DNA of 64,000 nt from Mariniflexile maritimum (GTDB lineage: Bacteria > Bacteroidota > Bacteroidia > Flavobacteriales > Flavobacteriaceae), in assembly GCF_009746565.1 (NCBI RefSeq), contig NZ_WRPN01000011.1:1-64000 (forward strand). The letters run 5' to 3'. Positions within the stretch are counted from its first letter, which is position 1. The number at the start of each line of letters is the position of its first letter. Made by a program: the position numbers and the translations under genes. Below are positions 1 to 64,000 of this stretch, in pieces. The notes under the pieces are model-generated. The model was given only the letters and a program-made list of their open reading frames with translations, had not been told where the DNA came from and ran no database searches.

Positions 1-122
1 CTTTACAAATAGAATCGATTTTTAGTGGTTCACTTTCATCCGCTGTAGGTGGTTCACTTTCACCCGCCGCACTATGCTCACTTTAATCCGCTGTGGGTGG
101 TATACTATGCCCGTTTTTTGCA
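1..122. mobile_element. End of an IS21-like insertion sequence (remnant)
   Basis: Three imperfect direct repeats of about 20 bp with the core CACTTTMAYCCGC lie at 24-43, 49-68 and 76-94. Tandem terminal repeats with a CACTTT core are typical of IS21-family ends in Bacteroidota. The likely tip is the CA at 121-122, because the HsdM reading frame becomes recognisable from the next codon. No transposase is visible, so the rest of the element would lie left of the window. The family assignment is from memory of such ends; the repeats themselves are seen directly. Confidence 0.5.
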
Positions 123-1329
123 CCTGTACGAATACATGCTCTCTAAAATTGCCGAGGCCGGCACCAACGGGCAGTTCCGCACCCCGCGCCACATCATCCG
201 CATGATGGTAGAAATTGTAAAACCCAAACAAGACGATGTTATTTGCGACCCCAGTTGCGGTACCGCGGGCTTTTTGGTGGCGGCAGGCCAATACATTTAC
301 GATAAGCACAAAGATTGGTTCAACCAAAAAACCTTTAGGGAGCATTTTAACAACCAGATGTTCAATGGCGTAGAGTTCGACCCCACCATGTTGCGCATTG
401 GCGCCATGAACATGCAACTGCACGGTATGGAAAACCCGACCCTAATAGGTAAAGACGCCCTTAGTGAAGCCAATGCCGATATTGAAAACAAATATTCCCT
501 CATTCTGGCAAACCCGCCCTTTAAAGGCAGTTTGGATTATGATGAGGTTGAAAGCAGCCTCCTTACCATAACCAAAACCAAAAAAACCGAGCTCCTCTTT
601 TTGGCCCTTATGCTGCGCATGCTAAAAGTAGGCGGGCGTGCCGCGGTTATTGTGCCCGATGGCGTGTTGTTTGGCAGCAGCAATGCCCACAAAAGCATCC
701 GTAAGGAGTTGGTAGAAAACCAGCAGCTGCAAGCCGTTATTAGCATGCCAAGTGGGGTGTTCAAGCCCTATGCAGGGGTAAGTACCGCCATTTTGTTCTT
801 CACCAAGACCAATTCCGGGGGTACCGATACAGTTTGGTTTTACGACATGAAAGCCGATGGTTTAAGTTTAGATGACAAGCGCAACCCATTACTTAGCGAA
901 GAAGCCTTCGAGCAATGTTTTACCCAACCAGAAAACATCGTTGAGGAAGTAAAAGGCAAATGCGACATTGCCCACATACTCCTAGAGGCCCAATCCATCC
1001 TAAATTCCCCTCCCTCGGAGGGGTGGTCGAAGACCGGGGTGGTAAATTCCCCTCCCTCGGAGGGGTGTCCGCAGGACGGGGTGGCAATTACCCCTACGCC
1101 ACAAAGGTGTCCTCAGGACGGGGCGGAAAGGCTCCGCACCCAACCCAGCTTCCTAGTACCAAAACAAGAAATTATCGCCAACGATTGGGACCTTTCCATA
1201 AACCGCTACAAAGAAATTGTGTACGAAGAAGTAGCCTACGAAAAACCCGAAACTTTAATTAAAGAAATTAAAGCCTTGGATAACAAACGCGCAGAAGCGT
1301 TGTTGAATTTGGAGAAAATGATGAACTAA
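49..1329 (+). pseudogene. hsdM: Type I restriction-modification methyltransferase HsdM, 5'-truncated
   Basis: N6-adenine methyltransferase subunit of a type I restriction system. The S-adenosylmethionine motif (DPSCGTAGF, about residue 67) and the catalytic NPPF motif (about 155) are intact. Homology starts only at LYEYML (from 124). The first 25 codons read through insertion-sequence end repeats from a GTG, so the usual N-terminal helical HsdM_N domain (about 120 residues) is missing. Before the conserved C-terminal stretch, three 14-residue units (first two NSPPSEG..) encoded by a GC-rich 42-bp DNA repeat have been inserted in frame. The frame upstream is closed by a stop. The gene is followed without a gap by an unknown gene and hsdS. 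It is probably inactive unless a second copy exists. Confidence 0.85.
1002..1127. repeat. Three tandem copies of a 42-bp GC-rich palindromic repeat inside hsdM
   Basis: Copies begin at 1002, 1044 and 1086. The first two are nearly identical and contain a perfect hairpin CCCCTCC-CTC-GGAGGGG; the third is diverged. The unit is exactly 14 codons long, so the reading frame survives. Its GC content is far above the surrounding gene, and it resembles a dispersed intergenic repeat of flavobacterial genomes (recalled, not searched). Confidence 0.85.
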
Positions 1330-1330
1330 A

Positions 1331-2185
1331 ATGAGCATTTTACATTATATAAAAATATCAAAACCCCTTGATTTTGATTTGCTTTGTCAAACCATTGAAG
1401 CCAAGGTAAGCCATGTGGCATACGAGCAACGTGCAGAAAATCTGTGCTATTTTTGGATACATGGCGCATCTACACGAGGTGTGGACTTAACTATTGAAGA
1501 ACCTCTTTGGTTGGAGCTGCGAAATACAGCTTGCGCCAATCATGCCGATTATGAACTGACCAACCAACTGGCAGAAACCATCTGCAATTTATGTCACGGA
1601 CAAGTTTATAAGGATAATGACGACTATGATGAAGAACTTGAAGACGCATCAGAAGAATATCTTGAAACCCCAATGCCTTTATTTGATGAGGCTCAAATGC
1701 ATAACAAGTTTCTATCGGATGCCAAGCTTATAAGAACCCTCGTAAACCATAGTGGCGACCCCATGACGCTGTTTGGTCCCATCCGGGAAGTAAACATTGG
1801 AAGAAATCTTTTGGAAAAAATGAGCCGCCACCAACCTGATGAACAATTTTCCGAGAACTTGCACCGCAAAATATTGGAGATTAACTATCACCTACCCGAC
1901 TACGAGTACGGCAACCTATTGCAATCGAACGGCGATTCCGAGAATCCTAAAATATTGAAACTCATTACCAATCTTACCCCGTGCATCATAAAAAAATATG
2001 ATTTTATCTTATTTGAAAAAAACGAAAAACTCATTGCCATAACCAATGACCACCTCAATACCATCCTACCCCAAGATTGGCAACTGGTAGATGAATACAC
2101 CATTGTAGCACCCATAATTGGCGACTTGGAATTTCAGAAATTGCTTGACAAAGCAGAGCGGTTTAACCAAATAGACAATTTGTAA
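1331..2185 (+). CDS. Hypothetical protein inside the hsd locus
   Basis: A 284-residue soluble protein with no signal peptide, no membrane segment and no motif I recognise. It starts one base after the hsdM stop codon, so it is probably co-translated with the methyltransferase. The middle is acidic (EELEDASEE.., around residues 100-115). The C-terminal half alternates short hydrophobic strands with charged loops. Genes lying between hsdM and hsdS often modulate or protect the restriction system, but nothing in this sequence proves such a role. No function is assigned. Confidence 0.7.
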   Translation: MSILHYIKISKPLDFDLLCQTIEAKVSHVAYEQRAENLCYFWIHGASTRGVDLTIEEPLWLELRNTACANHADYELTNQLAETICNLCHGQVYKDNDDYDEELEDASEEYLETPMPLFDEAQMHNKFLSDAKLIRTLVNHSGDPMTLFGPIREVNIGRNLLEKMSRHQPDEQFSENLHRKILEINYHLPDYEYGNLLQSNGDSENPKILKLITNLTPCIIKKYDFILFEKNEKLIAITNDHLNTILPQDWQLVDEYTIVAPIIGDLEFQKLLDKAERFNQIDNL

Positions 2186-2210
2186 TATAAATGAAACACA
2201 TTATCAAACC

Positions 2211-2295
2211 GTCATTGCGAGGCACGAAGCAATCTGTTAATTGAAACACACGACGCCACCGTCATTGCGAGGTACGAAGCAATCTGTTAATTGAA
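2211..2295. repeat. Two copies of a GTCATTGCGAGG..AAGCAATCT repeat
   Basis: Copies at 2211-2245 and 2261-2295 share GTCATTGCGAGG, ACGAAGCAATCTG and the following TTAATTGAAA, and are 50 bp apart. Further copies of the core are at 3442-3466 and 60154-60184. This is a dispersed short repeat known from many Bacteroidota genomes. Here it brackets hsdS on both sides. Confidence 0.85.
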
Positions 2296-2300
2296 AAAGT

Positions 2301-3440
2301 ATGGAATTAGTTGAATTAGATGGTTATATTGAAATTTTGTCTGGCTACGCCTTCGACTCTAATCTTTTTAATGATAAAGGCGACGGTGTCCCACTCATTA
2401 GAATTAGGGATGTAGGCAAAAATATTTCTAATACTTATTATCCAGGAGAATATAATGAGAAATTTATTGTGAAAGATGGTGATTTTTTAATCGGGATGGA
2501 TGGTGATTTTAGGTTATCGGAATGGCAAGGCGGAAAGGCATTATTAAATCAGCGGGTTTGTAAAATTTGGTCAAAGAATAGAAAGGCTCTTGATGATAAG
2601 TATTTACTATATTTCTTACCTAAAGAACTGAAACTTCTTGAAGATACAACATCTTTTGCAACAGTAAAACATCTTTCAGTAAAGAAAATCCAAGGAATTA
2701 AAATCCCCCTCCCCACTCTAGAAACCCAAAAGCGCATCGCCGCCATTTTAGATGAAGCCGACACCCTGCGCCAACTAAACCACCAACTTATCGCCAAATA
2801 CGACGCCCTAACCCAAAGCCTCTTTTTGGATATGTTTGGAGACCCTGTTACGAACCCGATGGGGTGGGAGAAAAAGAAATTAGCAAAGTTTGTTTCTAAA
2901 TTAGGCGACGGTATTCATGGTACACCAGTTTATGATGAAAATGGAACATATTATTTTGTTAACGGAAATAATCTTGAAAAAGGGTCAATAATGGTTAATT
3001 CAAAAACAAAAACTGTAACAAAAGGTGAGGCTTTAAAACATCATAGGGACTTAAATGAATATACTTTCTTAGTTTCAATAAATGGTTCTATTGGGAAGGT
3101 TGCGTTTTACAATAATGAGAAAATTATGTTAGGAAAAAGTGCTTGCTATTTCAATATAATTCCTAATGAAATTAATAAAATCTATTTATATTATTTGATT
3201 GATAGTGATTATTTTTTAAGATATGCAACAGGAGAAGCTACTGGAAGTACTATAAAAAATGTTTCATTAAAAACTATGAGGAACTTTCCGGTTTTAAATC
3301 CCCCAATCCACCTCCAAACCCAATTCGCAGAGCGCGTACAGCTTATAGAACAACAAAAACAACAGGCCCAAGACGCCTTACAAAAAAGCGAGCAGTTGTT
3401 TAATAGTTTGTTGCAAAGGGCATTTAAAGGGGCGTTGTAA
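2301..3440 (+). CDS. hsdS: Type I restriction-modification specificity subunit HsdS
   Basis: DNA-recognition subunit that directs HsdM and HsdR to a bipartite target. It has two target-recognition domains (about residues 1-130 and 185-330), each followed by a conserved helical spacer. The first spacer contains PLPTLETQKRIAAILDEA, and the second ends the protein with PPIHLQTQFAERV and a long Gln-rich helix. Total length of 379 residues is typical. The recognition domains are AT-rich, while the spacers are GC-richer and match neighbouring gene composition, a mosaic expected when recognition domains are exchanged by recombination. The gene is flanked by copies of the GTCATTGCGAGG repeat. It is separated from hsdR by an unrelated gene. 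Confidence 0.93.
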   Translation: MELVELDGYIEILSGYAFDSNLFNDKGDGVPLIRIRDVGKNISNTYYPGEYNEKFIVKDGDFLIGMDGDFRLSEWQGGKALLNQRVCKIWSKNRKALDDKYLLYFLPKELKLLEDTTSFATVKHLSVKKIQGIKIPLPTLETQKRIAAILDEADTLRQLNHQLIAKYDALTQSLFLDMFGDPVTNPMGWEKKKLAKFVSKLGDGIHGTPVYDENGTYYFVNGNNLEKGSIMVNSKTKTVTKGEALKHHRDLNEYTFLVSINGSIGKVAFYNNEKIMLGKSACYFNIIPNEINKIYLYYLIDSDYFLRYATGEATGSTIKNVSLKTMRNFPVLNPPIHLQTQFAERVQLIEQQKQQAQDALQKSEQLFNSLLQRAFKGAL

Positions 3441-3441
3441 C

Positions 3442-3466
3442 GTCATTGCGAGGCACGAAGCAATCT
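3442..3466. repeat. Third copy of the GTCATTGCGAGG repeat, downstream of hsdS
   Basis: GTCATTGCGAGG followed by CACGAAGCAATCT begins directly after the hsdS stop codon. It matches the two copies before hsdS in the same orientation. Confidence 0.85.
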
Positions 3467-3585
3467 CATGAAATGAAACGATAAATAATTAACAAATTAC
3501 TTCAGTCGCGTCTCCTTTGGAATGTCGTTATTGTAAACACAGCAAATCAACCACATAAAGCGAAAAAAATTAATATATTTATTCC

Positions 3586-5223
3586 ATGAAGGAAAATAGT
3601 AGTTTAGATAAAAAATCATTAACCTTAATTTCAGGCAATGCTGCCAATTGGAAAGAGTTGGCTAAAGACTGTGTGTGTTTTGCCAATGGCTATGGCGGTA
3701 AAATACTTATTGGCATTGAAGATGATGAAGATGTGCCTAAAGCTTCACAAAAAATATCTAAACAACTTATTGAACAAATTAACAAGCGCATTCCGTCCTT
3801 GGCATTAAATGTTGGTATTGCGCCTCAAATAGTTACAGCAGATAACGGGGGGCAGTATATAGAGCTTACTGTTTTTAGAAGCGCACAATCTATTGCCAGT
3901 ACTACCGATGGCAGATATTACATTAGGGTTTCAGACGAATGTAAGCCCGTAATGCCAGACCAAATTGAACGCTTGTTTTCAGAGAAAAATGCCTTTGTTT
4001 GGGAAGAAAAAACAGTTAAAAAAATTGTACTGGCAGATTGTGATATTGAAAAGTTCAATACCTTCTTAAAAGACGTAAAAAGTTCAGAGCGTGTTAGTGG
4101 TTTTATTAAAGACATGACCACAGAAGAAATTACCGATTATTATTTTTTAACCCACAACGGGTTTTTAACAAATTTGGGGGTTTTATGGATAGGTAAGCGC
4201 AGAGATAGAGCAACCTTGCATTATGCACCATCGGTTCAGTTTATTAAGTATAATGAAGATGGAAATAAAATATATAAAAAGGTTTGGGATGATTACTCAC
4301 ATAACCCTAAAGAGTTAATTTCAGATATTATTACGCAAATTCCAGATTGGAACGAGTTTATAGAGGTTTCCGATGGTATTTTTAGGAAAAACATTTACAA
4401 CTACCCACCAGAGGTTATTAGGGAACTTATTGCCAATGCTTTTGCACATAGAAATTACACCATGCGTGGTGATATTTTTATTAATTTATATCCAGACCGA
4501 TTGGAAATTCATAGCCCTGGGCTATTACCACTTGGTGTAACACCAGATAATATTTTAACTAAATCTGTACAGCGCAATCAACTACTTGCCAAATTATTTT
4601 ACGATTTAAAGCTAATGGAAAAAGAAGGCAGTGGTTATGATAAGGTTTATGAAGTGCTTCTTGGTAACGGTAAAGAAGTGCCAGAAGTTATTGAAGGAAA
4701 CGACCGTGTTGTAGTAACTGTTAAAAAGCAAATTATTAGTAATAATGTTTTAAAGCTTATGGATAAAGCTTCAAAGGAACTTCAATTACGTCAAAAGGAA
4801 TTAATAGCATTAGGCTTAATAGCTCAAAAAGAAGGAATCACCGCAATAGATTTGTCTAAAGAATTAAACGCTTCTAAACCAAACGAGTTGCAACATTGGT
4901 TAGGGCGTTTACTAAATTTAGAAATTATACTATCTAAAGGAAAAACAAAAGGTACATTGTATTATGTGAATCCAGAATTTTTAAGAACTACAGATTTTAT
5001 CGAGAAAACCAATTTAAAACGTATTGAACCACATAGACTTCAAGAATTAATTTATGAAGATTTAAAGAATTATCCTGAAAGTTCCATAAGTGAGATTAAT
5101 AAACGTATTGGTAGCGAAATTAACCAACGCACCCTTAAAGCCAAATTGGATGAAATGATTGAAAAAGAATTATTAGTAAAATTGGGAGAAAAGAAAGGAA
5201 CGAAATATATGATATCAACATAA
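3586..5223 (+). CDS. AlbA_2/Schlafen-like ATP-binding regulator
   Basis: A 545-residue protein of the family often annotated as a putative transcriptional regulator or RecG-like helicase. The N-terminus (residues about 15-130) carries an AlbA_2 domain (ELAKDCVCFANGYGGKILIGIED). A GHKL-type ATPase region follows at about 285-345, with ELIANAFAHRNY and DRLEIHSPGLLP. The C-terminal 160 residues look like winged helices. Such genes recur in restriction and defence islands and next to type I systems. The coding sequence is much more AT-rich than hsdM or hsdR, suggesting separate acquisition. It has its own upstream region of about 120 bp. Whether it regulates the hsd locus or acts in defence is not shown by the sequence. 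Confidence 0.8.
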   Translation: MKENSSLDKKSLTLISGNAANWKELAKDCVCFANGYGGKILIGIEDDEDVPKASQKISKQLIEQINKRIPSLALNVGIAPQIVTADNGGQYIELTVFRSAQSIASTTDGRYYIRVSDECKPVMPDQIERLFSEKNAFVWEEKTVKKIVLADCDIEKFNTFLKDVKSSERVSGFIKDMTTEEITDYYFLTHNGFLTNLGVLWIGKRRDRATLHYAPSVQFIKYNEDGNKIYKKVWDDYSHNPKELISDIITQIPDWNEFIEVSDGIFRKNIYNYPPEVIRELIANAFAHRNYTMRGDIFINLYPDRLEIHSPGLLPLGVTPDNILTKSVQRNQLLAKLFYDLKLMEKEGSGYDKVYEVLLGNGKEVPEVIEGNDRVVVTVKKQIISNNVLKLMDKASKELQLRQKELIALGLIAQKEGITAIDLSKELNASKPNELQHWLGRLLNLEIILSKGKTKGTLYYVNPEFLRTTDFIEKTNLKRIEPHRLQELIYEDLKNYPESSISEINKRIGSEINQRTLKAKLDEMIEKELLVKLGEKKGTKYMIST

Positions 5224-5501
5224 ATACATGAAATAAACATAAAAATGTTGATATAAATGTTGATATAATGAATGGGTTTTTTGTTAAATCACTGTATTTC
5301 AATACTTTTTATCGACATAAAACCATGAAATAAGTACTAAAATGTTGATATAAAAATATTTTTATTGTTTATTCATATAAAGAAAAACACCTTTTCTTTT
5401 ACCTGAAAACAAAACATGTAAAGAAATTCTAATTTTTATAAACGAAGCAGAAATTCAATAGAAAATCCTTACTTTTAAAACCTTAAACGGTATTTTCCTA
5501 A
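5224..5501. other. AT-rich intergenic region before hsdR
   Basis: 278 bp with no credible gene. TGTTGATATAA recurs at about 5246, 5258 and 5343, which may mark a regulator site. No clear terminator hairpin is visible. hsdR probably has its own promoter here. Confidence 0.4.
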
Positions 5502-8500
5502 ATGAGCAATTTCAATTTCCTAAAGCAAGAGTTTCTGCAATTATACCAAGAGGCCACAGAGGCCGAAAGCCATGTGTTTACCAAGCCCAAGTATGCCGCT
5601 TTGCAAAGTAGGATTGTATTGGAGTTGGGCGTGGCATGGCTGTATGATAACGACCCCGAATTTACCAGGCCTTATGATAGTACCCTAAACGCCTTGATGC
5701 ACCATCATGATTTTAAAAATGCCATAAAGCCCAGCATGTTTCAGGAGCTTAACTTGGTAAGGCACATAGGCAACCAAGCGGCGCATGGCAAAAAAGTAAC
5801 CCAACGCGAAGCCCTTATTTGTTTGCGCAGTGTTTTTAGGTTTGCATCGTACATCAGTAAATATTACAGCCATGCCAACCCAGAAATCCCTGATTTTGAG
5901 GAAGCCTACCTGCCGCAGCCAGATGCACAGTTAAAAGATAGTACCGCCAAGGAATTGCAGCGTGTTGTTGATGAGGCCGAAAAACAATTAAAAGACCTAA
6001 AAGCACAACAGGCAAAACAAGCAGAATTGCTAAAGGAAAATGCCCTTTTAAAACGCCAAATTGAAAACCAGCAACAGCAATTGTTGGAACGCAAACAGGC
6101 ACGTAAGCAAGTTGTTAACGAAGCTTTGGAAATACCGGCGCTAACCCCCGAACTGGAAACCAGAAAGCTGTACATTGATGTGTTGCTAAAAGAAGCAGGC
6201 TGGGACAACCTAAAACCGGGCACCGATATTGAGTTTGCGGTAACGGGCATGCCGGTGGCTACCAATCCTTCTGGCAAGGGTTATGTGGACTATGTGCTTT
6301 GGGGCGATAACGGCCTGCCACTTGCCGTGGTTGAGGCCAAACAAACGCTGCACGACGCCAAAAAAGGAAAGCACCAAGCGGTGTTATATGCCAATTGTTT
6401 GGAGCATACCACAGGGCAACGTCCGGTAATATTTTACTCCAATGGTTTTGAAACCTATATTTGGGACGATACCTTTTATCCTGAACGCCAAATACACGGG
6501 TTTTATACCAAGGATGAACTTCATTTTTTAATTGAACAGCGCCACTCCAGGATGGATATGAGGCCGTTTCAGGTGAATAAATCTATAATAAACAGAGATT
6601 ATCAAATAGAAGCTACCAAACGGGTTGCCGAAGCTTTGGTAACCACCCACCAAGGGCGTTTAAAGGGCAAACAGCGCGAAGCCCTTTTGGTTATGGCTAC
6701 GGGTAGCGGAAAGACCAGGACGGCCGCGGCCATGGTTGATATGTTTACCAAATGCAATTGGGCCAAACGCATCCTGTTTTTGGCAGATAGGAATGCGCTG
6801 GTAACACAGGCCAAAAATTCATTTAAGGAACATCTGCCCCATTTAAGCGCCATCGATTTAACCAAGGAAAAGGAGGATAACAAAACCCGTTTGGTGTTTT
6901 CAACCTATCCTACCATTATGAATAAAATTGATAACCTGAAAGATGATACCAAACGCTTTTATGGGGTTGGGCATTTTGATGTGATTATTATCGATGAGGC
7001 ACATCGGTCGGTTTACCAAAAATACGGGGCTATTTTCGATTATTTTGACGCCATTCTTATTGGGTTAACCGCAACACCCAAAAAGGATATAGACCACAAT
7101 ACCTATAATCTATTTGGCATTGAGGATGATAATCCCACTTTTGCCTACGAACTAAACCAAGCGGTGAAAGACAAACATCTGGTACCACCAAAAGCGAAAA
7201 AAGTACCTGTTAAGTTTGTGCGTGAAGGGGTAAAATATAAAGACCTTTCGGAAGCTGATAAACGCAAGTTTGAAGAACAGTTTGGAAGTTTTGAAACAAC
7301 GCCCGATGACGATGCGGTACAGATAAACAAAAGCCAGATCCACACCTTTCTATTCAACACAAAAACCGTCGATGTGGTATTGGATTTTTTAATGAACCAA
7401 GGCATTAAAGTAGAAGGTGGCGATAAACTGGGCAAAACCATCATTTTTGCCAAAAACCATACGCATGCCCAATTTATTGAAAAACGCTTTAATAAAAACT
7501 ATCCCGAATATGCCGGTTCGTTTTTAAGGGTTATTGATAATTACGAATCGAAGGCACAGGATTTACTGGAAAGATTTTGTGATGACAAGCAGGAACAGGA
7601 GCCCCAAATAGCGGTATCGGTCGATATGATGGATACGGGGGTTGATGCCCCACGGGTGGTCAATTTGGTGTTTTTTAAGGAAGTGAAGTCGTATGCCAAA
7701 TATTGGCAAATGATTGGCAGGGGCACCCGATTGCGCCCTCACTTATTTGGTCCGGGACAGGATAAACAACATTTTTTAATATTTGATTTTTGTGGCAATT
7801 TTGAGTTTTTTGATGAATTTCCAGATGGTGTAAAAAACAGTGTTTCCAAAACCTTGTCGCAGCAAGTGTTTGAAACCAAATTGCAGCTTATTACCGCCAT
7901 AAGAAACCTGCAGCTTGCTACGCCCGAGGATGATGCCCTGGCCGTAAACTACACCCATCAACTACATAAGGCTATTGAAGCGTTGGATGAAGATCGCTTT
8001 GAAGTTAGAAAATCGTTGCGCTTTGTAAAGGCCTTCAAAGCTAGGGAACGCTGGAACAACTTAACAGTTGGCGATGTTTCGGATATTTGCAATCATTTAA
8101 GCCATTTGCCCACTTACAAGGAGGATGATGACGAACTGGCCAAACGTTTCGATTTGTTGTGTTTGCGTTTGCAATGGGCAGTGCTAAACGCCTCAAAATC
8201 ACAGGAACAATACATTCAGCAAATCTATAATATTGGGGTAAACCTCTATAAAAAAAGGAACATTCCCGTAGTACACACAAAATTGGGCACCATAAACCAA
8301 GTAAAGGACCAGTCGTTTTGGAGCGCCATTAGTTTAACCCAGATAGAGCATATCAGGACCGAATTAAGGGAACTCATCAAGTTTATTGACATTGAGCATG
8401 TAAAGCCCGTTTACACCGATTTTGAGGATATGTTGTATGAAGACAGGGTTGAAGATGTGCACATCATGCCAAGTTACACCAATCTGCAAAGCTATAAAGA

Positions 8501-8948
8501 CCGTGTGGAATCGTTTATCCGAAAAAACAAATCGCATTTGGTAGTCAACAAACTGCACAAAAACATACCCATAACCGAAAAGGAACTGGCACTTCTTGAA
8601 ACATTCTTATTTGAAGACACCATTGGCACCAAAGCCGATTATCAACGGGAATATGGCAACATGCCCCTAGGCAACTTTATCCGCAGTGTTATTGGTTTGG
8701 ATATTGAAGTTGTGAACGGGTTGTTTGCAGATTACATTTCCAAGGAAAATCTAAGACCCGAACAAATCACCTTCATAAAAACCTTGATAAACTACCTGAA
8801 CGTTAATGGCACGTTGGATAAATCGCTCTTGGTAAAACCGCCATTCAACGAAGCCCACGACGCCGGTATTATGGGTGTTTTTGATGATGAAAGCGATGTT
8901 CGTCACATCATATCCATAATAGATACCGTGAACGACAACGCAGGGTAA
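5502..8948 (+). CDS. hsdR: Type I restriction endonuclease subunit HsdR
   Basis: Motor and nuclease subunit that cleaves unmodified DNA after ATP-driven translocation. It starts with a DUF4145-like domain (residues 1-120) and a coiled coil rich in Gln and Lys (140-205). A PD-(D/E)xK nuclease core follows, with YVDYVLW and VVEAK around residues 265-282. The SF2 helicase part has Walker A MATGSGKT (about 398), DEAH (about 498), LTATP (about 520) and QMIGRGTRL (motif VI, about 740). The C-terminal region resembles the EcoEI-type R-subunit C-terminus. At 1148 residues it is full length with no internal stop. It would be inactive if its partner hsdM is dead, because the nuclease needs HsdM and HsdS to bind DNA. 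Confidence 0.95.
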
Positions 8949-9056
8949 CAAAGAATGTAGGAAAGGTTATGGGCTATGGCAAACCAAAAAATGGTTATAT
9001 TTTCTAGCTCTTAATATTTTCATAAATGGGGCTTCATATAACTACAAAAATTTATG

Positions 9057-9064
9057 TAATTTTG
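9057..9064 (+). promoter_or_regulatory. -7 element of the pyrH promoter
   Basis: TAATTTTG matches the Bacteroidota -7 consensus TAnnTTTG and lies 20 bp before the pyrH start codon. Confidence 0.6.
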
Positions 9065-9084
9065 CTAAACTTTCAAAAACAACA

Positions 9085-9792
9085 ATGAAATATAAAAGAA
9101 TTCTCTTAAAACTGTCAGGTGAGGCCCTCATGGGAAATCGCCAGTACGGTATCGACCCAGAACGCTTATCAGAATATGCACAAGATATTAAGGCCATTAC
9201 CGATAAAGGCGTAGAAGTGGCCATTGTTATAGGTGGCGGCAATATTTTTAGAGGTGTCGCCGGCGCAAGTAATGGCATGGATCGTGTACAGGGCGACCAC
9301 ATGGGCATGCTTGCCACAGTTATAAACGGCTTAGCATTACAGAGCGCTTTAGAAGATGCTGGGTTGCCAACCCGTTTGCAATCGGCCGTACACATTAACC
9401 AAGTGGCAGAGCCTTTTATTCGCCGAAAAGCCATGCGCCACCTGGAAAAAGGACGGGTTGTTATTTTTGGTGGTGGTACCGGAAACCCCTATTTCACTAC
9501 CGATTCTGCCGCTGTTTTAAGGGCTATTGAAATTGAAGCAGACGTGATTTTAAAAGGAACGCGCGTTGATGGCATATACAACACAGACCCTGAAAAAGAT
9601 ACCAATGCCGTTAAATTCAACTTTATTTCATTTGAGGACGTATTGCGAAAAGGCTTGAAAGTTATGGATACCACCGCATTTACCCTTAGTCAGGAAAACC
9701 AACTGCCCATTATTGTATTCGACATGAACAAAAAAGGAAACTTGCTTAAAGTGGTTTCTGGCGAAAAAGTTGGCACCGAAGTAAACATCTAA
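9085..9792 (+). CDS. pyrH: UMP kinase PyrH
   Basis: Phosphorylates UMP to UDP in cytoplasmic pyrimidine synthesis; the bacterial enzyme is hexameric and belongs to the amino-acid kinase fold. The N-terminus [14 protein letters not shown] and the glycine loop [10 protein letters not shown] (about residues 50-60) are the nucleotide-binding motifs. The DAD-type segment [17 protein letters not shown] lies near 145. Length of 235 residues is standard. It is followed 44 bp later by frr, the usual bacterial gene pair. Confidence 0.97.
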
Positions 9793-9836
9793 ATTTCACT
9801 TATTTTTTCAATAATTGATCGTAAAAGTTTGATATT

Positions 9837-10394
9837 ATGAACGAAGACATACAATTTATACTTGATACAGCAAAAGAAGCGATGGATAGTGCCATCAAGC
9901 ACCTGGAAAAGCAATTTGTAAACATTCGGGCGGGCAAAGCAAGTCCTGCCATGTTGGGAAGCGTAATGGTAAATTATTATGGCGCCCAAACCCCCATTAC
10001 CCAAGTTGCCAACATTAATACCCCCGATGGACGAACCATTACCGTGCAACCATGGGAAAAAAAGATGATTCAGGAAATTGAAAAAGGGATTCAAATAGCT
10101 AACCTTGGATTTAACCCCATGAACAATGGCGACATGATTATTATTAGCGTGCCGCCGTTAACCGAAGAACGCCGTCGCGATTTGGCCAAACAAGCTAAGG
10201 CAGAAGCCGAAGATGCCAAAATTGGCGTGCGCGCTGCCAGAAAAGAAGCCAACAACGACATTAAGAAAACAGAGAATGTTTCGGAAGATTTGCAAAAAAA
10301 TGCAGAGATGGATGTTCAAAAAATAACTGATGCCTATGTTAGAAAAATTGACGAACTTTTCGATGCCAAGGAAAAGGAAATCATGACGGTTTAA
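9837..10394 (+). CDS. frr: Ribosome recycling factor
   Basis: Separates the ribosomal subunits after translation termination together with EF-G. The full 185-residue RRF fold is present. Recognisable blocks are KQFVNIRAGKASPAML (about residues 25-40), the hinge-proximal ITVQPWEKKMIQEIEKGI, and the C-terminal helix rich in Lys and Glu. It follows pyrH in the conserved order and is closed by a strong hairpin terminator 17 bp downstream. Confidence 0.97.
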   Translation: MNEDIQFILDTAKEAMDSAIKHLEKQFVNIRAGKASPAMLGSVMVNYYGAQTPITQVANINTPDGRTITVQPWEKKMIQEIEKGIQIANLGFNPMNNGDMIIISVPPLTEERRRDLAKQAKAEAEDAKIGVRAARKEANNDIKKTENVSEDLQKNAEMDVQKITDAYVRKIDELFDAKEKEIMTV

Positions 10395-10410
10395 TTTTAA
10401 TGAAACAATC

Positions 10411-10453
10411 CATCCCAACACCTCCCGATACCAATCGGGACGGGATGTTTTTT
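10411..10453 (+). terminator. Terminator after pyrH-frr
   Basis: Nested inverted repeats: outer arms CATCCC and GGGATG, inner arms TCCCGAT and ATCGGGA. A run of seven T follows directly. Confidence 0.85.
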
Positions 10454-10482
10454 ATAACCTTACTGCGCAACATCCCGTACAC

Positions 10483-11742
10483 ATGCTAAAACCTTATGTG
10501 TTTTTTTTGTTTTTTTCTTGTACGTTTGTTGTTCAAGGGCAAGCTTCATCTGAAACACCATCCCAACCAGCGCAAGATTCGGTAAAGACCCATTTTGTTA
10601 AAAATCTGGGAAATGGCTACATTCCAACCAAATACTTCAACTTCGATTTAAGGTATCTTATAAAATTCAACCAGTACGAAGGCATAAGAACGGGTATTGG
10701 CGGCATAACCAACGAGGCGTTCTCTGAAAAATTCCGTGTAAACGGTTATGGCGTTTATGGCTTTAGGGACCACCGTTTTAAATACAGTGTTGGTGGAAGT
10801 GCACGGTTAAACGAGCCTACAAACACATGGTTGGGCCTTTCTTATACCGACGACTTACAGGAAACGGGAAGCACCAAATTTTTAACCGATAAACGCTTTT
10901 TCCAATTTTTTGAACCACGGCTGTTGAACATCAATCTGTTTCATAAACACATAACAAAAGCCCTAACCCTGGGGCACGCAATAACACCTAACATTCAAAC
11001 GGAAACCGAATGGACGCTAAGCGATATCGACCCCACCTACAACTATAACTTTGTTACCAACAACGGTTTACTGCATGCGTTTCGATTGAGTACCGCTAAA
11101 ATAGCAGTACAATGGCAACCTTTAAATACTACTGAAATTTTGGAAACCCATTCCAAGCCAAAGGAACAGTTCCCTATCATAACGTTGCAATACACCAAAA
11201 GCTTTAAGAATCTTTTAAACAGCGATCTGGCCTTTTCAAAATGGGATTTTAGAACCATATACCAAACAGGAAAGGAGCATATTTCAGAAATTACCTTGGT
11301 TGCTGGGGTTGCCAGTGGCGATATTCCGTTAACACATCTATACCACGCCTACCCCAACAATATCAACAAAGAAACCGTAATGCAGCGTTTTTCGGTGGCG
11401 GGCATCAATAGTTTTGAAACCATGTTTTTTAATGAGTTCTTTTCCGATAGGTTCGCAACGCTTCAATTCAAACATTTTTTAAAGCCCTTTTATATCAGCA
11501 ATCGCTACAAACCCCAACTGGTTTTAATTTCGCGTTACGCCATTGGCGATACCAAGCACCCCGAAAGACATGAAAATGTAACCTTTGGGTCGCTAAAAAA
11601 AGGATATACTGAATCTGGTTTTGAGATAAACAAGCTGTTTTTTGGCTTCGGCCTAAGCTTTACTTACCGGTATGGGGCATACCATTTGCCGCAAATTGAT
11701 GACAATGTTGCTTTTAAATTTACTTTTAACCTGAGTTTGTGA
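10483..11742 (+). CDS. Outer-membrane beta-barrel protein (DUF5686-like C-terminal domain)
   Basis: A 419-residue exported protein with signal peptide MLKPYVFFLFFSCTFVVQGQA. The segment YEGIRTGIGGITNEAFSEKF and the following GYGVYGFRDHRFKYSVGG are characteristic of the barrel part of Bacteroidota DUF5686 proteins, which normally carry an additional carboxypeptidase-regulatory-like N-terminal domain that is absent here. Amphipathic strands continue to the C-terminal FKFTFNLSL, a typical outer-membrane end with a terminal hydrophobic residue. The neighbouring RND exporter starts 48 bp later, so the two may be co-transcribed. No substrate can be named. Confidence 0.75.
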   Translation: MLKPYVFFLFFSCTFVVQGQASSETPSQPAQDSVKTHFVKNLGNGYIPTKYFNFDLRYLIKFNQYEGIRTGIGGITNEAFSEKFRVNGYGVYGFRDHRFKYSVGGSARLNEPTNTWLGLSYTDDLQETGSTKFLTDKRFFQFFEPRLLNINLFHKHITKALTLGHAITPNIQTETEWTLSDIDPTYNYNFVTNNGLLHAFRLSTAKIAVQWQPLNTTEILETHSKPKEQFPIITLQYTKSFKNLLNSDLAFSKWDFRTIYQTGKEHISEITLVAGVASGDIPLTHLYHAYPNNINKETVMQRFSVAGINSFETMFFNEFFSDRFATLQFKHFLKPFYISNRYKPQLVLISRYAIGDTKHPERHENVTFGSLKKGYTESGFEINKLFFGFGLSFTYRYGAYHLPQIDDNVAFKFTFNLSL

Positions 11743-11789
11743 TGTATTATAGCGGTTTTCCCTACCTTTGCCCTACTTTTATTTAAGGC

Positions 11790-14186
11790 ATGTTTAAACT
11801 TTTTACCAAAGATTTTTGGGGTGTGATCGCCCGATTGATTCTGCGCAATAAAATTACCATTCTGGTCACTATCGCCATCATTACCATTTTGTTCAGCACG
11901 CAATGGAAAAATATGCGTTTTACATATACCGAAGCCAACCTGTTACCAGATGACCACGAAGCAAATATTGACTACAATAAGTTTCTGGAAATTTTTGGCG
12001 AAGAGGGCAACCTGGTGGTTATTGGGGTAAAGGACAGTACTTTGCTTACGGTAAGCAAGCTGAATGCCTGGAACAAACTATCGGAAAATTTAAAAAAATT
12101 CAAGGAAGTTGATGCCGTTATTTCCGTTAAAGACCTTCAAAAGCTTGAAAAGGACACCATCAACCAAAAATTCATCCTTAAACCTTTCATTAAGGATTCC
12201 ATTGCTTCAATGGCCCAAATTGAAGAGTTGGAATATGAGCTTTTCAACAAATATCCGTTCTATGATAATTTTCTTTTCAACAAGAAAACCAAAACGATTA
12301 GAACCATCATTTATTTGGATAAGGATATAGTGAACACCTCGGCCAGAAAGGATTTTGTACTTAATGAATTAGAACCCAAAATTAAGGCGTTTGAAGAAAC
12401 CAACCATTTAAAGGTGCATATTTCGGGCATGCCGTATGTAAGAACGCTAAACGCCCAATTGATTGTTGATGAAATTGTATGGTTTGTTTTGGCGGCCTTA
12501 TTTGTAACCTCGCTTATTTTCTTTTTCTTTTTTAGGTCGTTTCGGGCAACCCTCATTTCGTTGGTGGTTGTGTGCATTGGGGTTATGTGGACCTTAGGCA
12601 TTTTGGGCGCTTTAAACTACGAGATTACCGTTTTAACAGCACTTATTCCGCCGCTTATTATTGTAATAGGTATTCCAAACTGTATCTTTTTAATCAATAA
12701 ATACCAGCACGAAGTACAGCTTCATGGCAATAAGGTAAAATCGTTGCAACGGGTTATCACAAAAATTGGTAACGCTACTTTAATGACCAATGTTACTACG
12801 GCTTGTGGTTTTTCAACATTCATACTAACCCAAAGTTCGCTTTTAAAGGAATTTGGTGTGGTAGCATCACTAAGCATTCTTTCTATTTTTATGCTGTGTT
12901 TGCTTATCATTCCCATTCTTTATTCATTTTTGCCGCACCCTAAGGATAGGCATTTGGAGCACTTAAACAAACGTTGGATTGGTGGCTTTGTAAACTGGAT
13001 AGAACGCATGGTAAAACACGAGCGTATCGCCATTTATTCCACCGCTTTGGTATTGCTGATCGTTAGCATTATTGGCATTTACCAGATAAAGATTTCGGGA
13101 AGTTTAATTGAAGACATGCCTAAGAAAACCGAGTTTTTTGACGACATCCGCTTTTTTGAACGCGAATTTAACGGCATCATGCCCTTAGAGTTTGTTATTG
13201 ATACCAAGCGCAAACAAGGCGTTATGAAATTGGCAACGCTAAAACGTATGGACGAATTGCAGGAACTCATCCATGAAACGCCCGAACTCTCGAAACCCAT
13301 TTCGGTGGTCGATTTGGTAAAATATTCCAAACAGGCCTATTATAATGGCAATACCAATTTTTACCAACTGCCAACCTCGCAAGAAAATAGTTTTATTTTA
13401 TCGTATGCCAAAAACTCAACCTCCAACATCGATTTACTGAAAAACTTTGTGGACAGCACCGGCCAATACGCCCGCATTACCACCTTTATGAAAGATATTG
13501 GTACCGATAAAATGGCGCGCATCGAAGAAAACATCCAAACCAAAATAGACAAGCTCTTCCCCAAGGAACAATACACCGTAACCATGACGGGCAAGGCGCT
13601 GGTGTTCCAAAAAGGCACCACCTATTTGGTTAAAAATTTAGCCATTTCACTTTCATTGGCCATTTTTTTAATAGCCTTGTTTATGGCGTACATGTTTAGG
13701 TCGGGTAGAATGATTGTTATTTCACTAATCCCAAACCTTATCCCCTTGCTGGTAACCGCCGGTTTAATGGGCTATTTGGGCGTTCCCATAAAACCTTCCA
13801 CCATTTTGGTGTTTAGCATTGCGTTTGGTATTTCGGTGGACGATACCATTCATTTTCTCGCAAAATACCGGCAGGAATTGCAGGCCAATAACTGGAAAAT
13901 AAAAACCTCGGTATATGGCGCACTGCGTGAAACGGGCGTTAGTATGTTTTACACGTCCATTGTTTTATTCTTTGGTTTTTCGGTGTTTACCATTTCCAGT
14001 TTTGGTGGCACGGTGGCCTTGGGCGCCTTGGTTTCGGCCACTTTGTTGTTTGCCATGTTATCGAATTTGCTGCTGCTGCCTTCCTTATTATTGTCGTTGG
14101 AACGTAGCATTGCCAATAAAGAAGTATTGAAAGAGCCGGCGATAAATATTATTCCTGATGAAGACGATACAAATTCTGAATTTTGA
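11790..14186 (+). CDS. RND/MMPL-family transporter
   Basis: A 798-residue inner-membrane protein of the HpnN/MMPL branch of the RND superfamily. One membrane helix near residue 25 is followed by a periplasmic domain, then a five-helix sterol-sensing-like bundle (about 225-375). The arrangement repeats with a helix near 415, a second periplasmic loop and a second bundle (about 610-775). FGISVDDTIHFLAKYR near residue 680 is the conserved second-half motif. Such proteins export lipids or hydrophobic compounds using proton flow, and this short version lacks the AcrB docking domain. No membrane-fusion partner is adjacent. Confidence 0.88.
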   Translation: MFKLFTKDFWGVIARLILRNKITILVTIAIITILFSTQWKNMRFTYTEANLLPDDHEANIDYNKFLEIFGEEGNLVVIGVKDSTLLTVSKLNAWNKLSENLKKFKEVDAVISVKDLQKLEKDTINQKFILKPFIKDSIASMAQIEELEYELFNKYPFYDNFLFNKKTKTIRTIIYLDKDIVNTSARKDFVLNELEPKIKAFEETNHLKVHISGMPYVRTLNAQLIVDEIVWFVLAALFVTSLIFFFFFRSFRATLISLVVVCIGVMWTLGILGALNYEITVLTALIPPLIIVIGIPNCIFLINKYQHEVQLHGNKVKSLQRVITKIGNATLMTNVTTACGFSTFILTQSSLLKEFGVVASLSILSIFMLCLLIIPILYSFLPHPKDRHLEHLNKRWIGGFVNWIERMVKHERIAIYSTALVLLIVSIIGIYQIKISGSLIEDMPKKTEFFDDIRFFEREFNGIMPLEFVIDTKRKQGVMKLATLKRMDELQELIHETPELSKPISVVDLVKYSKQAYYNGNTNFYQLPTSQENSFILSYAKNSTSNIDLLKNFVDSTGQYARITTFMKDIGTDKMARIEENIQTKIDKLFPKEQYTVTMTGKALVFQKGTTYLVKNLAISLSLAIFLIALFMAYMFRSGRMIVISLIPNLIPLLVTAGLMGYLGVPIKPSTILVFSIAFGISVDDTIHFLAKYRQELQANNWKIKTSVYGALRETGVSMFYTSIVLFFGFSVFTISSFGGTVALGALVSATLLFAMLSNLLLLPSLLLSLERSIANKEVLKEPAINIIPDEDDTNSEF

Positions 14187-14439
14187 ATTCAGAATAATAC
14201 CAACTTTTTTGGAATTGGAATTTAATTTTCAATATCTCGCTTGCAATCGTTTCTACGAATACCATATAGTTAAATAAAAGTGGTTTGCTAAAAATTAATA
14301 TCAAATAAAATCTATTTTTGTTTGATAACTTTTAAAATATAGAGGTACTTTAAAGAAACGCTTCCAGCACTCGTTGCGAACGAACGTTAGTGGTGGCGAT
14401 GAAGTGGCTTTTCCAAAATTTGTTAATCTAAAATTTTCA

Positions 14440-14637
14440 ATGTTTATGTGGCGCATATTTATATTTATTCTATTTATTATAGGCATGTTATATAATCTGG
14501 TTCTTCTTTTTAAGACTATGTTTTCTAAAAAAGATGAAAGTTGTAAATCACTAAAGAAAAGATTATATGCCATTTCAGCAGTATTATTTGCGCTGTTAGC
14601 TTTATCAAGACTTGAATATATTATTCTGCAAGATTAA
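14440..14637 (+). CDS. Small two-helix membrane protein
   Basis: 65 residues from the ATG at 14440 (MFMWRIF). Two hydrophobic stretches (about residues 4-24 and 44-60) are separated by a short Lys-rich loop (FSKKDESCKSLKKRL), giving a helical hairpin. An upstream TTG would extend the protein by 22 polar residues that look like read-through of intergenic sequence, so I prefer the ATG. It stands alone between the RND transporter and asnS. I do not recognise the family, and it may not be expressed. Confidence 0.4.
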   Translation: MFMWRIFIFILFIIGMLYNLVLLFKTMFSKKDESCKSLKKRLYAISAVLFALLALSRLEYIILQD

Positions 14638-14770
14638 ATATGCTTCCTTGCCTGCCAAAGCATGTTAGCGTGTATTCTAAACAAATAGAAATTCCTAAAA
14701 CTAAATTCCAAATTCCCAATAATATTGATTTTTTGAAATCAACAATTTCATTTTTAAAACATGAAACCAG

Positions 14771-14779
14771 TATCTTTGC
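14771..14779 (+). promoter_or_regulatory. -7 element of the asnS promoter
   Basis: TATCTTTGC matches TAnnTTTG and lies 14 bp before the asnS start region. Confidence 0.55.
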
Positions 14780-14792
14780 ATCATAAATTTTT

Positions 14793-16232
14793 ATGCTTAT
14801 GAAAACACGTACCGTTTCAGAACTTCTGTCCCAAGATTTTGTAAGTTCTGAAGTTGATATAAAAGGCTGGGTTAGAACCTTTCGCGCCAACCGTTTTATT
14901 GCCTTAAACGATGGCTCCACCATAAACAACATCCAATGTGTGGTCGATTTCGAGAAATTCGACGAAGCCCTCTTAAAACGCATCACCACAGGGGCTGCCA
15001 TCCATATTAAAGGCGATTTGGTTGAAAGCCAGGGGAAAGGCCAAAAAGTAGAAATACAAGTTAACCACATTAAAATTTTGGGCGACTCCGACCCCGAAAC
15101 CTACCCCATCCAACCCAAAAAACACTCGTTTGAATTTTTAAGGGAAAATGCCCATTTGCGCACCCGCACCAACACGTTTAGCGCGGTGATGCGCTTGCGT
15201 TCCGCCCTATCGTTTGCCATCCATAAATATTTTAACGACAACGGTTTTTATTATGTGCACACGCCCATCATTACCGGAAGTGATGCCGAAGGCGCTGGCG
15301 AAATGTTTCGGGTAACCAATTTAGATGCAAAAAAACCGCCTTTAACCGATGAAGGTACCGTTGATTATACCAAGGATTTCTTCGGAAAGGAAACCAACCT
15401 AACCGTTTCTGGGCAGTTGGAAGCCGAAACCTACGCCATGTCCTTAGGGAAAGTCTATACGTTCGGGCCTACGTTTCGGGCTGAAAACTCCAATACTTCG
15501 CGCCATCTCGCCGAATTTTGGATGATTGAACCCGAAGTGGCCTTTATGGACTTGGCAGGCAATATGGATTTGGCAGAGGATTTTATGAAATACGTGCTGA
15601 AATACATCCTAAAAAACAACCGTGAAGATTTAGACTTTTTAGATGCGCGTTTGCAGGAAGAGGACAAAGCAAAACCACAGGCCGAACGCAGCGAGATGAC
15701 CCTGATTGAAAAACTAAACTTTGTAACCGACAACCATTTTAAACGTGTAAGCTATACCGAAGCTATTGATATTCTGCGCGATAGCACCCCCAACAAGAAA
15801 AAGAAGTTCAAATACATCATTAACGAATGGGGCACCGATTTACAGAGCGAGCACGAGCGCTATTTGGTTGAAAAACACTTTAAGTGCCCCGTAATCTTGT
15901 TCGATTATCCTGCCAACATCAAGGCGTTTTACATGCGCTTGAACGACGATGGCAAAACCGTTCGCGCCATGGACATTTTATTTCCCGGCATTGGTGAAAT
16001 TGTGGGTGGCGCCCAACGTGAAGAACGTTTGGATGTGTTAAAGCAAAAAATGGCAGCCATCAACATCCCCGAGGAAGAGTTGTGGTGGTATCTGGACATG
16101 CGCAAATTTGGCACCGCGGTACATGCCGGTTTTGGCCTTGGGTTCGAGCGATTGGTTATGTTTGCAACCGGTATGAGCAATATTCGTGATGTGATACCGT
16201 TTCCTAGAACACCCCAAAATGCTGAATTTTAA
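14793..16232 (+). CDS. asnS: Asparaginyl-tRNA synthetase
   Basis: Class IIb aminoacyl-tRNA synthetase charging tRNA-Asn. An N-terminal OB-fold anticodon-binding domain (residues about 15-110, [14 protein letters not shown]) precedes the catalytic core. Motif 2 is [21 protein letters not shown] (about residues 225-250) and motif 3 is [13 protein letters not shown] near the C-terminus. Length of 479 residues is normal. Translation may start at 14793 or at the second ATG at 14799. It is transcribed alone and closed by a strong palindromic terminator. Confidence 0.97.
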
Positions 16233-16253
16233 AATAAACAAGGATCCATCGGG

Positions 16254-16287
16254 CCTCACAGGTTTTTAAAAACCTGTGAGGTCTTTT
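16254..16287 (+). terminator. Terminator after asnS
   Basis: A perfect 14-bp inverted repeat, CCTCACAGGTTTTT and its complement, is followed by a T-rich tail. Its core (..AGGTTTTTAAAAACCT..) resembles the palindromes at 23663 and 23726. Confidence 0.85.
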
Positions 16288-16304
16288 TATTAGAAATAGT
16301 TTAT

Positions 16305-16313
16305 TATTTTTAC
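16305..16313 (+). promoter_or_regulatory. Probable -7 element of the rpoN promoter
   Basis: TATTTTTAC lies 18 bp before the rpoN start codon and resembles TAnnTTTG. Confidence 0.4.
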
Positions 16314-16330
16314 AGAAACCAAATCAAAAA

Positions 16331-17791
16331 ATGCTCAAGCAACATTTACAATTCAAATTATCGCAAAAGCTGTCGCCGCAACAAATTCAATTAATGAAAT
16401 TGATCCAGTTGCCCACACAAGCCTTTGAGCAGCGTTTAAAGCAAGAGCTGGAAGAAAATCCTGCGCTTGAAGGGGGTTCAGAAGAATTAGAAAACGATTT
16501 TGACACCGATTTTGATAATTCAAATGATGAGTATGACGACTCTGAAACCATTGGGAACGACGATATTAATGTAGATGACTATTTAAGCGATGATGAAATT
16601 CCCGATTACCGAACACAAGCCAACAATTATAGTAGCGACGATGAAGAAAAAACCATGCCTTATGCATCGGGCACCTCGTTTACGCAACATCTCATCAGTC
16701 AGTTAAACACTTACAGACTGGATGAGGAGGAACGTGAAATTGCCGAATTTCTAGTAGGCAGCGTCGATGAAAGCGGTTATATACGTCGTTCTTTATCGGA
16801 TATTATGGACGATTTGGCATTTACCCAAAGCGTTTATACTTCCGAAGAAAAAATAAATAAAGTACTTAAAATAGTGCACCAGTTAGATCCTGCCGGCGTT
16901 GGTGCCAGAAACTTACAAGAGTGTTTAAGCATCCAATTGCACCGAAAGGAAAAAACACCCGATACCGAATTGGCCATTGCTATTATTGATGAGGCTTTCG
17001 ACCAATTTACCAAAAAACACTATGACAAATTAATTCAAAAGTTCGATATTTCTGAAATCCAACTAAAGGATGCCATACATGAAATTGAACATTTAAACCC
17101 AAAACCTGGAGGTTCCTTTTCTGGAAACAACCGTATTGTTGAGCATGTGGTGCCCGATTTTGCTATTAGAATTGTGGATGGTGAACTGGAACTAACCCTT
17201 AATGGACGTAACGCCCCCGAGCTTCATGTGTCGCGTGAATATAACGACATGCTGAAAGGCTATAAAGAGTCGAAGGACAAATCGCAATCGCAAAAAGATG
17301 CTGTTATTTTCATCAAGCAAAAACTAGATGCCGCCAAATGGTTTATTGAGGCCATTAAACAGCGGCAACAAACGTTATTTATTACCATGAGTGCCATTAT
17401 GCACTACCAATCGGAATACTTTCTAACGGGCGATGAACGCAACCTTAAGCCCATGATCCTTAAGGATATTGCCGATGAGATTTCCATGGACGTCTCAACC
17501 GTTTCAAGAGTTGCAAACAGTAAGTATGTGGATACCCCATACGGAACAAAATTGATTAAAGAGTTCTTTTCAGAATCGATGAAAAACGACCAAGGGGAAG
17601 ACGTTTCAACCCGTGAAATAAAAAAAATATTGGAAACGGTTATCGAGGAAGAGGAAAAACGAAAACCCTTAACCGATGATACCTTGGCTTCTATATTAAA
17701 AGATAAAGGTTACCCCATTGCACGACGTACCGTAGCAAAATATAGAGAACAACTGGATATTCCGGTAGCGCGGTTACGCAAAAAGATATGA
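16331..17791 (+). CDS. rpoN: RNA polymerase sigma-54 factor RpoN
   Basis: Alternative sigma factor recognising -24/-12 promoters and needing AAA+ activators. The N-terminal Gln-rich region I (KLSQKLSPQQIQLMKLIQLP) is intact, followed by an acidic low-complexity linker (about residues 50-115) longer than in proteobacteria. The core-binding domain follows. The C-terminal RpoN box is ARRTVAKYREQLDIP, which in full-length sigma-54 contacts the -24 element. Length is 486 residues. The stop codon overlaps the next gene start, so a membrane protein is translationally coupled. No sigma-54 activator is seen in the window. Confidence 0.96.
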   Translation: MLKQHLQFKLSQKLSPQQIQLMKLIQLPTQAFEQRLKQELEENPALEGGSEELENDFDTDFDNSNDEYDDSETIGNDDINVDDYLSDDEIPDYRTQANNYSSDDEEKTMPYASGTSFTQHLISQLNTYRLDEEEREIAEFLVGSVDESGYIRRSLSDIMDDLAFTQSVYTSEEKINKVLKIVHQLDPAGVGARNLQECLSIQLHRKEKTPDTELAIAIIDEAFDQFTKKHYDKLIQKFDISEIQLKDAIHEIEHLNPKPGGSFSGNNRIVEHVVPDFAIRIVDGELELTLNGRNAPELHVSREYNDMLKGYKESKDKSQSQKDAVIFIKQKLDAAKWFIEAIKQRQQTLFITMSAIMHYQSEYFLTGDERNLKPMILKDIADEISMDVSTVSRVANSKYVDTPYGTKLIKEFFSESMKNDQGEDVSTREIKKILETVIEEEEKRKPLTDDTLASILKDKGYPIARRTVAKYREQLDIPVARLRKKI

Positions 17792-18396
17792 TGGATCGTG
17801 TTTTAAGGAGTATCTCGTTTATTTTTCATCCTCTAATCATGCCCTTGTTGGGCGTGCTGTTTTATTTTTCAAAATCACCCCGGTTTATTCCCAAAGAAAT
17901 TGTTCAGGCCAAATTAATATCGCTGTTCATATTAACATTGGTATTGCCCATTCTACTTTACTTTCTACTAAAAACCTTGAACAAGGTGCAATCCATTCAT
18001 TTAAAATCAACCAACGAGCGTATTTTCCCTTTGGCCTTAAATTGCGTAATTGTTCTAATCATATTGCAACGCATCATCACAGCCTCACAAATCATTGAGC
18101 TTTATTACTTTTTCGTGGGTGTTTTAATATCAACTATGGCGTGTTTAATGCTTGCTGTATTCAAATTTAAGGCCAGCATCCACATGATCTCCATTTCTGG
18201 ATTGTTCATGTTCTTTATAAATTTAAGCATCCACTTCAGCATCAATATTCTTGGAACATTGGTTTTAATGAGTATCATCATGGGAGCGGTTGCCACATCG
18301 CGCCTTCATTTAAAAGCCCATACCTATACCGAATTGCTTACAGGTGTTTTTATAGGCACCATCCCACAATTGATCTTGGTAACCTATTGGTTGTAA
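17788..18396 (+). CDS. PAP2-like membrane protein
   Basis: A 202-residue protein with about six membrane helices. The C-terminal segment ATSRLHLKAHTYTELLTGVFIG matches the SRxxLxAHTxxE..G block of PAP2 phosphatase-like membrane proteins, but the upstream phosphatase motif (KxxxxxxRP) is not evident, so catalytic activity is doubtful. The gene overlaps the end of rpoN by four bases and is co-transcribed with it, a pairing I believe is common in flavobacteria. Function unknown. Confidence 0.65.
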   Translation: MMDRVLRSISFIFHPLIMPLLGVLFYFSKSPRFIPKEIVQAKLISLFILTLVLPILLYFLLKTLNKVQSIHLKSTNERIFPLALNCVIVLIILQRIITASQIIELYYFFVGVLISTMACLMLAVFKFKASIHMISISGLFMFFINLSIHFSINILGTLVLMSIIMGAVATSRLHLKAHTYTELLTGVFIGTIPQLILVTYWL

Positions 18397-18417
18397 TTGC
18401 GCGCCCTAAACCAGCAT

Positions 18418-19110
18418 TTAAAGCACGTAAAACATTAAGCCAACTTTAATGGCATTCATTTCAACAGCATTGTTTAAAAGTTTTGCCTTGTTTGAAAAAA
18501 CAGGGTCTAAGCCGTAATAAACATATAAATTCCAGGTGTTGTACCCCGCAGAAAGCGTTAAACCATATTGGAATTTACTAAAATCGGTACTATTCTTGAT
18601 TTTCAAATTCCCAAAATCTCCTTTTGCCTTAGCGGAATTAAATAGCTGGTAGCCCACCGTAAAGCCCGTATAAACGCGCCAAAACTTATATTCTGTTGGG
18701 GTTGAGGTACGCCAACGAAACTCAATGGGAAGCTCGACCGATTGGGTGGTGAACCTGTTTTTTGTATAAAAATTAGTATCGCTTATTATGGCATAAACCA
18801 CGCGGCCAGTGGCATCTTTATTGATAAGTAAATTTTGGTTGTAGGTGTTTAATGAATAACCAAGCCCAATGCCTAGGGCAATATTCCTGTTTTGGTTTAA
18901 CGGCATGTCCTTTATCGCCCCAAAGTGAAGCCCTGTTGAAAACCCGCTTTGTTTGATTCCCTTGGGCTTGTTTCCCAATAAATTATAGCTTATTCCAATA
19001 TAAAATTGATCTTCCTTATAATGGGCATCTGCAACAACCAAACTATCCTCTTGTGAATAACACAGATGAACACTAAACAAAACAAACCATACCCTTAATA
19101 AACATTTCAT
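18418..19110 (-). CDS. PorT-like outer-membrane beta-barrel protein
   Basis: A 230-residue exported protein with signal peptide ending ..VHLCYSQ. Alternating aromatic and glycine-rich strands (FSTGLHFGAI, YGLTLSAGYN, IKVGLMFYVL) fit a small eight-stranded barrel of the outer-membrane beta-barrel/PorT type. It is convergent with the rpoN unit (22 bp apart). A strong bidirectional terminator lies before its start, closing the exbD operon on the same strand. Role unknown. Confidence 0.65.
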   Translation of the reverse strand: MKCLLRVWFVLFSVHLCYSQEDSLVVADAHYKEDQFYIGISYNLLGNKPKGIKQSGFSTGLHFGAIKDMPLNQNRNIALGIGLGYSLNTYNQNLLINKDATGRVVYAIISDTNFYTKNRFTTQSVELPIEFRWRTSTPTEYKFWRVYTGFTVGYQLFNSAKAKGDFGNLKIKNSTDFSKFQYGLTLSAGYNTWNLYVYYGLDPVFSNKAKLLNNAVEMNAIKVGLMFYVL

Positions 19111-19176
19111 TTTAAAATGACAATTTGTGGTGAATAAACCGGTAACACTAAATGACGTTGTGAAGGTATTAAAAAT

Positions 19177-19210
19177 AAAAAGGCGCGCTGAAATTTCAGC
19201 GCGCCTTTTT
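19177..19210. terminator. Bidirectional terminator, exb operon end
   Basis: A perfect 17-bp palindrome (AAAAAGGCGCGCTGAAA and its complement) gives a GC-rich stem with T runs on both strands. It ends the leftward exbB-exbD operon. Confidence 0.9.
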
Positions 19211-19231
19211 ATAAAATTAAGAATTTAGAAA

Positions 19232-19708
19232 TTAATCTCTACCAAATACACTACCTTTTTTGGTTGTGTAATTAATTTTTAAGGCATTTTGCTTGCGCAA
19301 TTCCTGTTTAATATCACCTATTAAACCCATATTGGCATCTTTATCCACTTTTAAAGCGGTCGTTAAAAATGGTATTAATTCTTCTCTTTTTGAGGCGCGC
19401 TCTGCTGCAATAAAAGCGGCAATGTCGTTTACATCGGCAAATTTATCGTTAAGCTGAATGCGGGCTACATTACCATATTGTTTGTAATTTGCACTTGGCT
19501 TTCCTGCATATATATACATAACCAAGTCCTTTTTATCAAGCTTTTCAACTTGATCTGCATAAGGTAAATTATTCTCGATCATTAGGGTGTTCTCTCTCAT
19601 CACGGTAGCAACCATAAAAAAGAACAATAGCATAAACACAATATCTGGTAACGATGCTGTTGATATAGCTGGCATTTCGCCTCCTGGTTTCTTATTAAAT
19701 TTAGCCAT
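19232..19708 (-). CDS. ExbD/TolR-type biopolymer transport protein
   Basis: Periplasm-facing subunit of an ExbB-ExbD proton-driven motor that energises TonB or Tol systems. One N-terminal membrane helix (residues about 17-37, DIVFMLLFFFMVATVM) carries the conserved membrane Asp at its start. A periplasmic domain of about 110 residues follows, with VDKDANMGLIGDIKQELRK near the end. Length is 158 residues. It is the last gene of a four-gene leftward operon with a second exbD 20 bp upstream. Two different ExbD proteins per ExbB is a usual arrangement in flavobacteria. Confidence 0.9.
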   Translation of the reverse strand: MAKFNKKPGGEMPAISTASLPDIVFMLLFFFMVATVMRENTLMIENNLPYADQVEKLDKKDLVMYIYAGKPSANYKQYGNVARIQLNDKFADVNDIAAFIAAERASKREELIPFLTTALKVDKDANMGLIGDIKQELRKQNALKINYTTKKGSVFGRD

Positions 19709-19728
19709 AATAATGTGTTAAATTTTAA

Positions 19729-20316
19729 TTATTGTACTTCTGAAAGTTTTTGGGGATACTCTACTTTTATTTTTTCAAGTTGTTCCTTTAACTTTGTTTT
19801 GTTTCCTGGCCAGTTCACATCATTAAGGTTTGCTTCCATTTCGGAGAATGACTTGCCGTATAATGATTGTGCTCTTGCATCCCTTAAAACGTTGTATGCT
19901 GCCACCAATTCATTTTGAACGGCTATATACATTTTATAGGATGTTTCACGGTCATTTTTTAATGATATGATGGCTTTATCCGGATTATCGGAAGATGTTG
20001 GGTCTTTCTTACCTTTACAATAAGTACAAGTGCCATCTCCGCCATTATCCAAAAATTCAATAGCTGCCTTTCTTAAATTTTTAAGTTCCATGGGTTCATC
20101 TTCAACAAGCAACTGGTCTCTACCGTTTAAAAGTACGGTAAAAATGTTTTTTTGTTTGATAACCACATTTTCGTTATTATCTTCAATTGGAGGCAGTTTA
20201 CGGTTAATACCAGAGTCAGTCTCAATAGTGGTTGTTACCAAGAAAAATATCAATAGTAAGAACGCGATATCGGCCATGGAGCCTGCATTTACTTCTGGTG
20301 CTGCTCTTTTTGCCAT
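19729..20316 (-). CDS. Second ExbD/TolR-type transport protein
   Basis: A 195-residue ExbD with the membrane helix ADIAFLLLIFFLVTTTI (about residues 15-32) containing the essential Asp. It is longer than its partner because of a loop near residues 85-105 with a CTYCKGKKDP motif; the CxxC could bind metal or form a disulfide, and I believe it is conserved in flavobacterial homologues. It lies between the frameshifted membrane-protein gene and the other exbD, spaced 20 bp from the latter. Acts in the inner membrane with ExbB. Confidence 0.9.
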   Translation of the reverse strand: MAKRAAPEVNAGSMADIAFLLLIFFLVTTTIETDSGINRKLPPIEDNNENVVIKQKNIFTVLLNGRDQLLVEDEPMELKNLRKAAIEFLDNGGDGTCTYCKGKKDPTSSDNPDKAIISLKNDRETSYKMYIAVQNELVAAYNVLRDARAQSLYGKSFSEMEANLNDVNWPGNKTKLKEQLEKIKVEYPQKLSEVQ

Positions 20317-20323
20317 AATTTAT

Positions 20324-20743
20324 TTATTTAAAAGTTTTTTCAAGCTTGATAGGAAGGTTGCGATAATTGCAACGGTTATTAAGAATATAAAAAGCATATA
20401 GACCTGCCCCTACATTTTTAGAAATACCTTCTGTTATGCCCAAACCTTTGTCGTTAAATTGTTTTAAGTCCAGGTCTGTACCCGAGGATATCATATAAGA
20501 AATTAATATCACAGCTAAAAACAGACCAACAGTTATCAAGGTTTTTTTGATGTCGCCAGCAAATAAGCCTTTGATAACATATACAAGAATTAAGGCTATT
20601 ACAACAAAAAGTACTACATAGGTAACTATCAAGATATTGTCGATCATGCTATCTGAATCTGTCATCATCAGCATCAAAGCAAATATAGTTCCAATAATAC
20701 CAAGGGCGTAAGCCAAATACTTGAGTATTTTGTGTAAATTCAT
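20324..20743 (-). CDS. Membrane protein of the exb operon, C-terminus frameshifted
   Basis: A 139-residue protein between exbB and exbD with three clear membrane helices (about residues 10-28, 38-58, 70-88). After ..GAGLYAFYIL the sequence changes to a polar tail (NNRCNYRNLPIKLEKTFK). Removing one base within 20374-20383 restores a different end, ITVAIIATFLSSLKKLLNK, followed by a stop a few bases later. That is a fourth hydrophobic helix with a basic tail and is clearly the ancestral C-terminus. The extra base is therefore a real mutation or a sequencing error. Family function unknown; it is a regular member of flavobacterial exb operons as far as I recall. Confidence 0.8.
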   Translation of the reverse strand: MNLHKILKYLAYALGIIGTIFALMLMMTDSDSMIDNILIVTYVVLFVVIALILVYVIKGLFAGDIKKTLITVGLFLAVILISYMISSGTDLDLKQFNDKGLGITEGISKNVGAGLYAFYILNNRCNYRNLPIKLEKTFK

Positions 20744-20765
20744 GATTAATATTTTATTAAAATTA

Positions 20766-21539
20766 TTACTTTTTATTTCTAATCAATAAGTCCATTAACG
20801 TGATGGAAGCATCTTCCATATCATTAACGATACTATCGATTTTAGCAATAATATAGTTGTAGAAAACTTGAAGGATCATTGCCACAACAAGACCAAATAC
20901 CGTTGTTAAAAGTGCTACTTTAATACCACCCGCAACAAGTGATGGTTGCATATCGCCGGCAGCCTCAATTTTATCAAACGCTTGAATCATCCCGATTACT
21001 GTTCCCATGAACCCTAACATAGGTGCCAAAGCGATAAACAATGAAATCCAAGATACGTTTTTCTCTAATTGGCCCATTTGCACTCCACCGTAAGCGATAA
21101 CCGCTTTTTCAACAGCGTCCAAACCTTCGTCGGTTCTGTCCAATCCTTGGTAGTAGATAGAAGCGATGGGGCCTTTTGTGTTTCTGCAAACTTCTTTTGC
21201 AGCAGCAACGCCACCAGAAGCAAGAGCGTCTTCAACTTCTTGGGTTAATTTTTTTGTGTTTGTGGTAGAAAGGTTTAAAAAGATAATTCTCTCGATAGCT
21301 ATTGCTAGTCCAAGAATTAAACATAATAGAACGATGCCCATAAATCCAGGGCCACCCTCAATAAACCTCTTTTTTAATTCTTGATGAAAACCAAGTTCTT
21401 CGGCAGGAGCTGCCGCTTCATCTTGTGTCATGGTTGCTACCGTTGTTGTAGCTGTGTTTGTGCTTGCATTGGTTGTTGCATTAACAGTTCCAAATGCCAT
21501 CATTCCTGTAATGGCAAGGATAGAAAATAATCTTTTCAT
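20766..21539 (-). CDS. exbB: MotA/TolQ/ExbB proton-channel protein
   Basis: Inner-membrane channel subunit of the TonB/Tol energising complex. The 257-residue protein begins with a long hydrophobic and Thr/Ala-rich N-terminus (possible signal sequence, MKRLFSILAITGMMAFG), then a helix near residues 57-77. Two C-terminal helices carry the conserved pattern (WISLFIALAPMLGFMGTVIGMIQAF, about 163-190, and LLTTVFGLVVAMILQVFYNY, about 208-228). It is first of four genes (exbB, membrane protein, exbD, exbD). Confidence 0.93.
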   Translation of the reverse strand: MKRLFSILAITGMMAFGTVNATTNASTNTATTTVATMTQDEAAAPAEELGFHQELKKRFIEGGPGFMGIVLLCLILGLAIAIERIIFLNLSTTNTKKLTQEVEDALASGGVAAAKEVCRNTKGPIASIYYQGLDRTDEGLDAVEKAVIAYGGVQMGQLEKNVSWISLFIALAPMLGFMGTVIGMIQAFDKIEAAGDMQPSLVAGGIKVALLTTVFGLVVAMILQVFYNYIIAKIDSIVNDMEDASITLMDLLIRNKK

Positions 21540-21617
21540 GTTCTAAATCTTAATTTTATTAGTTAATTAAAGTGTTAAAGATATAAAAAAAATACAATAA
21601 AAAAATAAAAATTACAG

Positions 21618-21705
21618 CAGAGAGGAAGGGATTCGAACCCTCGATACCCTTTTGGAGTATACACACTTTCCAGGCGTGCGCCTTCGACCACTCGGCCACC
21701 TCTCT
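21618..21705 (-). tRNA. tRNA-Ser (anticodon GGA)
   Basis: Reading the minus strand, a perfect 7-bp acceptor stem AGAGAGG/CCTCTCT encloses a class II tRNA with a long variable arm, GTTCGAATCCC in the T arm and an anticodon loop CTGGAAA. The anticodon GGA is at 21669-21671 (minus strand). Discriminator base is G, as in serine tRNAs. The CCA end is not encoded. Confidence 0.96.
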
Positions 21706-21774
21706 GTATTTCAATTGTACTTATTTACGGGGTTCAAATAACGAAAAAATCTTCAATCCATAAAATTTTAAAGG

Positions 21775-22806
21775 TTAATTTTGAGACATTTCTCCGCGTA
21801 AAGAGGTTTCGTACATGGCCTTGAAAATTTCAGGGGCTGTTTTTTGCCCTAACATGAACATGAGTTTGCTTATTGCCGCTTCGGTTGAGATGTCTTTTCC
21901 TGATATTACTCCTATGTCTTTCAGTTGGTTACTGGTTTCGTAATGCCCCATCATCACGCTTCCGCCAGCGCATTGCGTAACATTTATAATATGGATGCCT
22001 TTGTTTATTGTTTCTTGAAGAAGGGCAATAAACCATGCTTCGGTAGTGCAATTTCCGGCGCCGTAAGTCTCCAAAATCACCGATTTTAGGTTTGGTGTCG
22101 CCAAAACACTCTTTAAAAACGCTAGCGAGATGCCCGGAAACAGTTTTACAAGTGCAATATTGGTGCTTAAATTTTTATGCACAAGCAATGGTTTTTTTAA
22201 ATCGGGCTTGAATAAATGTTCATAATTTACTTTTAAGTGCACCCCAGATTCTGCCAGTTCGGGATAATTTAAGGAAGCGAACGCCTTAAAGTTTTCAGCA
22301 TTTAATTTCGTGGTTCGGTTGGCGCGGTACAATTTGTATTCAAAATATAAACAAACTTCTTTTACCAAGGGTTTCCCGTTTTCTTGTAATGATGCCATTT
22401 GAATGGAGGTTATTAAATTTTCCTTGGCATCGGTTCTTAAATCGCCAATGGGCAATTGCGACCCTGTAAAAACAACGGGTTTTGCTAAATTTTCCAACAT
22501 AAAACTTAGTGCGGAAGCGGTATAGCTCATGGTATCGCTGCCGTGAAGCACCACAAAACCGTCGCATGAAGCGTAATTTGACTCTATGATTTCGGCAATT
22601 TGCACCCAATAGCGCGGGTTCATGTTGCTTGAATCGATAGGTTCATTTAAAGAAACCGTTTCAATGGTACATTCCAAAAGGTGCAGCTCGGGAATTTTAT
22701 CCAAAAGGGTTTTAAAATCGAAGGCTTTTAGCACCCCTGTTTTAAAATCCTTGATCATACCAATGGTGCCGCCTGTATAAATTAGCAATATGTTGGGCTT
22801 TGACAT
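21775..22806 (-). CDS. ansA: Type I L-asparaginase
   Basis: Hydrolyses L-asparagine to aspartate and ammonia. The N-terminal catalytic loop LLIYTGGTIGM (residues 6-16) holds the first nucleophilic Thr, and VVLHGSDTMSYTASAL (about 86-101) holds the second Thr-Asp pair. The C-terminal domain has NVTQCAGGSVMMGHY. At 343 residues, without a signal peptide, it fits the cytoplasmic AnsA type. It is 24 bp downstream of tatD on the same strand and probably co-transcribed. Confidence 0.93.
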   Translation of the reverse strand: MSKPNILLIYTGGTIGMIKDFKTGVLKAFDFKTLLDKIPELHLLECTIETVSLNEPIDSSNMNPRYWVQIAEIIESNYASCDGFVVLHGSDTMSYTASALSFMLENLAKPVVFTGSQLPIGDLRTDAKENLITSIQMASLQENGKPLVKEVCLYFEYKLYRANRTTKLNAENFKAFASLNYPELAESGVHLKVNYEHLFKPDLKKPLLVHKNLSTNIALVKLFPGISLAFLKSVLATPNLKSVILETYGAGNCTTEAWFIALLQETINKGIHIINVTQCAGGSVMMGHYETSNQLKDIGVISGKDISTEAAISKLMFMLGQKTAPEIFKAMYETSLRGEMSQN

Positions 22807-22830
22807 TTGATTTACGTTTTTTTTGAATTA

Positions 22831-23598
22831 TTAAATTCCAAAAACATCTTTTGAGTTTTGGGTGGTGATGTTGGCTATTTCCTCTAAAGATACCTTATAT
22901 ATATGTGATAACTTTTCCAATACCTTCATTATATATACACTTTCGTTGCGTTTTCCGCGATAGGGCACGGGCGCCAAATAAGGGGCATCGGTTTCTAAAA
23001 CAATGTGCTTAATGTCAATGTGATTAAGAAACTGGTCGATTTTCCCATTTTTAAAGGTTACTACACCACCTATCCCTAACTTCATATTAAAAGACAGTGC
23101 TTGGTGTGCCTGTGCTAAGGTGCCGGTAAAACAATGAAAAATACCAAATAAATCGGCACTCCGTTCTGTTTCCAGTACTTCAAAAATTTCATCGAAAGCC
23201 TCACGGCAATGGATAACAATAGGCAATTTGTACTTTTTTGCTAATTGTATTTGATGTTTGAATGCCTTCTTTTGGATTGCTAAGGTTGAAGTATCCCAAT
23301 ACAGATCGATACCAATTTCTCCAATGGCATAAAACTTCCGCTTTGCGAGCATGGTTTCTACATGACGCAATTCCTCGTTATAATTTTCCTTTACATGGGT
23401 TGGGTGCAAGCCCGTCATTAAAAACACCCGATCTGGAAAATCGTGTTCTAGTTGGAACATGGCTTGCGTATATGTTGAGTCGATGGCAGGAACAAAAAAA
23501 CGCGAAACGCCTTGGTTGATGGCACGGTTTATCATATCATATCGGTCGTCATCAAAGGCTTCGCTGTACAGATGGGTGTGTGTATCGGTAATTATCAT
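22831..23598 (-). CDS. tatD: TatD-family metal-dependent hydrolase/DNase
   Basis: TIM-barrel hydrolase of 255 residues. Metal-binding residues are visible in DTHTHLYSEAF (residues 5-15), the conserved Glu in AIGEIGID (about 97), His in IVIHCREAF and IFHCFTG, and the Asp in VLETDAPYLAP (about 205). Family members have 3'-5' DNase or D-aminoacyl-tRNA deacylase activities. It precedes ansA on the same strand. Two palindromes upstream separate it from the sigma-factor operon. Confidence 0.93.
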   Translation of the reverse strand: MIITDTHTHLYSEAFDDDRYDMINRAINQGVSRFFVPAIDSTYTQAMFQLEHDFPDRVFLMTGLHPTHVKENYNEELRHVETMLAKRKFYAIGEIGIDLYWDTSTLAIQKKAFKHQIQLAKKYKLPIVIHCREAFDEIFEVLETERSADLFGIFHCFTGTLAQAHQALSFNMKLGIGGVVTFKNGKIDQFLNHIDIKHIVLETDAPYLAPVPYRGKRNESVYIMKVLEKLSHIYKVSLEEIANITTQNSKDVFGI

Positions 23599-23662
23599 AG
23601 GGTAAAAATAGTGAAGAAATTAAAGTATTAAGTAAATTTGAAGAATTTTCACGAATGAAAAA

Positions 23663-23691
23663 ACCCCACGGTTTTAAAACCTATGGGGTTG
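23663..23691. terminator. Palindrome downstream of the sigma/anti-sigma operon
   Basis: Arms AACCCCA/TGGGGTT with an inner GGTTTTAAAACC core. With the next palindrome it ends the leftward sigma-factor operon; it also resembles a dispersed palindromic repeat. Confidence 0.6.
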
Positions 23692-23725
23692 AATGCCTAT
23701 TTCACAATAGATATTATGAATTTGA

Positions 23726-23757
23726 GGCCTACAAGGTTTTAAAAACCTTGCAGGTCG
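23726..23757. terminator. Second palindrome downstream of the sigma/anti-sigma operon
   Basis: GGCCTACAAGGTTTT pairs with AAAACCTTGCAGGTC (two G-U pairs), and lies five bases from the stop codon of the leftward gene. Confidence 0.65.
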
Positions 23758-23761
23758 AGTG

Positions 23762-24496
23762 TCAATCCAACTTTTTAATTAATTTTTGGGCCAATTTATG
23801 CTCTTCGGCCTCATCTGGAATGGTTTTTAAAATTTCAACAGCCGCATCGTATTGTTTTTGTTTTAATTTACTTAACGCCAAATAATACGTTGCTTTGGTT
23901 TTATAAACCGAATGGCCGTCCTTCAAACCTTTTAATAACCAATCGGCCATGGCGAAATTATTCAATTCAATATTTGTTACGCCTCTATAAAATTGTAATT
24001 CTGAATTTTTTTCATCGGTAAGCAACAATTCCTTGAAGGCTACTTCCGCCTTGGCGAAATCCTTTTTGTTAAAGGCGTTTTCGGCGGTTTTCAGTAGCCC
24101 ATCTTCATTGCCTCTTACGGTTAAACTGATGCTGTCGTAATTGGCATAATCGGCATAAACCGGATGGGACAGCTTATTGAACAACGTTATGCCAATTAAT
24201 AATGCGATACTTGCCGCCATGGCATATTGCCAAGGTTTAAATTGAATGCCTTTTTTTGTAGCTTGTTGTTTCTTGAAATGTTTACTTGAAATAGCTTTTA
24301 AGTTATTTTTAAAGTCTGTTGAAGCTGCTTCATTTTCAAATGTATGCTCTAAAAACGCAGACAGTTCTTTATAGGTATTAAAACGTTGCTTAAATGCGGG
24401 GTCGGTGCTCAAACGGGTTTCAAAAGCTTCTTTTTCAGTTTCTGATAGTGCTTTTAAAAGGTAATCTTCAAATAATGTATAATCTTGCTCGTCCAT
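23762..24496 (-). CDS. Membrane TPR protein, probable anti-sigma factor
   Basis: A 244-residue protein encoded five bases after the sigma-factor gene. The cytoplasmic N-terminus (EDYLLKALSETEKEAFETRL..) resembles the amino-terminal part of Bacteroidota anti-sigma factors. A single membrane helix follows at about residues 87-105 (WQYAMAASIALLIGITLF), then a periplasmic region with tetratricopeptide-like repeats (AENAFNKKDFAKAEVAFKELL, ..LKQKQYDAAVEILKTI). The layout suggests that the TPR domain senses an envelope partner and the N-terminus holds the sigma factor. This role is inferred from operon position and topology. Confidence 0.7.
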   Translation of the reverse strand: MDEQDYTLFEDYLLKALSETEKEAFETRLSTDPAFKQRFNTYKELSAFLEHTFENEAASTDFKNNLKAISSKHFKKQQATKKGIQFKPWQYAMAASIALLIGITLFNKLSHPVYADYANYDSISLTVRGNEDGLLKTAENAFNKKDFAKAEVAFKELLLTDEKNSELQFYRGVTNIELNNFAMADWLLKGLKDGHSVYKTKATYYLALSKLKQKQYDAAVEILKTIPDEAEEHKLAQKLIKKLD

Positions 24497-24501
24497 AATG
24501 G

Positions 24502-25083
24502 TTACTTATTAAGTAGGTTAAATTTTGGTGATTCGCGAACCAGCTCTGTTAATTTACCAATACATAAAGATTTCTTTTTTCGGGCATAAGCGTATGTTAC
24601 ACCTAAACTTTCGGCCACTTCTTCCATCGATTTTATTTTAAAGGTTGCGGCCAATAATTCTTTACAAGCGGTTCCTAGTTTATTGAACATTTCTGTAAAT
24701 AAGGCGTGTTTTTCGCCGTACAAATCGGTTTCAAAAGCTAGTTCATGAGCGTCTTCTCCTTTATATAAAATGTCTTCCTTAATTGTTACCTCTTTATTCG
24801 ACGTTTTTTTTAGTTCGTTCAACCATTTGCGCTTGCACAGTAAAAAGAAATACGCATCGAATGGGCAGGTTAATTCCAGCTTCTTTTCGCTTGCTTGATT
24901 ATATATGGTTATTAAGGTGTCTTGAATAATGTCCTGCGCTTGGTCGCTATCGCCACTGTTCTGTTTGATGTAATTGATAACCTTGGGCGCGAATTTATCA
25001 TAAATGGCCTCTATAATAAAGGCATTGTTTTGCACCAATCCATCGATATATTTTTGGTCGTCGTGTAATTTTTTTTCGCTCAT
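24502..25083 (-). CDS. ECF-like sigma-70 family RNA polymerase sigma factor
   Basis: A 193-residue two-domain sigma factor. Region 2 (about residues 25-95) contains SDQAQDIIQDTLITIYNQA, the DxxQDxF-like core-binding block. Region 4 is the C-terminal helix-turn-helix MEEVAESLGVTYAYARKKK (about 153-171). No extra domains. It is transcribed away from the secreted-protein and CHAT genes and followed at once by a membrane anti-sigma candidate. Three copies of a spaced promoter motif that is not the housekeeping one lie in front of the rightward genes, making it the most likely user of that motif (inference). Confidence 0.88.
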   Translation of the reverse strand: MSEKKLHDDQKYIDGLVQNNAFIIEAIYDKFAPKVINYIKQNSGDSDQAQDIIQDTLITIYNQASEKKLELTCPFDAYFFLLCKRKWLNELKKTSNKEVTIKEDILYKGEDAHELAFETDLYGEKHALFTEMFNKLGTACKELLAATFKIKSMEEVAESLGVTYAYARKKKSLCIGKLTELVRESPKFNLLNK

Positions 25084-25128
25084 TAACCCTTGTATTTACT
25101 GCTAATTTAAAAAAAGTTTAAAATAAAT

Positions 25129-25164
25129 GGGTAACAAAATATAAATGGTTTTGATATAAGGGTG
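25129..25164 (+). promoter_or_regulatory. Putative ECF-sigma promoter, copy A
   Basis: GGGTAACAAAA (25129-25139), 11 bp, then TTGATATAAGG. It is followed by about 50 bp of leader before the secreted-protein gene. The same blocks with the same 11-bp spacing recur at 25673 and 26877. Confidence 0.65.
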
Positions 25165-25217
25165 TAACAACAAAAATTACAAATCAAATTTTAATTAATC
25201 CATAAAAACTAGAAATC

Positions 25218-25655
25218 ATGAAAAAATCAATTTTAATTATCGCAACCGTAGCTTTATCAATGTTAAATGTAAATGCCGCCAATGAAAACAAAACACTTAA
25301 CGCTTCAACTGAAATTGGAACTGTTTCAAAAGATAACATCGCCCAAATTTTTGAGTGGCAAGTTGAAACCACAAAAGGGGTTTACTCCGGTACTTCACTA
25401 TCACTTGAAAGTGCCAAGGAAATGATGAAACTATCAAGCTCTGGCGAAGTTGTAACAGGAACGCAAATTACAAGTTACTTCGTATTAAAAAGCGAAATGA
25501 ACACCAACAGAAACTATTTCTGGGAAGTTGAAACTGAAACTGGATCGGCAAAAGGTTATGCCTCTACTGAAGATTACGCCAATAAAATGATTGCCTTAGT
25601 GGCTTCTGGTGACGCCATTGTATCAAAAATCATCATCAGCCAACCGCAACAATAA
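25218..25655 (+). CDS. Secreted protein with an internal duplication
   Basis: A 145-residue protein with signal peptide MKKSILIIATVALSMLNVNA. The mature part consists of two homologous units of about 45 residues. The first begins FEWQVETTKGVYSGTS and the second YFWEVETETGSAKGYAS; both continue with a helix of the type SAKEMMKLSSSGE or DYANKMIALVASGD. No catalytic residues are apparent, so a small binding or sensing protein is plausible. It is the first rightward gene beside the sigma factor, behind promoter copy A. Confidence 0.6.
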   Translation: MKKSILIIATVALSMLNVNAANENKTLNASTEIGTVSKDNIAQIFEWQVETTKGVYSGTSLSLESAKEMMKLSSSGEVVTGTQITSYFVLKSEMNTNRNYFWEVETETGSAKGYASTEDYANKMIALVASGDAIVSKIIISQPQQ

Positions 25656-25667
25656 AAATAAGTACCA

Positions 25668-25697
25668 AAACAGGGTAACAAAAAAGTTGCCCTGTTT
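25668..25697 (+). terminator. Hairpin between secreted protein and lipoprotein genes
   Basis: Arms AAACAGGG and CCCTGTTT enclose an A-rich loop. There is only a short T run, so termination is probably partial. Confidence 0.5.
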
Positions 25698-25704
25698 ATA
25701 TACC
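25673..25704 (+). promoter_or_regulatory. Putative ECF-sigma promoter, copy B, overlapping a terminator hairpin
   Basis: GGGTAACAAAA (25673-25683), 11 bp, then TTTATATACC. The -35-like block lies inside an inverted repeat (AAACAGGGTAAC..GTTGCCCTGTTT, 25668-25697) that can also end the upstream transcript. The lipoprotein gene starts 30 bp downstream. Confidence 0.6.
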
Positions 25705-25734
25705 ATCAAATAACAATTAAAAACCCAAATTATC

Positions 25735-26775
25735 ATGAAAACAACAAATCAATTTCAAGAACACTCAAACAATTTTAAAAACATGAGCAACCATTTAAAG
25801 CACATTTTAGGAACCCTTTTAATAACGGCCTTACTGCTTACAGGCTGTAGCAAATCGGAAGGCATCGATGATGATTGCGATGACTTGTGCAGTGTAGCAA
25901 CCGCCGAGGCGTTTGATGGCATAAAAGAAAAGGCCCTTGAAGAAATGACCCAAAAATTTCAATTTAAGGCCGAAGATGGCGCGGTAACCCTAACCTCAAA
26001 AAAAGGTGTAAAAATTACCATCAACGGAAACTGTTTAACCAAAAACGGCAATGCCGTAACAGGTAACGTCGATTTGGAATATGTTGAGATATTCAACAAA
26101 GGCAACATGTTAACTACCAACAAACCTACCATGGGCCTTATGCCAAACGGCGATAAAGCCTTATTGCTAACAGGTGGCGAGTTCTTTTTGGAAGCCTCTC
26201 AAAATGGTGTTGCCTTGGCCACCAATTGTGAACTTCAACTCATTATCCCAGCTAATTTAACCGGCGGCACCGATACTAACATGATCTTATGGAATGGCCT
26301 CATTGATGATAATGGCGACCTAGTTTGGGAAGAAGCAAAACGCGATGGCGCCAACGGTAAAGGAGGTGTGTTTGCTGAAGGTTCCAACTATTATGCCTTT
26401 ATAGGTAACTTTGGATGGAGCAACGTAGATAGATTTTATAACGACCCCAGACCAAAAACAACCATTTTAGCTGCTGTTCCCGAAGGGAATGACAACAAAA
26501 ACTCGGCCGTTTATTTGTCGTATGACGGTGAAACAACCGGTTTGGCCCAATTAGATACTTACGATCCTGCAACCGGATTGTTTAGCGAGCATTACGGACA
26601 AATCCCTATTGGTTTAGAATGTCATGCCATTTTTGTATCGGAAGTTAATGGCAACTGGAAATACGCCATAAAGGCCGTAACCATTGTTGCGAACGGCATT
26701 ATCACATTTACAACCAGCGACATGGCCATTGCTACCGAAGCGCAACTTACAGCCATCATTAACGGTTTACCTTAA
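25735..26775 (+). CDS. Lipoprotein of unknown function
   Basis: A 346-residue exported lipoprotein. The lipobox LLTGC is at residues 34-38 if translation starts at 25735, or 18-22 from the ATG at 25783 (MSNHLKHILGTL), which gives a more usual signal length. The body has the features of a beta-rich envelope protein (LTSKKGVKITINGNCLTKNGNAVTG.., GEFFLEASQNGVALATNCELQLIIP). An acidic Cys-containing start follows the lipobox (DDDCDDLCSV). No enzyme motif is evident. It stands behind the second copy of the sigma-type promoter and is followed by a terminator, so it is a separate member of the presumed regulon. Confidence 0.65.
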   Translation: MKTTNQFQEHSNNFKNMSNHLKHILGTLLITALLLTGCSKSEGIDDDCDDLCSVATAEAFDGIKEKALEEMTQKFQFKAEDGAVTLTSKKGVKITINGNCLTKNGNAVTGNVDLEYVEIFNKGNMLTTNKPTMGLMPNGDKALLLTGGEFFLEASQNGVALATNCELQLIIPANLTGGTDTNMILWNGLIDDNGDLVWEEAKRDGANGKGGVFAEGSNYYAFIGNFGWSNVDRFYNDPRPKTTILAAVPEGNDNKNSAVYLSYDGETTGLAQLDTYDPATGLFSEHYGQIPIGLECHAIFVSEVNGNWKYAIKAVTIVANGIITFTTSDMAIATEAQLTAIINGLP

Positions 26776-26836
26776 ATAATCTACACAATTAATTACCTAC
26801 TTAGTATTGGTTTCCCCGTACTTAACCTACTTACTA

Positions 26837-26867
26837 AAAACCAGAGGCTTTTGTTTCTGGTTTTTTT
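26837..26867 (+). terminator. Terminator after the lipoprotein gene
   Basis: Arms AAAACCAGA and TCTGGTTTT with a short loop are followed by seven T. Confidence 0.85.
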
Positions 26868-26876
26868 CATTTTTAA

Positions 26877-26908
26877 GGGTAACAAAAAGCACTTCCGATT
26901 GATATAAT
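26877..26908 (+). promoter_or_regulatory. Putative ECF-sigma promoter, copy C
   Basis: GGGTAACAAAA (26877-26887), 11 bp, then TTGATATAAT. It would start a leader of roughly 145 nt for the PKD/barrel protein and the CHAT operon. Confidence 0.65.
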
Positions 26909-27061
26909 GGTATGAAGAAAAATGCCGTTATAATCATTCTAATCATGTTTGTCCTTTTTGTTATATGGGCAAACCTCGTTATGATTGCAGCCCATTTATA
27001 TAGATATTAGGATAAGTGAACGCTTTTTGTATATTTATGAACAACTAAACTGTAATGTATC

Positions 27062-29014
27062 ATGAAGAAATTCATCGTCCTTTTTTTATTCGTGGCAAGT
27101 GCACTAGCTGCTTCTGCCCAAAAACTGGTTAACGATACCATAACAAGAACGGCAACCATAAAAACAAACGCTACCGGAAATATGGTGCTTTTCACGCCAG
27201 AAACACCCACTTTAAACCAAATAGCGGGAGCACCAAAAGCGTTTTATACCCATTTCTGGGAATTTGGCGATGGCCATTATAGTACCGAACCTACACCAAA
27301 ACACATTTATAAAAAACCCGGTGAATACGAAGTACGCTTATGGGCAACCAATAATTACGACACTGGAAAACCGCCAACTACCAGACCAAAAAAAATTGCC
27401 ATTAACGAAGTAACTTCAACAGCTGATGATATAGCGTTAATGGATGAGGATTTTACATTAAAACGCAACCGAGAACCCGTTCCAGATGAAGAAATGGTGC
27501 TGGTGGTAAGCTATAAAAACCCAAAAGACTATGTTACCAACGGAAAACTGTATCTGTTTTACAACGAACACCAATACAAGGCAGCTAATTTTGAACTGTT
27601 GGAAACCAGAACTTATCACAATGAAAAAAACAGCAATACGGAAGGCTTTGCTTTTACAAGAACTATTGATGATGACGGCATGTATTTAGCATCTTCAAAC
27701 ACCAATTACTTTGAAACCAGGACCTTTTTGCAAGATTCCACCGAAAAAACCAACTTGCCCCTAACCATCGAAAAATCGAAAGCATTTTATAAAAACTGGA
27801 CCCTTTTAGAATTCGATAATTTACAACCAAAAGAAGAACGCAACATCTTTTTCAGCTTAAAAACAACGCCCGAAATGGTAAAAGATACCAGTGCCATCAT
27901 TTCCGTTCGCGGCATTTATGTGCCCGATGCCAATTACGACAATCACAAGGTAAAGGATATGGAAATGGAAATAGTTACTTCGCACGATCCCAATAAAATG
28001 TCGTCAAACGGCACGTTTATGAACTACCGCTTCGTCCGTTTTAAAACTTTGAAATATAAAATCAAGTTTCAAAATAATGGCGAAGGGCCCGCGCGCACCA
28101 TTCGTTTGGAGACCGATATTCCTGATATGTTGGATAAATCGACCATCAAAATTTTAGACATGTACCCAAAATGCGATATTTGCCCAAAACAAGAGGTGAT
28201 TTATAGTTGTTTGGATACCACGTTTACAAAAACACAAGCCATTTTTACCTTTAAGAATATTTATCTTCCCGGAAGCGAGCAAAAAAACGTTAAGGAATAT
28301 GATTCCACCAAAGGGTTTGTTAAGTACAGTATTAAGTTTGCCAAAGATTTTCATAAACAAAAAACAAAAAGTAGAACAGCCATCATTTTTGATAAAAACG
28401 ACCCCATCATTACCAATTATTCAACAACGCGCTTTTTACCGGGTATCTCGATAGGTGCAAAAGTGGGCGTTAATTCTTTTTCAAACTTGAACAATTCCGA
28501 AAGTTATTTCTTTGGCGCAACGCTTTCACCCTATAAATCGTACCGTTGGTATTGGCAGGTGGAATTAATGAATAATTTCCATAATTACGATTCTAGCACC
28601 AATGTGGTTGATGAAATTATTCAAGGTGCACAAGGCGAACGCTTTTTGCAACGCACCACAACTCTTTTTTCGTTTGAAAATATTGATTGGGACGTGCCCG
28701 TTTTACTGCGCTACAACATCAACAATTATATAGGTTTGGGTGCGGGTTTGCAAAACACCATTTCTATAAGTGAAAAACAAAATGAACGCATCTTGGTCGA
28801 GCGTTTTGAAGGCTTAAAACCCGATGCGCCCATTATAAGCGCTACCAAATCGCAAGCTTCCACAACAAATGCGTTTACCAATTTAAGAACGGGTTTGTTG
28901 TTTGAGACTACCGCTGGTTTTGCGCGCATTGGCCCCAGTTTGGGCGCACGCTACGTTATGGATTTTGAAAACGATTTTAATTATTGCCAATTTTACGCCA
29001 TTTGGAAGTTTTGA
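27062..29014 (+). CDS. Exported PKD-domain protein with a C-terminal barrel-like region
   Basis: A 650-residue protein with a clear signal peptide (..ALAASAQ, cleavage near residue 20). A PKD domain lies at about residues 60-115 (FWEFGDGHYSTEPTPKHIY and EYEVRLWA). The middle contains a bacterial conserved-repeat-like fold with SHDPNKMSSNG and LKYKIKFQNNGEGPARTI (about 305-355), which in Bacteroidota usually occurs in large surface proteins. The last 190 residues (from ..GISIGAKVGVNSFS) consist of amphipathic strands and end in FYAIWKF, as in outer-membrane barrels. It probably displays the PKD part at the outer membrane. It precedes the CHAT protease by 65 bp and may share its transcript. Confidence 0.65.
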   Translation: MKKFIVLFLFVASALAASAQKLVNDTITRTATIKTNATGNMVLFTPETPTLNQIAGAPKAFYTHFWEFGDGHYSTEPTPKHIYKKPGEYEVRLWATNNYDTGKPPTTRPKKIAINEVTSTADDIALMDEDFTLKRNREPVPDEEMVLVVSYKNPKDYVTNGKLYLFYNEHQYKAANFELLETRTYHNEKNSNTEGFAFTRTIDDDGMYLASSNTNYFETRTFLQDSTEKTNLPLTIEKSKAFYKNWTLLEFDNLQPKEERNIFFSLKTTPEMVKDTSAIISVRGIYVPDANYDNHKVKDMEMEIVTSHDPNKMSSNGTFMNYRFVRFKTLKYKIKFQNNGEGPARTIRLETDIPDMLDKSTIKILDMYPKCDICPKQEVIYSCLDTTFTKTQAIFTFKNIYLPGSEQKNVKEYDSTKGFVKYSIKFAKDFHKQKTKSRTAIIFDKNDPIITNYSTTRFLPGISIGAKVGVNSFSNLNNSESYFFGATLSPYKSYRWYWQVELMNNFHNYDSSTNVVDEIIQGAQGERFLQRTTTLFSFENIDWDVPVLLRYNINNYIGLGAGLQNTISISEKQNERILVERFEGLKPDAPIISATKSQASTTNAFTNLRTGLLFETTAGFARIGPSLGARYVMDFENDFNYCQFYAIWKF

Positions 29015-29079
29015 AACATAGCGTCATTTAACACAAAAAACACCTGCATGGTCTTAAAAACCCTGCTGGAACATTGCAT

Positions 29080-31647
29080 ATGGCAAGAAGCATTATTTTT
29101 TTAATCTACTTCATCTGCGGAATGGCCTTTTCCCAAAATCTGGAAGAAGCCATTTATACTGCTGCCGAAACGTTTATAAGCAAGAACAATGAAGCATCTT
29201 TCAATCTATTAAATGCCCAGGAAGCCAACTTTAAATCGCTTGTAAAAACAAAAGACGAACAATTGGCACTTGTTTTTTTACAATGCCATAAAGCCTATTA
29301 TTTAGAGACCCGTTCAAAATTAAAAGAAGCGATTGCAACTTACGAAGAAGCCTTAAAACGCTTTAACGACAACGCCCTTTCAAGACTTTCCGATTTCGAT
29401 ATTATTGAAAGCTGCTTTAAACCCCTTGGCAACCTATACACCAAAACGGGCGATTATACCAACGCCGTAAGCACCATAAACCAATATCTATATTTAGCCG
29501 AAAAAAACAAAAACACCAAACATCAAATAAGCGGTGCCATAAATTTGGCGAAGCTGTACCAAACCATAGGCAAGCACGAAACGGTTTTAAAAATTGTTAA
29601 CGATGCCTTGAAGCTTTCAAACGCAAGTACAAATCAAAAAGCACTTCTCCAAGGCATCAAAAACTCTAGCTTAATTGCTTTAAACAACTATGAAGATGCC
29701 TCGCTTTTAAATAATGCAGCTTCCCAATTTCAACGCTTTAAGAACGATTATTTTGTAGCGTTTCAAAAAGGCAATTATAAAAAAGCCCTTGTTTCATTTG
29801 AAAAAGCAAAAGAACATCTTGATAGCGCCGAGTTTTCCTCAAGAGATTTAGCCAAATTTTATGTTGAAGAAGCACAACTTCAATTCCTTCTTAAAAACAA
29901 AAACGGCGCTTTAAAAAGTCTGCAAAAAGCGATTAAATTATTAATTCCAAATTTTAAAAGTGAGAGGTTGCCTTCAAAGAAAGATTTATATGCCGAAAAC
30001 ACATTTGTAGATATTTTCGACCTACACGCTGCCATTGAAACAGATGCTGCACAAGCATTAAAAAGTTACGATTTAAGCTTTTATGTTTCAGGATTGTTGC
30101 AAGATAACTGGACCTCGCAAGAGGCAAAGATTTTAAACGAAACCAATAACCGCATACGGAGCGAAAACTGTATAGAGCTACTGTTAACCACCTACAAGCA
30201 AACCAAAAACAAAACCCTTTTGTTTGAAGCGTTTCAATATGCTGAAACCCACAAAGCCTCGGTTTTAAAGTCGGTTCACCTGAAAAAAAAGCAATTGCAA
30301 AAACATCCCACCGATACTTTATTGATACAGGAATTGCGCCTGATTAAAGAACAGGAACGGTACACCAATTTGCTGATTAAAGAGCAACTTGGCACAAATA
30401 AAGCTTCAAAAGTAAATGCCTTGAGCGCACAATTAAGCCACATAAGCATTCAATTAAAAGCATTAAAAACAGCGATTGAAAAAAAATACCCTCAGAACAA
30501 AACCCTTTATAGCTTAAAAGCCATTCAGCAAAAACTAGCAAAAAACCAAGCCGTTTTAGTAGCCTATTTTTACGGAAGGAACGCCATTTATCAGTTTGTT
30601 ATTTCTGAAACCAATATTAGCGTAGAGACCATACCTTTAACCAACGAAACGAAAGAAAGCATTATTGATTTCATCCATTTATTTGATAATGCTTCCATTA
30701 TAAACAACGCTATTAACCAATATACCACTAGGGCGTTTGGTGTTTACAACTTGCTAAAATTCAACCAAACGGCTTCTTACAGAAACGTGGTCATCATTCC
30801 CGATGGCCTATTGAATTTCGTTCCTTTTGAAGCGCTCCTTTCCTCTAAAACCGCTTCAACAGTTTTCGCCAACATGCCCTTTGTTGTTAAAAACCAAACA
30901 GTTGCCTATAATTCCAGCGTGCAATTTTTTTTAACCGAAAGTACCATTGTTAACAACAACAAACTTCTCGGATTTTTCCCTGTGTTTGAACATAGCAACC
31001 AAAAACTAACCTACTCCATTGATGAAGCTCAGGCTATTAAAAAGGAAATGCCTTCAACCATCTTTTTAAATGCCCAAGCCTCGAAAGGAAACTTTATAAA
31101 ACATGCCCCTAATTTTGGCATTTTGCATGTCTCAACCCATGCCAGCAGCGGCAATTTTGTAACGCCTGCCAACATATCGTTTTTCGATGATACCATGTAT
31201 TTAAACGAATTGTACAGCTTAGATCTAAACGCCCATTTGGTGGTTTTAAGTGCTTGCGAAACAGGCGTTGGCAAACTTTACAAAGGCGAGGGTGCCATGA
31301 GTATAGCCCGCGGATTTCAGTATGCCGGGGCTGAAAATTTGCTGTTTACTTTGTGGCAAATAAACGATTTATCAACCTCGCAGATTATGGAGTCGTTTTA
31401 TGAAAACTATGCAGATTTACAATCGGCATATTTGGCAAACAACCGTTCAAAAATCGATTATTTAAAAAACGAAACAATTGGCAACGCCAAAAAATCGCCC
31501 TATTATTGGAGTGCTTTTGTTTATTATGGCCAACTTGATGCGGCAAAAACAAATGGTTTCAATTTTTATATAATTTTTGGCAGCTTACTAGTTTTGATTG
31601 TGTTACTTTTAGTCTTGAAAAATAGAAACCATGGCAGAGACTCTTGA
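29080..31647 (+). CDS. Exported TPR-CHAT protease-like protein with C-terminal membrane anchor
   Basis: An 855-residue caspase-family (CHAT) protein. It starts with a signal peptide (MARSIIFLIYFICGMAFSQ) and continues with tetratricopeptide repeats (about residues 20-370) and a coiled region (395-490). The CHAT domain spans about 530-825: the catalytic His lies in HVSTHASSG (about 683) and the catalytic Cys in VVLSACETGVG (about 725). One helix (about 828-846) and a basic tail NRNHGRDS end the protein, so the protease should face the periplasm, anchored in the inner membrane. I chose the ATG at 29080 over a TTG two codons upstream. The last 17 bases overlap the retropepsin-like gene. Substrates unknown. 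Confidence 0.85.
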   Translation: MARSIIFLIYFICGMAFSQNLEEAIYTAAETFISKNNEASFNLLNAQEANFKSLVKTKDEQLALVFLQCHKAYYLETRSKLKEAIATYEEALKRFNDNALSRLSDFDIIESCFKPLGNLYTKTGDYTNAVSTINQYLYLAEKNKNTKHQISGAINLAKLYQTIGKHETVLKIVNDALKLSNASTNQKALLQGIKNSSLIALNNYEDASLLNNAASQFQRFKNDYFVAFQKGNYKKALVSFEKAKEHLDSAEFSSRDLAKFYVEEAQLQFLLKNKNGALKSLQKAIKLLIPNFKSERLPSKKDLYAENTFVDIFDLHAAIETDAAQALKSYDLSFYVSGLLQDNWTSQEAKILNETNNRIRSENCIELLLTTYKQTKNKTLLFEAFQYAETHKASVLKSVHLKKKQLQKHPTDTLLIQELRLIKEQERYTNLLIKEQLGTNKASKVNALSAQLSHISIQLKALKTAIEKKYPQNKTLYSLKAIQQKLAKNQAVLVAYFYGRNAIYQFVISETNISVETIPLTNETKESIIDFIHLFDNASIINNAINQYTTRAFGVYNLLKFNQTASYRNVVIIPDGLLNFVPFEALLSSKTASTVFANMPFVVKNQTVAYNSSVQFFLTESTIVNNNKLLGFFPVFEHSNQKLTYSIDEAQAIKKEMPSTIFLNAQASKGNFIKHAPNFGILHVSTHASSGNFVTPANISFFDDTMYLNELYSLDLNAHLVVLSACETGVGKLYKGEGAMSIARGFQYAGAENLLFTLWQINDLSTSQIMESFYENYADLQSAYLANNRSKIDYLKNETIGNAKKSPYYWSAFVYYGQLDAAKTNGFNFYIIFGSLLVLIVLLLVLKNRNHGRDS

Positions 31648-32074
31648 AACATTTCTTCTTAACAAAGGCTATGTTGGCATTAAACTAAAGCTAACAAAAA
31701 CAAACCATTTTGAGATTAAAGCCACATTAAATGGTGTAAAAGGACGTTTTATTTTAGATACCGGTGCCTCAAGCTCGTGCGTGGGTTTTGAAGCGGTTGA
31801 CACCTTTAATCTTCAAGTAAAAGATTCTAAAGTTTTGGCCGCCGGTGCTGGGGCCATTAACATGGAAACCAAAATGTCAAAAAAAAACAGCGTAAAAATT
31901 GGCAAATGGCAATCGGATAAAATTATTTTGGTACTATTTAATTTAACACATGTTAATACGGCACTTATAGACCATAAATCAAAACCCGTTGATGGTATTA
32001 TTGGAGCCGATATATTGAAGAAATCGCATGCTATTATCGATTATGAGAAAAAACAGCTTTACTTGAAACCGTAA
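31631..32074 (+). CDS. Retropepsin-like aspartic protease
   Basis: A 147-residue single-domain protein with the catalytic motif FILDTGASSSCVG (Asp near residue 43) and a later hydrophobic flap and helix segment (KPVDGIIGADILKKSHAIIDY). Active enzymes of this fold are dimers with one Asp per subunit. There is no signal peptide, so it should act in the cytoplasm or at the inner face of the membrane. Its start codon lies inside the end of the CHAT gene, implying translational coupling, and the response regulator follows 49 bp later. A substrate within the same pathway is plausible but unproven. Confidence 0.85.
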   Translation: MAETLETFLLNKGYVGIKLKLTKTNHFEIKATLNGVKGRFILDTGASSSCVGFEAVDTFNLQVKDSKVLAAGAGAINMETKMSKKNSVKIGKWQSDKIILVLFNLTHVNTALIDHKSKPVDGIIGADILKKSHAIIDYEKKQLYLKP

Positions 32075-32123
32075 ATTCACTATCTTTAACCATTCAATTA
32101 ATAGCACCTTAACGCCCTAAAAA

Positions 32124-32753
32124 ATGAACACCTCCATTGTTATTGCGGACGACCATCCGTTGATGCTTCGTGGTTTGACAGACTTTTTAACCTCTAAGGG
32201 CTTCAATATTGTAGGAAGCGCTCCCGATGGCAATTCGGCATATCATCTTATTGTGAAGTTAAAACCTAAAATTGCCATTTTAGATATTAGAATGCCCCAT
32301 AAAACCGGCCTTGAAATTGCCGAAGCTTGCCAAAAAAACAACCTGCCCACGAAAATTATCCTTATAACGTTCGATAAGGAAGAAGCCCTATACGACCAAG
32401 CAAAAGCGTTTAACGTTTACGGGTATATTTTAAAGGAATTTGCTATTGAAGAAATTGAAATTTGCATAAAGAACGTTTTAAATAACAAACCTTATTTTAG
32501 CGATGAAATAGCTTCCTACCTAAACCACAGTCCCATTAATAAATCGGAAAAGTTAGAGCTACTTACCAAAACCGAGCTGCGAATTATCAAATTAGTTTCC
32601 GAAGGCAAATCAAGCCATGACATTGCCGATGAACTTTTTATATCCGTTCGCACCGTTGATAAACACCGCAGCAATATCGTAGCTAAACTAGGATTGGACA
32701 ATAAACCCACCTCACTTTCCATTTGGGCCAGTGTAAACAAAGAGCATCTTTAA
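32124..32753 (+). CDS. NarL/LuxR-type response regulator
   Basis: A 209-residue two-domain regulator. The receiver domain has the acidic pair DD (residues 9-10), phospho-acceptor Asp54 (AILDIRMP) and Lys104 (YILKE). A LuxR-type helix-turn-helix occupies about residues 145-200 (LTKTELRIIKLVSEGKSSHDIADEL, SVRTVDKHRSNI). No histidine kinase gene is in the window, so its kinase is encoded elsewhere. The stop codon overlaps the first of two identical dyads that may be its own operators. Co-location with two proteases suggests it controls or reports on that proteolytic system. Confidence 0.9.
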   Translation: MNTSIVIADDHPLMLRGLTDFLTSKGFNIVGSAPDGNSAYHLIVKLKPKIAILDIRMPHKTGLEIAEACQKNNLPTKIILITFDKEEALYDQAKAFNVYGYILKEFAIEEIEICIKNVLNNKPYFSDEIASYLNHSPINKSEKLELLTKTELRIIKLVSEGKSSHDIADELFISVRTVDKHRSNIVAKLGLDNKPTSLSIWASVNKEHL

Positions 32754-32779
32754 AAAATACGTAGAAGTGCGTATTTTTT
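32752..32779. promoter_or_regulatory. Dyad operator or hairpin, copy 1
   Basis: Perfect 10-bp arms AAAAAATACG and CGTATTTTTT around TAGAAGTG, starting inside the stop codon of the response regulator. An identical dyad lies 148 bp downstream. Each is 45 bp upstream (start to start) of a TATCTTTAC element. It could be both the terminator of the regulator gene and a binding site. Confidence 0.7.
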
Positions 32780-32796
32780 ATGTTAGTTATTCCGCT

Positions 32797-32880
32797 TATC
32801 TTTACAGTGCTATTAATTAGTTCTTAGGGAGAATTATAGGAAGGCCTTAAATGTTATGTTTAAGGCTTTCTGCTTTTGTA
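32797..32880 (+). ncRNA. Putative small RNA module 1
   Basis: A -7-like element TATCTTTAC (32797-32805) leads into a conserved leader (TGCTATTAATTA, then TTCTTAGGGAGA) and a hairpin with arms at 32841-32851 and 32859-32869, followed by a partial T tract. The predicted transcript is about 70 nt. No open reading frame. The leader is shared with module 2. Confidence 0.45.
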
Positions 32881-32899
32881 AACATTCCTGTTTATAACT

Positions 32900-32927
32900 A
32901 AAAAATACGTAGAAGTGCGTATTTTTT
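32900..32927. promoter_or_regulatory. Dyad operator, copy 2
   Basis: Identical over all 28 bases to the dyad at 32752-32779, in the same orientation, and again 45 bp upstream of TATCTTTAC. Confidence 0.7.
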
Positions 32928-32944
32928 AAAAACCCCATATAACC

Positions 32945-33033
32945 TATCTTTACCATGCTATTAATTAATTCTCAAGGGAGAGCATAACTATAAAAACACT
33001 ACGAAATCAAATCGTAGTGTTTTGCCAATTTTT
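32945..33033 (+). ncRNA. Putative small RNA module 2
   Basis: TATCTTTAC (32945-32953) is followed by the same leader (TGCTATTAATTA, TTCTCAAGGGAGA) and a strong terminator: arms AAAACACTACGA and TCGTAGTGTTTT (32993-33023), then a run of T. The predicted transcript is about 75 nt. The terminator stems of the two modules differ in sequence, while dyad, promoter and leader are conserved. Confidence 0.5.
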
Positions 33034-33048
33034 TTGAGTACCTAAACC

Positions 33049-33150
33049 ATGGAAAAAAACAATAAAATACTTGATAAATGCTTCATTATTGGACTTGCTT
33101 TTTTAGTGATTATTGTTATTACCATAAATATTTTATATTGTATTAGTTAA
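33049..33150 (+). CDS. Small single-helix membrane protein (33 residues)
   Basis: Begins MEKNNKILDKCFIIG and continues as a hydrophobic helix to ..ILYCIS. It lies between small-RNA module 2 and the odhB terminator. It has a charged N-terminus and one helix, typical of small membrane proteins. There is no homology or promoter evidence beyond this. Confidence 0.3.
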   Translation: MEKNNKILDKCFIIGLAFLVIIVITINILYCIS

Positions 33151-33165
33151 TGCACCCTAAAACAG

Positions 33166-33204
33166 AAAAGGTGACCAAATAATAATTATCTGGTCACCTT
33201 TTTT
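33166..33204. terminator. Bidirectional terminator beside odhB
   Basis: Arms AAAAGGTGACCA and TGGTCACCTTTT with T tracts on both strands. It ends the odhB gene on the minus strand. Confidence 0.85.
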
Positions 33205-33224
33205 TATTCATCCAATAAGGATTA

Positions 33225-34445
33225 TTACATTTCCAAGGCTTTTTTAACGTCGTTATCCATTAGCAGTTCTGTGGGGTTTTCCAGGGCTTCTTTAACAGCT
33301 ACCAAAAACCCTACGCTTTCCTTTCCATCAATAATCCTGTGGTCGTATGATAGTGCTACATACATAATGGGCCTAATTTCAACCTTACCATTTACGGCAA
33401 CAGGACGCTCGACAATATTGTGCATCCCTAAAATGCCACTTTGTGGTGGATTAATAATGGGCGTTGATAACATGCTGCCAAAAACACCGCCATTGGTAAT
33501 TGTAAAGGTGCCTCCCGTCATTTCATCAACCGTAATTTGGCCATCCCTTGCACGAAGCGCCAACCGTTTCACTTCCGATTCAACACCTCTAAAACTTAAG
33601 TTTTCGGCATTCCTAATTACAGGAACCATCAACCCTTTTGGGCCAGAAACGGCTATACTAATATCACAGAAATCGTAACTTATCATCTCGTTTCCGTCCA
33701 TCATAGAGTTTACCGCAGGATACATTTTTAAGGCTCTAACGACCGCTAGGGTGAAGAAACTCATAAAGCCCAAACCAACATTATGTTTGTTTTTGAAGGT
33801 TTCCTTATATTCCTCACGTAAAGCAAAAATGGCCGACATATCCACTTCGTTAAACGTTGTTAACATAGCGGTTGTATTTTTTGCTTCCACCAAACGCTCT
33901 GCAACTTTACGGCGCAACATCGACATTTTATTTCTGGAGGTACCACGTGCGCCACCAGTAGGCGTACCCATAGAAGGTACCGCTTTTAAGGCATCTTCTT
34001 TAGTAACACGTCCGTCTTTTCCTGTTCCAGAAACTGTTGAGGCTTGCATGCCCTTTTCTGCTAAAATCTTTTTTGCGGCAGGACTTGCAGAACCTGTGGC
34101 ATAGGTTTTTATTTCTGTTGCTTTTGGTGCTTCAGCTTTTGGAGTTTCTGCCTTTGGTGCTTCAACTTTCTTTTCCTCCTTTGGGGCTTCCTTACCATCT
34201 GGTTTTGCTGCACTGGTATCTATTAAACACACCACAGCCCCTACCGCCACTGCATCGCCCTCTTCGGCTTTAAGCGTTATGGTGCCACTGGCTTCCGCAG
34301 GAAGTTCTAGGGTTGCCTTATCGCTGTCAACCTCGGCAATGGCCTGGTCTTTTTCAACATAATCGCCATCTTTAACTAACCATGTTGCTATTTCAACTTC
34401 TTTTATAGACTCGCCTGGTGAAGGCACTTTCATTTCTAAAATCAT
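33225..34445 (-). CDS. odhB: Dihydrolipoyllysine succinyltransferase (2-oxoglutarate dehydrogenase E2)
   Basis: Core enzyme transferring the succinyl group from E1 to CoA. The lipoyl domain (residues 1-75) has the modified Lys43 in [13 protein letters not shown] Glu/Lys/Ala/Pro linker precedes the peripheral subunit-binding domain (about 117-150, [13 protein letters not shown]). The catalytic domain ends with the active-site His in [13 protein letters not shown]. Length of 406 residues is normal with a single lipoyl domain. Encoded downstream of sucA on the same strand, 145 bp apart. Confidence 0.96.
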
Positions 34446-34590
34446 TTTTTAATTTTATTTATAACCTATTGGTTTGCGTTCTGGTTGTTTTATTTTTTTT
34501 GTCTTTTTGAAGCAAAAAATTTATAGCTTCTGAAACATCTCTAAATTGTTGATTCTAGCTGCCCTTAGTTTGAATGCCAAATCCATGTCA

Positions 34591-37338
34591 TTAGGCCATA
34601 TCAAAAACGTCGTCAATTACCCGTTGCTGCCTTCTTTTGTCGCGAGTGCTTGACCCAGGTGCGGGCACCGAACTGTAAGGGCGGGTTATACCTTCCAGCT
34701 TTACAAAATCGAAACGCTGTACCATGTAGCTCCATGCTCCCATATTTTTGGGTTCTTCTTGTGCCCAAATATACTTTTCTACATGAGGGTATCGCGCAAT
34801 AATTTCCTTAATTTTTTCTTCGTGTAGCGGGAAAAGTTGTTCTATTCTTATAAGCGCCACGGTTGTATTGTTAAGTTTTTCGCGTTGAGCCAGCAAATCA
34901 TAATAAAATTTACCGGTACAAAATACTAATTTTTTTATGTTTTTAGGTTCTAAAGTATCGTCAATGACTTCTTGAAAAGTACCTGTTGCCAATTCGTTTA
35001 ATGATGAAACGGCTTTGGGATGGCGCAATAAGCTTTTGGGCGTAAATACGATTAACGGTTTTCTGAAATCGCGTTTCATTTGACGGCGCAACAAGTGGAA
35101 AAAGTTGGCGGGCGTGGTACAATCGGCAACAATCATATTATCTTCAGAGCACAATTGTAAATAGCGTTCCATTCTAGCCGATGAATGTTCAGAACCTTGG
35201 CCTTCATACCCGTGTGGCAAAAGAACTACGATGCCGTTTTGCGATTTCCATTTGTCTTCAGCGGCCGATAAATATTGGTCGAAAATAATTTGTGCCCCAT
35301 TACTGAAGTCGCCAAATTGTGCTTCCCAAATGGTTAAGGTGTTGGGGTTTGCCAATGCATAACCATAATCGAAACCAAGTACCGCATATTCTGATAAAGA
35401 GGAATTAAAAATATCCATTTTCCCTTTGTTCAGCGCGTTGGTATTAAGCAAATTAATACGGTCTTCCGAAATTTCATCACGCAGAATGGCATGGCGGTGG
35501 CTAAAAGTGCCGCGTTCAACATCCTGCCCTGATATGCGTACATTGAAGCCTTCTTCAAGCAGCGACCCGTAAGCGAGGGTTTCAGCCATACCCCAATCTA
35601 GGGTATCGGTTTCAAAAACCATGGTTGCCCTACCCTCCAATATTTTTTCGGCCTTACGCACAAACTTAACACCCTTTGGGACGGTTGATACCACTTTAGC
35701 GATGCTTTCCAGGTTTTCTTTGGGGTAAGTGGTATTTTCGGTTTCAAGCATGGCTTCAACGCCTTTTCGGGTAAACCCTTCCCAACGTTCTTGCATAAAT
35801 TCCCTAACCTTAGACGACTTATCTTCTTTGGATTTTGTATAGGCAGCTTCTAAAACACCTTTAAATTCATCAACAATACCATCGCAATAGGCTAGGTTTA
35901 TTGTGTTTTCAGCAATTAATTTATCGCAATATATTTTAAACGGATTGTCGTGGTTGGCAATTTCCTTATATAATTTTGGTTGTGTAAAACGGGGTTCATC
36001 ACCTTCATTATGGCCATATTTTCTATACCCCAACAAATCGATATAAACATCTTTTTTATAGCGCATTCGGTAGGCTAGGGCCAATTCAACGGCATGCACG
36101 ACCGCTTCGGCATCATCAGCATTCACATGAAGTACGGGCGACAGGGTTACTTTGGCCACATCGGTACAGTAGGTGCTTGAGCGCGCATCCAGATAGTTGG
36201 TAGTAAACCCAATTTGGTTGTTTACAACAATGTGCAGGGTGCCTCCTGTTTTATAGCCATTAAGCTGGCTCATTTGGGCAACCTCGTAAACAATGCCTTG
36301 ACCTGCAATAGCTGCATCACCATGAACGATAATGGGCAATATTTTTGAATCGTCGCCCTGATAATCGGTATCAATTTTAGCTCTTGTAATACCTTCGGCA
36401 ACCGAGGCTACGGTTTCCAAATGCGATGGATTTGGGACCAAGTTCATCTTGATGTTTTTTCCGTTTTGAAAAGTTTTATCGAGTGTAAGGCCTAAGTGGT
36501 ATTTTACATCGCCATCAAAATCCAATTCTTCAAAATCTTTACCATCAAACTCGCTAAAAAGCTCATGAACCGGTTTTCTAAAAATATTTACCAACGTACT
36601 TAAACGACCGCGGTGTGCCATCCCCAAAACACATTCCTTAACGCCATATTTTTCAACGGAAATGTACAAGGTGTTACTTAATGCGGGTATGAGCGATTCG
36701 CCGCCTTCTAAAGAAAAGCGTTTTTGGCCCACATATTTTGTTTGCAAAAAGTTTTCGAAGGTAACGGCTTGGTTGAGCTTGGAAAGAATGTATTTTTTAG
36801 TGTCCTTATCAAAATTGGGCTGGTTGTCGTTTACGTTCAATTGACTTTGCCACCAGTTAATTACCTCTGGGTTGCGCAAATACATGTATTCTACACCTAT
36901 GGAACTACAATAAATTTTTTCCAAATGAACGAGGATTACCCGCAGTGTTTGTGCCCCAATACCTATAACCTCACCGGCATTGAAAACCGTATCTAAATCG
37001 TTTGCGGAAAGACCGAAATTTTCGATGTTTAAAGTTGGCTCATACTTTCTGCGTTCGCGCACCGGATTTGTTTTTGTAAACAAATGTCCGCGCATCCTGT
37101 AACCATCAATAAGCTTTACAACTTGAAATTCTTTTTTAAGCGATTCTGGCACTTCCTGGGCAGGCACATTTCTTTCCACAATGTCGTCGTGCGTTCCATA
37201 ACTTTCGCTACCAAAATCGAACCCTTGAAAAAAGGCTCTCCAACTTGGCTCTACGGCATCTGGATTTTGTAAATATTGATCGTATAAATCGGCAAAATAC
37301 GATGTGTGCGCTGCGTTTAAAAAGGAAAATTTATCCAT
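34591..37338 (-). CDS. sucA: 2-oxoglutarate dehydrogenase E1 component
   Basis: Thiamine-diphosphate enzyme decarboxylating 2-oxoglutarate in the TCA cycle. The 915-residue protein has the E1 N-terminus (FLNAAHTSYFADLYDQY), the MAHRGRLSTL block (about residue 245), the thiamine-diphosphate segment HGDAAIAGQG (about 340) and the transketolase-like half with GHNEGDEPRFTQP and SHRHAILRDE. The C-terminal end QEEPKNMGAWSY is conserved. First gene of the sucA-odhB unit; dihydrolipoyl dehydrogenase is not in the window. Confidence 0.97.
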   Translation of the reverse strand: MDKFSFLNAAHTSYFADLYDQYLQNPDAVEPSWRAFFQGFDFGSESYGTHDDIVERNVPAQEVPESLKKEFQVVKLIDGYRMRGHLFTKTNPVRERRKYEPTLNIENFGLSANDLDTVFNAGEVIGIGAQTLRVILVHLEKIYCSSIGVEYMYLRNPEVINWWQSQLNVNDNQPNFDKDTKKYILSKLNQAVTFENFLQTKYVGQKRFSLEGGESLIPALSNTLYISVEKYGVKECVLGMAHRGRLSTLVNIFRKPVHELFSEFDGKDFEELDFDGDVKYHLGLTLDKTFQNGKNIKMNLVPNPSHLETVASVAEGITRAKIDTDYQGDDSKILPIIVHGDAAIAGQGIVYEVAQMSQLNGYKTGGTLHIVVNNQIGFTTNYLDARSSTYCTDVAKVTLSPVLHVNADDAEAVVHAVELALAYRMRYKKDVYIDLLGYRKYGHNEGDEPRFTQPKLYKEIANHDNPFKIYCDKLIAENTINLAYCDGIVDEFKGVLEAAYTKSKEDKSSKVREFMQERWEGFTRKGVEAMLETENTTYPKENLESIAKVVSTVPKGVKFVRKAEKILEGRATMVFETDTLDWGMAETLAYGSLLEEGFNVRISGQDVERGTFSHRHAILRDEISEDRINLLNTNALNKGKMDIFNSSLSEYAVLGFDYGYALANPNTLTIWEAQFGDFSNGAQIIFDQYLSAAEDKWKSQNGIVVLLPHGYEGQGSEHSSARMERYLQLCSEDNMIVADCTTPANFFHLLRRQMKRDFRKPLIVFTPKSLLRHPKAVSSLNELATGTFQEVIDDTLEPKNIKKLVFCTGKFYYDLLAQREKLNNTTVALIRIEQLFPLHEEKIKEIIARYPHVEKYIWAQEEPKNMGAWSYMVQRFDFVKLEGITRPYSSVPAPGSSTRDKRRQQRVIDDVFDMA

Positions 37339-37509
37339 TATTATTATTAATCACTTAAGTTTAATCAAAAAAACCTGTAACATTCGGGGCAGCAAAAATA
37401 CAACTTTTAGTAAAATAAGAAGATTCTTTAACTATATTTATAAATTATTTGAAGCTGTTTCAACAATACGCTGATTTTTTATGTTAATTTTTTAAAGATT
37501 TCCAATTAT

Positions 37510-38040
37510 ATGAAGACATTTACTCGAATCATTAAAACGGCATGTGTTATTTTTATGACGGCATTTAGTTTTATAACCCCCTTAAACGCGCAACAAAGCC
37601 CTACCAATTTTTGGAGCCATGTGTGTTTTGGCGGTGGTGTAGGGCTAAGTTTTGGCGACGGTTTTTTTAGCGGTACCTTAGCCCCTAGTGCCATTTACCA
37701 ATTTAACCCACAAGTAGCTCTTGGACTTGGATTAAACGGCACCTACAACACACAAAAAGACTTGTACAAATCGACCATTTTAGGAGGTAGCCTCATTGGT
37801 TTGTTCAACCCTATAAATGAAATTCAACTTTCTGCCGAATTTGAGGAACTACATGTAAACAGGCGTTATGATAGTTATTTGAATTTAAAGGACGACACTT
37901 ATTGGTCGCCAGCACTATTTGTAGGTGCAGGGTACAGAAGTGGCAATGTTACCTTGGGCATTCGATACGACTTGCTGTTCGATAAAAACAAGAGTATCTA
38001 TGCCGATGCTTGGGCACCATTTGTAAGGTTTTATTTTTAA
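37510..38040 (+). CDS. Small outer-membrane beta-barrel protein
   Basis: A 176-residue exported protein with signal peptide ending ..TPLNAQ. Glycine-rich amphipathic strands (VCFGGGVGLSFGDGFFSGTLAPSA.., SPALFVGAGYRSGNVTLGIRY) and the C-terminal WAPFVRFYF indicate a small barrel. Homologues beside sucA in flavobacteria are sometimes mislabelled alpha-ketoglutarate decarboxylase (from memory); nothing here supports an enzymatic role. It is divergent from sucA and convergent with the Rrf2 gene, two bases apart. Confidence 0.65.
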   Translation: MKTFTRIIKTACVIFMTAFSFITPLNAQQSPTNFWSHVCFGGGVGLSFGDGFFSGTLAPSAIYQFNPQVALGLGLNGTYNTQKDLYKSTILGGSLIGLFNPINEIQLSAEFEELHVNRRYDSYLNLKDDTYWSPALFVGAGYRSGNVTLGIRYDLLFDKNKSIYADAWAPFVRFYF

Positions 38041-38042
38041 CG

Positions 38043-38474
38043 CTAAAGCGGCAAAAAAGTCTCACCAGCCTCAACGCTTAAAACCAAATCCTTAACGGTT
38101 TTGTGGTTTAAGTTATCCACAATATGATTTCTTGAAGCACTCAAGATTATATGCAATGGACAGGGTTTATCGGCATCACATTTTTCAAGACTTAACATAC
38201 AAGCGTTTAAGGAGTCTTCACCATCAATAGTGTTAATAATACGCATTATGGACGTATTATAATTTTCTTCTTCAAGATAAAACCCGCCCTTAGGCCCCTT
38301 GTTGGACGACACCAAATTTTTCCTAACCAAGATTTGTAATAATTTAGCAATATAGGCCTGCGGCACGTTTATGGGTTCGGCAATATCCTTTGCCATAACC
38401 TTATGTTCCTTATTGGAATGAATCGCTAAAAACAATACGGCCTTAATGGCATATTTTGCTGAATTGGAAAGCAT
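38043..38474 (-). CDS. Rrf2-family transcriptional regulator (NsrR/IscR-like), copy 1
   Basis: A 143-residue winged-helix repressor. The DNA-binding domain covers residues 1-75 (DIAEPINVPQAYIAKLLQILVRK and GPKGGFYL wing). Three cysteines at 92, 99 and 105 (C-x6-C-x5-C) match iron-sulfur ligands of NO- or redox-sensing Rrf2 proteins. It is divergent from the nos operon. The GAYA-N4-TRTC dyad at 38509-38524 lies in the shared promoter and overlaps a TATCTTTT -7-like element on its own strand, so autoregulation is likely. A paralogue with the same cysteine spacing is at the other end of the island. Confidence 0.9.
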   Translation of the reverse strand: MLSNSAKYAIKAVLFLAIHSNKEHKVMAKDIAEPINVPQAYIAKLLQILVRKNLVSSNKGPKGGFYLEEENYNTSIMRIINTIDGEDSLNACMLSLEKCDADKPCPLHIILSASRNHIVDNLNHKTVKDLVLSVEAGETFLPL

Positions 38475-38508
38475 AGCTCATTATAAATTTTTATGGATGC
38501 AATTAAAA

Positions 38509-38524
38509 AAGATATTTTTGTCTT
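38509..38524. promoter_or_regulatory. Rrf2-type operator, nos/rrf2 intergenic region
   Basis: AAGATATTTTTGTCTT, an imperfect dyad. The identical 16-mer occurs in the nirK promoter at 50686-50701, with variants at 62868 and 63380. Confidence 0.65.
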
Positions 38525-38526
38525 AA

Positions 38527-38544
38527 ATATGATTTTTGTCATAT
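38527..38544. promoter_or_regulatory. Crp/Fnr-like operator of the nos operon
   Basis: ATATGATTTTTGTCATAT has perfect 6-bp arms with N6. Its centre is 29.5 bp before the first base of TACTTTTG (38565-38572), which places it near -42, the class II activator position. The nirK promoter has the same geometry. Confidence 0.7.
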
Positions 38545-38564
38545 TAATTTCGACCCAAACATTA

Positions 38565-38572
38565 TACTTTTG
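38565..38572 (+). promoter_or_regulatory. -7 element of the nos operon promoter
   Basis: TACTTTTG fits TAnnTTTG and lies 23 bp before the cytochrome c gene. No good -33 element is present, as expected of an activator-dependent promoter. Confidence 0.6.
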
Positions 38573-38595
38573 TGCAAATTTATTAATTAACACTC

Positions 38596-39096
38596 ATGAA
38601 AAAAGCACTAAATTATTTAATGGTATTATCTGTATCGCTTCTAATAAGCTGTGGCGGTAAAGAAGAAAAGAAAAAAGAGAATTTTTCGTATGAAAAACCA
38701 TCAACTACTGAACAAGCTGCACCCACAGCAGAAGCCGCTCCACCTTCACAACGGGTTGACCTAACAAACAAGGGCGTTGGCCCTATAAAGGAATTGGTGC
38801 TTCCTGCCGATATTGATCAAGCTATGGCAACACAAGGCGAGGAAATTTATAAAAAAATGTGTACTGCCTGCCACAGACCAGACAAAAAATTTATTGGTCC
38901 AGCCCCAAAAGGCATCCTAGAACGCAGAACACCTGAATGGATAATGAACATGATTTTAGACCCTGAGGACATGATCCAAAAAGATCCTTTAGCCATGGAT
39001 TTATTAAAGGAATTCAATGGCGCGCCTATGGCAAACCAAAACCTTACTGAAGCTGAGGCCAGAGCGGTTTTAGAATACTTTAGAACCTTAAAATAG
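38596..39096 (+). CDS. Monohaem cytochrome c lipoprotein of the nos operon
   Basis: A 166-residue lipoprotein with lipobox LISC (Cys19), a Pro/Ala/Glu-rich linker and one class I cytochrome c domain. Haem is attached at CTACH (residues 89-93), and a Met in GAPMANQN is the probable sixth ligand. It sits first in the nos operon and is a good candidate for the periplasmic electron donor to NosZ, since clade II nos clusters use c-type cytochromes rather than NosR. Stop to next start is 53 bp. Confidence 0.9.
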   Translation: MKKALNYLMVLSVSLLISCGGKEEKKKENFSYEKPSTTEQAAPTAEAAPPSQRVDLTNKGVGPIKELVLPADIDQAMATQGEEIYKKMCTACHRPDKKFIGPAPKGILERRTPEWIMNMILDPEDMIQKDPLAMDLLKEFNGAPMANQNLTEAEARAVLEYFRTLK

Positions 39097-39149
39097 CAGC
39101 TTAACCAACTTCTATTTGTACAGAAAACAATCAAAACAATTATAAACAG

Positions 39150-39722
39150 ATGAAAACCAACTTTAACTATTTACTTTCTGTTTTACTTGTTGTCTTGTTC
39201 TTTAATTGTAAAAACAATAAAGAACAAGACCAAGTAGGACCAACGAACGGTACAGTTGAAACTGCAACTGAGAAAAAAGAAGGACAAGCATTTATTAAAG
39301 ATGATGCTTCTGCTCCAAACGTGCTTCAAATAGCCATAGGCTCCAAAGATCACACAACCCTTGTAACGGCAGTACAAGCGGCCAACTTAGAAAATGCGTT
39401 GGTAAATGCTGGTCCTTTAATGGTTTTTGCGCCCACAAACGACGCTTTTGCAGCTTTACCCGCAGGAACGGTTGAAAATTTATTGAAACCAGAAAGCAAA
39501 GATGCCCTAGCAAACATTTTGTTGTACCATGTAACTCCGGGCAACTACTCGAAGGATTTCTTGAAAAAATTCAAAAAACTAGGTCAAGCCAACGGCAAAA
39601 ATGTAAACATTGAAGTAAAAGGCGATGATGTGTTTGTTGGTGGCGCAAAAATTATTGCAAGCGTTCCAGCAGGCAATGGCATTGTGCATGTGGTTGACAA
39701 AGTTATATTACCCGAAAACTAA
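39150..39722 (+). CDS. Fasciclin-domain lipoprotein
   Basis: A 190-residue exported protein with a lipoprotein-type signal (VVLFFNC, Cys near residue 20). A single fasciclin/FAS1 domain occupies about residues 55-188: the first conserved block is TTLVTAVQAANLENALVNAGPLMVFAPTNDAF, and the second ends in IVHVVDKVILP. FAS1 domains mediate adhesion or protein contact. Here it sits between the cytochrome c and nosZ with short spacings (53 and 20 bp), so it is expressed with them. A role as a scaffold for NosZ at the membrane is an inference from position only. Confidence 0.88.
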   Translation: MKTNFNYLLSVLLVVLFFNCKNNKEQDQVGPTNGTVETATEKKEGQAFIKDDASAPNVLQIAIGSKDHTTLVTAVQAANLENALVNAGPLMVFAPTNDAFAALPAGTVENLLKPESKDALANILLYHVTPGNYSKDFLKKFKKLGQANGKNVNIEVKGDDVFVGGAKIIASVPAGNGIVHVVDKVILPEN

Positions 39723-39742
39723 TTATTTTAATATGTTAAATT

Positions 39743-41704
39743 ATGAAAAAAATATTTAAAACCGTTACCGGATTTTTAGCTATTGCACTGGTGTTTACAA
39801 GTTGCAATAACGGCGAATCAAAATCGAAAAGCGCGCTAAGTTCAAACGCTGCCGAAAAAGTGTATGTGGCTCCTGGCGAACATGATGAGTTTTATGCCTT
39901 CGTTTCTGGCGGATTCAGTGGCCAATTGGCTGTTTATGGCTTACCATCTGGACGTTTGTTTAAAGTAATCCCAGTATTTTCACAAGATCCTGAAAAAGCC
40001 TATGGCTATAACGAAGAAACCAAACCCATGTTAAATACATCCCACGGTTTTATTCCTTGGGACGATTCGCATCATCCAGACATCTCGCAAACCGCTGGCG
40101 AATTGGATGGACGCTGGGTATTCATTAACGGAAATAACACCCCTCGTATCGCAAAAATAGATTTAACAACTTTTGAAACTACCGAAATTATTGAAATACC
40201 CAATAGTGCCGGAAACCATAGTTCATCGTTTGTAACCGAAAATACCGAATATGTTGTTGCAGGAACCCGTTTTTCTGTACCCGTTCCTCAAAAAGATATG
40301 CCTATTAAAGAATACAAAGGTAACTTTAAAGGCGCGCTGTCTTTTATTTCAGTAGATCCAAAAGATGGGGGCATGTCCATTAAATTCCAACTCATGATGC
40401 CTGGTTTTAATTATGACCTATCCCATCCCGGACGAGGAAAATCGCATGGTTGGTTCTTCTTTACCACTTATAACACCGAAGAGGCCAATTCGCTTTTAGA
40501 GGTTAACGCATCGCAAAACGATAAAGATTTTATTGCGGCCATTAACTGGAAAAAAATTGAGGAATACGTGAACAACGGTGGTGGCACCAAAATGCCAACA
40601 AACTATGCCCATAACGTGTATAGCGATGAAACCCACACGGCTACCTCAACCATGATAAAAGAAGTGCTTACGGTTAACCCACTGGATGTTCCGGGTGCTG
40701 TTTATTTCTTGCCAACACCAAAATCGCCTCATGGCTGTGATGTTGACCCAACAGGCGAATACATTGTTGGTAACGGAAAACTTTCAGCAAACCTTACCGT
40801 ACATTCCTTCACCAAAATGGAAGAAGCCATCAAGAACAAAAAATTTGATGGTGAAGCGTATGGCATTCCAATTTTAAAATTTGAAGATGTTTTGGCAGGT
40901 TCTGTGGTTCAACCAGGTTTAGGCCCCTTACATACAGAGTTTGATGGCAAAGGCAACGCTTATACCACCTTCTTCATTTCCTCGGAAGTTGTAAAATGGA
41001 AATTAGGCACTTGGGAAGTTATAGACAGAAAACCAACCTATTACTCTGTTGGCCACTTGATGATTCCCGGTGGAAATTCCAGAAAACCATTTGGCAAATA
41101 TGTACTTGCCATGAACAAAATTACCAAAGACCGTTATTTACCAACAGGCCCTGAGGTAACACAATCGGCTCAATTATACGACATAACCGGCGATAAAATG
41201 GAACTGTTGTTGGATTTTCCAACCATTGGCGAACCTCATTACGCTGCGGGCTGTCCTGCCTCATTAATTGAAGGAAATTCTAAAAAACTTTATAAACTAG
41301 AAGACAACAAACACCCTTACGCCGCTACAAGTGACGCTGCTACCAAAGTAACCAGAAATGGTAACGAAGTGCACATACAAATGGCCATGATACGAAGCCA
41401 TTTTACCCCCGACAATATTGAGGGCGTTAAAGTGGGCGATAAAGTGTTTTTCCATGTTACCAATTTAGAGCAAGATTATGATGTGCCACACGGCATTGCC
41501 ATGTTAGGTGCCAATACATCGGAGCTGCTTATTATGCCAGGACAAACCGAAACCTTTGTTTGGGAACCTAAAGAAGTAGGTGTATGGCCATTTTACTGTA
41601 CAGATTTCTGTTCAGCATTGCACCAAGAAATGCAAGGTTATGTACGCGTATCGCCTGCATCATCAACCATTCCATTATCCTGGACCTTGGGCGAAGATTT
41701 TTAA
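39743..41704 (+). CDS. nosZ: Nitrous oxide reductase NosZ, clade II (Sec-type lipoprotein)
   Basis: Reduces N2O to N2. The 653-residue precursor has a Sec lipoprotein signal (FTSC, Cys21) and no twin arginine, marking the atypical clade II enzyme. The N-terminal beta-propeller carries CuZ histidines, including the DDSHH motif (near residue 110), HPGRGKSHGW (about 230) and SPHGCDVDPTGEY (about 330). The C-terminal cupredoxin domain has the CuA ligands in CTDFCSALHQEM (about 618-629). Followed by a GC-rich terminator-like hairpin before the next nos gene, which may reduce downstream expression. Confidence 0.97.
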   Translation: MKKIFKTVTGFLAIALVFTSCNNGESKSKSALSSNAAEKVYVAPGEHDEFYAFVSGGFSGQLAVYGLPSGRLFKVIPVFSQDPEKAYGYNEETKPMLNTSHGFIPWDDSHHPDISQTAGELDGRWVFINGNNTPRIAKIDLTTFETTEIIEIPNSAGNHSSSFVTENTEYVVAGTRFSVPVPQKDMPIKEYKGNFKGALSFISVDPKDGGMSIKFQLMMPGFNYDLSHPGRGKSHGWFFFTTYNTEEANSLLEVNASQNDKDFIAAINWKKIEEYVNNGGGTKMPTNYAHNVYSDETHTATSTMIKEVLTVNPLDVPGAVYFLPTPKSPHGCDVDPTGEYIVGNGKLSANLTVHSFTKMEEAIKNKKFDGEAYGIPILKFEDVLAGSVVQPGLGPLHTEFDGKGNAYTTFFISSEVVKWKLGTWEVIDRKPTYYSVGHLMIPGGNSRKPFGKYVLAMNKITKDRYLPTGPEVTQSAQLYDITGDKMELLLDFPTIGEPHYAAGCPASLIEGNSKKLYKLEDNKHPYAATSDAATKVTRNGNEVHIQMAMIRSHFTPDNIEGVKVGDKVFFHVTNLEQDYDVPHGIAMLGANTSELLIMPGQTETFVWEPKEVGVWPFYCTDFCSALHQEMQGYVRVSPASSTIPLSWTLGEDF

Positions 41705-41745
41705 AGTAAAACAGGGAGGTTTTATTTAGTGTTTATTTCCCTGTG

Positions 41746-41778
41746 AAGGCGAGAGTTGAAGTATCGCTCTCGCCTTTT
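41746..41778 (+). terminator. Hairpin between nosZ and the next nos gene
   Basis: Arms AAGGCGAGAG and CTCTCGCCTT with an 11-nt loop and a T run. It shows that the downstream gene does not begin at the ATG at 41756, which lies within the loop. Confidence 0.75.
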
Positions 41779-41824
41779 GTTAAAAACGCTATTAACTAAA
41801 TGGTTAATTCAAAATAAAATTAAA

Positions 41825-42445
41825 ATGAAGAAAGCTGGTATTATAATGATAATAGGATCGCTTTTGTTGTTAGGCCTTTTTAAATTCCCTTTATGGAACA
41901 TCATGTTAGGGGCACCACAATATCCTGAACCATTGGGAATGAACATACACCTTAATGGCATTGAAGGCGTGAAAGAATTTGATCTTCAAAATATTGATGG
42001 ATTGAACCACTATATTGGGATGAAAACCATTCCAAAGGCAGAAGAAATGTGGGAATTTGCCATATTCCCAAAAGTAGTACTGGGAATGATCCTACTGGGT
42101 GTTCTTATTGGCATACTGGCTTTTGCTGGCAAAATAAGCTATAAATTCTTTTTAGGCTGGTTTTTGCTCATGTCGGTGTTGGGCGTCTTGGGCATGTACG
42201 ACTTTAATAATTGGCTAACGGAATATGGCAGCGACCTCGACCCTCATGCCATTTTAAAAATATCTAATCCCGATGGTTCACCCATGACCTACAAACCACC
42301 ATTATTTGGTCACCAAAAATTACTTAACTTTGATGTTACTTCCTTGCCGCATATTGGCGGATACCTTATGTTTGTAGGGATGTCGTTAACACTCGTGGCA
42401 TTTTGGTTGGGCAAAAAGGCAAGTTTGAAGAAATTAACACCCTAA
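41825..42445 (+). CDS. Membrane protein of the nos cluster (NosB position)
   Basis: A 206-residue protein starting MKKAGIIMIIGSLLLLG; an upstream in-frame ATG at 41756 lies in a terminator loop and is rejected. Four membrane helices are visible (about residues 3-22, 80-100, 105-125 and 178-200), with a periplasmic loop after the first (APQYPEPLGMNIHLNGIEG). Clade II nos clusters carry a membrane protein called NosB after nosZ; position and topology fit, but I cannot confirm the family by sequence. It is followed 11 bp later by nosL. Confidence 0.7.
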   Translation: MKKAGIIMIIGSLLLLGLFKFPLWNIMLGAPQYPEPLGMNIHLNGIEGVKEFDLQNIDGLNHYIGMKTIPKAEEMWEFAIFPKVVLGMILLGVLIGILAFAGKISYKFFLGWFLLMSVLGVLGMYDFNNWLTEYGSDLDPHAILKISNPDGSPMTYKPPLFGHQKLLNFDVTSLPHIGGYLMFVGMSLTLVAFWLGKKASLKKLTP

Positions 42446-42456
42446 ACACTAAAATC

Positions 42457-42930
42457 ATGCAAACACCAAATAATCATTTTAAAGCATTTAAGCACTCTTT
42501 CCTTTGGAAAAGTTTGGCAATAGGATTTTTATTTTTCCTTTCCAGTTGCAACGTTGGCCCCAAGGCCATAAACTATGGTAGCGATGGTTGCCATTTTTGT
42601 AAAATGACTATTGTTGATAAAGTGCATGCCGCAGAAATTGTAACCAAAAAGGGCAAAGTATATATGTTCGATTCATCGGAATGTATGGTACATTTTATGA
42701 ATGAATTCGACGCAAACGAAGTACAACTTTACCTATCTAACGACTACAATGAGCCCGAAGCCTTAATCGATGCCACCAAAGCTACTTTTTTAATAAGCAA
42801 AAATGTACCAAGCCCCATGGGCGCTTTCCTAACGGCATTTAAAACAGAAGCTGAGGCTAAAAAGGTGCAAGCAGAAAAAGAAGGAACACTTTATAACTGG
42901 GAAGAGCTACTGGCGCATTTAAAACAATAA
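42457..42930 (+). CDS. nosL: Copper-binding lipoprotein NosL
   Basis: Outer-face copper chaperone delivering Cu to apo-NosZ. Starting at 42457 gives a 157-residue lipoprotein with lipobox LSSC. The family motif DGCHFCKMTIVD (about residues 44-55) and the following MFDSSECMVHFM are present. An earlier in-frame start would overlap the preceding gene and add a non-signal N-terminus. nosD follows two bases after the stop. Confidence 0.92.
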   Translation: MQTPNNHFKAFKHSFLWKSLAIGFLFFLSSCNVGPKAINYGSDGCHFCKMTIVDKVHAAEIVTKKGKVYMFDSSECMVHFMNEFDANEVQLYLSNDYNEPEALIDATKATFLISKNVPSPMGAFLTAFKTEAEAKKVQAEKEGTLYNWEELLAHLKQ

Positions 42931-42932
42931 AC

Positions 42933-44168
42933 ATGAACAAAATAGTGCTTTTTTTAGCAGTCATTTTAATGGCTTATCCAAGCTATGCCCAAAAAATTGA
43001 GGTATGCGGTACTTGCGCTATACCCTCATTAAAAAAAGGCATCGCTGCGGCAAAGGCGTACGATACCATTATTGTTAAAAAAGGCACTTATAAAGAACAT
43101 GGCATTATTGTTGACAAACCCTTGACCATCATTGGGGAAAATTACCCAATTATTGATGGGGAAAGAAAGGGCGAGATTATTACCGTTATTTCCGATAATG
43201 TAACGGTTGACGGTTTGTTCATCATCAATGTAGGCACCAGTTATACGGAAGATTATGCTGCCATCCGCATCAAGCGGAGTAAACATTTTACCATAAAAAA
43301 TCTGGTTCTGGAAAAGTTGTTCTTTGGCATTTATTTGGAAAAATCAAGCTACGGAAAGGTGTATCACAACAAAATAGTAGGCGATGCGGTTGAAGAATAC
43401 AACTCTGGAAACGGCATTCAATTATGGTACAGTAACCACATTGTTATTGAACATAATTATGTGCAACATGTGCGCGATGGTATTTATTTGGAATTTTCGG
43501 ATAACTGCCTGATTAAAAATAATGTAAGCGCATTAAACATACGCTATGGCCTTCATTTTATGTTTTCAAACAACGATGAATATAGCGACAACACCTTTGA
43601 AAACAACGGTGCCGGGGTTGCGGTCATGTTTTCAAAAAAAATAAAAATGCTTAATAATGTGTTTCGCGAAAACTGGGGAACGGCATCATACGGCCTGTTG
43701 CTAAAGGAAATAAACGATGCCGAAATTAGGGGCAACACCTTTGAGGAAAACACCATCGGAATCAATATAGAAGGTTCAAACCGCATTTTATACAAAAACA
43801 ATAATTTTACCAATAATGGTTGGGCCATCAAGGTACGTGGCGCCTGCTATACCAACCGTTTTTTGGCGAACAATTTCCTTTACAATTCCTTTGATATTTC
43901 ATATAACAGCAAGGTGAACGATAATGTGTTCGACCGCAATTATTGGAGCAACTATACGGGTTATGATTTGAATAAGGATGGCATTGGCGATGTGCCGTAC
44001 CGCCCAGTTAAATTGTTTTCGTACATCGTAAACCGAACGCCCGAAACCATCATTCTATTGCGCAGTTTGTTTATAGATATTATTGATTTTTCCGAAAAAG
44101 TATCGCCCGTTTTCACACCCGATAATTTAATGGACAACAACCCTTTAATGAAAAAAAACCTATGGTAA
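42933..44168 (+). CDS. nosD: NosD, periplasmic copper-insertion protein
   Basis: Maturation factor for the CuZ site of NosZ, working with the NosFY transporter. The 411-residue protein has a signal peptide (..YPSYAQ) and a right-handed beta-helix of parallel repeats, visible as recurrent SxxNxVxxN turns such as YSNHIVIEHNYVQHVRDGIYLE and SNNDEYSDNTFENN (about residues 60-330). Its stop overlaps the nosF start by seven bases. Confidence 0.95.
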   Translation: MNKIVLFLAVILMAYPSYAQKIEVCGTCAIPSLKKGIAAAKAYDTIIVKKGTYKEHGIIVDKPLTIIGENYPIIDGERKGEIITVISDNVTVDGLFIINVGTSYTEDYAAIRIKRSKHFTIKNLVLEKLFFGIYLEKSSYGKVYHNKIVGDAVEEYNSGNGIQLWYSNHIVIEHNYVQHVRDGIYLEFSDNCLIKNNVSALNIRYGLHFMFSNNDEYSDNTFENNGAGVAVMFSKKIKMLNNVFRENWGTASYGLLLKEINDAEIRGNTFEENTIGINIEGSNRILYKNNNFTNNGWAIKVRGACYTNRFLANNFLYNSFDISYNSKVNDNVFDRNYWSNYTGYDLNKDGIGDVPYRPVKLFSYIVNRTPETIILLRSLFIDIIDFSEKVSPVFTPDNLMDNNPLMKKNLW

Positions 44169-44869
44169 ACATTCAAGATCTACATAAAGCATTTGGCAAA
44201 AACCAGGTGTTGAGCGGCGTTAACCTATCCATTAAGGAAGGAGGGATTTTTGCGGTTCTAGGGCCAAACGGCTCGGGAAAAACCACTTTAATAAAATCTA
44301 TTTTAGGAATGGTTATCCCTAACAAAGGCAGCATTTCCATTCAAGGAAAGCACATAAAAAACAATTCAAGCTATAGGCAACACATTGATTATTTACCACA
44401 AATTGCCAACTTCCCAAGCAATTTAAAAGTGAAGGAATTGATAAAGATGATCAAGGATTTGCGTGGAAAAACAACCGAGGACGAACGGTTGATACAATTA
44501 TTCAAGCTAGAGCCTTTTTTGGACAAAAAACTGGGCACGCTTTCTGGCGGCACCAAACAAAAAGTAAATTTGGTGCTAACGTTTATGTTTAACAGTCCGC
44601 TTATAATTTTAGATGAACCCACCTCGGGGCTCGACCCTATTTCGCTCCTTCGTTTGAAAGATTTGATACAGGCCGAAAAAGCCAAGGGAAAAACCATTTT
44701 GATAACCTCGCACATTATGAGTTTTGTTGAAGAGATTTCCGATGAAATCGTGTTCATTTTAGAAGGTAAAATTTATTTTAAAGGCACCGTTTCCGAATTG
44801 AAAACCAAAACCAGCCAACCCGATTTTGAACACGCCATTGCATCCATTTTAACCGAAAACCATGCTTAA
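44162..44869 (+). CDS. nosF: NosF, ABC transporter ATPase
   Basis: ATP-binding subunit of the NosDFY complex needed for CuZ assembly. Walker A GPNGSGKTTL (about residue 35), the ABC signature LSGGTKQKVNL (about 128) and Walker B LIILDEPTSGLDP (about 148) are intact in 235 residues. It overlaps nosD at its start and nosY at its end by eight bases, so the three genes are translationally coupled. Confidence 0.95.
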   Translation: MVNIQDLHKAFGKNQVLSGVNLSIKEGGIFAVLGPNGSGKTTLIKSILGMVIPNKGSISIQGKHIKNNSSYRQHIDYLPQIANFPSNLKVKELIKMIKDLRGKTTEDERLIQLFKLEPFLDKKLGTLSGGTKQKVNLVLTFMFNSPLIILDEPTSGLDPISLLRLKDLIQAEKAKGKTILITSHIMSFVEEISDEIVFILEGKIYFKGTVSELKTKTSQPDFEHAIASILTENHA

Positions 44870-45644
44870 AATACTAAAATACAGTTTTTACGATTTAATG
44901 CGTAGCCGTTGGAGCTACGTGTATTTTGCCTTTTATTTATTATTGGGCGTTGTACTTTTGTTTTTAAACAACGATTTATCAAAGGCGGTCATTACTTTAA
45001 TGAACGTTATTATCGTTTTAGTACCGCTTATAGGCACTATTTTTGGCGTGATGTACTATTATAATTCCAAGGAATTTACCGAACTTTTGCTCGCACAGCC
45101 ATTAAAACGATCGTCCATATTCTTGGGTCAGTACTTGGGTGTGGCCTTATCGCTTTCCATGAGCTTGATTTTAGGTTTGGGGCTTCCGTTTATATTTTAT
45201 GGGTTGTTTAAAAGTACGGCCATTTGGGACTTTTCATTATTGCTCGTTACCGGTACTTTTTTAACTTTTATATTTACGGCATTGGCCTTTAATATTGCCC
45301 TTTCAAACGAAAATAAGATTAAAGGGTTTGGTTATGCCATTTTAATGTGGCTGTTTTTAGGGATTATTTACGATGGTTTGTTTTTAATGTCGCTCGTTTT
45401 ATTTGAAGATTATCCGTTAGATAAAATTTCGCTCATAGGCACCATGCTCAATCCCATCGATTTATCGCGCACGCTCATTCTTTTAAAACTGGATATTTCA
45501 GCACTGTTAGGCTATACAGGCGCTGTATTTAAACAGTTTTTTGGCACCAATTTTGGGCTCGTTATTTCGTTCGGCATGTTGGTATTATGGGTTGTTTCCC
45601 CTTTAATGAGAATCATATTTAAGTCGAAACGAAAAGATTTCTAA
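44862..45644 (+). CDS. nosY: NosY, ABC transporter permease
   Basis: Membrane subunit of the NosDFY complex. A 260-residue protein with six membrane helices (near residues 20, 58, 100, 135, 170, 232), typical of ABC-2 permeases. The helix-linking segment YYNSKEFTELLLAQPLKRSSIFLGQYLG is characteristic. Last gene of the nos operon; the next gene has its own Crp/Fnr-like site. Confidence 0.94.
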   Translation: MLKILKYSFYDLMRSRWSYVYFAFYLLLGVVLLFLNNDLSKAVITLMNVIIVLVPLIGTIFGVMYYYNSKEFTELLLAQPLKRSSIFLGQYLGVALSLSMSLILGLGLPFIFYGLFKSTAIWDFSLLLVTGTFLTFIFTALAFNIALSNENKIKGFGYAILMWLFLGIIYDGLFLMSLVLFEDYPLDKISLIGTMLNPIDLSRTLILLKLDISALLGYTGAVFKQFFGTNFGLVISFGMLVLWVVSPLMRIIFKSKRKDF

Positions 45645-45654
45645 TAGAAACAAT

Positions 45655-45672
45655 ATTTGATTTTGGTCATAT
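45655..45672. promoter_or_regulatory. Crp/Fnr-like operator before the copper genes
   Basis: ATTTGA-N6-TCATAT, one mismatch from the nos and nirK sites. Its centre is 28.5 bp before TAATTTTG (45692-45699), nearly the same spacing as in the other two promoters. Confidence 0.6.
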
Positions 45673-45703
45673 TTCATAAATAAAAAAACTCTAATTTTGA
45701 GGC

Positions 45704-46099
45704 ATGATTTCAGCATTAGCCCATAAAATAACTGCACTTGTTTTTGTGTTTATATTATTTGCACAAAATATAAGCACGCTCGTTATTATTGGTGAATTTG
45801 TTGTAAATCAAGATTTTATTGCAAAAAACTTGTGCGTACAAAAAGAAAATCAGCAGGGTTGTAATGGCAAATGTCATTTAATGAAAGAATTAAAGGACAG
45901 CGATACCGATTCCAAAACCACCATTCCCGTTAAGGAAACCCGCCGTTTTTCATTGGATGCGTTCTGCCTGTTCGATATTAAAAGTATGGAAAGCAACCAT
46001 TCTATTTATAAAGATTTGCGTTTCGGCTTAACCAAAAATTCGGCAAATCTTATCGTAACCTATTTTGATATAGATACGCCACCCCCTATTATTTCTTGA
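45704..46099 (+). CDS. Cysteine-containing small exported or membrane protein
   Basis: A 131-residue protein with a hydrophobic N-terminus (residues about 8-32) and a Cys cluster NLCVQKENQQGCNGKCHLMKEL (about 43-64) that could bind copper or another metal. The rest is polar and ends with a Pro run DTPPPIIS. I recall similar proteins next to copper TonB receptors in Bacteroidota. It stands behind its own Crp/Fnr-like site between nosY and a Met-rich lipoprotein and TonB receptor. A copper role is inferred from the Cys cluster and context. Confidence 0.6.
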   Translation: MISALAHKITALVFVFILFAQNISTLVIIGEFVVNQDFIAKNLCVQKENQQGCNGKCHLMKELKDSDTDSKTTIPVKETRRFSLDAFCLFDIKSMESNHSIYKDLRFGLTKNSANLIVTYFDIDTPPPIIS

Positions 46100-46276
46100 T
46101 TTTTTAGCTTTTTGATGGTCGTTTAGCACTATCCATTTTTTTTCTGAAGTTACAATCGGAACAGAAAAGCTACACCCATTCTATAAACCAAGGGGCACCA
46201 TTAATTTTTCGCAGTAGGCCGATGGATGGATGGTGTGCCATTGCAAATCATTTTATAAAATCAATAAATAATTACC

Positions 46277-47116
46277 ATGAAAATTAAATATATCATTCCC
46301 ATTTTAATCATCTCACTATTTTCAGTAGCGTGCTCAACCGACGATGATACTGATGTAAACGAACTGGAAGGACTTACAAAAGTGCAGGAACTATCAAACA
46401 ATACACATTCTATTGAACTATATACTGCAAACGGACAATTTTCAACAGGCTATAATGCCATAAGCATCCGTATTAAGGATAACGTTTCAAACACGTACAT
46501 CGAAAATGCATCGCTTACTTGGAACCCGGTGATGCAAATGCCCACTATGCAACATTCCTGCCCAAAATCAACCGTTGCAAAAGTTTCAGGGAAAACAACG
46601 GTTTATGAAGGCTACATCATTTATCAAATGGCAAATTTAGATGGTTCAGGTTGGTCCTTGTCCGTAAATTATACCGTAAATGGCGTAAGTTATGATGCTA
46701 CCGGTACCATTGTAGTTAAACAGGCGGCCAAACAAAACGTAACCAGCTTTATGGGTAGCGATAACAAACGCTATATTATAGCCTTATTAGAGCCAAAAAT
46801 GCCCAAAATAGGCAACAATAAAATGGTTGTTGGTTTGTACAAAATGGAAAACATGATGTCGTTCCCCGTGGTTGAAAACTATACCATTACCCTAGACCCA
46901 CGAATGCCAAGTATGGAAAACCACAGCTCGCCAAATAACACCGATTTAACTTATAAGGCTGATGATACCATGTACCATGGCAACCTATCGCTTACCATGA
47001 CGGGCTATTGGGTACTAAATTTAAAACTTCTAAATGCCCAAAACGAGGTGTTAAAAGGCGAGAATATAACCCTGGAAACCGTTAAAAGCTCGCTGTATTT
47101 AGAATTGGAGTTTTAA
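46277..47116 (+). CDS. Met/His-rich lipoprotein, probable copper binding
   Basis: A 279-residue lipoprotein (lipobox SVAC, Cys19). It contains two similar beta-sandwich domains (about residues 45-155 and 155-275), YtkA-like in pattern. Each has a Met-rich loop: NPVMQMPTMQHSCP (about 84-97) and DPRMPSMENHSSPN (about 209-222). The MxMPxMxH pattern suits Cu(I) binding in the periplasm. It lies directly before a NosA-like TonB-dependent receptor, from which it is separated by a hairpin, so it probably hands over copper imported for NosZ and NirK (inference). Confidence 0.65.
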   Translation: MKIKYIIPILIISLFSVACSTDDDTDVNELEGLTKVQELSNNTHSIELYTANGQFSTGYNAISIRIKDNVSNTYIENASLTWNPVMQMPTMQHSCPKSTVAKVSGKTTVYEGYIIYQMANLDGSGWSLSVNYTVNGVSYDATGTIVVKQAAKQNVTSFMGSDNKRYIIALLEPKMPKIGNNKMVVGLYKMENMMSFPVVENYTITLDPRMPSMENHSSPNNTDLTYKADDTMYHGNLSLTMTGYWVLNLKLLNAQNEVLKGENITLETVKSSLYLELEF

Positions 47117-47136
47117 AGCCTTTTTTTCATTATCAC

Positions 47137-47175
47137 AACAGGTACGTTGATTGGCAATTTTCAACGTATCTGTTT
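47137..47175 (+). other. Hairpin between copper lipoprotein and TonB receptor genes
   Basis: Arms AACAGGTACGTTGA and TCAACGTATCTGTT without a T tract. It could be a processing site or attenuator. Confidence 0.4.
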
Positions 47176-47189
47176 AAAAAATCATAGCA

Positions 47190-49190
47190 ATGAAAAAGTT
47201 TATCATTTTTGGGGTTTGTGTTTTATCGAGTATCTTACTAAATGCCCAAGAACCAGAATATACTACTAAAAAAGACACCACAAAACTTAGTGAAATTACT
47301 GTTTTGGGCAGGCACACATTAAGCAATTACAGGCAAGAAAAAACCCTGTCGAGCATTGATGATTATTTAGAAAAATCGAATAAAATAACCATGATAAAAC
47401 GTGGTGGCTATGCTTGGGAAGCTTCTATGAACAATATGAACAGCAACCAATTATCTGTAACCATTGATGGGATGCAAATCTTTGGAGCCTGTACCGACAA
47501 AATGGACCCCATTACCTCGTATGTAGATGTGTCAAATTTGGAAAAAGTCACTGTTCAATCGGGGCAAGAAGGTACTGAAAACGGGCATTGCCTAGGCGGC
47601 GGTATTGATTTGCAATTGCCAACCCCGTCCTTTAATGGAAGTGGTTTAAAAACCACCGCCGATTTGGGTTACGAAACCAACGGCAACTATAAAACTGCAG
47701 GTATGGATATGGCATACAGTGGCAACACATTTTACATCAATGCCGATGGTATTTACAGAAAATCGGATAATTACGATGCTGGCGGCAACAAGGAAGTCTT
47801 GTACTCGCAATTTGAAAAGTATAACATCTCTTTACAAAGCGGTTATAAACTGAACGAAAATGAATCGTTGGACGCCAACGTTATATATGATAGAGCTACC
47901 GATGTAGGTTACCCCGCTTTGCCCATGGACGTTTCGCTGGCGGAAGCGTTGATTGCCTCGGTTTCCCATAATTACCAAAACGATTCTACCTTTATAAAAT
48001 CGTTGGAAACCAAATTGTACTTTAATACCATCACCCACATCATGGACGATTCAAAGCGCCCCATAGTGCCCATTCGCATGGATATGCCGGGGTGGAGCGA
48101 TACTTACGGTTTTTATAGCAAAGCGACCATAAAAAAGAATAACCATAACATGTTGGTAAACCTTAACGGGTTTTACAACAAATCGCTGGCAGAAATGACC
48201 ATGTACCCCAACAATCCCAACGAATCCCCAATGTTTATGTACACATGGCCAGATATCCGTACACTTTACACTGGTCTCTATGTGAAGGATGCCATAGCAA
48301 TAAATGCCCTTGAAACCCTGTCGGCATCCATTCGTATGGGATTCCATCAAAACAAAATTGCCAAAGCGGCAGGTGTGGAAAGTCTGCAAATTTTCTATCC
48401 AAATATCACCGATTCCAAAAACCGATTACTTACCAGTTTTTCAGGTAATTACCAACTTAAAAAAGAACTATTCGATGTGGCGTTGGGTGTAGGTTACGGC
48501 GAAAGAGCACCCACCGTAAGCGAAGGTTATGGCTTCTATCTTTTCAATAGTTTTGAAAATTTCGACTATATAGGCAACCCTAACTTAAAAAACGAAAAAG
48601 CCTTGGAAGCTAATTTCAACGCCAACTTTCATAAAAACAACCTTCATTTAGGGGTTGAAACGTCCTATTTTCATATCATGAATTATATAATTGGCACTAT
48701 TAACCCCGCATTAAGTACCATGACAATTGGTGCCAATGGCGTAAAAATGTATGGCGCACTGGCACACGCCTCTATTTTCGATGTGTATCTCAATGCTTCC
48801 TACCAACTATCAAAACCATTTTCAATTAATGGTAGCTTGGGTTACAATTATGGAACAGGAAGTAATAATAAACCGCTGCCCTTTATTAAACCGTTTTCGT
48901 ATCTAACCGAAATAAACTATGCTACAATCCGTTTTAATGCGGCTTTACAACTGGAAGGCAACGGAAACCAAAGCCAATATAGCAGTTTTTATGGTGAAGA
49001 TGAAACACCCGGATACGCCGTAATCAATGCAAATTTTGGCAACGTATTTTATAATCATACAAATAAAATAGTGCTAAAATATGGGGTAGAGAACCTCTTG
49101 GACACCAACTATTCCAGTTATGCCGATTGGAACAATATTCCGCGACAAGGACGCAATTTTTATATAAACCTATCGTATATTTTGCCATAG
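47190..49190 (+). CDS. TonB-dependent receptor, NosA/OprC-like copper channel
   Basis: A 666-residue outer-membrane receptor. A signal peptide (..ILLNAQ) is followed by a plug domain (about residues 35-150, LSNYRQEKTLSSIDDYLEKS.., VTIDGMQIFGACTDKMDPITSYVDVSNLEKVTVQSG) and a 22-strand barrel ending NFYINLSYILP. The CTDKMDP and GHCLGGGIDL segments of the plug resemble the copper-loading NosA/OprC family. There is no carboxypeptidase-like N-terminal domain, unlike SusC types. Its neighbours (nos genes, Met-rich lipoprotein) support copper uptake for denitrification enzymes. Confidence 0.82.
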   Translation: MKKFIIFGVCVLSSILLNAQEPEYTTKKDTTKLSEITVLGRHTLSNYRQEKTLSSIDDYLEKSNKITMIKRGGYAWEASMNNMNSNQLSVTIDGMQIFGACTDKMDPITSYVDVSNLEKVTVQSGQEGTENGHCLGGGIDLQLPTPSFNGSGLKTTADLGYETNGNYKTAGMDMAYSGNTFYINADGIYRKSDNYDAGGNKEVLYSQFEKYNISLQSGYKLNENESLDANVIYDRATDVGYPALPMDVSLAEALIASVSHNYQNDSTFIKSLETKLYFNTITHIMDDSKRPIVPIRMDMPGWSDTYGFYSKATIKKNNHNMLVNLNGFYNKSLAEMTMYPNNPNESPMFMYTWPDIRTLYTGLYVKDAIAINALETLSASIRMGFHQNKIAKAAGVESLQIFYPNITDSKNRLLTSFSGNYQLKKELFDVALGVGYGERAPTVSEGYGFYLFNSFENFDYIGNPNLKNEKALEANFNANFHKNNLHLGVETSYFHIMNYIIGTINPALSTMTIGANGVKMYGALAHASIFDVYLNASYQLSKPFSINGSLGYNYGTGSNNKPLPFIKPFSYLTEINYATIRFNAALQLEGNGNQSQYSSFYGEDETPGYAVINANFGNVFYNHTNKIVLKYGVENLLDTNYSSYADWNNIPRQGRNFYINLSYILP

Positions 49191-49480
49191 CATCACGCTT
49201 TGCAACTAAAAATTTAACGCCCAACACCAAATGCTTTTCGTGCCATTGTTGTTGGGCTTTTTTGCTGCCATAACGTGTTTGTATACGGTTTTTTGCATAG
49301 ATTAAGAACCTAATGTAGCAAATAAAAACCGATTAGAAAATCCACGAGGATTCTCGTAATTAGGCTAGAACCAAGCAATAAATTATATACGGCAATAGTT
49401 TTTAAAATTTAACATCAAATTGTAAGGTCGTTTCGTTTATTTCGTTTAATATTGTATAGAGTTAACTAAAAACAGCGACA
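49191..49480. other. Intergenic region between nosA-like gene and toxin-antitoxin pair
   Basis: No gene is visible. It holds a terminator and then AT-rich sequence with GCCATAACGTG..TATACGG at about 49267 and TATATACGGCAATAG at 49384. The 3' side of the toxin gene has ATTATTGCCATAG (50493), a partial inverted match that may mark the borders of an inserted cassette. Confidence 0.4.
49219..49263 (+). terminator. Terminator after the TonB receptor gene
   Basis: Arms GCCCAACA and TGTTGGGC with a following T run. Confidence 0.75.
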
Positions 49481-49936
49481 ATGGAAACTTATAATAATAT
49501 TAATAAACCATCAAAAGATGAGCAAAAACTAGCTCTAGAATCCTATGATACCTTAGCTTCTGTAATTGAACAGTTGAAGTCAGAAAACCCAGAGATTGAA
49601 ATCGAAGAGACAGAGGAGAGGATTAAAATCCCTTTAAGTGCTTTAAAATTTTTGGGTGATATATTAAAGACAATGAGCCAAGGAAAACCATTTTCTTTAG
49701 TTCCTGTAGCTACTGAAGTTACAACTCAAAAAGCCGCAGAAATAATTGGTTGTTCAAGACCTCATTTAGTTAAGTTACTTGAAGAAGGTGAAATAGAATA
49801 TACTAAAGTTGGAAAACATAGAAGGGTTAAGTTTGAAGATGTTATGAGATATAAAAGGAGAATGAAGAAAATTCAGAAACAAAATATTATTGATATAATG
49901 AAGTCGGACGAAGAATTAGGAATTTATGATTCATAG
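49481..49936 (+). CDS. Helix-turn-helix antitoxin
   Basis: A 151-residue DNA-binding protein with an excisionase-type helix-turn-helix: TTQKAAEIIGCSRPHLVKLLEEGEIEYTKVGKHRRVKFEDV (about residues 87-125). The N-terminal half is acidic and could wrap the partner toxin. It overlaps the PIN-domain gene by 11 bp, a standard antitoxin-toxin arrangement. Codon use is much more AT-rich than in the flanking nos and nir genes, indicating recent acquisition. Confidence 0.85.
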   Translation: METYNNINKPSKDEQKLALESYDTLASVIEQLKSENPEIEIEETEERIKIPLSALKFLGDILKTMSQGKPFSLVPVATEVTTQKAAEIIGCSRPHLVKLLEEGEIEYTKVGKHRRVKFEDVMRYKRRMKKIQKQNIIDIMKSDEELGIYDS

Positions 49937-50489
49937 TGTAAGATTTAAATGTGTTTTAGATACTAATGTAATTTATCCAATCGAAATTAGGGATTTATTA
50001 TTTTGGTTTGCTTATTATGAATTGTTCACTCCAAAATGGAGTGAACATATTTTTGATGAGTGGAGAGATGTAATGATAAGAAAGGGTATAAGCGAAGATG
50101 AAGCTAATAAAAGAGTTGAAAAAGCAAATATAGCTTTTCCAGATGCTCTAGTTAGCAATTATTCTGGCTTGATTAATAGTTTGGAATTACCTGACCCTAA
50201 AGATAGACACGTTCTTGCAGCAGCAATTAAGACAAACGCAAATGTCATTGTTACTAATAATATTAAAGATTTTCCAAAAAATTATTTAGCTTCTTTTGGA
50301 TTAACAGTGAAAACGGCTGATGATTTTTTAACAGACATAATTGATTTAAATCCAGAGCAAGCAGTCAAAGCTTTTAAGCAATTGGTACTAAATAGAAGAA
50401 ATCCAGATTTGGATGAATTTCAAGTTTTGGATATTTTAAGAAATAGGGGGTTGAAAGATACTGCCGATTTTCTACATTCTCAATTGTAG
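49926..50489 (+). CDS. PIN-domain toxin (VapC-like)
   Basis: A 187-residue PIN ribonuclease. Acidic metal ligands are visible in VLDTNVIYP (Asp near residue 12), EHIFDEWRD (about 43) and LPDPKDRHVLAAAIKTNANVIVTNN (about 92-116). Such toxins cleave tRNA or other RNA when freed from their antitoxin. It is translationally coupled to the HTH antitoxin. The C-terminal 50 residues extend beyond the minimal VapC fold. The pair interrupts the denitrification island between the copper receptor and nirK. Confidence 0.87.
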   Translation: MIHSVRFKCVLDTNVIYPIEIRDLLFWFAYYELFTPKWSEHIFDEWRDVMIRKGISEDEANKRVEKANIAFPDALVSNYSGLINSLELPDPKDRHVLAAAIKTNANVIVTNNIKDFPKNYLASFGLTVKTADDFLTDIIDLNPEQAVKAFKQLVLNRRNPDLDEFQVLDILRNRGLKDTADFLHSQL

Positions 50490-50629
50490 TGAAATTATTG
50501 CCATAGTAAGCACTAACAAGCATAAAACCACCTGTTTTTATCGGTTTTAAAATCTTAAAGAAACTTTAAACTACCCACATTTCTGGGATTTCTAATTCAA
50601 AAGTTTTAATTTTATTGATATTTCAATTT

Positions 50630-50647
50630 ATATGACAAATATCATAT
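50630..50647. promoter_or_regulatory. Crp/Fnr-like operator of nirK
   Basis: ATATGACAAATATCATAT, perfect 6-bp arms. Its centre is 29.5 bp before TATTTTTG (50668-50675), the same distance as in the nos promoter. Confidence 0.72.
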
Positions 50648-50667
50648 TCTTAAACTGGCGCAACATA

Positions 50668-50675
50668 TATTTTTG
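50668..50675 (+). promoter_or_regulatory. -7 element of the nirK promoter
   Basis: TATTTTTG fits TAnnTTTG. Transcription would start near 50681, giving a leader of about 70 nt that contains the Rrf2-type operator. Confidence 0.6.
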
Positions 50676-50685
50676 ACCTGTAAAA

Positions 50686-50701
50686 AAGATATTTTTGTCT
50701 T
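50686..50701. promoter_or_regulatory. Rrf2-type operator in the nirK leader
   Basis: AAGATATTTTTGTCTT, identical to 38509-38524. It sits just downstream of the predicted start site, a position suited to repression. Confidence 0.68.
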
Positions 50702-50749
50702 ATTTAAAAACCAATGCACCAATTAATAACACTAAAACAAAAAATTAAA

Positions 50750-52198
50750 ATGAAACAGTTAAAATATGCACTCGGACTATCGGTGGCTTTCATGCTTTTT
50801 TTTACATCATGTTTTAATAATGAGGAAAAAAAATATGAAAATGCCGAAGATATTCCCGTAAACAAAGAAATGATTGCTGAGTTAACCTCGCCACCCCATG
50901 TACCTACCCCCGTTGGGAAAAGAAAAGCAAAAAAACTTATCGTTAAAATGGAAATTCTTGAAAAAGAAGGCGAGATGACCGATGGCGTTAAATATGTATA
51001 TTGGACCTTTGGCGGCACGGTTCCGGGAAGTTTTATAAGAACCCGCGTGGGCGATGAGGTAGAGTTCCATTTACAGAACCACCCAAATAATAAATTACCG
51101 CACAACATCGATTTGCATGCCGTAAACGGCCCAGGTGGTGGAGCAGAATCATCATTTGTAGCCCCAGGGCACGAAAAAACCTTTTCGTTCAAAACCTTAA
51201 ATCCTGGTTTGTATGTTTACCATTGTGCCACAGCTCCGGTTGGTATGCACATTGCAAACGGCATGTACGGTTTAATTTTAGTTGAGCCAGAAGGTGGTTT
51301 GCCCCCAGTTGACAAAGAATACTACATCATGCAAGGCGATTTTTATACCAAAGGTGCCAATGGCGAACGTGGTTTGCAACCTTTCGATATGCAAAAAGCC
51401 GTGGATGAAAAAGCAGACTATGTAGTGTTTAATGGAAAAGTAGGTGCTTTAACCGGCGATAATGCCATTACTGCAAAAGTGGGCGAAACCGTTAGGCTTT
51501 TTGTTGGTAACGGTGGCCCTGGCCTAACTTCGGCCTTTCATGTTATAGGGGAAATATTCGATAAAGTTCACATTGAAGGTGGCGATAAAATAAACGAAAA
51601 TGTACAAACCACCGTCATCCCCCCAGGAGGCGCAGCCATTGTAGAGTTTCGTGTTGAAGTTCCGGGCACCTTCATTTTAGTCGATCACGCTATTTTTAGA
51701 GCCTTCAATAAAGGAGCCTTGGGTATGTTGAAGGTTGAAGGCGAAAAAGACAAGAAAATTTATTCAGGTGAATTGCGCGACGACGTTTATTTACCAGAAG
51801 GCCCAGGCATCCAAACCATGCCTACCACAGGTGAAGTTGTAGCTTCTGAAATACCCGCCAAATCGATTGAAGAGCAAATAAAATTTGGTAAAAATATTTA
51901 TATGCAAACCTGTTTTGCCTGTCATCAAGCAGAAGGCCAAGGCATACCGAACGCCTTTCCTCCATTGGCAAAATCAGATTATTTGAATGCTGATGTTGAT
52001 AGAGCCATTGGCATTGTTTTGCACGGAAAAACAGGAGAAATCACCGTTAATGGTCAAAAATACAATAGTGTAATGACCAAACAAATGCTTTCTTCGGCTG
52101 AAATCGCCAATGTATTGACCTATGTTTATAACAGTTGGGGCAACTCAGGAAAAGTAGTAACTACCGATATGGTTGAAAAAGTAAAGAACAAAAAATAA
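50750..52198 (+). CDS. nirK: Copper nitrite reductase fused to cytochrome c
   Basis: Reduces nitrite to NO in the periplasm. From the ATG at 50750 the 482-residue protein has a lipoprotein signal (FFTSC); an upstream ATG at 50714 would add 12 unneeded residues. Two cupredoxin domains follow. Copper ligands are seen in [11 protein letters not shown] (about 112) and [13 protein letters not shown] (about 155-167), and the second domain has [15 protein letters not shown]. The C-terminal 100 residues are a cytochrome c domain with CFACH (about 388-392). The fusion gives the enzyme its own electron-transfer module. nirV follows nine bases later. Confidence 0.96.
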
Positions 52199-52207
52199 AT
52201 CATACCA

Positions 52208-52987
52208 ATGAAAACCCACGCCTTTAAACTTTTAGTTGCTTTTTTAGTGCTTCAACCACTACTTTTCGCGCAGTCTAAAGGCATGGTTTCCATTAAAGGA
52301 AGTCGGTATATCCCGCTTTACGGTCGCGATTCCACGGTAGTTGAGGTTTCGGATTTTGAAATGGACGCCTATCCTGTTACCAACAAGGATTATGTAGATT
52401 TTGTAAAAAAATATCCAAAATGGCGCAAATCGAAAGTTATTAAACTATTTGCCGATAACAGTTATTTGTCCAACTGGAAAAACGACCTAGAATTGAAGGA
52501 TTCTGAAAAACCAAACAGCCCCGTAACCTATGTTTCGTGGTTTGCGGCTAAAGAATACTGCGAATGTCAAGGCAAACGCCTACCCACGGTCGATGAATGG
52601 GAATATGCTGCCATGGCCGATGAAACCACCAAAGATGCACGCATCAAACCTTCCTACAATGCACAAATCTTGTCGTGGTACGAAGCGCCCCGATCTAACG
52701 AAAACACAATTGGGAACCATCCAAAAAATGTGTGGGGCGTTTACGATTTGCACGGACTGGTTTGGGAATGGACACAAGATTTCAATTCGGTTCTCATAAC
52801 GGGCGAATCCAGAAAAGATTCCGACAAGGACAGTAAGCTGTTTTGTGGAAGCGCTTCCTTAAACGCCACCAATTTAATGAATTACGCCGCCTTTATGCGT
52901 TATGCCATTCGGGGTAGTTTGAAAGCCAAATATTCCATGAAAAACCTTGGTTTTAGATGTGTAAAGGATAGTAAATTAGTGAAATAG
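52208..52987 (+). CDS. nirV: NirV-like formylglycine-generating-enzyme-family protein
   Basis: A 259-residue exported protein with signal peptide ending ..LLFAQ. The body is a SUMF1/FGE-type fold: MVSIKGSRYIPL.., VEVSDFEMDAYPVTNKDYVDFV, PVTYVSWFAAKEYCECQGKRLPTVDEWEYAA, and VWGVYDLHGLVWEWTQDF, ending RYAIRGSLKA..NLGFRCV. A member of this fold, NirV, is repeatedly found directly downstream of nirK in denitrifiers; its function is unproven. Cys residues of true formylglycine enzymes are not clearly positioned here. Spacing to nirK is nine bases. Confidence 0.82.
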   Translation: MKTHAFKLLVAFLVLQPLLFAQSKGMVSIKGSRYIPLYGRDSTVVEVSDFEMDAYPVTNKDYVDFVKKYPKWRKSKVIKLFADNSYLSNWKNDLELKDSEKPNSPVTYVSWFAAKEYCECQGKRLPTVDEWEYAAMADETTKDARIKPSYNAQILSWYEAPRSNENTIGNHPKNVWGVYDLHGLVWEWTQDFNSVLITGESRKDSDKDSKLFCGSASLNATNLMNYAAFMRYAIRGSLKAKYSMKNLGFRCVKDSKLVK

Positions 52988-52992
52988 TTATT

Positions 52993-53027
52993 GGTTATTA
53001 AGGTGATGCCTTACTACCTCAATAACC
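52993..53027 (+). other. Hairpin between nirV and the SCO gene
   Basis: Arms GGTTATTAAGG and CCTCAATAACC with no T tract; possible mRNA processing or stability element. Confidence 0.4.
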
Positions 53028-53043
53028 CAACAACCCAACAACA

Positions 53044-53760
53044 ATGAACTACATAAAATACATTCTGTTAACATTCATCACCGTTTTTACATTTCAAAGT
53101 TGCAATTCCGAAAAAAAATCGAAAGGCGACACTGTTGAAGTCTATCAATGCCCCATGCAATGTGAAGGCGAAAAAACCTATACTGAACCCGGAAGTTGCC
53201 CCGTTTGTAACATGGACTTAAAAGCGGTTGAAAAAACTTCAAAAGTAGAAAATGATGGTGCCATTTCCGAAGAATCCATATTCAATTTAACTTCTCTATG
53301 GCATACCCAAAACGACAAAACCATTCAGCTTAAAGACTTAAAGGGCAAAACCTTGGTAATGGTGATGATTTACACATCCTGTAAAGCGGCGTGCCCACGG
53401 TTGGCCGCAGATATGCGCCACATTGAGGCACAAATTCCAGATGAAAAAATAAAGAACATCCAGTTTGTATTGGTTAGTATCGACCCAAAAGTTGATACGC
53501 CAGAAAAACTAAAAGCCTTTGCCAAAGAAAACGCTATGGATGGTGAACAATGGACCTTCTTGCAAGGTACCGAAAGCGGTGTTCGTGAGTTTGCAAACGT
53601 GCTATCGGTAAAATACAAAGAAATTTCACCCATCGATTTTTCACATTCAAACATCATCAGCGTGTTTAACCCACAAGGTGAATTGGTGCACCAACAGGAA
53701 GGTTTGGGGGTTAACAACGAAACAACCGTACATACCATCCTGGACGTAACAAAAACATAG
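53044..53760 (+). CDS. SCO1/SenC copper chaperone with N-terminal heavy-metal-binding domain
   Basis: A 238-residue lipoprotein (FQSC lipobox). Residues about 35-65 form a heavy-metal-binding domain, YQCPMQCEGEKTYTEPG and CPVCNMDL. The SCO thioredoxin fold follows with the copper pair in YTSCKAACPRLAADM (CxxxC, about residues 112-116) and the conserved His in IDFSHSNIISVF (about 204). SCO proteins load copper into CuA or related sites. The gene sits between nirV and norC, so it probably serves NirK or NosZ CuA maturation rather than an oxidase. norC begins 24 bp later. Confidence 0.9.
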   Translation: MNYIKYILLTFITVFTFQSCNSEKKSKGDTVEVYQCPMQCEGEKTYTEPGSCPVCNMDLKAVEKTSKVENDGAISEESIFNLTSLWHTQNDKTIQLKDLKGKTLVMVMIYTSCKAACPRLAADMRHIEAQIPDEKIKNIQFVLVSIDPKVDTPEKLKAFAKENAMDGEQWTFLQGTESGVREFANVLSVKYKEISPIDFSHSNIISVFNPQGELVHQQEGLGVNNETTVHTILDVTKT

Positions 53761-53784
53761 AATACTAATCAAATCTAAATAAAT

Positions 53785-54219
53785 ATGTTATCAAAAAAAC
53801 AAGCACGTGCCTTTTTTCTTGGGGGAACTGTCGTTACTTTTTTAATATTTATTGGCCTTACCATTTACTCGTTCAGTAAAGCCCAAGACCAATCAAATGA
53901 TGAAGAAATAACGGAAGCAGTTGTTCGCGGAAAAGATCTTTGGGAAGCCAATAACTGTATGGGGTGCCATACCGTATTAGGCGAAGGAGCCTATTATGCT
54001 CCAGAATTGACAAAAGTAATCGACCGACGAGGTGCAGGTTACGTTACAGCCGTTTTAATGACCCCCGTTTCTTGGGAGCCTAACGGACGGAAAATGGTTG
54101 CCTACGGCTTTTCAAAAGAAGAAGCCAACGACCTGATTGCCTTTTTTGAATGGATTGGCAAAATTGACCTAAATGGCTTCGACCGCGTAGTATCACCATT
54201 ATCAAAAGACGAAAACTAA
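53785..54219 (+). CDS. norC: Nitric oxide reductase cytochrome c subunit NorC
   Basis: Membrane-anchored electron-entry subunit of cNOR. An N-terminal helix (about residues 8-30) is followed by one cytochrome c domain with CMGCH (58-62, in NNCMGCHTVLGEGAYYAPEL) and a probable Met ligand in NGRKMVAYGF. Length of 144 residues is normal. norB follows after 16 bp. Confidence 0.95.
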   Translation: MLSKKQARAFFLGGTVVTFLIFIGLTIYSFSKAQDQSNDEEITEAVVRGKDLWEANNCMGCHTVLGEGAYYAPELTKVIDRRGAGYVTAVLMTPVSWEPNGRKMVAYGFSKEEANDLIAFFEWIGKIDLNGFDRVVSPLSKDEN

Positions 54220-54235
54220 ACTAAAAATTATACAA

Positions 54236-55576
54236 ATGAAATATAAATCACAAAAAGTAGCGTATTGGTTTTTTGCGCTCTCCATGTTATTGTTTGGGCT
54301 TCAAATAGTATATGGTTTTATAATGGGTTTTGCACACGCCGGTATGGATGGTTTGCACGATGTTATTCCGTTTAACACAGCAAGGGCGGTACACACTAAT
54401 TTATTGGTGGTTTGGTTATTGTCTGGTTTTATGGGTGCTGCTTACTATATAATACCAGAAGAAGCGCAACACGAATTGGTAAGCGTAAAATTGGCTTATG
54501 TACAGTTAATAAGTTTAGCGGTTGTGGGCGTGGTCGCCATTGTTGGCTATCATTTTAACTATTGGGAAGGACGCAAGTTTTTAGAAATCCCAAGACCTTT
54601 GGATTACCTGGTGGTTGTAAACGTTCTTTTATTTTTAGGACTTATTTTAGTAACGCTTTTTAAAGGAAAACGACGAACCACCACCGCTTTGGTGCTTTCT
54701 ATGGGGCTTCTTTTCGCGGCACTTTTATACTTACCGGGAATGCTCCCTTTTGACAGCCAAGTTAAAGACTCATTCTTTAGATGGTGGGTAGTGCATTTAT
54801 GGGTTGAAGGCGTTTGGGAACTTATTATGGGCGGTATCTTATCTTTCCTTTTAATCAAACTTACAGGGGTTGATAGGGAAGTTATTGAAAAATGGCTGTA
54901 CGTTATTGTTGGGTTAACTTTCTTATCGGGTGTTCTAGGTACTGGCCACCATTACTACTACATAGGGGTAAACAAAATTTGGCTAATCGTGGGCGGTATT
55001 TTCTCTGCGTTAGAGCCTTTAGCCTTTTTGGCCATGGCACTATTTGCGGTTAATATGTACCGAAAAGGTGAAAAAAAACACCCAAATACCTTGGCTTTAT
55101 ACTGGACCCTCGGTGCTGCCATCGTATCGTTTATAGGCGCTGGCCTGTTAGGTTTTGCACATACGTTGCCACAAACCAATTTATATACGCACGGTACGTT
55201 GGTTACCGCCATGCACGGTCACTTAGCGTTTTGGGGCGCTTATGCCATGATCGTTTTGGCCATCATCAGTTATAGTTTGCCTAACCTTACTGGGCGAAAA
55301 TTATACGACAGTTCGTTAGGTCGAATGGCTTTTTGGTTCTCTAATATTGGAATTTTAGGAATGACGGTTGCCTTTGGGGTTGCTGGCGTTGTTCAAGTGT
55401 ATTTGGAGCGGAAATTGAAAATGGAGTTTATGGCAGTTCAAAAGGAAATTGAAATCCACTTCATTGTTTTAATAATCTGCGCTACGTTATTTACTACCGG
55501 AATCATTATGTACATGATAGATTTCTATAAACACGGAACACCAACCGATGAAGCCTTAGAAACAACACCTCATTAA
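54236..55576 (+). CDS. norB: Nitric oxide reductase catalytic subunit NorB
   Basis: Reduces two NO to N2O at a haem b3-FeB site. The 446-residue protein has twelve membrane helices. Key segments are the haem b His in AVHTNLLVVWLLSGFMGAAYY (about residue 50), the FeB site with conserved Glu and His in HLWVEGVWELIMGG (about 185-200), GTGHHYYYIGVNKIW (about 237-251), and the proximal haem ligands in MHGHLAFWGAYAM (about 325-337). It lacks the N-terminal quinol-oxidase extension, consistent with a separate NorC. Confidence 0.96.
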   Translation: MKYKSQKVAYWFFALSMLLFGLQIVYGFIMGFAHAGMDGLHDVIPFNTARAVHTNLLVVWLLSGFMGAAYYIIPEEAQHELVSVKLAYVQLISLAVVGVVAIVGYHFNYWEGRKFLEIPRPLDYLVVVNVLLFLGLILVTLFKGKRRTTTALVLSMGLLFAALLYLPGMLPFDSQVKDSFFRWWVVHLWVEGVWELIMGGILSFLLIKLTGVDREVIEKWLYVIVGLTFLSGVLGTGHHYYYIGVNKIWLIVGGIFSALEPLAFLAMALFAVNMYRKGEKKHPNTLALYWTLGAAIVSFIGAGLLGFAHTLPQTNLYTHGTLVTAMHGHLAFWGAYAMIVLAIISYSLPNLTGRKLYDSSLGRMAFWFSNIGILGMTVAFGVAGVVQVYLERKLKMEFMAVQKEIEIHFIVLIICATLFTTGIIMYMIDFYKHGTPTDEALETTPH

Positions 55577-55593
55577 ATTAATTCAAATAAACT

Positions 55594-55637
55594 AAACCAG
55601 GGTTAACTTTCACACAGATTCTTAGCTCTGGTTTTTT
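55594..55637 (+). terminator. Hairpin between norB and norQ
   Basis: Arms AAACCAGGG and CTCTGGTTT, followed by a T run. Probably partial termination that lowers norQD expression relative to norCB. Confidence 0.65.
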
Positions 55638-55654
55638 ATTAAAATAAGCAACAA

Positions 55655-56428
55655 ATGAATGTACCGTATTATTACGCCATCGATAAGGAATTAGATGTTT
55701 TTGAGCATGCCCATACCTGTAAAATCCCGCTTTTGCTAAAGGGGCCCACAGGCACCGGAAAGTCGCGTTTTGTAGAACACATGGCACATAAATTAAAATC
55801 AGGTTTAATTACCATTTCCTGCCATGAGGAAACATCATCAACCGATTTAATAGGGCGCTTCATTATCAAAGGTGCCGAAACCGTTTGGCTGGATGGCCCC
55901 TTAACTACCGCCGTTAAAAATGGCTCTATTTTCTATCTTGATGAAATTGCCGAAGCGCGACCCGACGTTATTGTTGCCATACATTCCCTAACCGACCACC
56001 GGCGCGAGCTGTTTATTGATAAGTTGGGCGAAACCGTAAAAGCACATGAAAACTTTATGCTTGTTGCATCCTTCAACCCCGGCTATCAACGCGGGTTTAA
56101 AGAGTTGAAACCTTCAACGCGCCAACGCTTTGTCGCACTTTCATTTGCATATCCTGAAGCAAAAATTGAAGCTGAAATTTTAACTTCAGAAACAAACATT
56201 CCCATGGATGTTGCTAAAAAATTGGTAAACATAGCCACAAAAATTAGGAACCTTACCGAACTTGGGCTTACCGAAACGGTTTCAACACGCTTATTGGTAG
56301 ATGCCGCAAAATTAATCCATACTGGGCTGCCAAAACGTTTAGCGGTGCATGTGGCCGTTATTGAGCCTTTAACCGACGATTTGGAAGTGGTTCAAGCACT
56401 TAAAGATTTAAGCGATTTAATGATATGA
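55655..56428 (+). CDS. norQ: NorQ, MoxR-type AAA+ ATPase
   Basis: Activation chaperone that works with NorD to insert the non-haem iron of NorB. Walker A GPTGTGKSRF (about residues 30-39) and Walker B IFYLDEIAEARPDV (about 92-105) are intact, with sensor-type segment LVASFNPGYQRGFKELKPSTRQRF. Length of 257 residues is typical of CbbQ/NirQ/NorQ. norD follows 59 bp downstream. Confidence 0.94.
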   Translation: MNVPYYYAIDKELDVFEHAHTCKIPLLLKGPTGTGKSRFVEHMAHKLKSGLITISCHEETSSTDLIGRFIIKGAETVWLDGPLTTAVKNGSIFYLDEIAEARPDVIVAIHSLTDHRRELFIDKLGETVKAHENFMLVASFNPGYQRGFKELKPSTRQRFVALSFAYPEAKIEAEILTSETNIPMDVAKKLVNIATKIRNLTELGLTETVSTRLLVDAAKLIHTGLPKRLAVHVAVIEPLTDDLEVVQALKDLSDLMI

Positions 56429-56487
56429 AAAGGTTTTTTTCACGCAAAGGCGCGAAGCTTTGAACTTGAAACCATAAACTGAAAAGA

Positions 56488-58263
56488 ATGTTTGAATTCG
56501 AGCCAGATGAATACATATTTACCAAGTTTGCCTTTTTCTTCAAAAAACGGAAAAAGAAAAAAGAGGCAGCACTCGAACATGCCGTAAACTTAAGCGACAT
56601 CAAACCCAGGCTTTCCATTTTTGCCCGTGCCATTACCGGTGAACCCATTGAACTATTTGAGGCCGAACGTGAAGGTGGCTATAAAAACAATAACTTTTTT
56701 TTACCAACAAAATTTTCCGATTTTGAAACCGAGGAAGAAAACCTCTCGTTTTATCTCTTCAGGATCCTCTACCTCGCCATTCAAAAAAATTTAGATTTTA
56801 ATTGGAACGATTCCGCAGAGCACAACACCTCCGAATCGCAGCAAAAAGCTCAAGAAACTTCAGAAGAAGTTTTAAAAGAACTGTTCAATCAATTTCCCAT
56901 AACCGAGAAATACCATCAAAAATTCGTTTCCTTCTATAAAAATAAGGCCACCGAAAAACAACCGGCCGACCTCTCGTTTATTTATGGAAAATGGATGAAA
57001 AACACGCCAGAAGACGATGCCGAAAACCAACTTAAAAACTTTTCGGAAAAAGTAAAAACGGCAAATCAAGAACAACCAAAAACTACTATCAAATCGAGAG
57101 CCGTTGAAGAAATCATCTCGGTTCAAATAGACCAAAAACAAATAGAGGACTCTGTGCTTCAACACCGATTTGAAAAAGTGGAAACTGCCGAAGAGTTTGG
57201 GGGTAATTTTAGGGATATGGACGGTGACGACGATTTGGAGGACCATTCCAACGCGCTCGACGAGGTTCAAATGAAGCACACCGTTCGGGTGGACGATACG
57301 GCACACTCGGTGTATCAAGCCGAATTTACCGAAAACACAACCATCTTGGAAAGTGCAGAAAGTGAGAGCAACGGCCCTTTTATCCATTACGATGAATGGG
57401 ATTATACCAAACGTGCCTACAAAAACGATTTTTGCAAAGTATATCCAAAAACACAGCTAAAAACAGATGTTTCCTATTATAAAAAAACACTTAACGAAAA
57501 CCGCTCCACATTGGTAGGTTTGCGTAAAATGCTTACCACGGTAAACAACAAATACCAGCAACAACGCAGGCAAACACAGGGTGAAGAGTTTGATATTGAT
57601 GCGATAACCGATTTGTTTATCGATGTAAAATCCGGCCATACTCCTTCAGAAAAAATATATCTGTCCAAACGTAAAAAGGAAAAAGACCTGTCCATTTTAT
57701 TGCTGTTGGATATTAGCCTTTCTAGCGATGGTTACGCCGCCGGAAACCGCGTTATTGATGTCGAGAAACAAGTGTCCATTTTGTTTGGCGAAATTTTAAA
57801 TGAGTTTAACATCGATTTCTCTATTGATTGTTTTTATTCTAAAACACGCAACCATTCATCCTATTTAGGCCTAAAAAACTTTGACGAGCATTGGGATACC
57901 GCCAAATACCGCATTGGCGCCATAGAACCCAGTGGTTATACCCGTATTGGTGCGGCACTGCGCCATTCTGGAGCCTTGTTGGATAAGCGCGAAACCAAAA
58001 ACAAATGGGTCATTTTAATATCGGACGGCAAACCAAATGATTACGATAAATACGAAGGCAAATACGGTGTTAACGATGTAAAACAAGCCTTGCGCGAACT
58101 TAACGAACGCCAAATAAACTCGTATGCTTTGGCCATTGAGGCACAAGCCAAATACTATTTGCCCCAAATGTTCGGGCAAAACCACTATCAAATTCTTACC
58201 ACGCCCGTTGAACTGTTACAGTCTATGGTGAAGTTGTATGAAAAAATTAAGCATCAATCATAA
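56488..58263 (+). CDS. norD: NorD, VWA-domain activation protein
   Basis: Partner of NorQ. The 591-residue protein has an N-terminal helical part, an acidic variable middle (about 170-300) and a C-terminal von Willebrand A domain. Its MIDAS metal site is DISLSSDGYAAGNR (about residue 407 on), with the later Thr in EPSGYTRIGAALRH and Asp in LISDGKPNDYDKYEG. Cytoplasmic. Order norQ-norD matches other denitrifiers. Confidence 0.93.
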   Translation: MFEFEPDEYIFTKFAFFFKKRKKKKEAALEHAVNLSDIKPRLSIFARAITGEPIELFEAEREGGYKNNNFFLPTKFSDFETEEENLSFYLFRILYLAIQKNLDFNWNDSAEHNTSESQQKAQETSEEVLKELFNQFPITEKYHQKFVSFYKNKATEKQPADLSFIYGKWMKNTPEDDAENQLKNFSEKVKTANQEQPKTTIKSRAVEEIISVQIDQKQIEDSVLQHRFEKVETAEEFGGNFRDMDGDDDLEDHSNALDEVQMKHTVRVDDTAHSVYQAEFTENTTILESAESESNGPFIHYDEWDYTKRAYKNDFCKVYPKTQLKTDVSYYKKTLNENRSTLVGLRKMLTTVNNKYQQQRRQTQGEEFDIDAITDLFIDVKSGHTPSEKIYLSKRKKEKDLSILLLLDISLSSDGYAAGNRVIDVEKQVSILFGEILNEFNIDFSIDCFYSKTRNHSSYLGLKNFDEHWDTAKYRIGAIEPSGYTRIGAALRHSGALLDKRETKNKWVILISDGKPNDYDKYEGKYGVNDVKQALRELNERQINSYALAIEAQAKYYLPQMFGQNHYQILTTPVELLQSMVKLYEKIKHQS

Positions 58264-58293
58264 ATTAAAATTTTAGCATAATATCCCATCAAA

Positions 58294-59268
58294 ATGAACT
58301 CATTTTTACCCACAGTAGAACAATTACCAAAAGGGCATCCTATAAAAGTATATTACCAGGAAAGCGCCTTAATACAAGATTTGATTTTAGAACTAAACGA
58401 TTCCAACCCTGTTGAAGACTTTCAGAAATATTTCAACATTTTCAATCAATTAACCACCATCGAAAAACGTTTCAAACGAAAAGAAAACCAATTGTTTCCC
58501 TATTTAGAAAAACATAATTGGCACGGGCCATCGCAAGGCATGTGGTCGTTTCACGATAATTTACGCGAGCAAATACGGTTGCTAAACGGCTATAATTCAG
58601 AAAAGAATACCGCAAAAATAACGGAAAACATTCCTTATTTGGTTGAAGGCATAACGCGTTTGCTTACCATTGAAGATGGCCGCTTGTTTCCAAATGCCAT
58701 GGATTTAATTTCGGAAGATGAATGGAAAGAATTTTATATAGGCGACGAGGAAATTGGCTGGATGCTTCCCGAAAAACCATGTCCGTACCCGCCCGTTGAA
58801 GCAACTTATGTGCACCCAAGTCAAGATTTTTCAACCCGCGATCTATCGTTTTCACTAGAAAACACCTTCCATTACGATGAAGGTTACATGACCCCCGAAC
58901 AGGTTAACCTTTTACTCCGTTTCCTGCCCATCGATATCACCTATGTTGACGAAAACGACAAAGTTATTTTTTATAACCGTGGCGACGACCGTGTTTTTGC
59001 ACGTAGCAAAGGTATTATTGGCCGTGAAGTGCGTTTTTGCCATCCGCCAAAAAGTGTGGATATGGTATTGCGTATTGTAGATGAATTTAGGGCGGGCACC
59101 AAAGATGTTGCCGAATTCTGGTTCAACTTTAAAGGTCAGATTATCCATATTCGGTATTTTGCCATTCGCGATAACAACAAGCAATACAAAGGCGTGATTG
59201 AAATGTCGCAAGATATTACAGACATTCAAAAACTACAAGGCGAAAAACGACTATTAGATTGGGATTAA
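58294..59268 (+). CDS. DUF438 hemerythrin-like and PAS-domain protein
   Basis: A 324-residue soluble protein. The N-terminal part (about residues 15-150) is helical with DUF438-type motifs (RFKRKENQLFPYLEKHNWHGPSQGMWSFHDNLRE) and His/Glu residues suited to a diiron site. The C-terminal 120 residues are a PAS domain (IDITYVDENDKVIFYNRGDDRVFARS.., GVIEMSQDITDIQKLQGE). Members are often found near anaerobic respiration genes. Placed between norD and norE, it may sense or scavenge NO or oxygen. No output domain is attached, so the mode of action is open. Confidence 0.85.
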   Translation: MNSFLPTVEQLPKGHPIKVYYQESALIQDLILELNDSNPVEDFQKYFNIFNQLTTIEKRFKRKENQLFPYLEKHNWHGPSQGMWSFHDNLREQIRLLNGYNSEKNTAKITENIPYLVEGITRLLTIEDGRLFPNAMDLISEDEWKEFYIGDEEIGWMLPEKPCPYPPVEATYVHPSQDFSTRDLSFSLENTFHYDEGYMTPEQVNLLLRFLPIDITYVDENDKVIFYNRGDDRVFARSKGIIGREVRFCHPPKSVDMVLRIVDEFRAGTKDVAEFWFNFKGQIIHIRYFAIRDNNKQYKGVIEMSQDITDIQKLQGEKRLLDWD

Positions 59269-59271
59269 AGC

Positions 59272-59853
59272 ATGGAAACACAAGAAATAAACTATAAAAA
59301 TATTTTTTACCCACCCGGTGGCATCTTAATATGGATTATCATATTTTTAGAACTGTTCACTTTTGGTGCAGCTCTTGTTGCCATGGTTTATTATGGCAAA
59401 CAAGCGGTTGAAATATTTCATGCCTCAAGGCTTCAATTAAATGCCACTTTTGGTATGGTAAACACCCTATTTCTGTTAACCAGTGGTTATTTTATGGCTA
59501 TTTCTGTAGAAGCATTAAAGCTAAAAAACACAGATAAATTTAAAAAACTACTCCTAGTAACCATGTTTTTTGGGTTGTGCTTTCTGGGTTTAAAAAGCTT
59601 CGAATATGCCACAAAACTACACGAGGGCTTTGCTATTGGTTACAACACATTTTTCACTTTTTACTGGATGCTTACCTTATTTCATGTTATCCATGTGCTG
59701 GTTGGATTGGTTATTCTAACCTCGGTTTACTTCGGCATTAGCAAAAAAAACAGCACCACAACCCTTGAAGATGTCGAGGCCAGTGCCGCATTTTGGCACA
59801 TGTGCGATTTAATTTGGATCTTACTGTTCCCCATCATTTATTTACTTTTTTAG
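59272..59853 (+). CDS. norE: NorE-like cytochrome c oxidase subunit III homologue
   Basis: A 193-residue five-helix membrane protein of the heme-copper oxidase subunit III family. Recognisable segments are GGILIWIIIFLELFTFGAALVAMV (about residues 15-38), a central LNATFGMVNTLFLLTSGYFMA, FFTFYWMLTLFHVIHVLVGLVIL (about 122-145), and the final EASAAFWHMCDLIWILLFPIIY. In denitrifiers such a protein next to norCB is NorE, an accessory factor for NOR activity. Spacing of two bases to the next gene. Confidence 0.88.
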   Translation: METQEINYKNIFYPPGGILIWIIIFLELFTFGAALVAMVYYGKQAVEIFHASRLQLNATFGMVNTLFLLTSGYFMAISVEALKLKNTDKFKKLLLVTMFFGLCFLGLKSFEYATKLHEGFAIGYNTFFTFYWMLTLFHVIHVLVGLVILTSVYFGISKKNSTTTLEDVEASAAFWHMCDLIWILLFPIIYLLF

Positions 59854-59854
59854 C

Positions 59855-60091
59855 ATGCACAAAACAAGTACCATCGCCTATATCATATTAATAGCGCTTA
59901 CCATCACATCGGCGTTACTTTCAAAATTGGGCACACCGTATGTAGCGCTCCTTATTTTGCTGCTCGCCGTATTCAAGTTTATAGCAATCGCGTTTCAATT
60001 TATGGAACTAAAAAAAGCAAACCCCTTTTGGAAGGTGATGGTTGTTGGGTTTGTGCTGCTTTTTACGGTTATAGTATGGGCCATTAAGTAG
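59855..60091 (+). CDS. norF: NorF-like small membrane protein (oxidase subunit IV type)
   Basis: A 78-residue protein with three helices (about residues 5-24, 27-48 and 55-77). KFIAIAFQFMELKKANPFWK links the last two and is typical of prokaryotic cytochrome oxidase subunit IV and NorF proteins. It starts two bases after norE and is the last gene of the nir-nor run. Confidence 0.82.
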   Translation: MHKTSTIAYIILIALTITSALLSKLGTPYVALLILLLAVFKFIAIAFQFMELKKANPFWKVMVVGFVLLFTVIVWAIK

Positions 60092-60100
60092 CCCTCAAAC

Positions 60101-60184
60101 TCTTTTTTGGGCGTTACCCAAGGGTCGGGCTTTACGCTGTATCTTTTTAAAACGTCATTGCGAGTACGAAGCACGAAGCAATCT
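60101..60184. repeat. Compound dispersed repeat after norF
   Basis: GGGCGTTACCCAAGG, CGGGCTTTACGCTGTATC and then GTCATTGCGAG..CGAAGCAATCT (60154-60184, with an internal duplication of ACGAAGC). The last block is the fourth copy of the repeat that flanks hsdS. Confidence 0.75.
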
Positions 60185-60277
60185 GCCAATATTCAGTTCC
60201 ATCCAAAGTTTGTTCTCCCTAGTTTTAAAAAGGATGCCGCTTCAATCCCTAACGCACATGCCGTTTAGTTACCGTAT

Positions 60278-60739
60278 TTATCTCCAAAATTCATCATCCA
60301 GCTTGTCCACAAAATCAGCCTCCTGATGTATTTTTTCTATATATTCCAATTGCGCTTCGGTGGCCACTTTCTGTATTTCCGGAAACAGCACACGCTCCTC
60401 AAACCTTATATGGGCATCCAGCGTTTCTTCAATGTTGCTTAATGCGGCTGCTATATCTTCATCTACCAAAAACAAGCGTTTTAAACGTCTGTGGTCTGCC
60501 AAGGCGCGTTTTACCAACTCGTTGTCGGCCTCCAAAATGGTAAAAATATGCTGTTCCTCCATATCAAAATGAGGAATAAGATGATTTTTAAAAAACCAAT
60601 CGGCGTAGGTTTTTATTCGATTTGGTTCAATATTCTTGCTAAAACCTGCCCTGATTTTCCAAGACAATAACAATCCGTGATGATGTTCCCTACTTAATGG
60701 TTGTAGCGCTTTATGGCGTTTCATGGGTTTATGCGACAT
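60278..60739 (-). CDS. Hemerythrin-domain protein
   Basis: A 153-residue four-helix protein of the hemerythrin HHE family. Iron ligands are suggested by SREHHHGLLLSW (about residues 16-27), LIPHFDMEEQHIF (about 52-64), ALADHRRLKRL (about 80-90) and HIRFEERVLFPEI (about 112-124). It may bind O2 or NO. Its start overlaps the end of the upstream membrane-protein gene by 11 bp, so the two are co-expressed. Confidence 0.88.
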   Translation of the reverse strand: MSHKPMKRHKALQPLSREHHHGLLLSWKIRAGFSKNIEPNRIKTYADWFFKNHLIPHFDMEEQHIFTILEADNELVKRALADHRRLKRLFLVDEDIAAALSNIEETLDAHIRFEERVLFPEIQKVATEAQLEYIEKIHQEADFVDKLDDEFWR

Positions 60740-61922
60740 GGGTTTTGGTGTTTAAAATTGAAAGTATAAAGCATCCAATGCCTAATGGCAATAAGATACT
60801 ACATAAAAATAACAGAACATAATAATTTGGCAAAAACCCTTTTCCGAAGTAAAAAAAACAGCCTTGAACAAACAAAATAGCTTCTGTTAAAACAAAACCC
60901 AAAAGAAAAGCATACAGCCCAAAAACAACGGTTTTGTTGGTTTTTGTTAAATTGTTTTGCAGTAAAAAAGCAAATAAAAACCCCGAAACCACGCCCAACA
61001 TGGTTAAATGGATAAACCCAATAACAAAATTTTTGTATTGGTAAGCCATATTTGAAATTTCAGGAAATAAGGATGCTGATTGCAATGCAATTTTCAAAAT
61101 AAAGCACAGCAACGCAAACCAATAGAGCCATTGGGTTATTTGTGATTGTGTTTTAAGTAAAACCTGTAGTGCCGGTTTTGCCATTTTTAAAAAATAAAAC
61201 AAGGCTGCTAGTTGCAACAAAACACCCAAACCATTTATCCACAGTAACGAAACGTGCGGTACAAACCAGTTTACGGGCAAAGCAAAGGTTAAAACCGTGG
61301 CAACAATTAAAAGGCCGAAAAACAAACGGAATTCTTTAGAATCATGCAGTTGCAATTGATGGCACAATACAGCAAGAACCGCAATTAAAAACCACCCGTT
61401 AAACTGAAAATGTAAAAAAAACTGGATGGCTATTTGGTAAAATGCCGAGGCTTGCCCAACCGTTGCTACTGCTGGCCCTAAACACCAAACACCTGCGGTG
61501 GAAACCAACATAAAAACCAAGGCGGTTTTTAACAAATAGCTGGTGACCTTGGATGGTGTGCTGTGATTTTTAAAAATAAGGTAGGCAAAATAGTAACTGC
61601 AAAAAATATGCAAGGTTGAAAAAGTAATGGAAACCGCCGCATAGCCTTGAAACGGAAAACTGAGCAACATGCCTAAAACCGCCAATTCGGTAAGCCAAAA
61701 CAACCTATTGTATAGGGGCTTTTTTTCTGGAACAAAATAATGTACAATAAGCACAAAAAGCATTAAATACACCCAACCCAACATGGCCACGTGCGAATGG
61801 GCATGCGTTAAAAACCTGTAATTATAAGCTGCTGGTTGTACAAAAAAATAGCGCAACGCCAAACCCAAAAGGGCTGCCACAAAAAAGTTGAGCAAGCATA
61901 CCAAAACAAGTTTTTTAGGCAT
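60729..61922 (-). CDS. Polytopic membrane protein, heme-copper oxidase subunit I-like
   Basis: A 397-residue protein from MPKKLVLVCL at 61922 (a longer start would add 15 polar residues). About twelve membrane helices. The second starts with THAHSHVAMLGWVYLMLFVL (about residues 38-57), whose spaced histidines resemble haem-ligating helices of NorB and CcoN (compare MHGHLAFWG of the NorB here), and HIFCSYYFAYL and HFQFNGWFL add further His residues. It lacks a full NorB active site. It lies between ric and a hemerythrin gene, pointing to NO handling comparable to NnrS, which remains an inference. Confidence 0.72.
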   Translation of the reverse strand: MPKKLVLVCLLNFFVAALLGLALRYFFVQPAAYNYRFLTHAHSHVAMLGWVYLMLFVLIVHYFVPEKKPLYNRLFWLTELAVLGMLLSFPFQGYAAVSITFSTLHIFCSYYFAYLIFKNHSTPSKVTSYLLKTALVFMLVSTAGVWCLGPAVATVGQASAFYQIAIQFFLHFQFNGWFLIAVLAVLCHQLQLHDSKEFRLFFGLLIVATVLTFALPVNWFVPHVSLLWINGLGVLLQLAALFYFLKMAKPALQVLLKTQSQITQWLYWFALLCFILKIALQSASLFPEISNMAYQYKNFVIGFIHLTMLGVVSGFLFAFLLQNNLTKTNKTVVFGLYAFLLGFVLTEAILFVQGCFFYFGKGFLPNYYVLLFLCSILLPLGIGCFILSILNTKTHVA

Positions 61923-61993
61923 TATAAATGGTTTATATGAAACTTCGCAGTTTAAAAAAAATGGCATTGACTGCTAGTGATGGTTCAAAATTA

Positions 61994-62032
61994 AAAATTC
62001 CAGAAGACAAAAAAGCATGCTCCTGGAATTTT
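61994..62032 (-). terminator. Terminator after ric
   Basis: Arms AAAATTCCAG and CTGGAATTTT; on the minus strand a T run follows. It separates ric from the membrane-protein/hemerythrin pair. Confidence 0.75.
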
Positions 62033-62077
62033 ATTGGCTGTTAAATAGGGAAATATAAAATCAATCTATGTTTGCTA

Positions 62078-62815
62078 TTAACCAAATTGCTGTTCTAATT
62101 TAATAGCCGCAGGAAATAAAATATTGTTTTCTAAATGAATGTGCAAGTGCAAATCCTTTTCAAATTCGTCCAACATTGCGAAGGTTACACGGTAGGTGTT
62201 ACAAGCATCGGCAGGTGGGTTGTAGTTGTTTGTTAATTCAGCAATTTTCCTAAAACGTTCACCTTCATTTTCATGTTCTTCCATCATCATAGCAATGGGG
62301 TTTCCAACCGTTCCAAATTGGGGCGATTGAATGGCTACGTTGTCCAATTTTGCCTTTACCATGCGCTTTACAAACGGGAATAGAATAAGCTCTTCTTTTT
62401 TCATGTGTGAAGCCAGTTCGCCGGCAGATGCCGTAAAAAGTTCGTTTATTTCAAACAATTCCGGATGCCTTTGCCCATGAACAGCACACAATTTGCTTAA
62501 AAATTGTTTCAATACCGGTGCTTTTTCTTCTACATAACGGTGGTGTTTTTTCTCGATATATTCGGCCAACAAATCCAAGGGCCATGATTTATAATCGATA
62601 GATTGGTCTGTTTTTGAGTTCAAAACGGCTTCCAGTTCATCTATTAGCGTTTGTGGGCTAAGACCTTTTTTATCGCATACTTCTGCAACGGTTCTGTCGC
62701 CTTTGCAGCAAAAATCGATACCATATTTGTTAAATACGGCAGCGGTTCTAAAATCGTCGGCCACAAATTGTCCGATTTGTTTTTGTGAATCTTTTTCTAA
62801 TGTTTCCATGGTCAT
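62078..62815 (-). CDS. ric: Iron-sulfur cluster repair protein RIC (YtfE/ScdA)
   Basis: Diiron protein that repairs iron-sulfur clusters damaged by NO or oxidants. The N-terminal DUF542 domain (residues about 10-65) has the signature FNKYGIDFCCKGDRTVAEVC. The hemerythrin-like domain (about 80-240) supplies the diiron ligands: KKHHRYVEEKAP, HGQRHPELFEI, SHMKKEELILFPFV, MMEEHENEGERF and HIHLENNILFPAA. Length of 245 residues is normal. A GAYA-N4-TRTC dyad lies 53 bp upstream of its start, linking it to the Rrf2 regulators. Confidence 0.95.
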   Translation of the reverse strand: MTMETLEKDSQKQIGQFVADDFRTAAVFNKYGIDFCCKGDRTVAEVCDKKGLSPQTLIDELEAVLNSKTDQSIDYKSWPLDLLAEYIEKKHHRYVEEKAPVLKQFLSKLCAVHGQRHPELFEINELFTASAGELASHMKKEELILFPFVKRMVKAKLDNVAIQSPQFGTVGNPIAMMMEEHENEGERFRKIAELTNNYNPPADACNTYRVTFAMLDEFEKDLHLHIHLENNILFPAAIKLEQQFG

Positions 62816-62867
62816 CTGCTAACCTTTTTCAAAAAAAGGTGTTTCTTTTTTATTAAACAATTTATTT

Positions 62868-62883
62868 CGGATATTTTTATCCT
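62868..62883. promoter_or_regulatory. Rrf2-type operator upstream of ric
   Basis: CGGATATTTTTATCCT contains a perfect GGATA/TATCC dyad and shares GATATTTTTRTC with the nos and nirK sites. Confidence 0.62.
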
Positions 62884-62901
62884 ATTTATATTCAAATTTT
62901 T

Positions 62902-63336
62902 TTAGGTCTTTAAAAATGAGCCGCCCGCTTTAATGTCGAGCGCCAACTCTTCAAGACTTGTGTTTTCTAGCATAAATTTAAGCTCGTCCCTTACCAATTT
63001 AAACTTGTCGTGTACAGGACATGGGTGGTTTTCATCGCATTTTTGCAAGCCCAAACCGCAACCGTTATAAATGCTATCGCCATCAATGGCTTTTACTATT
63101 TGCGCCAATTTTATGGCCCCAATGGTTTTTTTATCCAACTCAAAACCACCATGAGCTCCTTTAATCGAGTAAACAATGTTGTTTCTTGCCAAAGCCTGTA
63201 AAATTTTGGCGGTAAAGGCTTGTGGCGAATTAATTTCTTCGGCAATTTCCTTGGGGCTTACCCGTTTGCCCTCAAACGAATTGATAGCGATAAAAATGGC
63301 GGCCTTGATGCCATATTCACAAGCTTTTGAAAACAT
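62902..63336 (-). CDS. Rrf2-family transcriptional regulator (NsrR/IscR-like), copy 2
   Basis: A 144-residue paralogue of the regulator at the nos end of the island. Winged helix at residues 1-75 (EIAEEINSPQAFTAKILQALAR, GAHGGFEL), and three cysteines at 93, 100 and 106 with the same C-x6-C-x5-C spacing. The gene lies 86 bp upstream of ric on the same strand. A GAYA-N4-TRTC dyad at 63380-63395 is centred about 37 bp upstream of its predicted start site, fitting autorepression. NO sensing is inferred from the ric link and cysteine pattern. Confidence 0.9.
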   Translation of the reverse strand: MFSKACEYGIKAAIFIAINSFEGKRVSPKEIAEEINSPQAFTAKILQALARNNIVYSIKGAHGGFELDKKTIGAIKLAQIVKAIDGDSIYNGCGLGLQKCDENHPCPVHDKFKLVRDELKFMLENTSLEELALDIKAGGSFLKT

Positions 63337-63355
63337 AAAATCTCAATATTTGATG

Positions 63356-63363
63356 CAAATATA
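63356..63363 (-). promoter_or_regulatory. -7 element of the second rrf2 gene
   Basis: On the minus strand TATATTTG fits TAnnTTTG and lies 20 bp before the start codon. Confidence 0.55.
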
Positions 63364-63379
63364 CAACTATTTTTTAATT

Positions 63380-63395
63380 AAGACAAATTTATCCG
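63380..63395. promoter_or_regulatory. Rrf2-type operator upstream of the second rrf2 gene
   Basis: AAGACAAATTTATCCG matches the GAYA-N4-TRTC core and overlaps the -33 region of this promoter. Confidence 0.5.
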
Positions 63396-63570
63396 AATTA
63401 ATTTTTAATGCGCCACGAATGTATAAATTTGATGTTTTATGGGGAAACGTTGATGTATGTGAGCCGACCATGAATTTTATGTTCTGAAAAATCAGCGTTT
63501 TGTTAAATTTATGGTAAACGTTTATGTGCAAACAAAGCAACGACCAAACGGTTGAACTAAAATAAGCAAT

Positions 63571-63594
63571 GTTTTTTACACGGTGTTGTAAAAC
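63571..63594. repeat. Palindromic repeat after the right-edge gene
   Basis: GTTTTTTACACGG followed by TGTTGTAAAAC forms an imperfect dyad five bases after the stop of the membrane-protein gene. It may act as a terminator. I recall similar ACACGGTGTTGTA sequences as dispersed repeats in flavobacteria. Confidence 0.45.
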
Positions 63595-63599
63595 GTTTT

Positions 63600-64000
63600 T
63601 CATTCTTTTTTCTTCCTAAACAGATAAGGAATTATACCACTCAAAGCAATAAATCCAGTCATAAACAATGTCGTTTCTAATTCAATTTTCAAAAAATAAA
63701 ACAGAGTCATAACAGAAACACAAGCATAGGTCAAAACTATTGAGTCCAAAAATAATTTATTCTGGTGGTTTTCAAATCGGTTTAAGATAATCTCATATTT
63801 ATTGTTTTTTAAAAAATAAAAATAATTTATTCCAATCAAAATCAATGGTATAGCTCCAAATCCTTTTTCCCCAATTGATTCAATATCGTATTCTATGTAA
63901 ATCAGAATAGAAAAAATATTAAAAGCTAAAATCATTGAGATGGCAATAATCGTTGACCAGTCAGGAATAGATTTATTTGTTATGCTCGTATTTCTATAAA
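63600..64000 (-). CDS. Membrane protein, 5' end outside the window
   Basis: At least 111 residues from an internal Met (63935), with four hydrophobic segments (about residues 1-14, 26-42, 66-82 and 88-105) and a basic C-terminus FRKKKE. The reading frame stays open to the window edge and reads ..NKSIPDWSTIIAIS before that Met, which continues the first helix. The true start is therefore probably beyond 64000. Segments such as LNRFENHQNKL between helices are common in small Bacteroidota membrane proteins of unknown role. It is AT-rich and isolated from the denitrification genes. Confidence 0.6.
   Translation of the reverse strand, partial: YRNTSITNKSIPDWSTIIAISMILAFNIFSILIYIEYDIESIGEKGFGAIPLILIGINYFYFLKNNKYEIILNRFENHQNKLFLDSIVLTYACVSVMTLFYFLKIELETTLFMTGFIALSGIIPYLFRKKKE

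Follow-up and report, generated by a model that had tools for sequence, protein, structure and literature searches.

A conserved motif, most likely the promoter of an adjacent ECF-type sigma factor, and a promoter-like site within the sigma gene in Mariniflexile maritimum

Described systems and the sigma factor locus

The roles of bacterial CHAT proteases are known mainly from CRISPR systems and cell death, and, to our knowledge, few marine flavobacterial ECF regulons have a defined promoter. In the available text of PMC8595263, the P3 promoter of E. coli rseA lies inside rpoE, 228 nt before the rseA start. The TPR-CHAT protease Csx29 is described as cleaving Csx30, the inhibitor of an ECF factor (PMC10028731, text available in part). 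For Flavobacterium psychrophilum, which belongs to the same family as our host organism, the accessible part of PMC9723704 sets out the promoter classes SM1 to SM6, of which SM6 is ECF-type and includes a sigma/anti-sigma pair. Among the literature matches listed, ECF factors paired with CHAT were found only in type III-E work, and no Bacteroidota promoter paper contained the letters of the motif described below. One paper on a Bacteroidota pathogen has these letters in a PCR primer only.

The window is the whole analysed stretch of 64,000 nucleotides (positions 1 to 64,000 of contig NZ_WRPN01000011.1 of M. maritimum). A preliminary description had reported three copies of GGGTAACAAAA followed by 11 bp and TTKATATA beside an ECF-type sigma factor gene, together with a membrane anti-sigma candidate, a secreted protein, a lipoprotein and PKD and CHAT genes, and the neighbouring genes are as stated there. 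The features are listed below with strand in brackets; synteny counts refer to 74 loci with at least 8 kb on the target side.

23762..24496 (-) anti-sigma factor candidate, 244 aa (NF052375, TPR, TM window)
24502..25083 (-) ECF-type sigma factor, 193 aa (Pfam Sigma70_r2, TIGR02937)
24762..24791 (-) internal promoter-like site, AGGTAACAA-N13-TTTATATA, aimed at the anti-sigma gene
25129..25158 (+) predicted sigma-dependent promoter 1 (secreted protein), predicted start A at 25166
25218..25655 (+) secreted 145-aa protein of no family, signal peptide by eye, relative in 52 of 74 loci
25668..25697 (+) 12-bp hairpin over promoter 2, with the -35 element in its left arm and the spacer in its right arm
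25673..25702 (+) predicted sigma-dependent promoter 2 (lipoprotein), from the motif
25735..26775 (+) 346-aa lipoprotein, lipobox cysteine followed by an acidic stretch, relative in 73 of 74 loci
26836..26865 (+) terminator-like hairpin and T run, behind the lipoprotein gene and ahead of promoter 3
26877..26906 (+) predicted sigma-dependent promoter 3 (PKD/CHAT/aspartyl-protease operon), from the motif
26912..27010 (+) possible leaderless 32-aa membrane microprotein, similar ORFs elsewhere
27062..29014 (+) 650-aa exported protein with PKD, DUF7619 and DUF7849, relative in 72 of 74 loci
29080..31647 (+) 855-aa TPR-CHAT protease (CHAT E 4.7e-41), relative in 72 of 74 loci
31631..32074 (+) 147-aa aspartyl protease, retropepsin-like (Asp_protease_2 E 4.1e-11), relative in 66 of 74 loci
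32124..32753 (+) NarL/LuxR-type response regulator, uncertain operon member, local relative in 55 of 74 loci

The sigma factor matches region 2 (PF04542, 28.4 bits, cut-off 24) and, over residues 24-179, TIGR02937 (50.2 bits, cut-off 42.9); region 4 gave no Pfam match, and TYAYARKKKSLC is invariant in nine of nine aligned sequences. The anti-sigma candidate, whose gene adjoins the sigma gene and has a relative in 73 of 74 loci, is composed of an N-terminal helical domain, one TM segment (about residues 92-110) and a C-terminal TPR domain. Exactly one TM window is found in 71 of 78 orthologues and none in the other seven. The AlphaFold model has four N-terminal helices and a C-terminal half resembling TPR structures; in Foldseek TPR-type proteins came top, none reaching E 0.001, and no solved anti-sigma structure was among the sequence matches or the Foldseek matches listed. 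The match to NCBIfam NF052375 (E 6.8e-8, 32.8 bits) stays below the cut-off of 100, and this weakness fits the figure, in the available part of PMC7406223, of only 6% of Bacteroidetes ECF factors with a class I anti-sigma domain nearby.

Cys38 of the lipoprotein is invariant in 26 of 26 aligned sequences. Its structure model (mean pLDDT 82.8) found no convincing Foldseek match, the query-normalised TM score being at most 0.30 among the matches listed; the CGTases, which had the top E-values, superpose at about 20 Å rmsd and were set aside as unconvincing. The aspartyl protease gene overlaps the CHAT gene. For the response regulator 57 matches were found in the 74 loci, two of them weak and lying 10 kb off on the other side. 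An ORF like that of the microprotein, with an equal 5-bp gap to the motif, is present also in three other loci (L054, L068 and L080).

The hairpin over promoter 2 (-18 kcal/mol, z -6.2) has a stem conserved in relatives, with paired changes such as ACAGGG/CCCTGT to ATAGGG/CCCTAT. A stem of at least 7 bp is present in 43 of 89 (48%) non-first local sites, compared with 11% when spacers are shuffled, the sequences being related and hence non-independent. This hairpin may act as a terminator for the gene before it; its T run is poor. The terminator-like hairpin before promoter 3 is consistent with the third operon needing a promoter of its own.

The motif in M. maritimum and across the family

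All three motif copies are present on the forward strand as first noted, and the view that they are unlikely by chance held, as 100 dinucleotide shuffles of the window gave an expectation of zero. The interval given in the preliminary description ended at 26908, 2 bp past the motif end. The refined form of the motif is GGGTAACAA-N13-TTKATATA; varying the gap from 9 to 13 added no copy in the window. A whole-genome scan with the spaced motif, which had been proposed earlier, covered 3,659,224 bases (3.66 Mb) in 38 contigs and returned exact copies at the three window sites only, so that the many unrelated matches feared at the outset did not appear. The sole copy with one mismatch in the genome is at 24762-24791 on the reverse strand, within the sigma gene. 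Seven more matches have two mismatches, against six for a backwards-read control pattern at up to two mismatches; of six examined, five lie within ORFs of at least 100 aa and the sixth overlaps an ORF start.

Conservation was followed in 80 named loci of sigma orthologues (of 93 relatives found, the best 80 were used), from Mariniflexile, Confluentibacter, Flavivirga, Algibacter, Tamlana, Lacinutrix, Winogradskyella, Bizionia, Olleya, Aquimarina and other genera. The pattern GGGTAAC-N17-KATATA occurs 129 times on the target-gene strand and not once on the opposite strand, whereas all other gaps from 8 to 27 total seven (N16, N18 and N22 one each, N25 three, and N15 one, on the opposite strand); the reversed pattern at up to one mismatch is absent from these loci. 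A chance repeat is ruled out by the shuffles, the genome scan and these strand and spacing counts. With our own locus included (81 loci), a following ORF of at least 90 aa could be identified for 160 target-strand sites at up to one mismatch. None lies within a same-strand ORF of more than 120 aa, and the distance to the next ATG has a median of 56 bp, being at most 150 bp in 142 cases and 1,393 bp in one. The logo of 161 instances reads GGGTAACAA, spacer, TTKATATAA and then an A at motif position 38. The transcription start is likely to fall at motif positions 36-38, which predicts starts at about 25166, 25710 and 26912-26914.

Nine related genomes were scanned as well. In the eight with sigma orthologues of at least 65% identity (G001-G005, G024, G026 and G052) the exact sites are at the sigma locus, with one exception, before a lipoprotein gene in G024; G031, whose homologue is only 34% identical, has no exact site. 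A distal one-mismatch match in G002 precedes the counterpart of this G024 lipoprotein, and G004 and G005 have one such distal match each.

In order to see which sigma factor the motif accompanies, 397 genomes of the family were surveyed. A sigma orthologue (E at most 1.5e-69, the next match only 3.7e-33) is present in 55 of them, and the exact motif in 46 of these 55 as opposed to two of the 342 others (Fisher P = 1.6e-48, a value which overstates independence because the genomes share ancestry). The motif occurs without the orthologue in G079 and G117, whose completeness is 88% and 82%. In both, the site stands before a gene from a known target family, and it may therefore be the assemblies that lack the sigma gene. 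Eight of the nine genomes with an orthologue and no exact motif have a variant site: five have a one-mismatch site (G110, G124, G265, G324 and G416), and a spacer shorter by 1 bp is found at one site in G296 and at three each in G183 and G363. G251 has no convincing variant. The reversed control pattern appeared in one genome, G183.

The survey gave 97 exact sites, of which 70 are no more than 10 kb from the sigma gene and 27 are distal. No distal site falls inside a same-strand ORF of more than 120 aa, and each is followed at 22-211 bp by an ORF of at least 60 aa. The first ORF behind them has, as judged by eye, an export-type N-terminus in 25 of 27 cases, the exceptions being a 70-aa peptide and a prolipoprotein diacylglyceryl transferase. 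Pfam was run on eight proteins, seven of which are distal targets; it identified LGT, curlin repeats, a YkuD L,D-transpeptidase, an OmpA-type protein, a DUF4082 lipoprotein and, below the cut-off, a CarboxypepD_reg-like match, and two of the eight proteins had no match. One distal target (L136) resembles, by eye, the 145-aa secreted protein. These N-termini and Pfam matches point to a regulon output that is mainly cell envelope. The spacer, which is kept at sites 1 and 2, is barely kept in the 27 distal sites, where both halves of the motif remain and the conservation of position 38 is weaker. Judged from these sites, the predicted regulon is local in M. maritimum and reaches distal, mostly envelope-protein genes in relatives. 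The term local regulon used at first thus stands for the genome itself, where all exact sites are local, and fails for its relatives; a strictly local regulon across the family is ruled out by their distal exact sites.

Restriction of the motif in its own genome, the constancy of strand and spacing and the co-occurrence with the orthologue together make it most likely that the adjacent ECF sigma factor uses the motif as its promoter. A transcription factor binding at housekeeping promoters could also leave a bipartite, conserved element, and we regard this as highly improbable: the element is asymmetric, faces genes in one orientation, keeps a rigid 17-bp gap, has an AT-rich -10 half followed, in the pooled logo, by an A conserved 8 bp downstream, and co-occurs with the orthologue of the adjacent sigma factor. 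It is scarcely less improbable that a different ECF factor of the genome reads the motif and that the neighbouring sigma is incidental. The candidates for such a role are numerous, since the genome has 23 sigma70-ECF model matches among those listed, housekeeping-type included, yet the motif is found in just two of the 342 genomes which do not have the adjacent-sigma orthologue; G204 and G315, which have distant paralogues only and 28 and 36 sigma matches among those listed, have no exact motif, and in G183 and G363, whose orthologues are divergent, three sites each have the spacing shortened by 1 bp. Assignment to the adjacent sigma factor, as a class distinct from TAnnTTTG, agrees with what was proposed at the outset and draws on position, strand, spacing and co-occurrence.

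The site within the sigma gene and the CHAT protease

Positive autoregulation is usual for ECF factors. In 78 loci, the 400 bp before the sigma gene contain no copy of the motif on the sigma strand, the best matches there having 5-7 mismatches, and positive autoregulation of the sigma gene is rejected on this ground. A housekeeping promoter of the TAnnTTTG type was looked for before the sigma gene and occupies no single conserved place.

The internal site at 24762..24791 is probably a weak promoter from which the sigma factor transcribes the anti-sigma gene, with a predicted start at about 24754, 258 nt before the anti-sigma ATG. Taking the own gene together with its orthologues, it has at most two mismatches to the full motif in 33 of 81 sigma genes, and GGTAACA is present in 81 of 81, AGGTAACAAT in 80 and TAT[AC]TA, in place, in 77. 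The codons beneath it are frozen (V99 GTA in 78/78 sequences that have valine, T100 ACA in 78/78, E98 GAG in 71/71), whereas in the 19 other scorable columns of the first 108 codons that are fourfold-degenerate or more the share of the top codon is 0.21-0.72. Synonymous constraint was scored over 177 columns in a set of 42 non-redundant sigma genes (less than 85% nucleotide identity); it is strongest at columns 107, 100 and 99 (z 3.8-4.5), and the best four-codon window is 98-101 (permutation P 0.0019). In this set AGGTAACAAT is found in 42 of 42 and TAT[AC]TA in 41, the exception, L096, having TATCTG; at codon 107, 40 sequences have TCT and two have TAT. Six neighbouring genes served as a control: not one of their 1,595 columns is as strongly fixed, and together with the synonymous tests this rules out a purely protein-coding constraint. 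One window near the start of the secreted-protein gene shows a synonymous constraint (0.56) on a par with that of the internal site (0.54). In eight divergent orthologues of 52-66% identity (a set leaving out L186, apparently the same contig as L103) GGTAACA is found in all, and the -10 half reads ATCTA or ATATA in six; it is missing from G183 and G363, whose orthologues are the most diverged. The site has, in most species, C at motif position 28 and A as its first base, compared with A in 94% and G in 88% of promoter instances, which were themselves chosen at up to one mismatch; these atypical bases mean that it may be weak or no promoter. The absent upstream motif and the internal site together are the locus's most unusual point: with both, feedback by the sigma factor would act on its inhibitor alone.

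Residues H687 and C726 of the CHAT protein, which we take to be the catalytic pair known from the CHAT family, are invariant in 37 of 37 aligned sequences, out of 72 CHAT sequences. A signal peptide (by eye) and a TM window at 828, near the C-terminus, predict a periplasmic protease, sharing its compartment with the TPR half of the anti-sigma candidate. At loci of sigma paralogues (about 30% identity), 16 of 20 have a CHAT relative in the 16-17 kb covered, one of these loci having given no match to the sigma query itself. In five genomes at least 24 of 29 CHAT genes are within 10 kb of a sigma-70-family gene, mostly ECF-type, against 3.7 expected, a rate that is biased and approximate because four of the genomes were picked for their sigma paralogues, non-ECF sigmas are included and one sigma match was added from the orthologue search; in M. 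maritimum this holds for three of three CHAT genes with respect to a sigma match. Such proximity suggests a Craspase-like, envelope-facing release of sigma.

Two questions of function bear on the site and on the protease. The frozen codons indicate a constraint on DNA or RNA and are silent on what it serves, so the element could be another nucleic-acid signal, such as an mRNA element or a decoy, or could drive a region-4 fragment from Met132, which is invariant in nine aligned sequences. We hold this to be rather unlikely, as the frozen positions match both promoter halves at the exact spacing, the strand reads into the anti-sigma gene and E. coli rseA P3 is laid out alike (PMC8595263, available part). 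As to the proteases, we lean slightly towards the CHAT and aspartyl proteases being outputs, directed at envelope proteins or invaders and not regulators of the anti-sigma factor, since they are encoded behind promoter 3 and hence as targets. Against this stand the frequent closeness of CHAT genes to genes of this sigma family, the signal peptide and TM segment that predict CHAT alongside the anti-sigma TPR domain, and the precedent of Csx29. That the CHAT protease cuts the anti-sigma factor, an idea drawn by analogy, is the most speculative of our proposals, and we consider doubtful the broader notion of a widespread flavobacterial class of systems that sense the envelope, where cleavage of a TPR anti-sigma factor by a periplasmic, caspase-like TPR-CHAT protease frees an ECF sigma subject to both feedbacks. 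Were such a class real, it would be a CRISPR-free, outward-facing counterpart of Craspase, with positive feedback via the protease, surface proteins as further targets, negative feedback via the internal promoter for the anti-sigma gene and no motif before the sigma gene.

The proposed model and known systems

The model that we favour, at a probability of about 0.85 as a whole, joins the adjacent ECF sigma, the membrane anti-sigma factor, three local units and an internal brake site. The ECF sigma would be bound and held at the membrane by an anti-sigma factor that crosses it once and has its TPR domain in the periplasm. Once released, the sigma factor would contact and read GGGTAACAA-N13-TTKATATA and transcribe the three local units, which are the secreted protein, the lipoprotein and the operon of the exported PKD protein, the periplasmic TPR-CHAT protease and the aspartyl protease. 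The weaker fourth site, within the sigma gene, would initiate transcription of the anti-sigma gene without more sigma being made, as a built-in brake. The initial reading is well supported on the promoter class of the adjacent sigma and too narrow elsewhere, having missed the fourth site, the distal targets and the hairpin. The motif offers an exact, searchable sequence with a co-occurrence test over 397 genomes and an inexpensive handle for experiments, and the locus adds a case of a putative regulatory promoter written into the codons of a sigma gene and connects CHAT proteases to sigma-factor genes in several genomes.

Among Bacteroidota, SigP/PorXY of Porphyromonas gingivalis is similar in being an ECF factor over envelope secretion genes and differs in controlling T9SS. 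We know of no CHAT or TPR anti-sigma for SigP/PorXY. The SM6 class of F. psychrophilum has, unlike the motif described here, a CGT -10 box and controls T9SS genes, and no GGTAACA class is described among SM1 to SM6 in the available text of that paper, logos aside (PMC9723704).

The type III-E CASP system (Csx29, Csx30 and CASP-sigma) also ties a TPR-CHAT protease to an ECF sigma and its inhibitor, and has three sigma motifs within its locus (available text of PMC10028731). In distinction to Csx29, the signal peptide and C-terminal TM segment predict a periplasmic protease here. A sequence relationship to Csx29 was not detected, as the search of PDB chains with the CHAT profile gave only TPR proteins at E 0.001, and no Cas7-11-like or Csx30-like gene was recognised among the ORFs read at 18-36 kb.

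E. coli RpoE/RseA shares the arrangement of an ECF sigma with a membrane anti-sigma factor just downstream. The present locus differs from it in the TPR sensor, in the adjacent CHAT and aspartyl proteases, in the absence of a motif before the sigma gene and in the promoter sequence. As in rseA P3, the sigma motif lies inside the sigma gene, the predicted start being 258 nt before the anti-sigma gene here, compared with 228 in E. coli (PMC8595263, text available in part).

Spacing and leader at the local promoters

The ECF-type sigma gene (24502..25083, minus strand) and the promoter of the secreted protein (promoter 1; 25129..25158, plus strand) point in opposite directions on either side of the following interval:

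25083-25129, sigma start codon to promoter 1, divergent promoters

The distance from the start of promoter 1 to the sigma start codon is 45-47 bp in 50 of the 72 sites at this position, a spacing at which a polymerase on either of these divergent promoters may shut out a polymerase on the other. Promoter 3, which precedes the PKD/CHAT/aspartyl-protease operon, is directly followed by a small reading frame:

26912-27010, plus strand, hydrophobic 32-aa ORF, start codon 5 bp past promoter 3

Because of this short distance its mRNA would be nearly leaderless. Similar ORFs with a WANL/WANF motif, at an identical gap after the promoter motif, are found in three other flavobacterial loci (L054, L068 and L080).

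Paralogues and repeats in the same genome

Two further CHAT genes were found in this genome (G000:C33:58325 and G000:C36:34673), each likewise adjoining an ECF sigma paralogue; the C36 sigma match has an internal stop according to one search and an open frame according to another. The NarL/LuxR-type response-regulator gene is followed by two identical hairpin-forming palindromes, spaced by 148 bp (chance expectation 0), which are perhaps terminators or regulator sites:

32752-32779, plus strand, 28-bp palindrome, copy 1, 3' of the response-regulator gene
32900-32927, plus strand, 28-bp palindrome, copy 2, 3' of the response-regulator gene

Predicted targets in related genomes

In L041 (G002) and L045 (G005) a pair of lipoprotein genes that differ in length (195-196 vs 324-325 aa) lies in tandem, with an exact, almost identical site in front of either gene. 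In two related genomes (L143 and L144; curlin repeats assigned by Pfam for the L143 protein only), a distal site, an exact motif copy away from the sigma gene, stands in front of the gene for a curlin-repeat protein, a possible amyloid under this ECF sigma factor. Behind one distal site (L146, G372) lies a 70-aa peptide that carries a leader-like sequence of the GG type, followed by a second ORF of 381 aa, an arrangement which resembles a modified-peptide locus.
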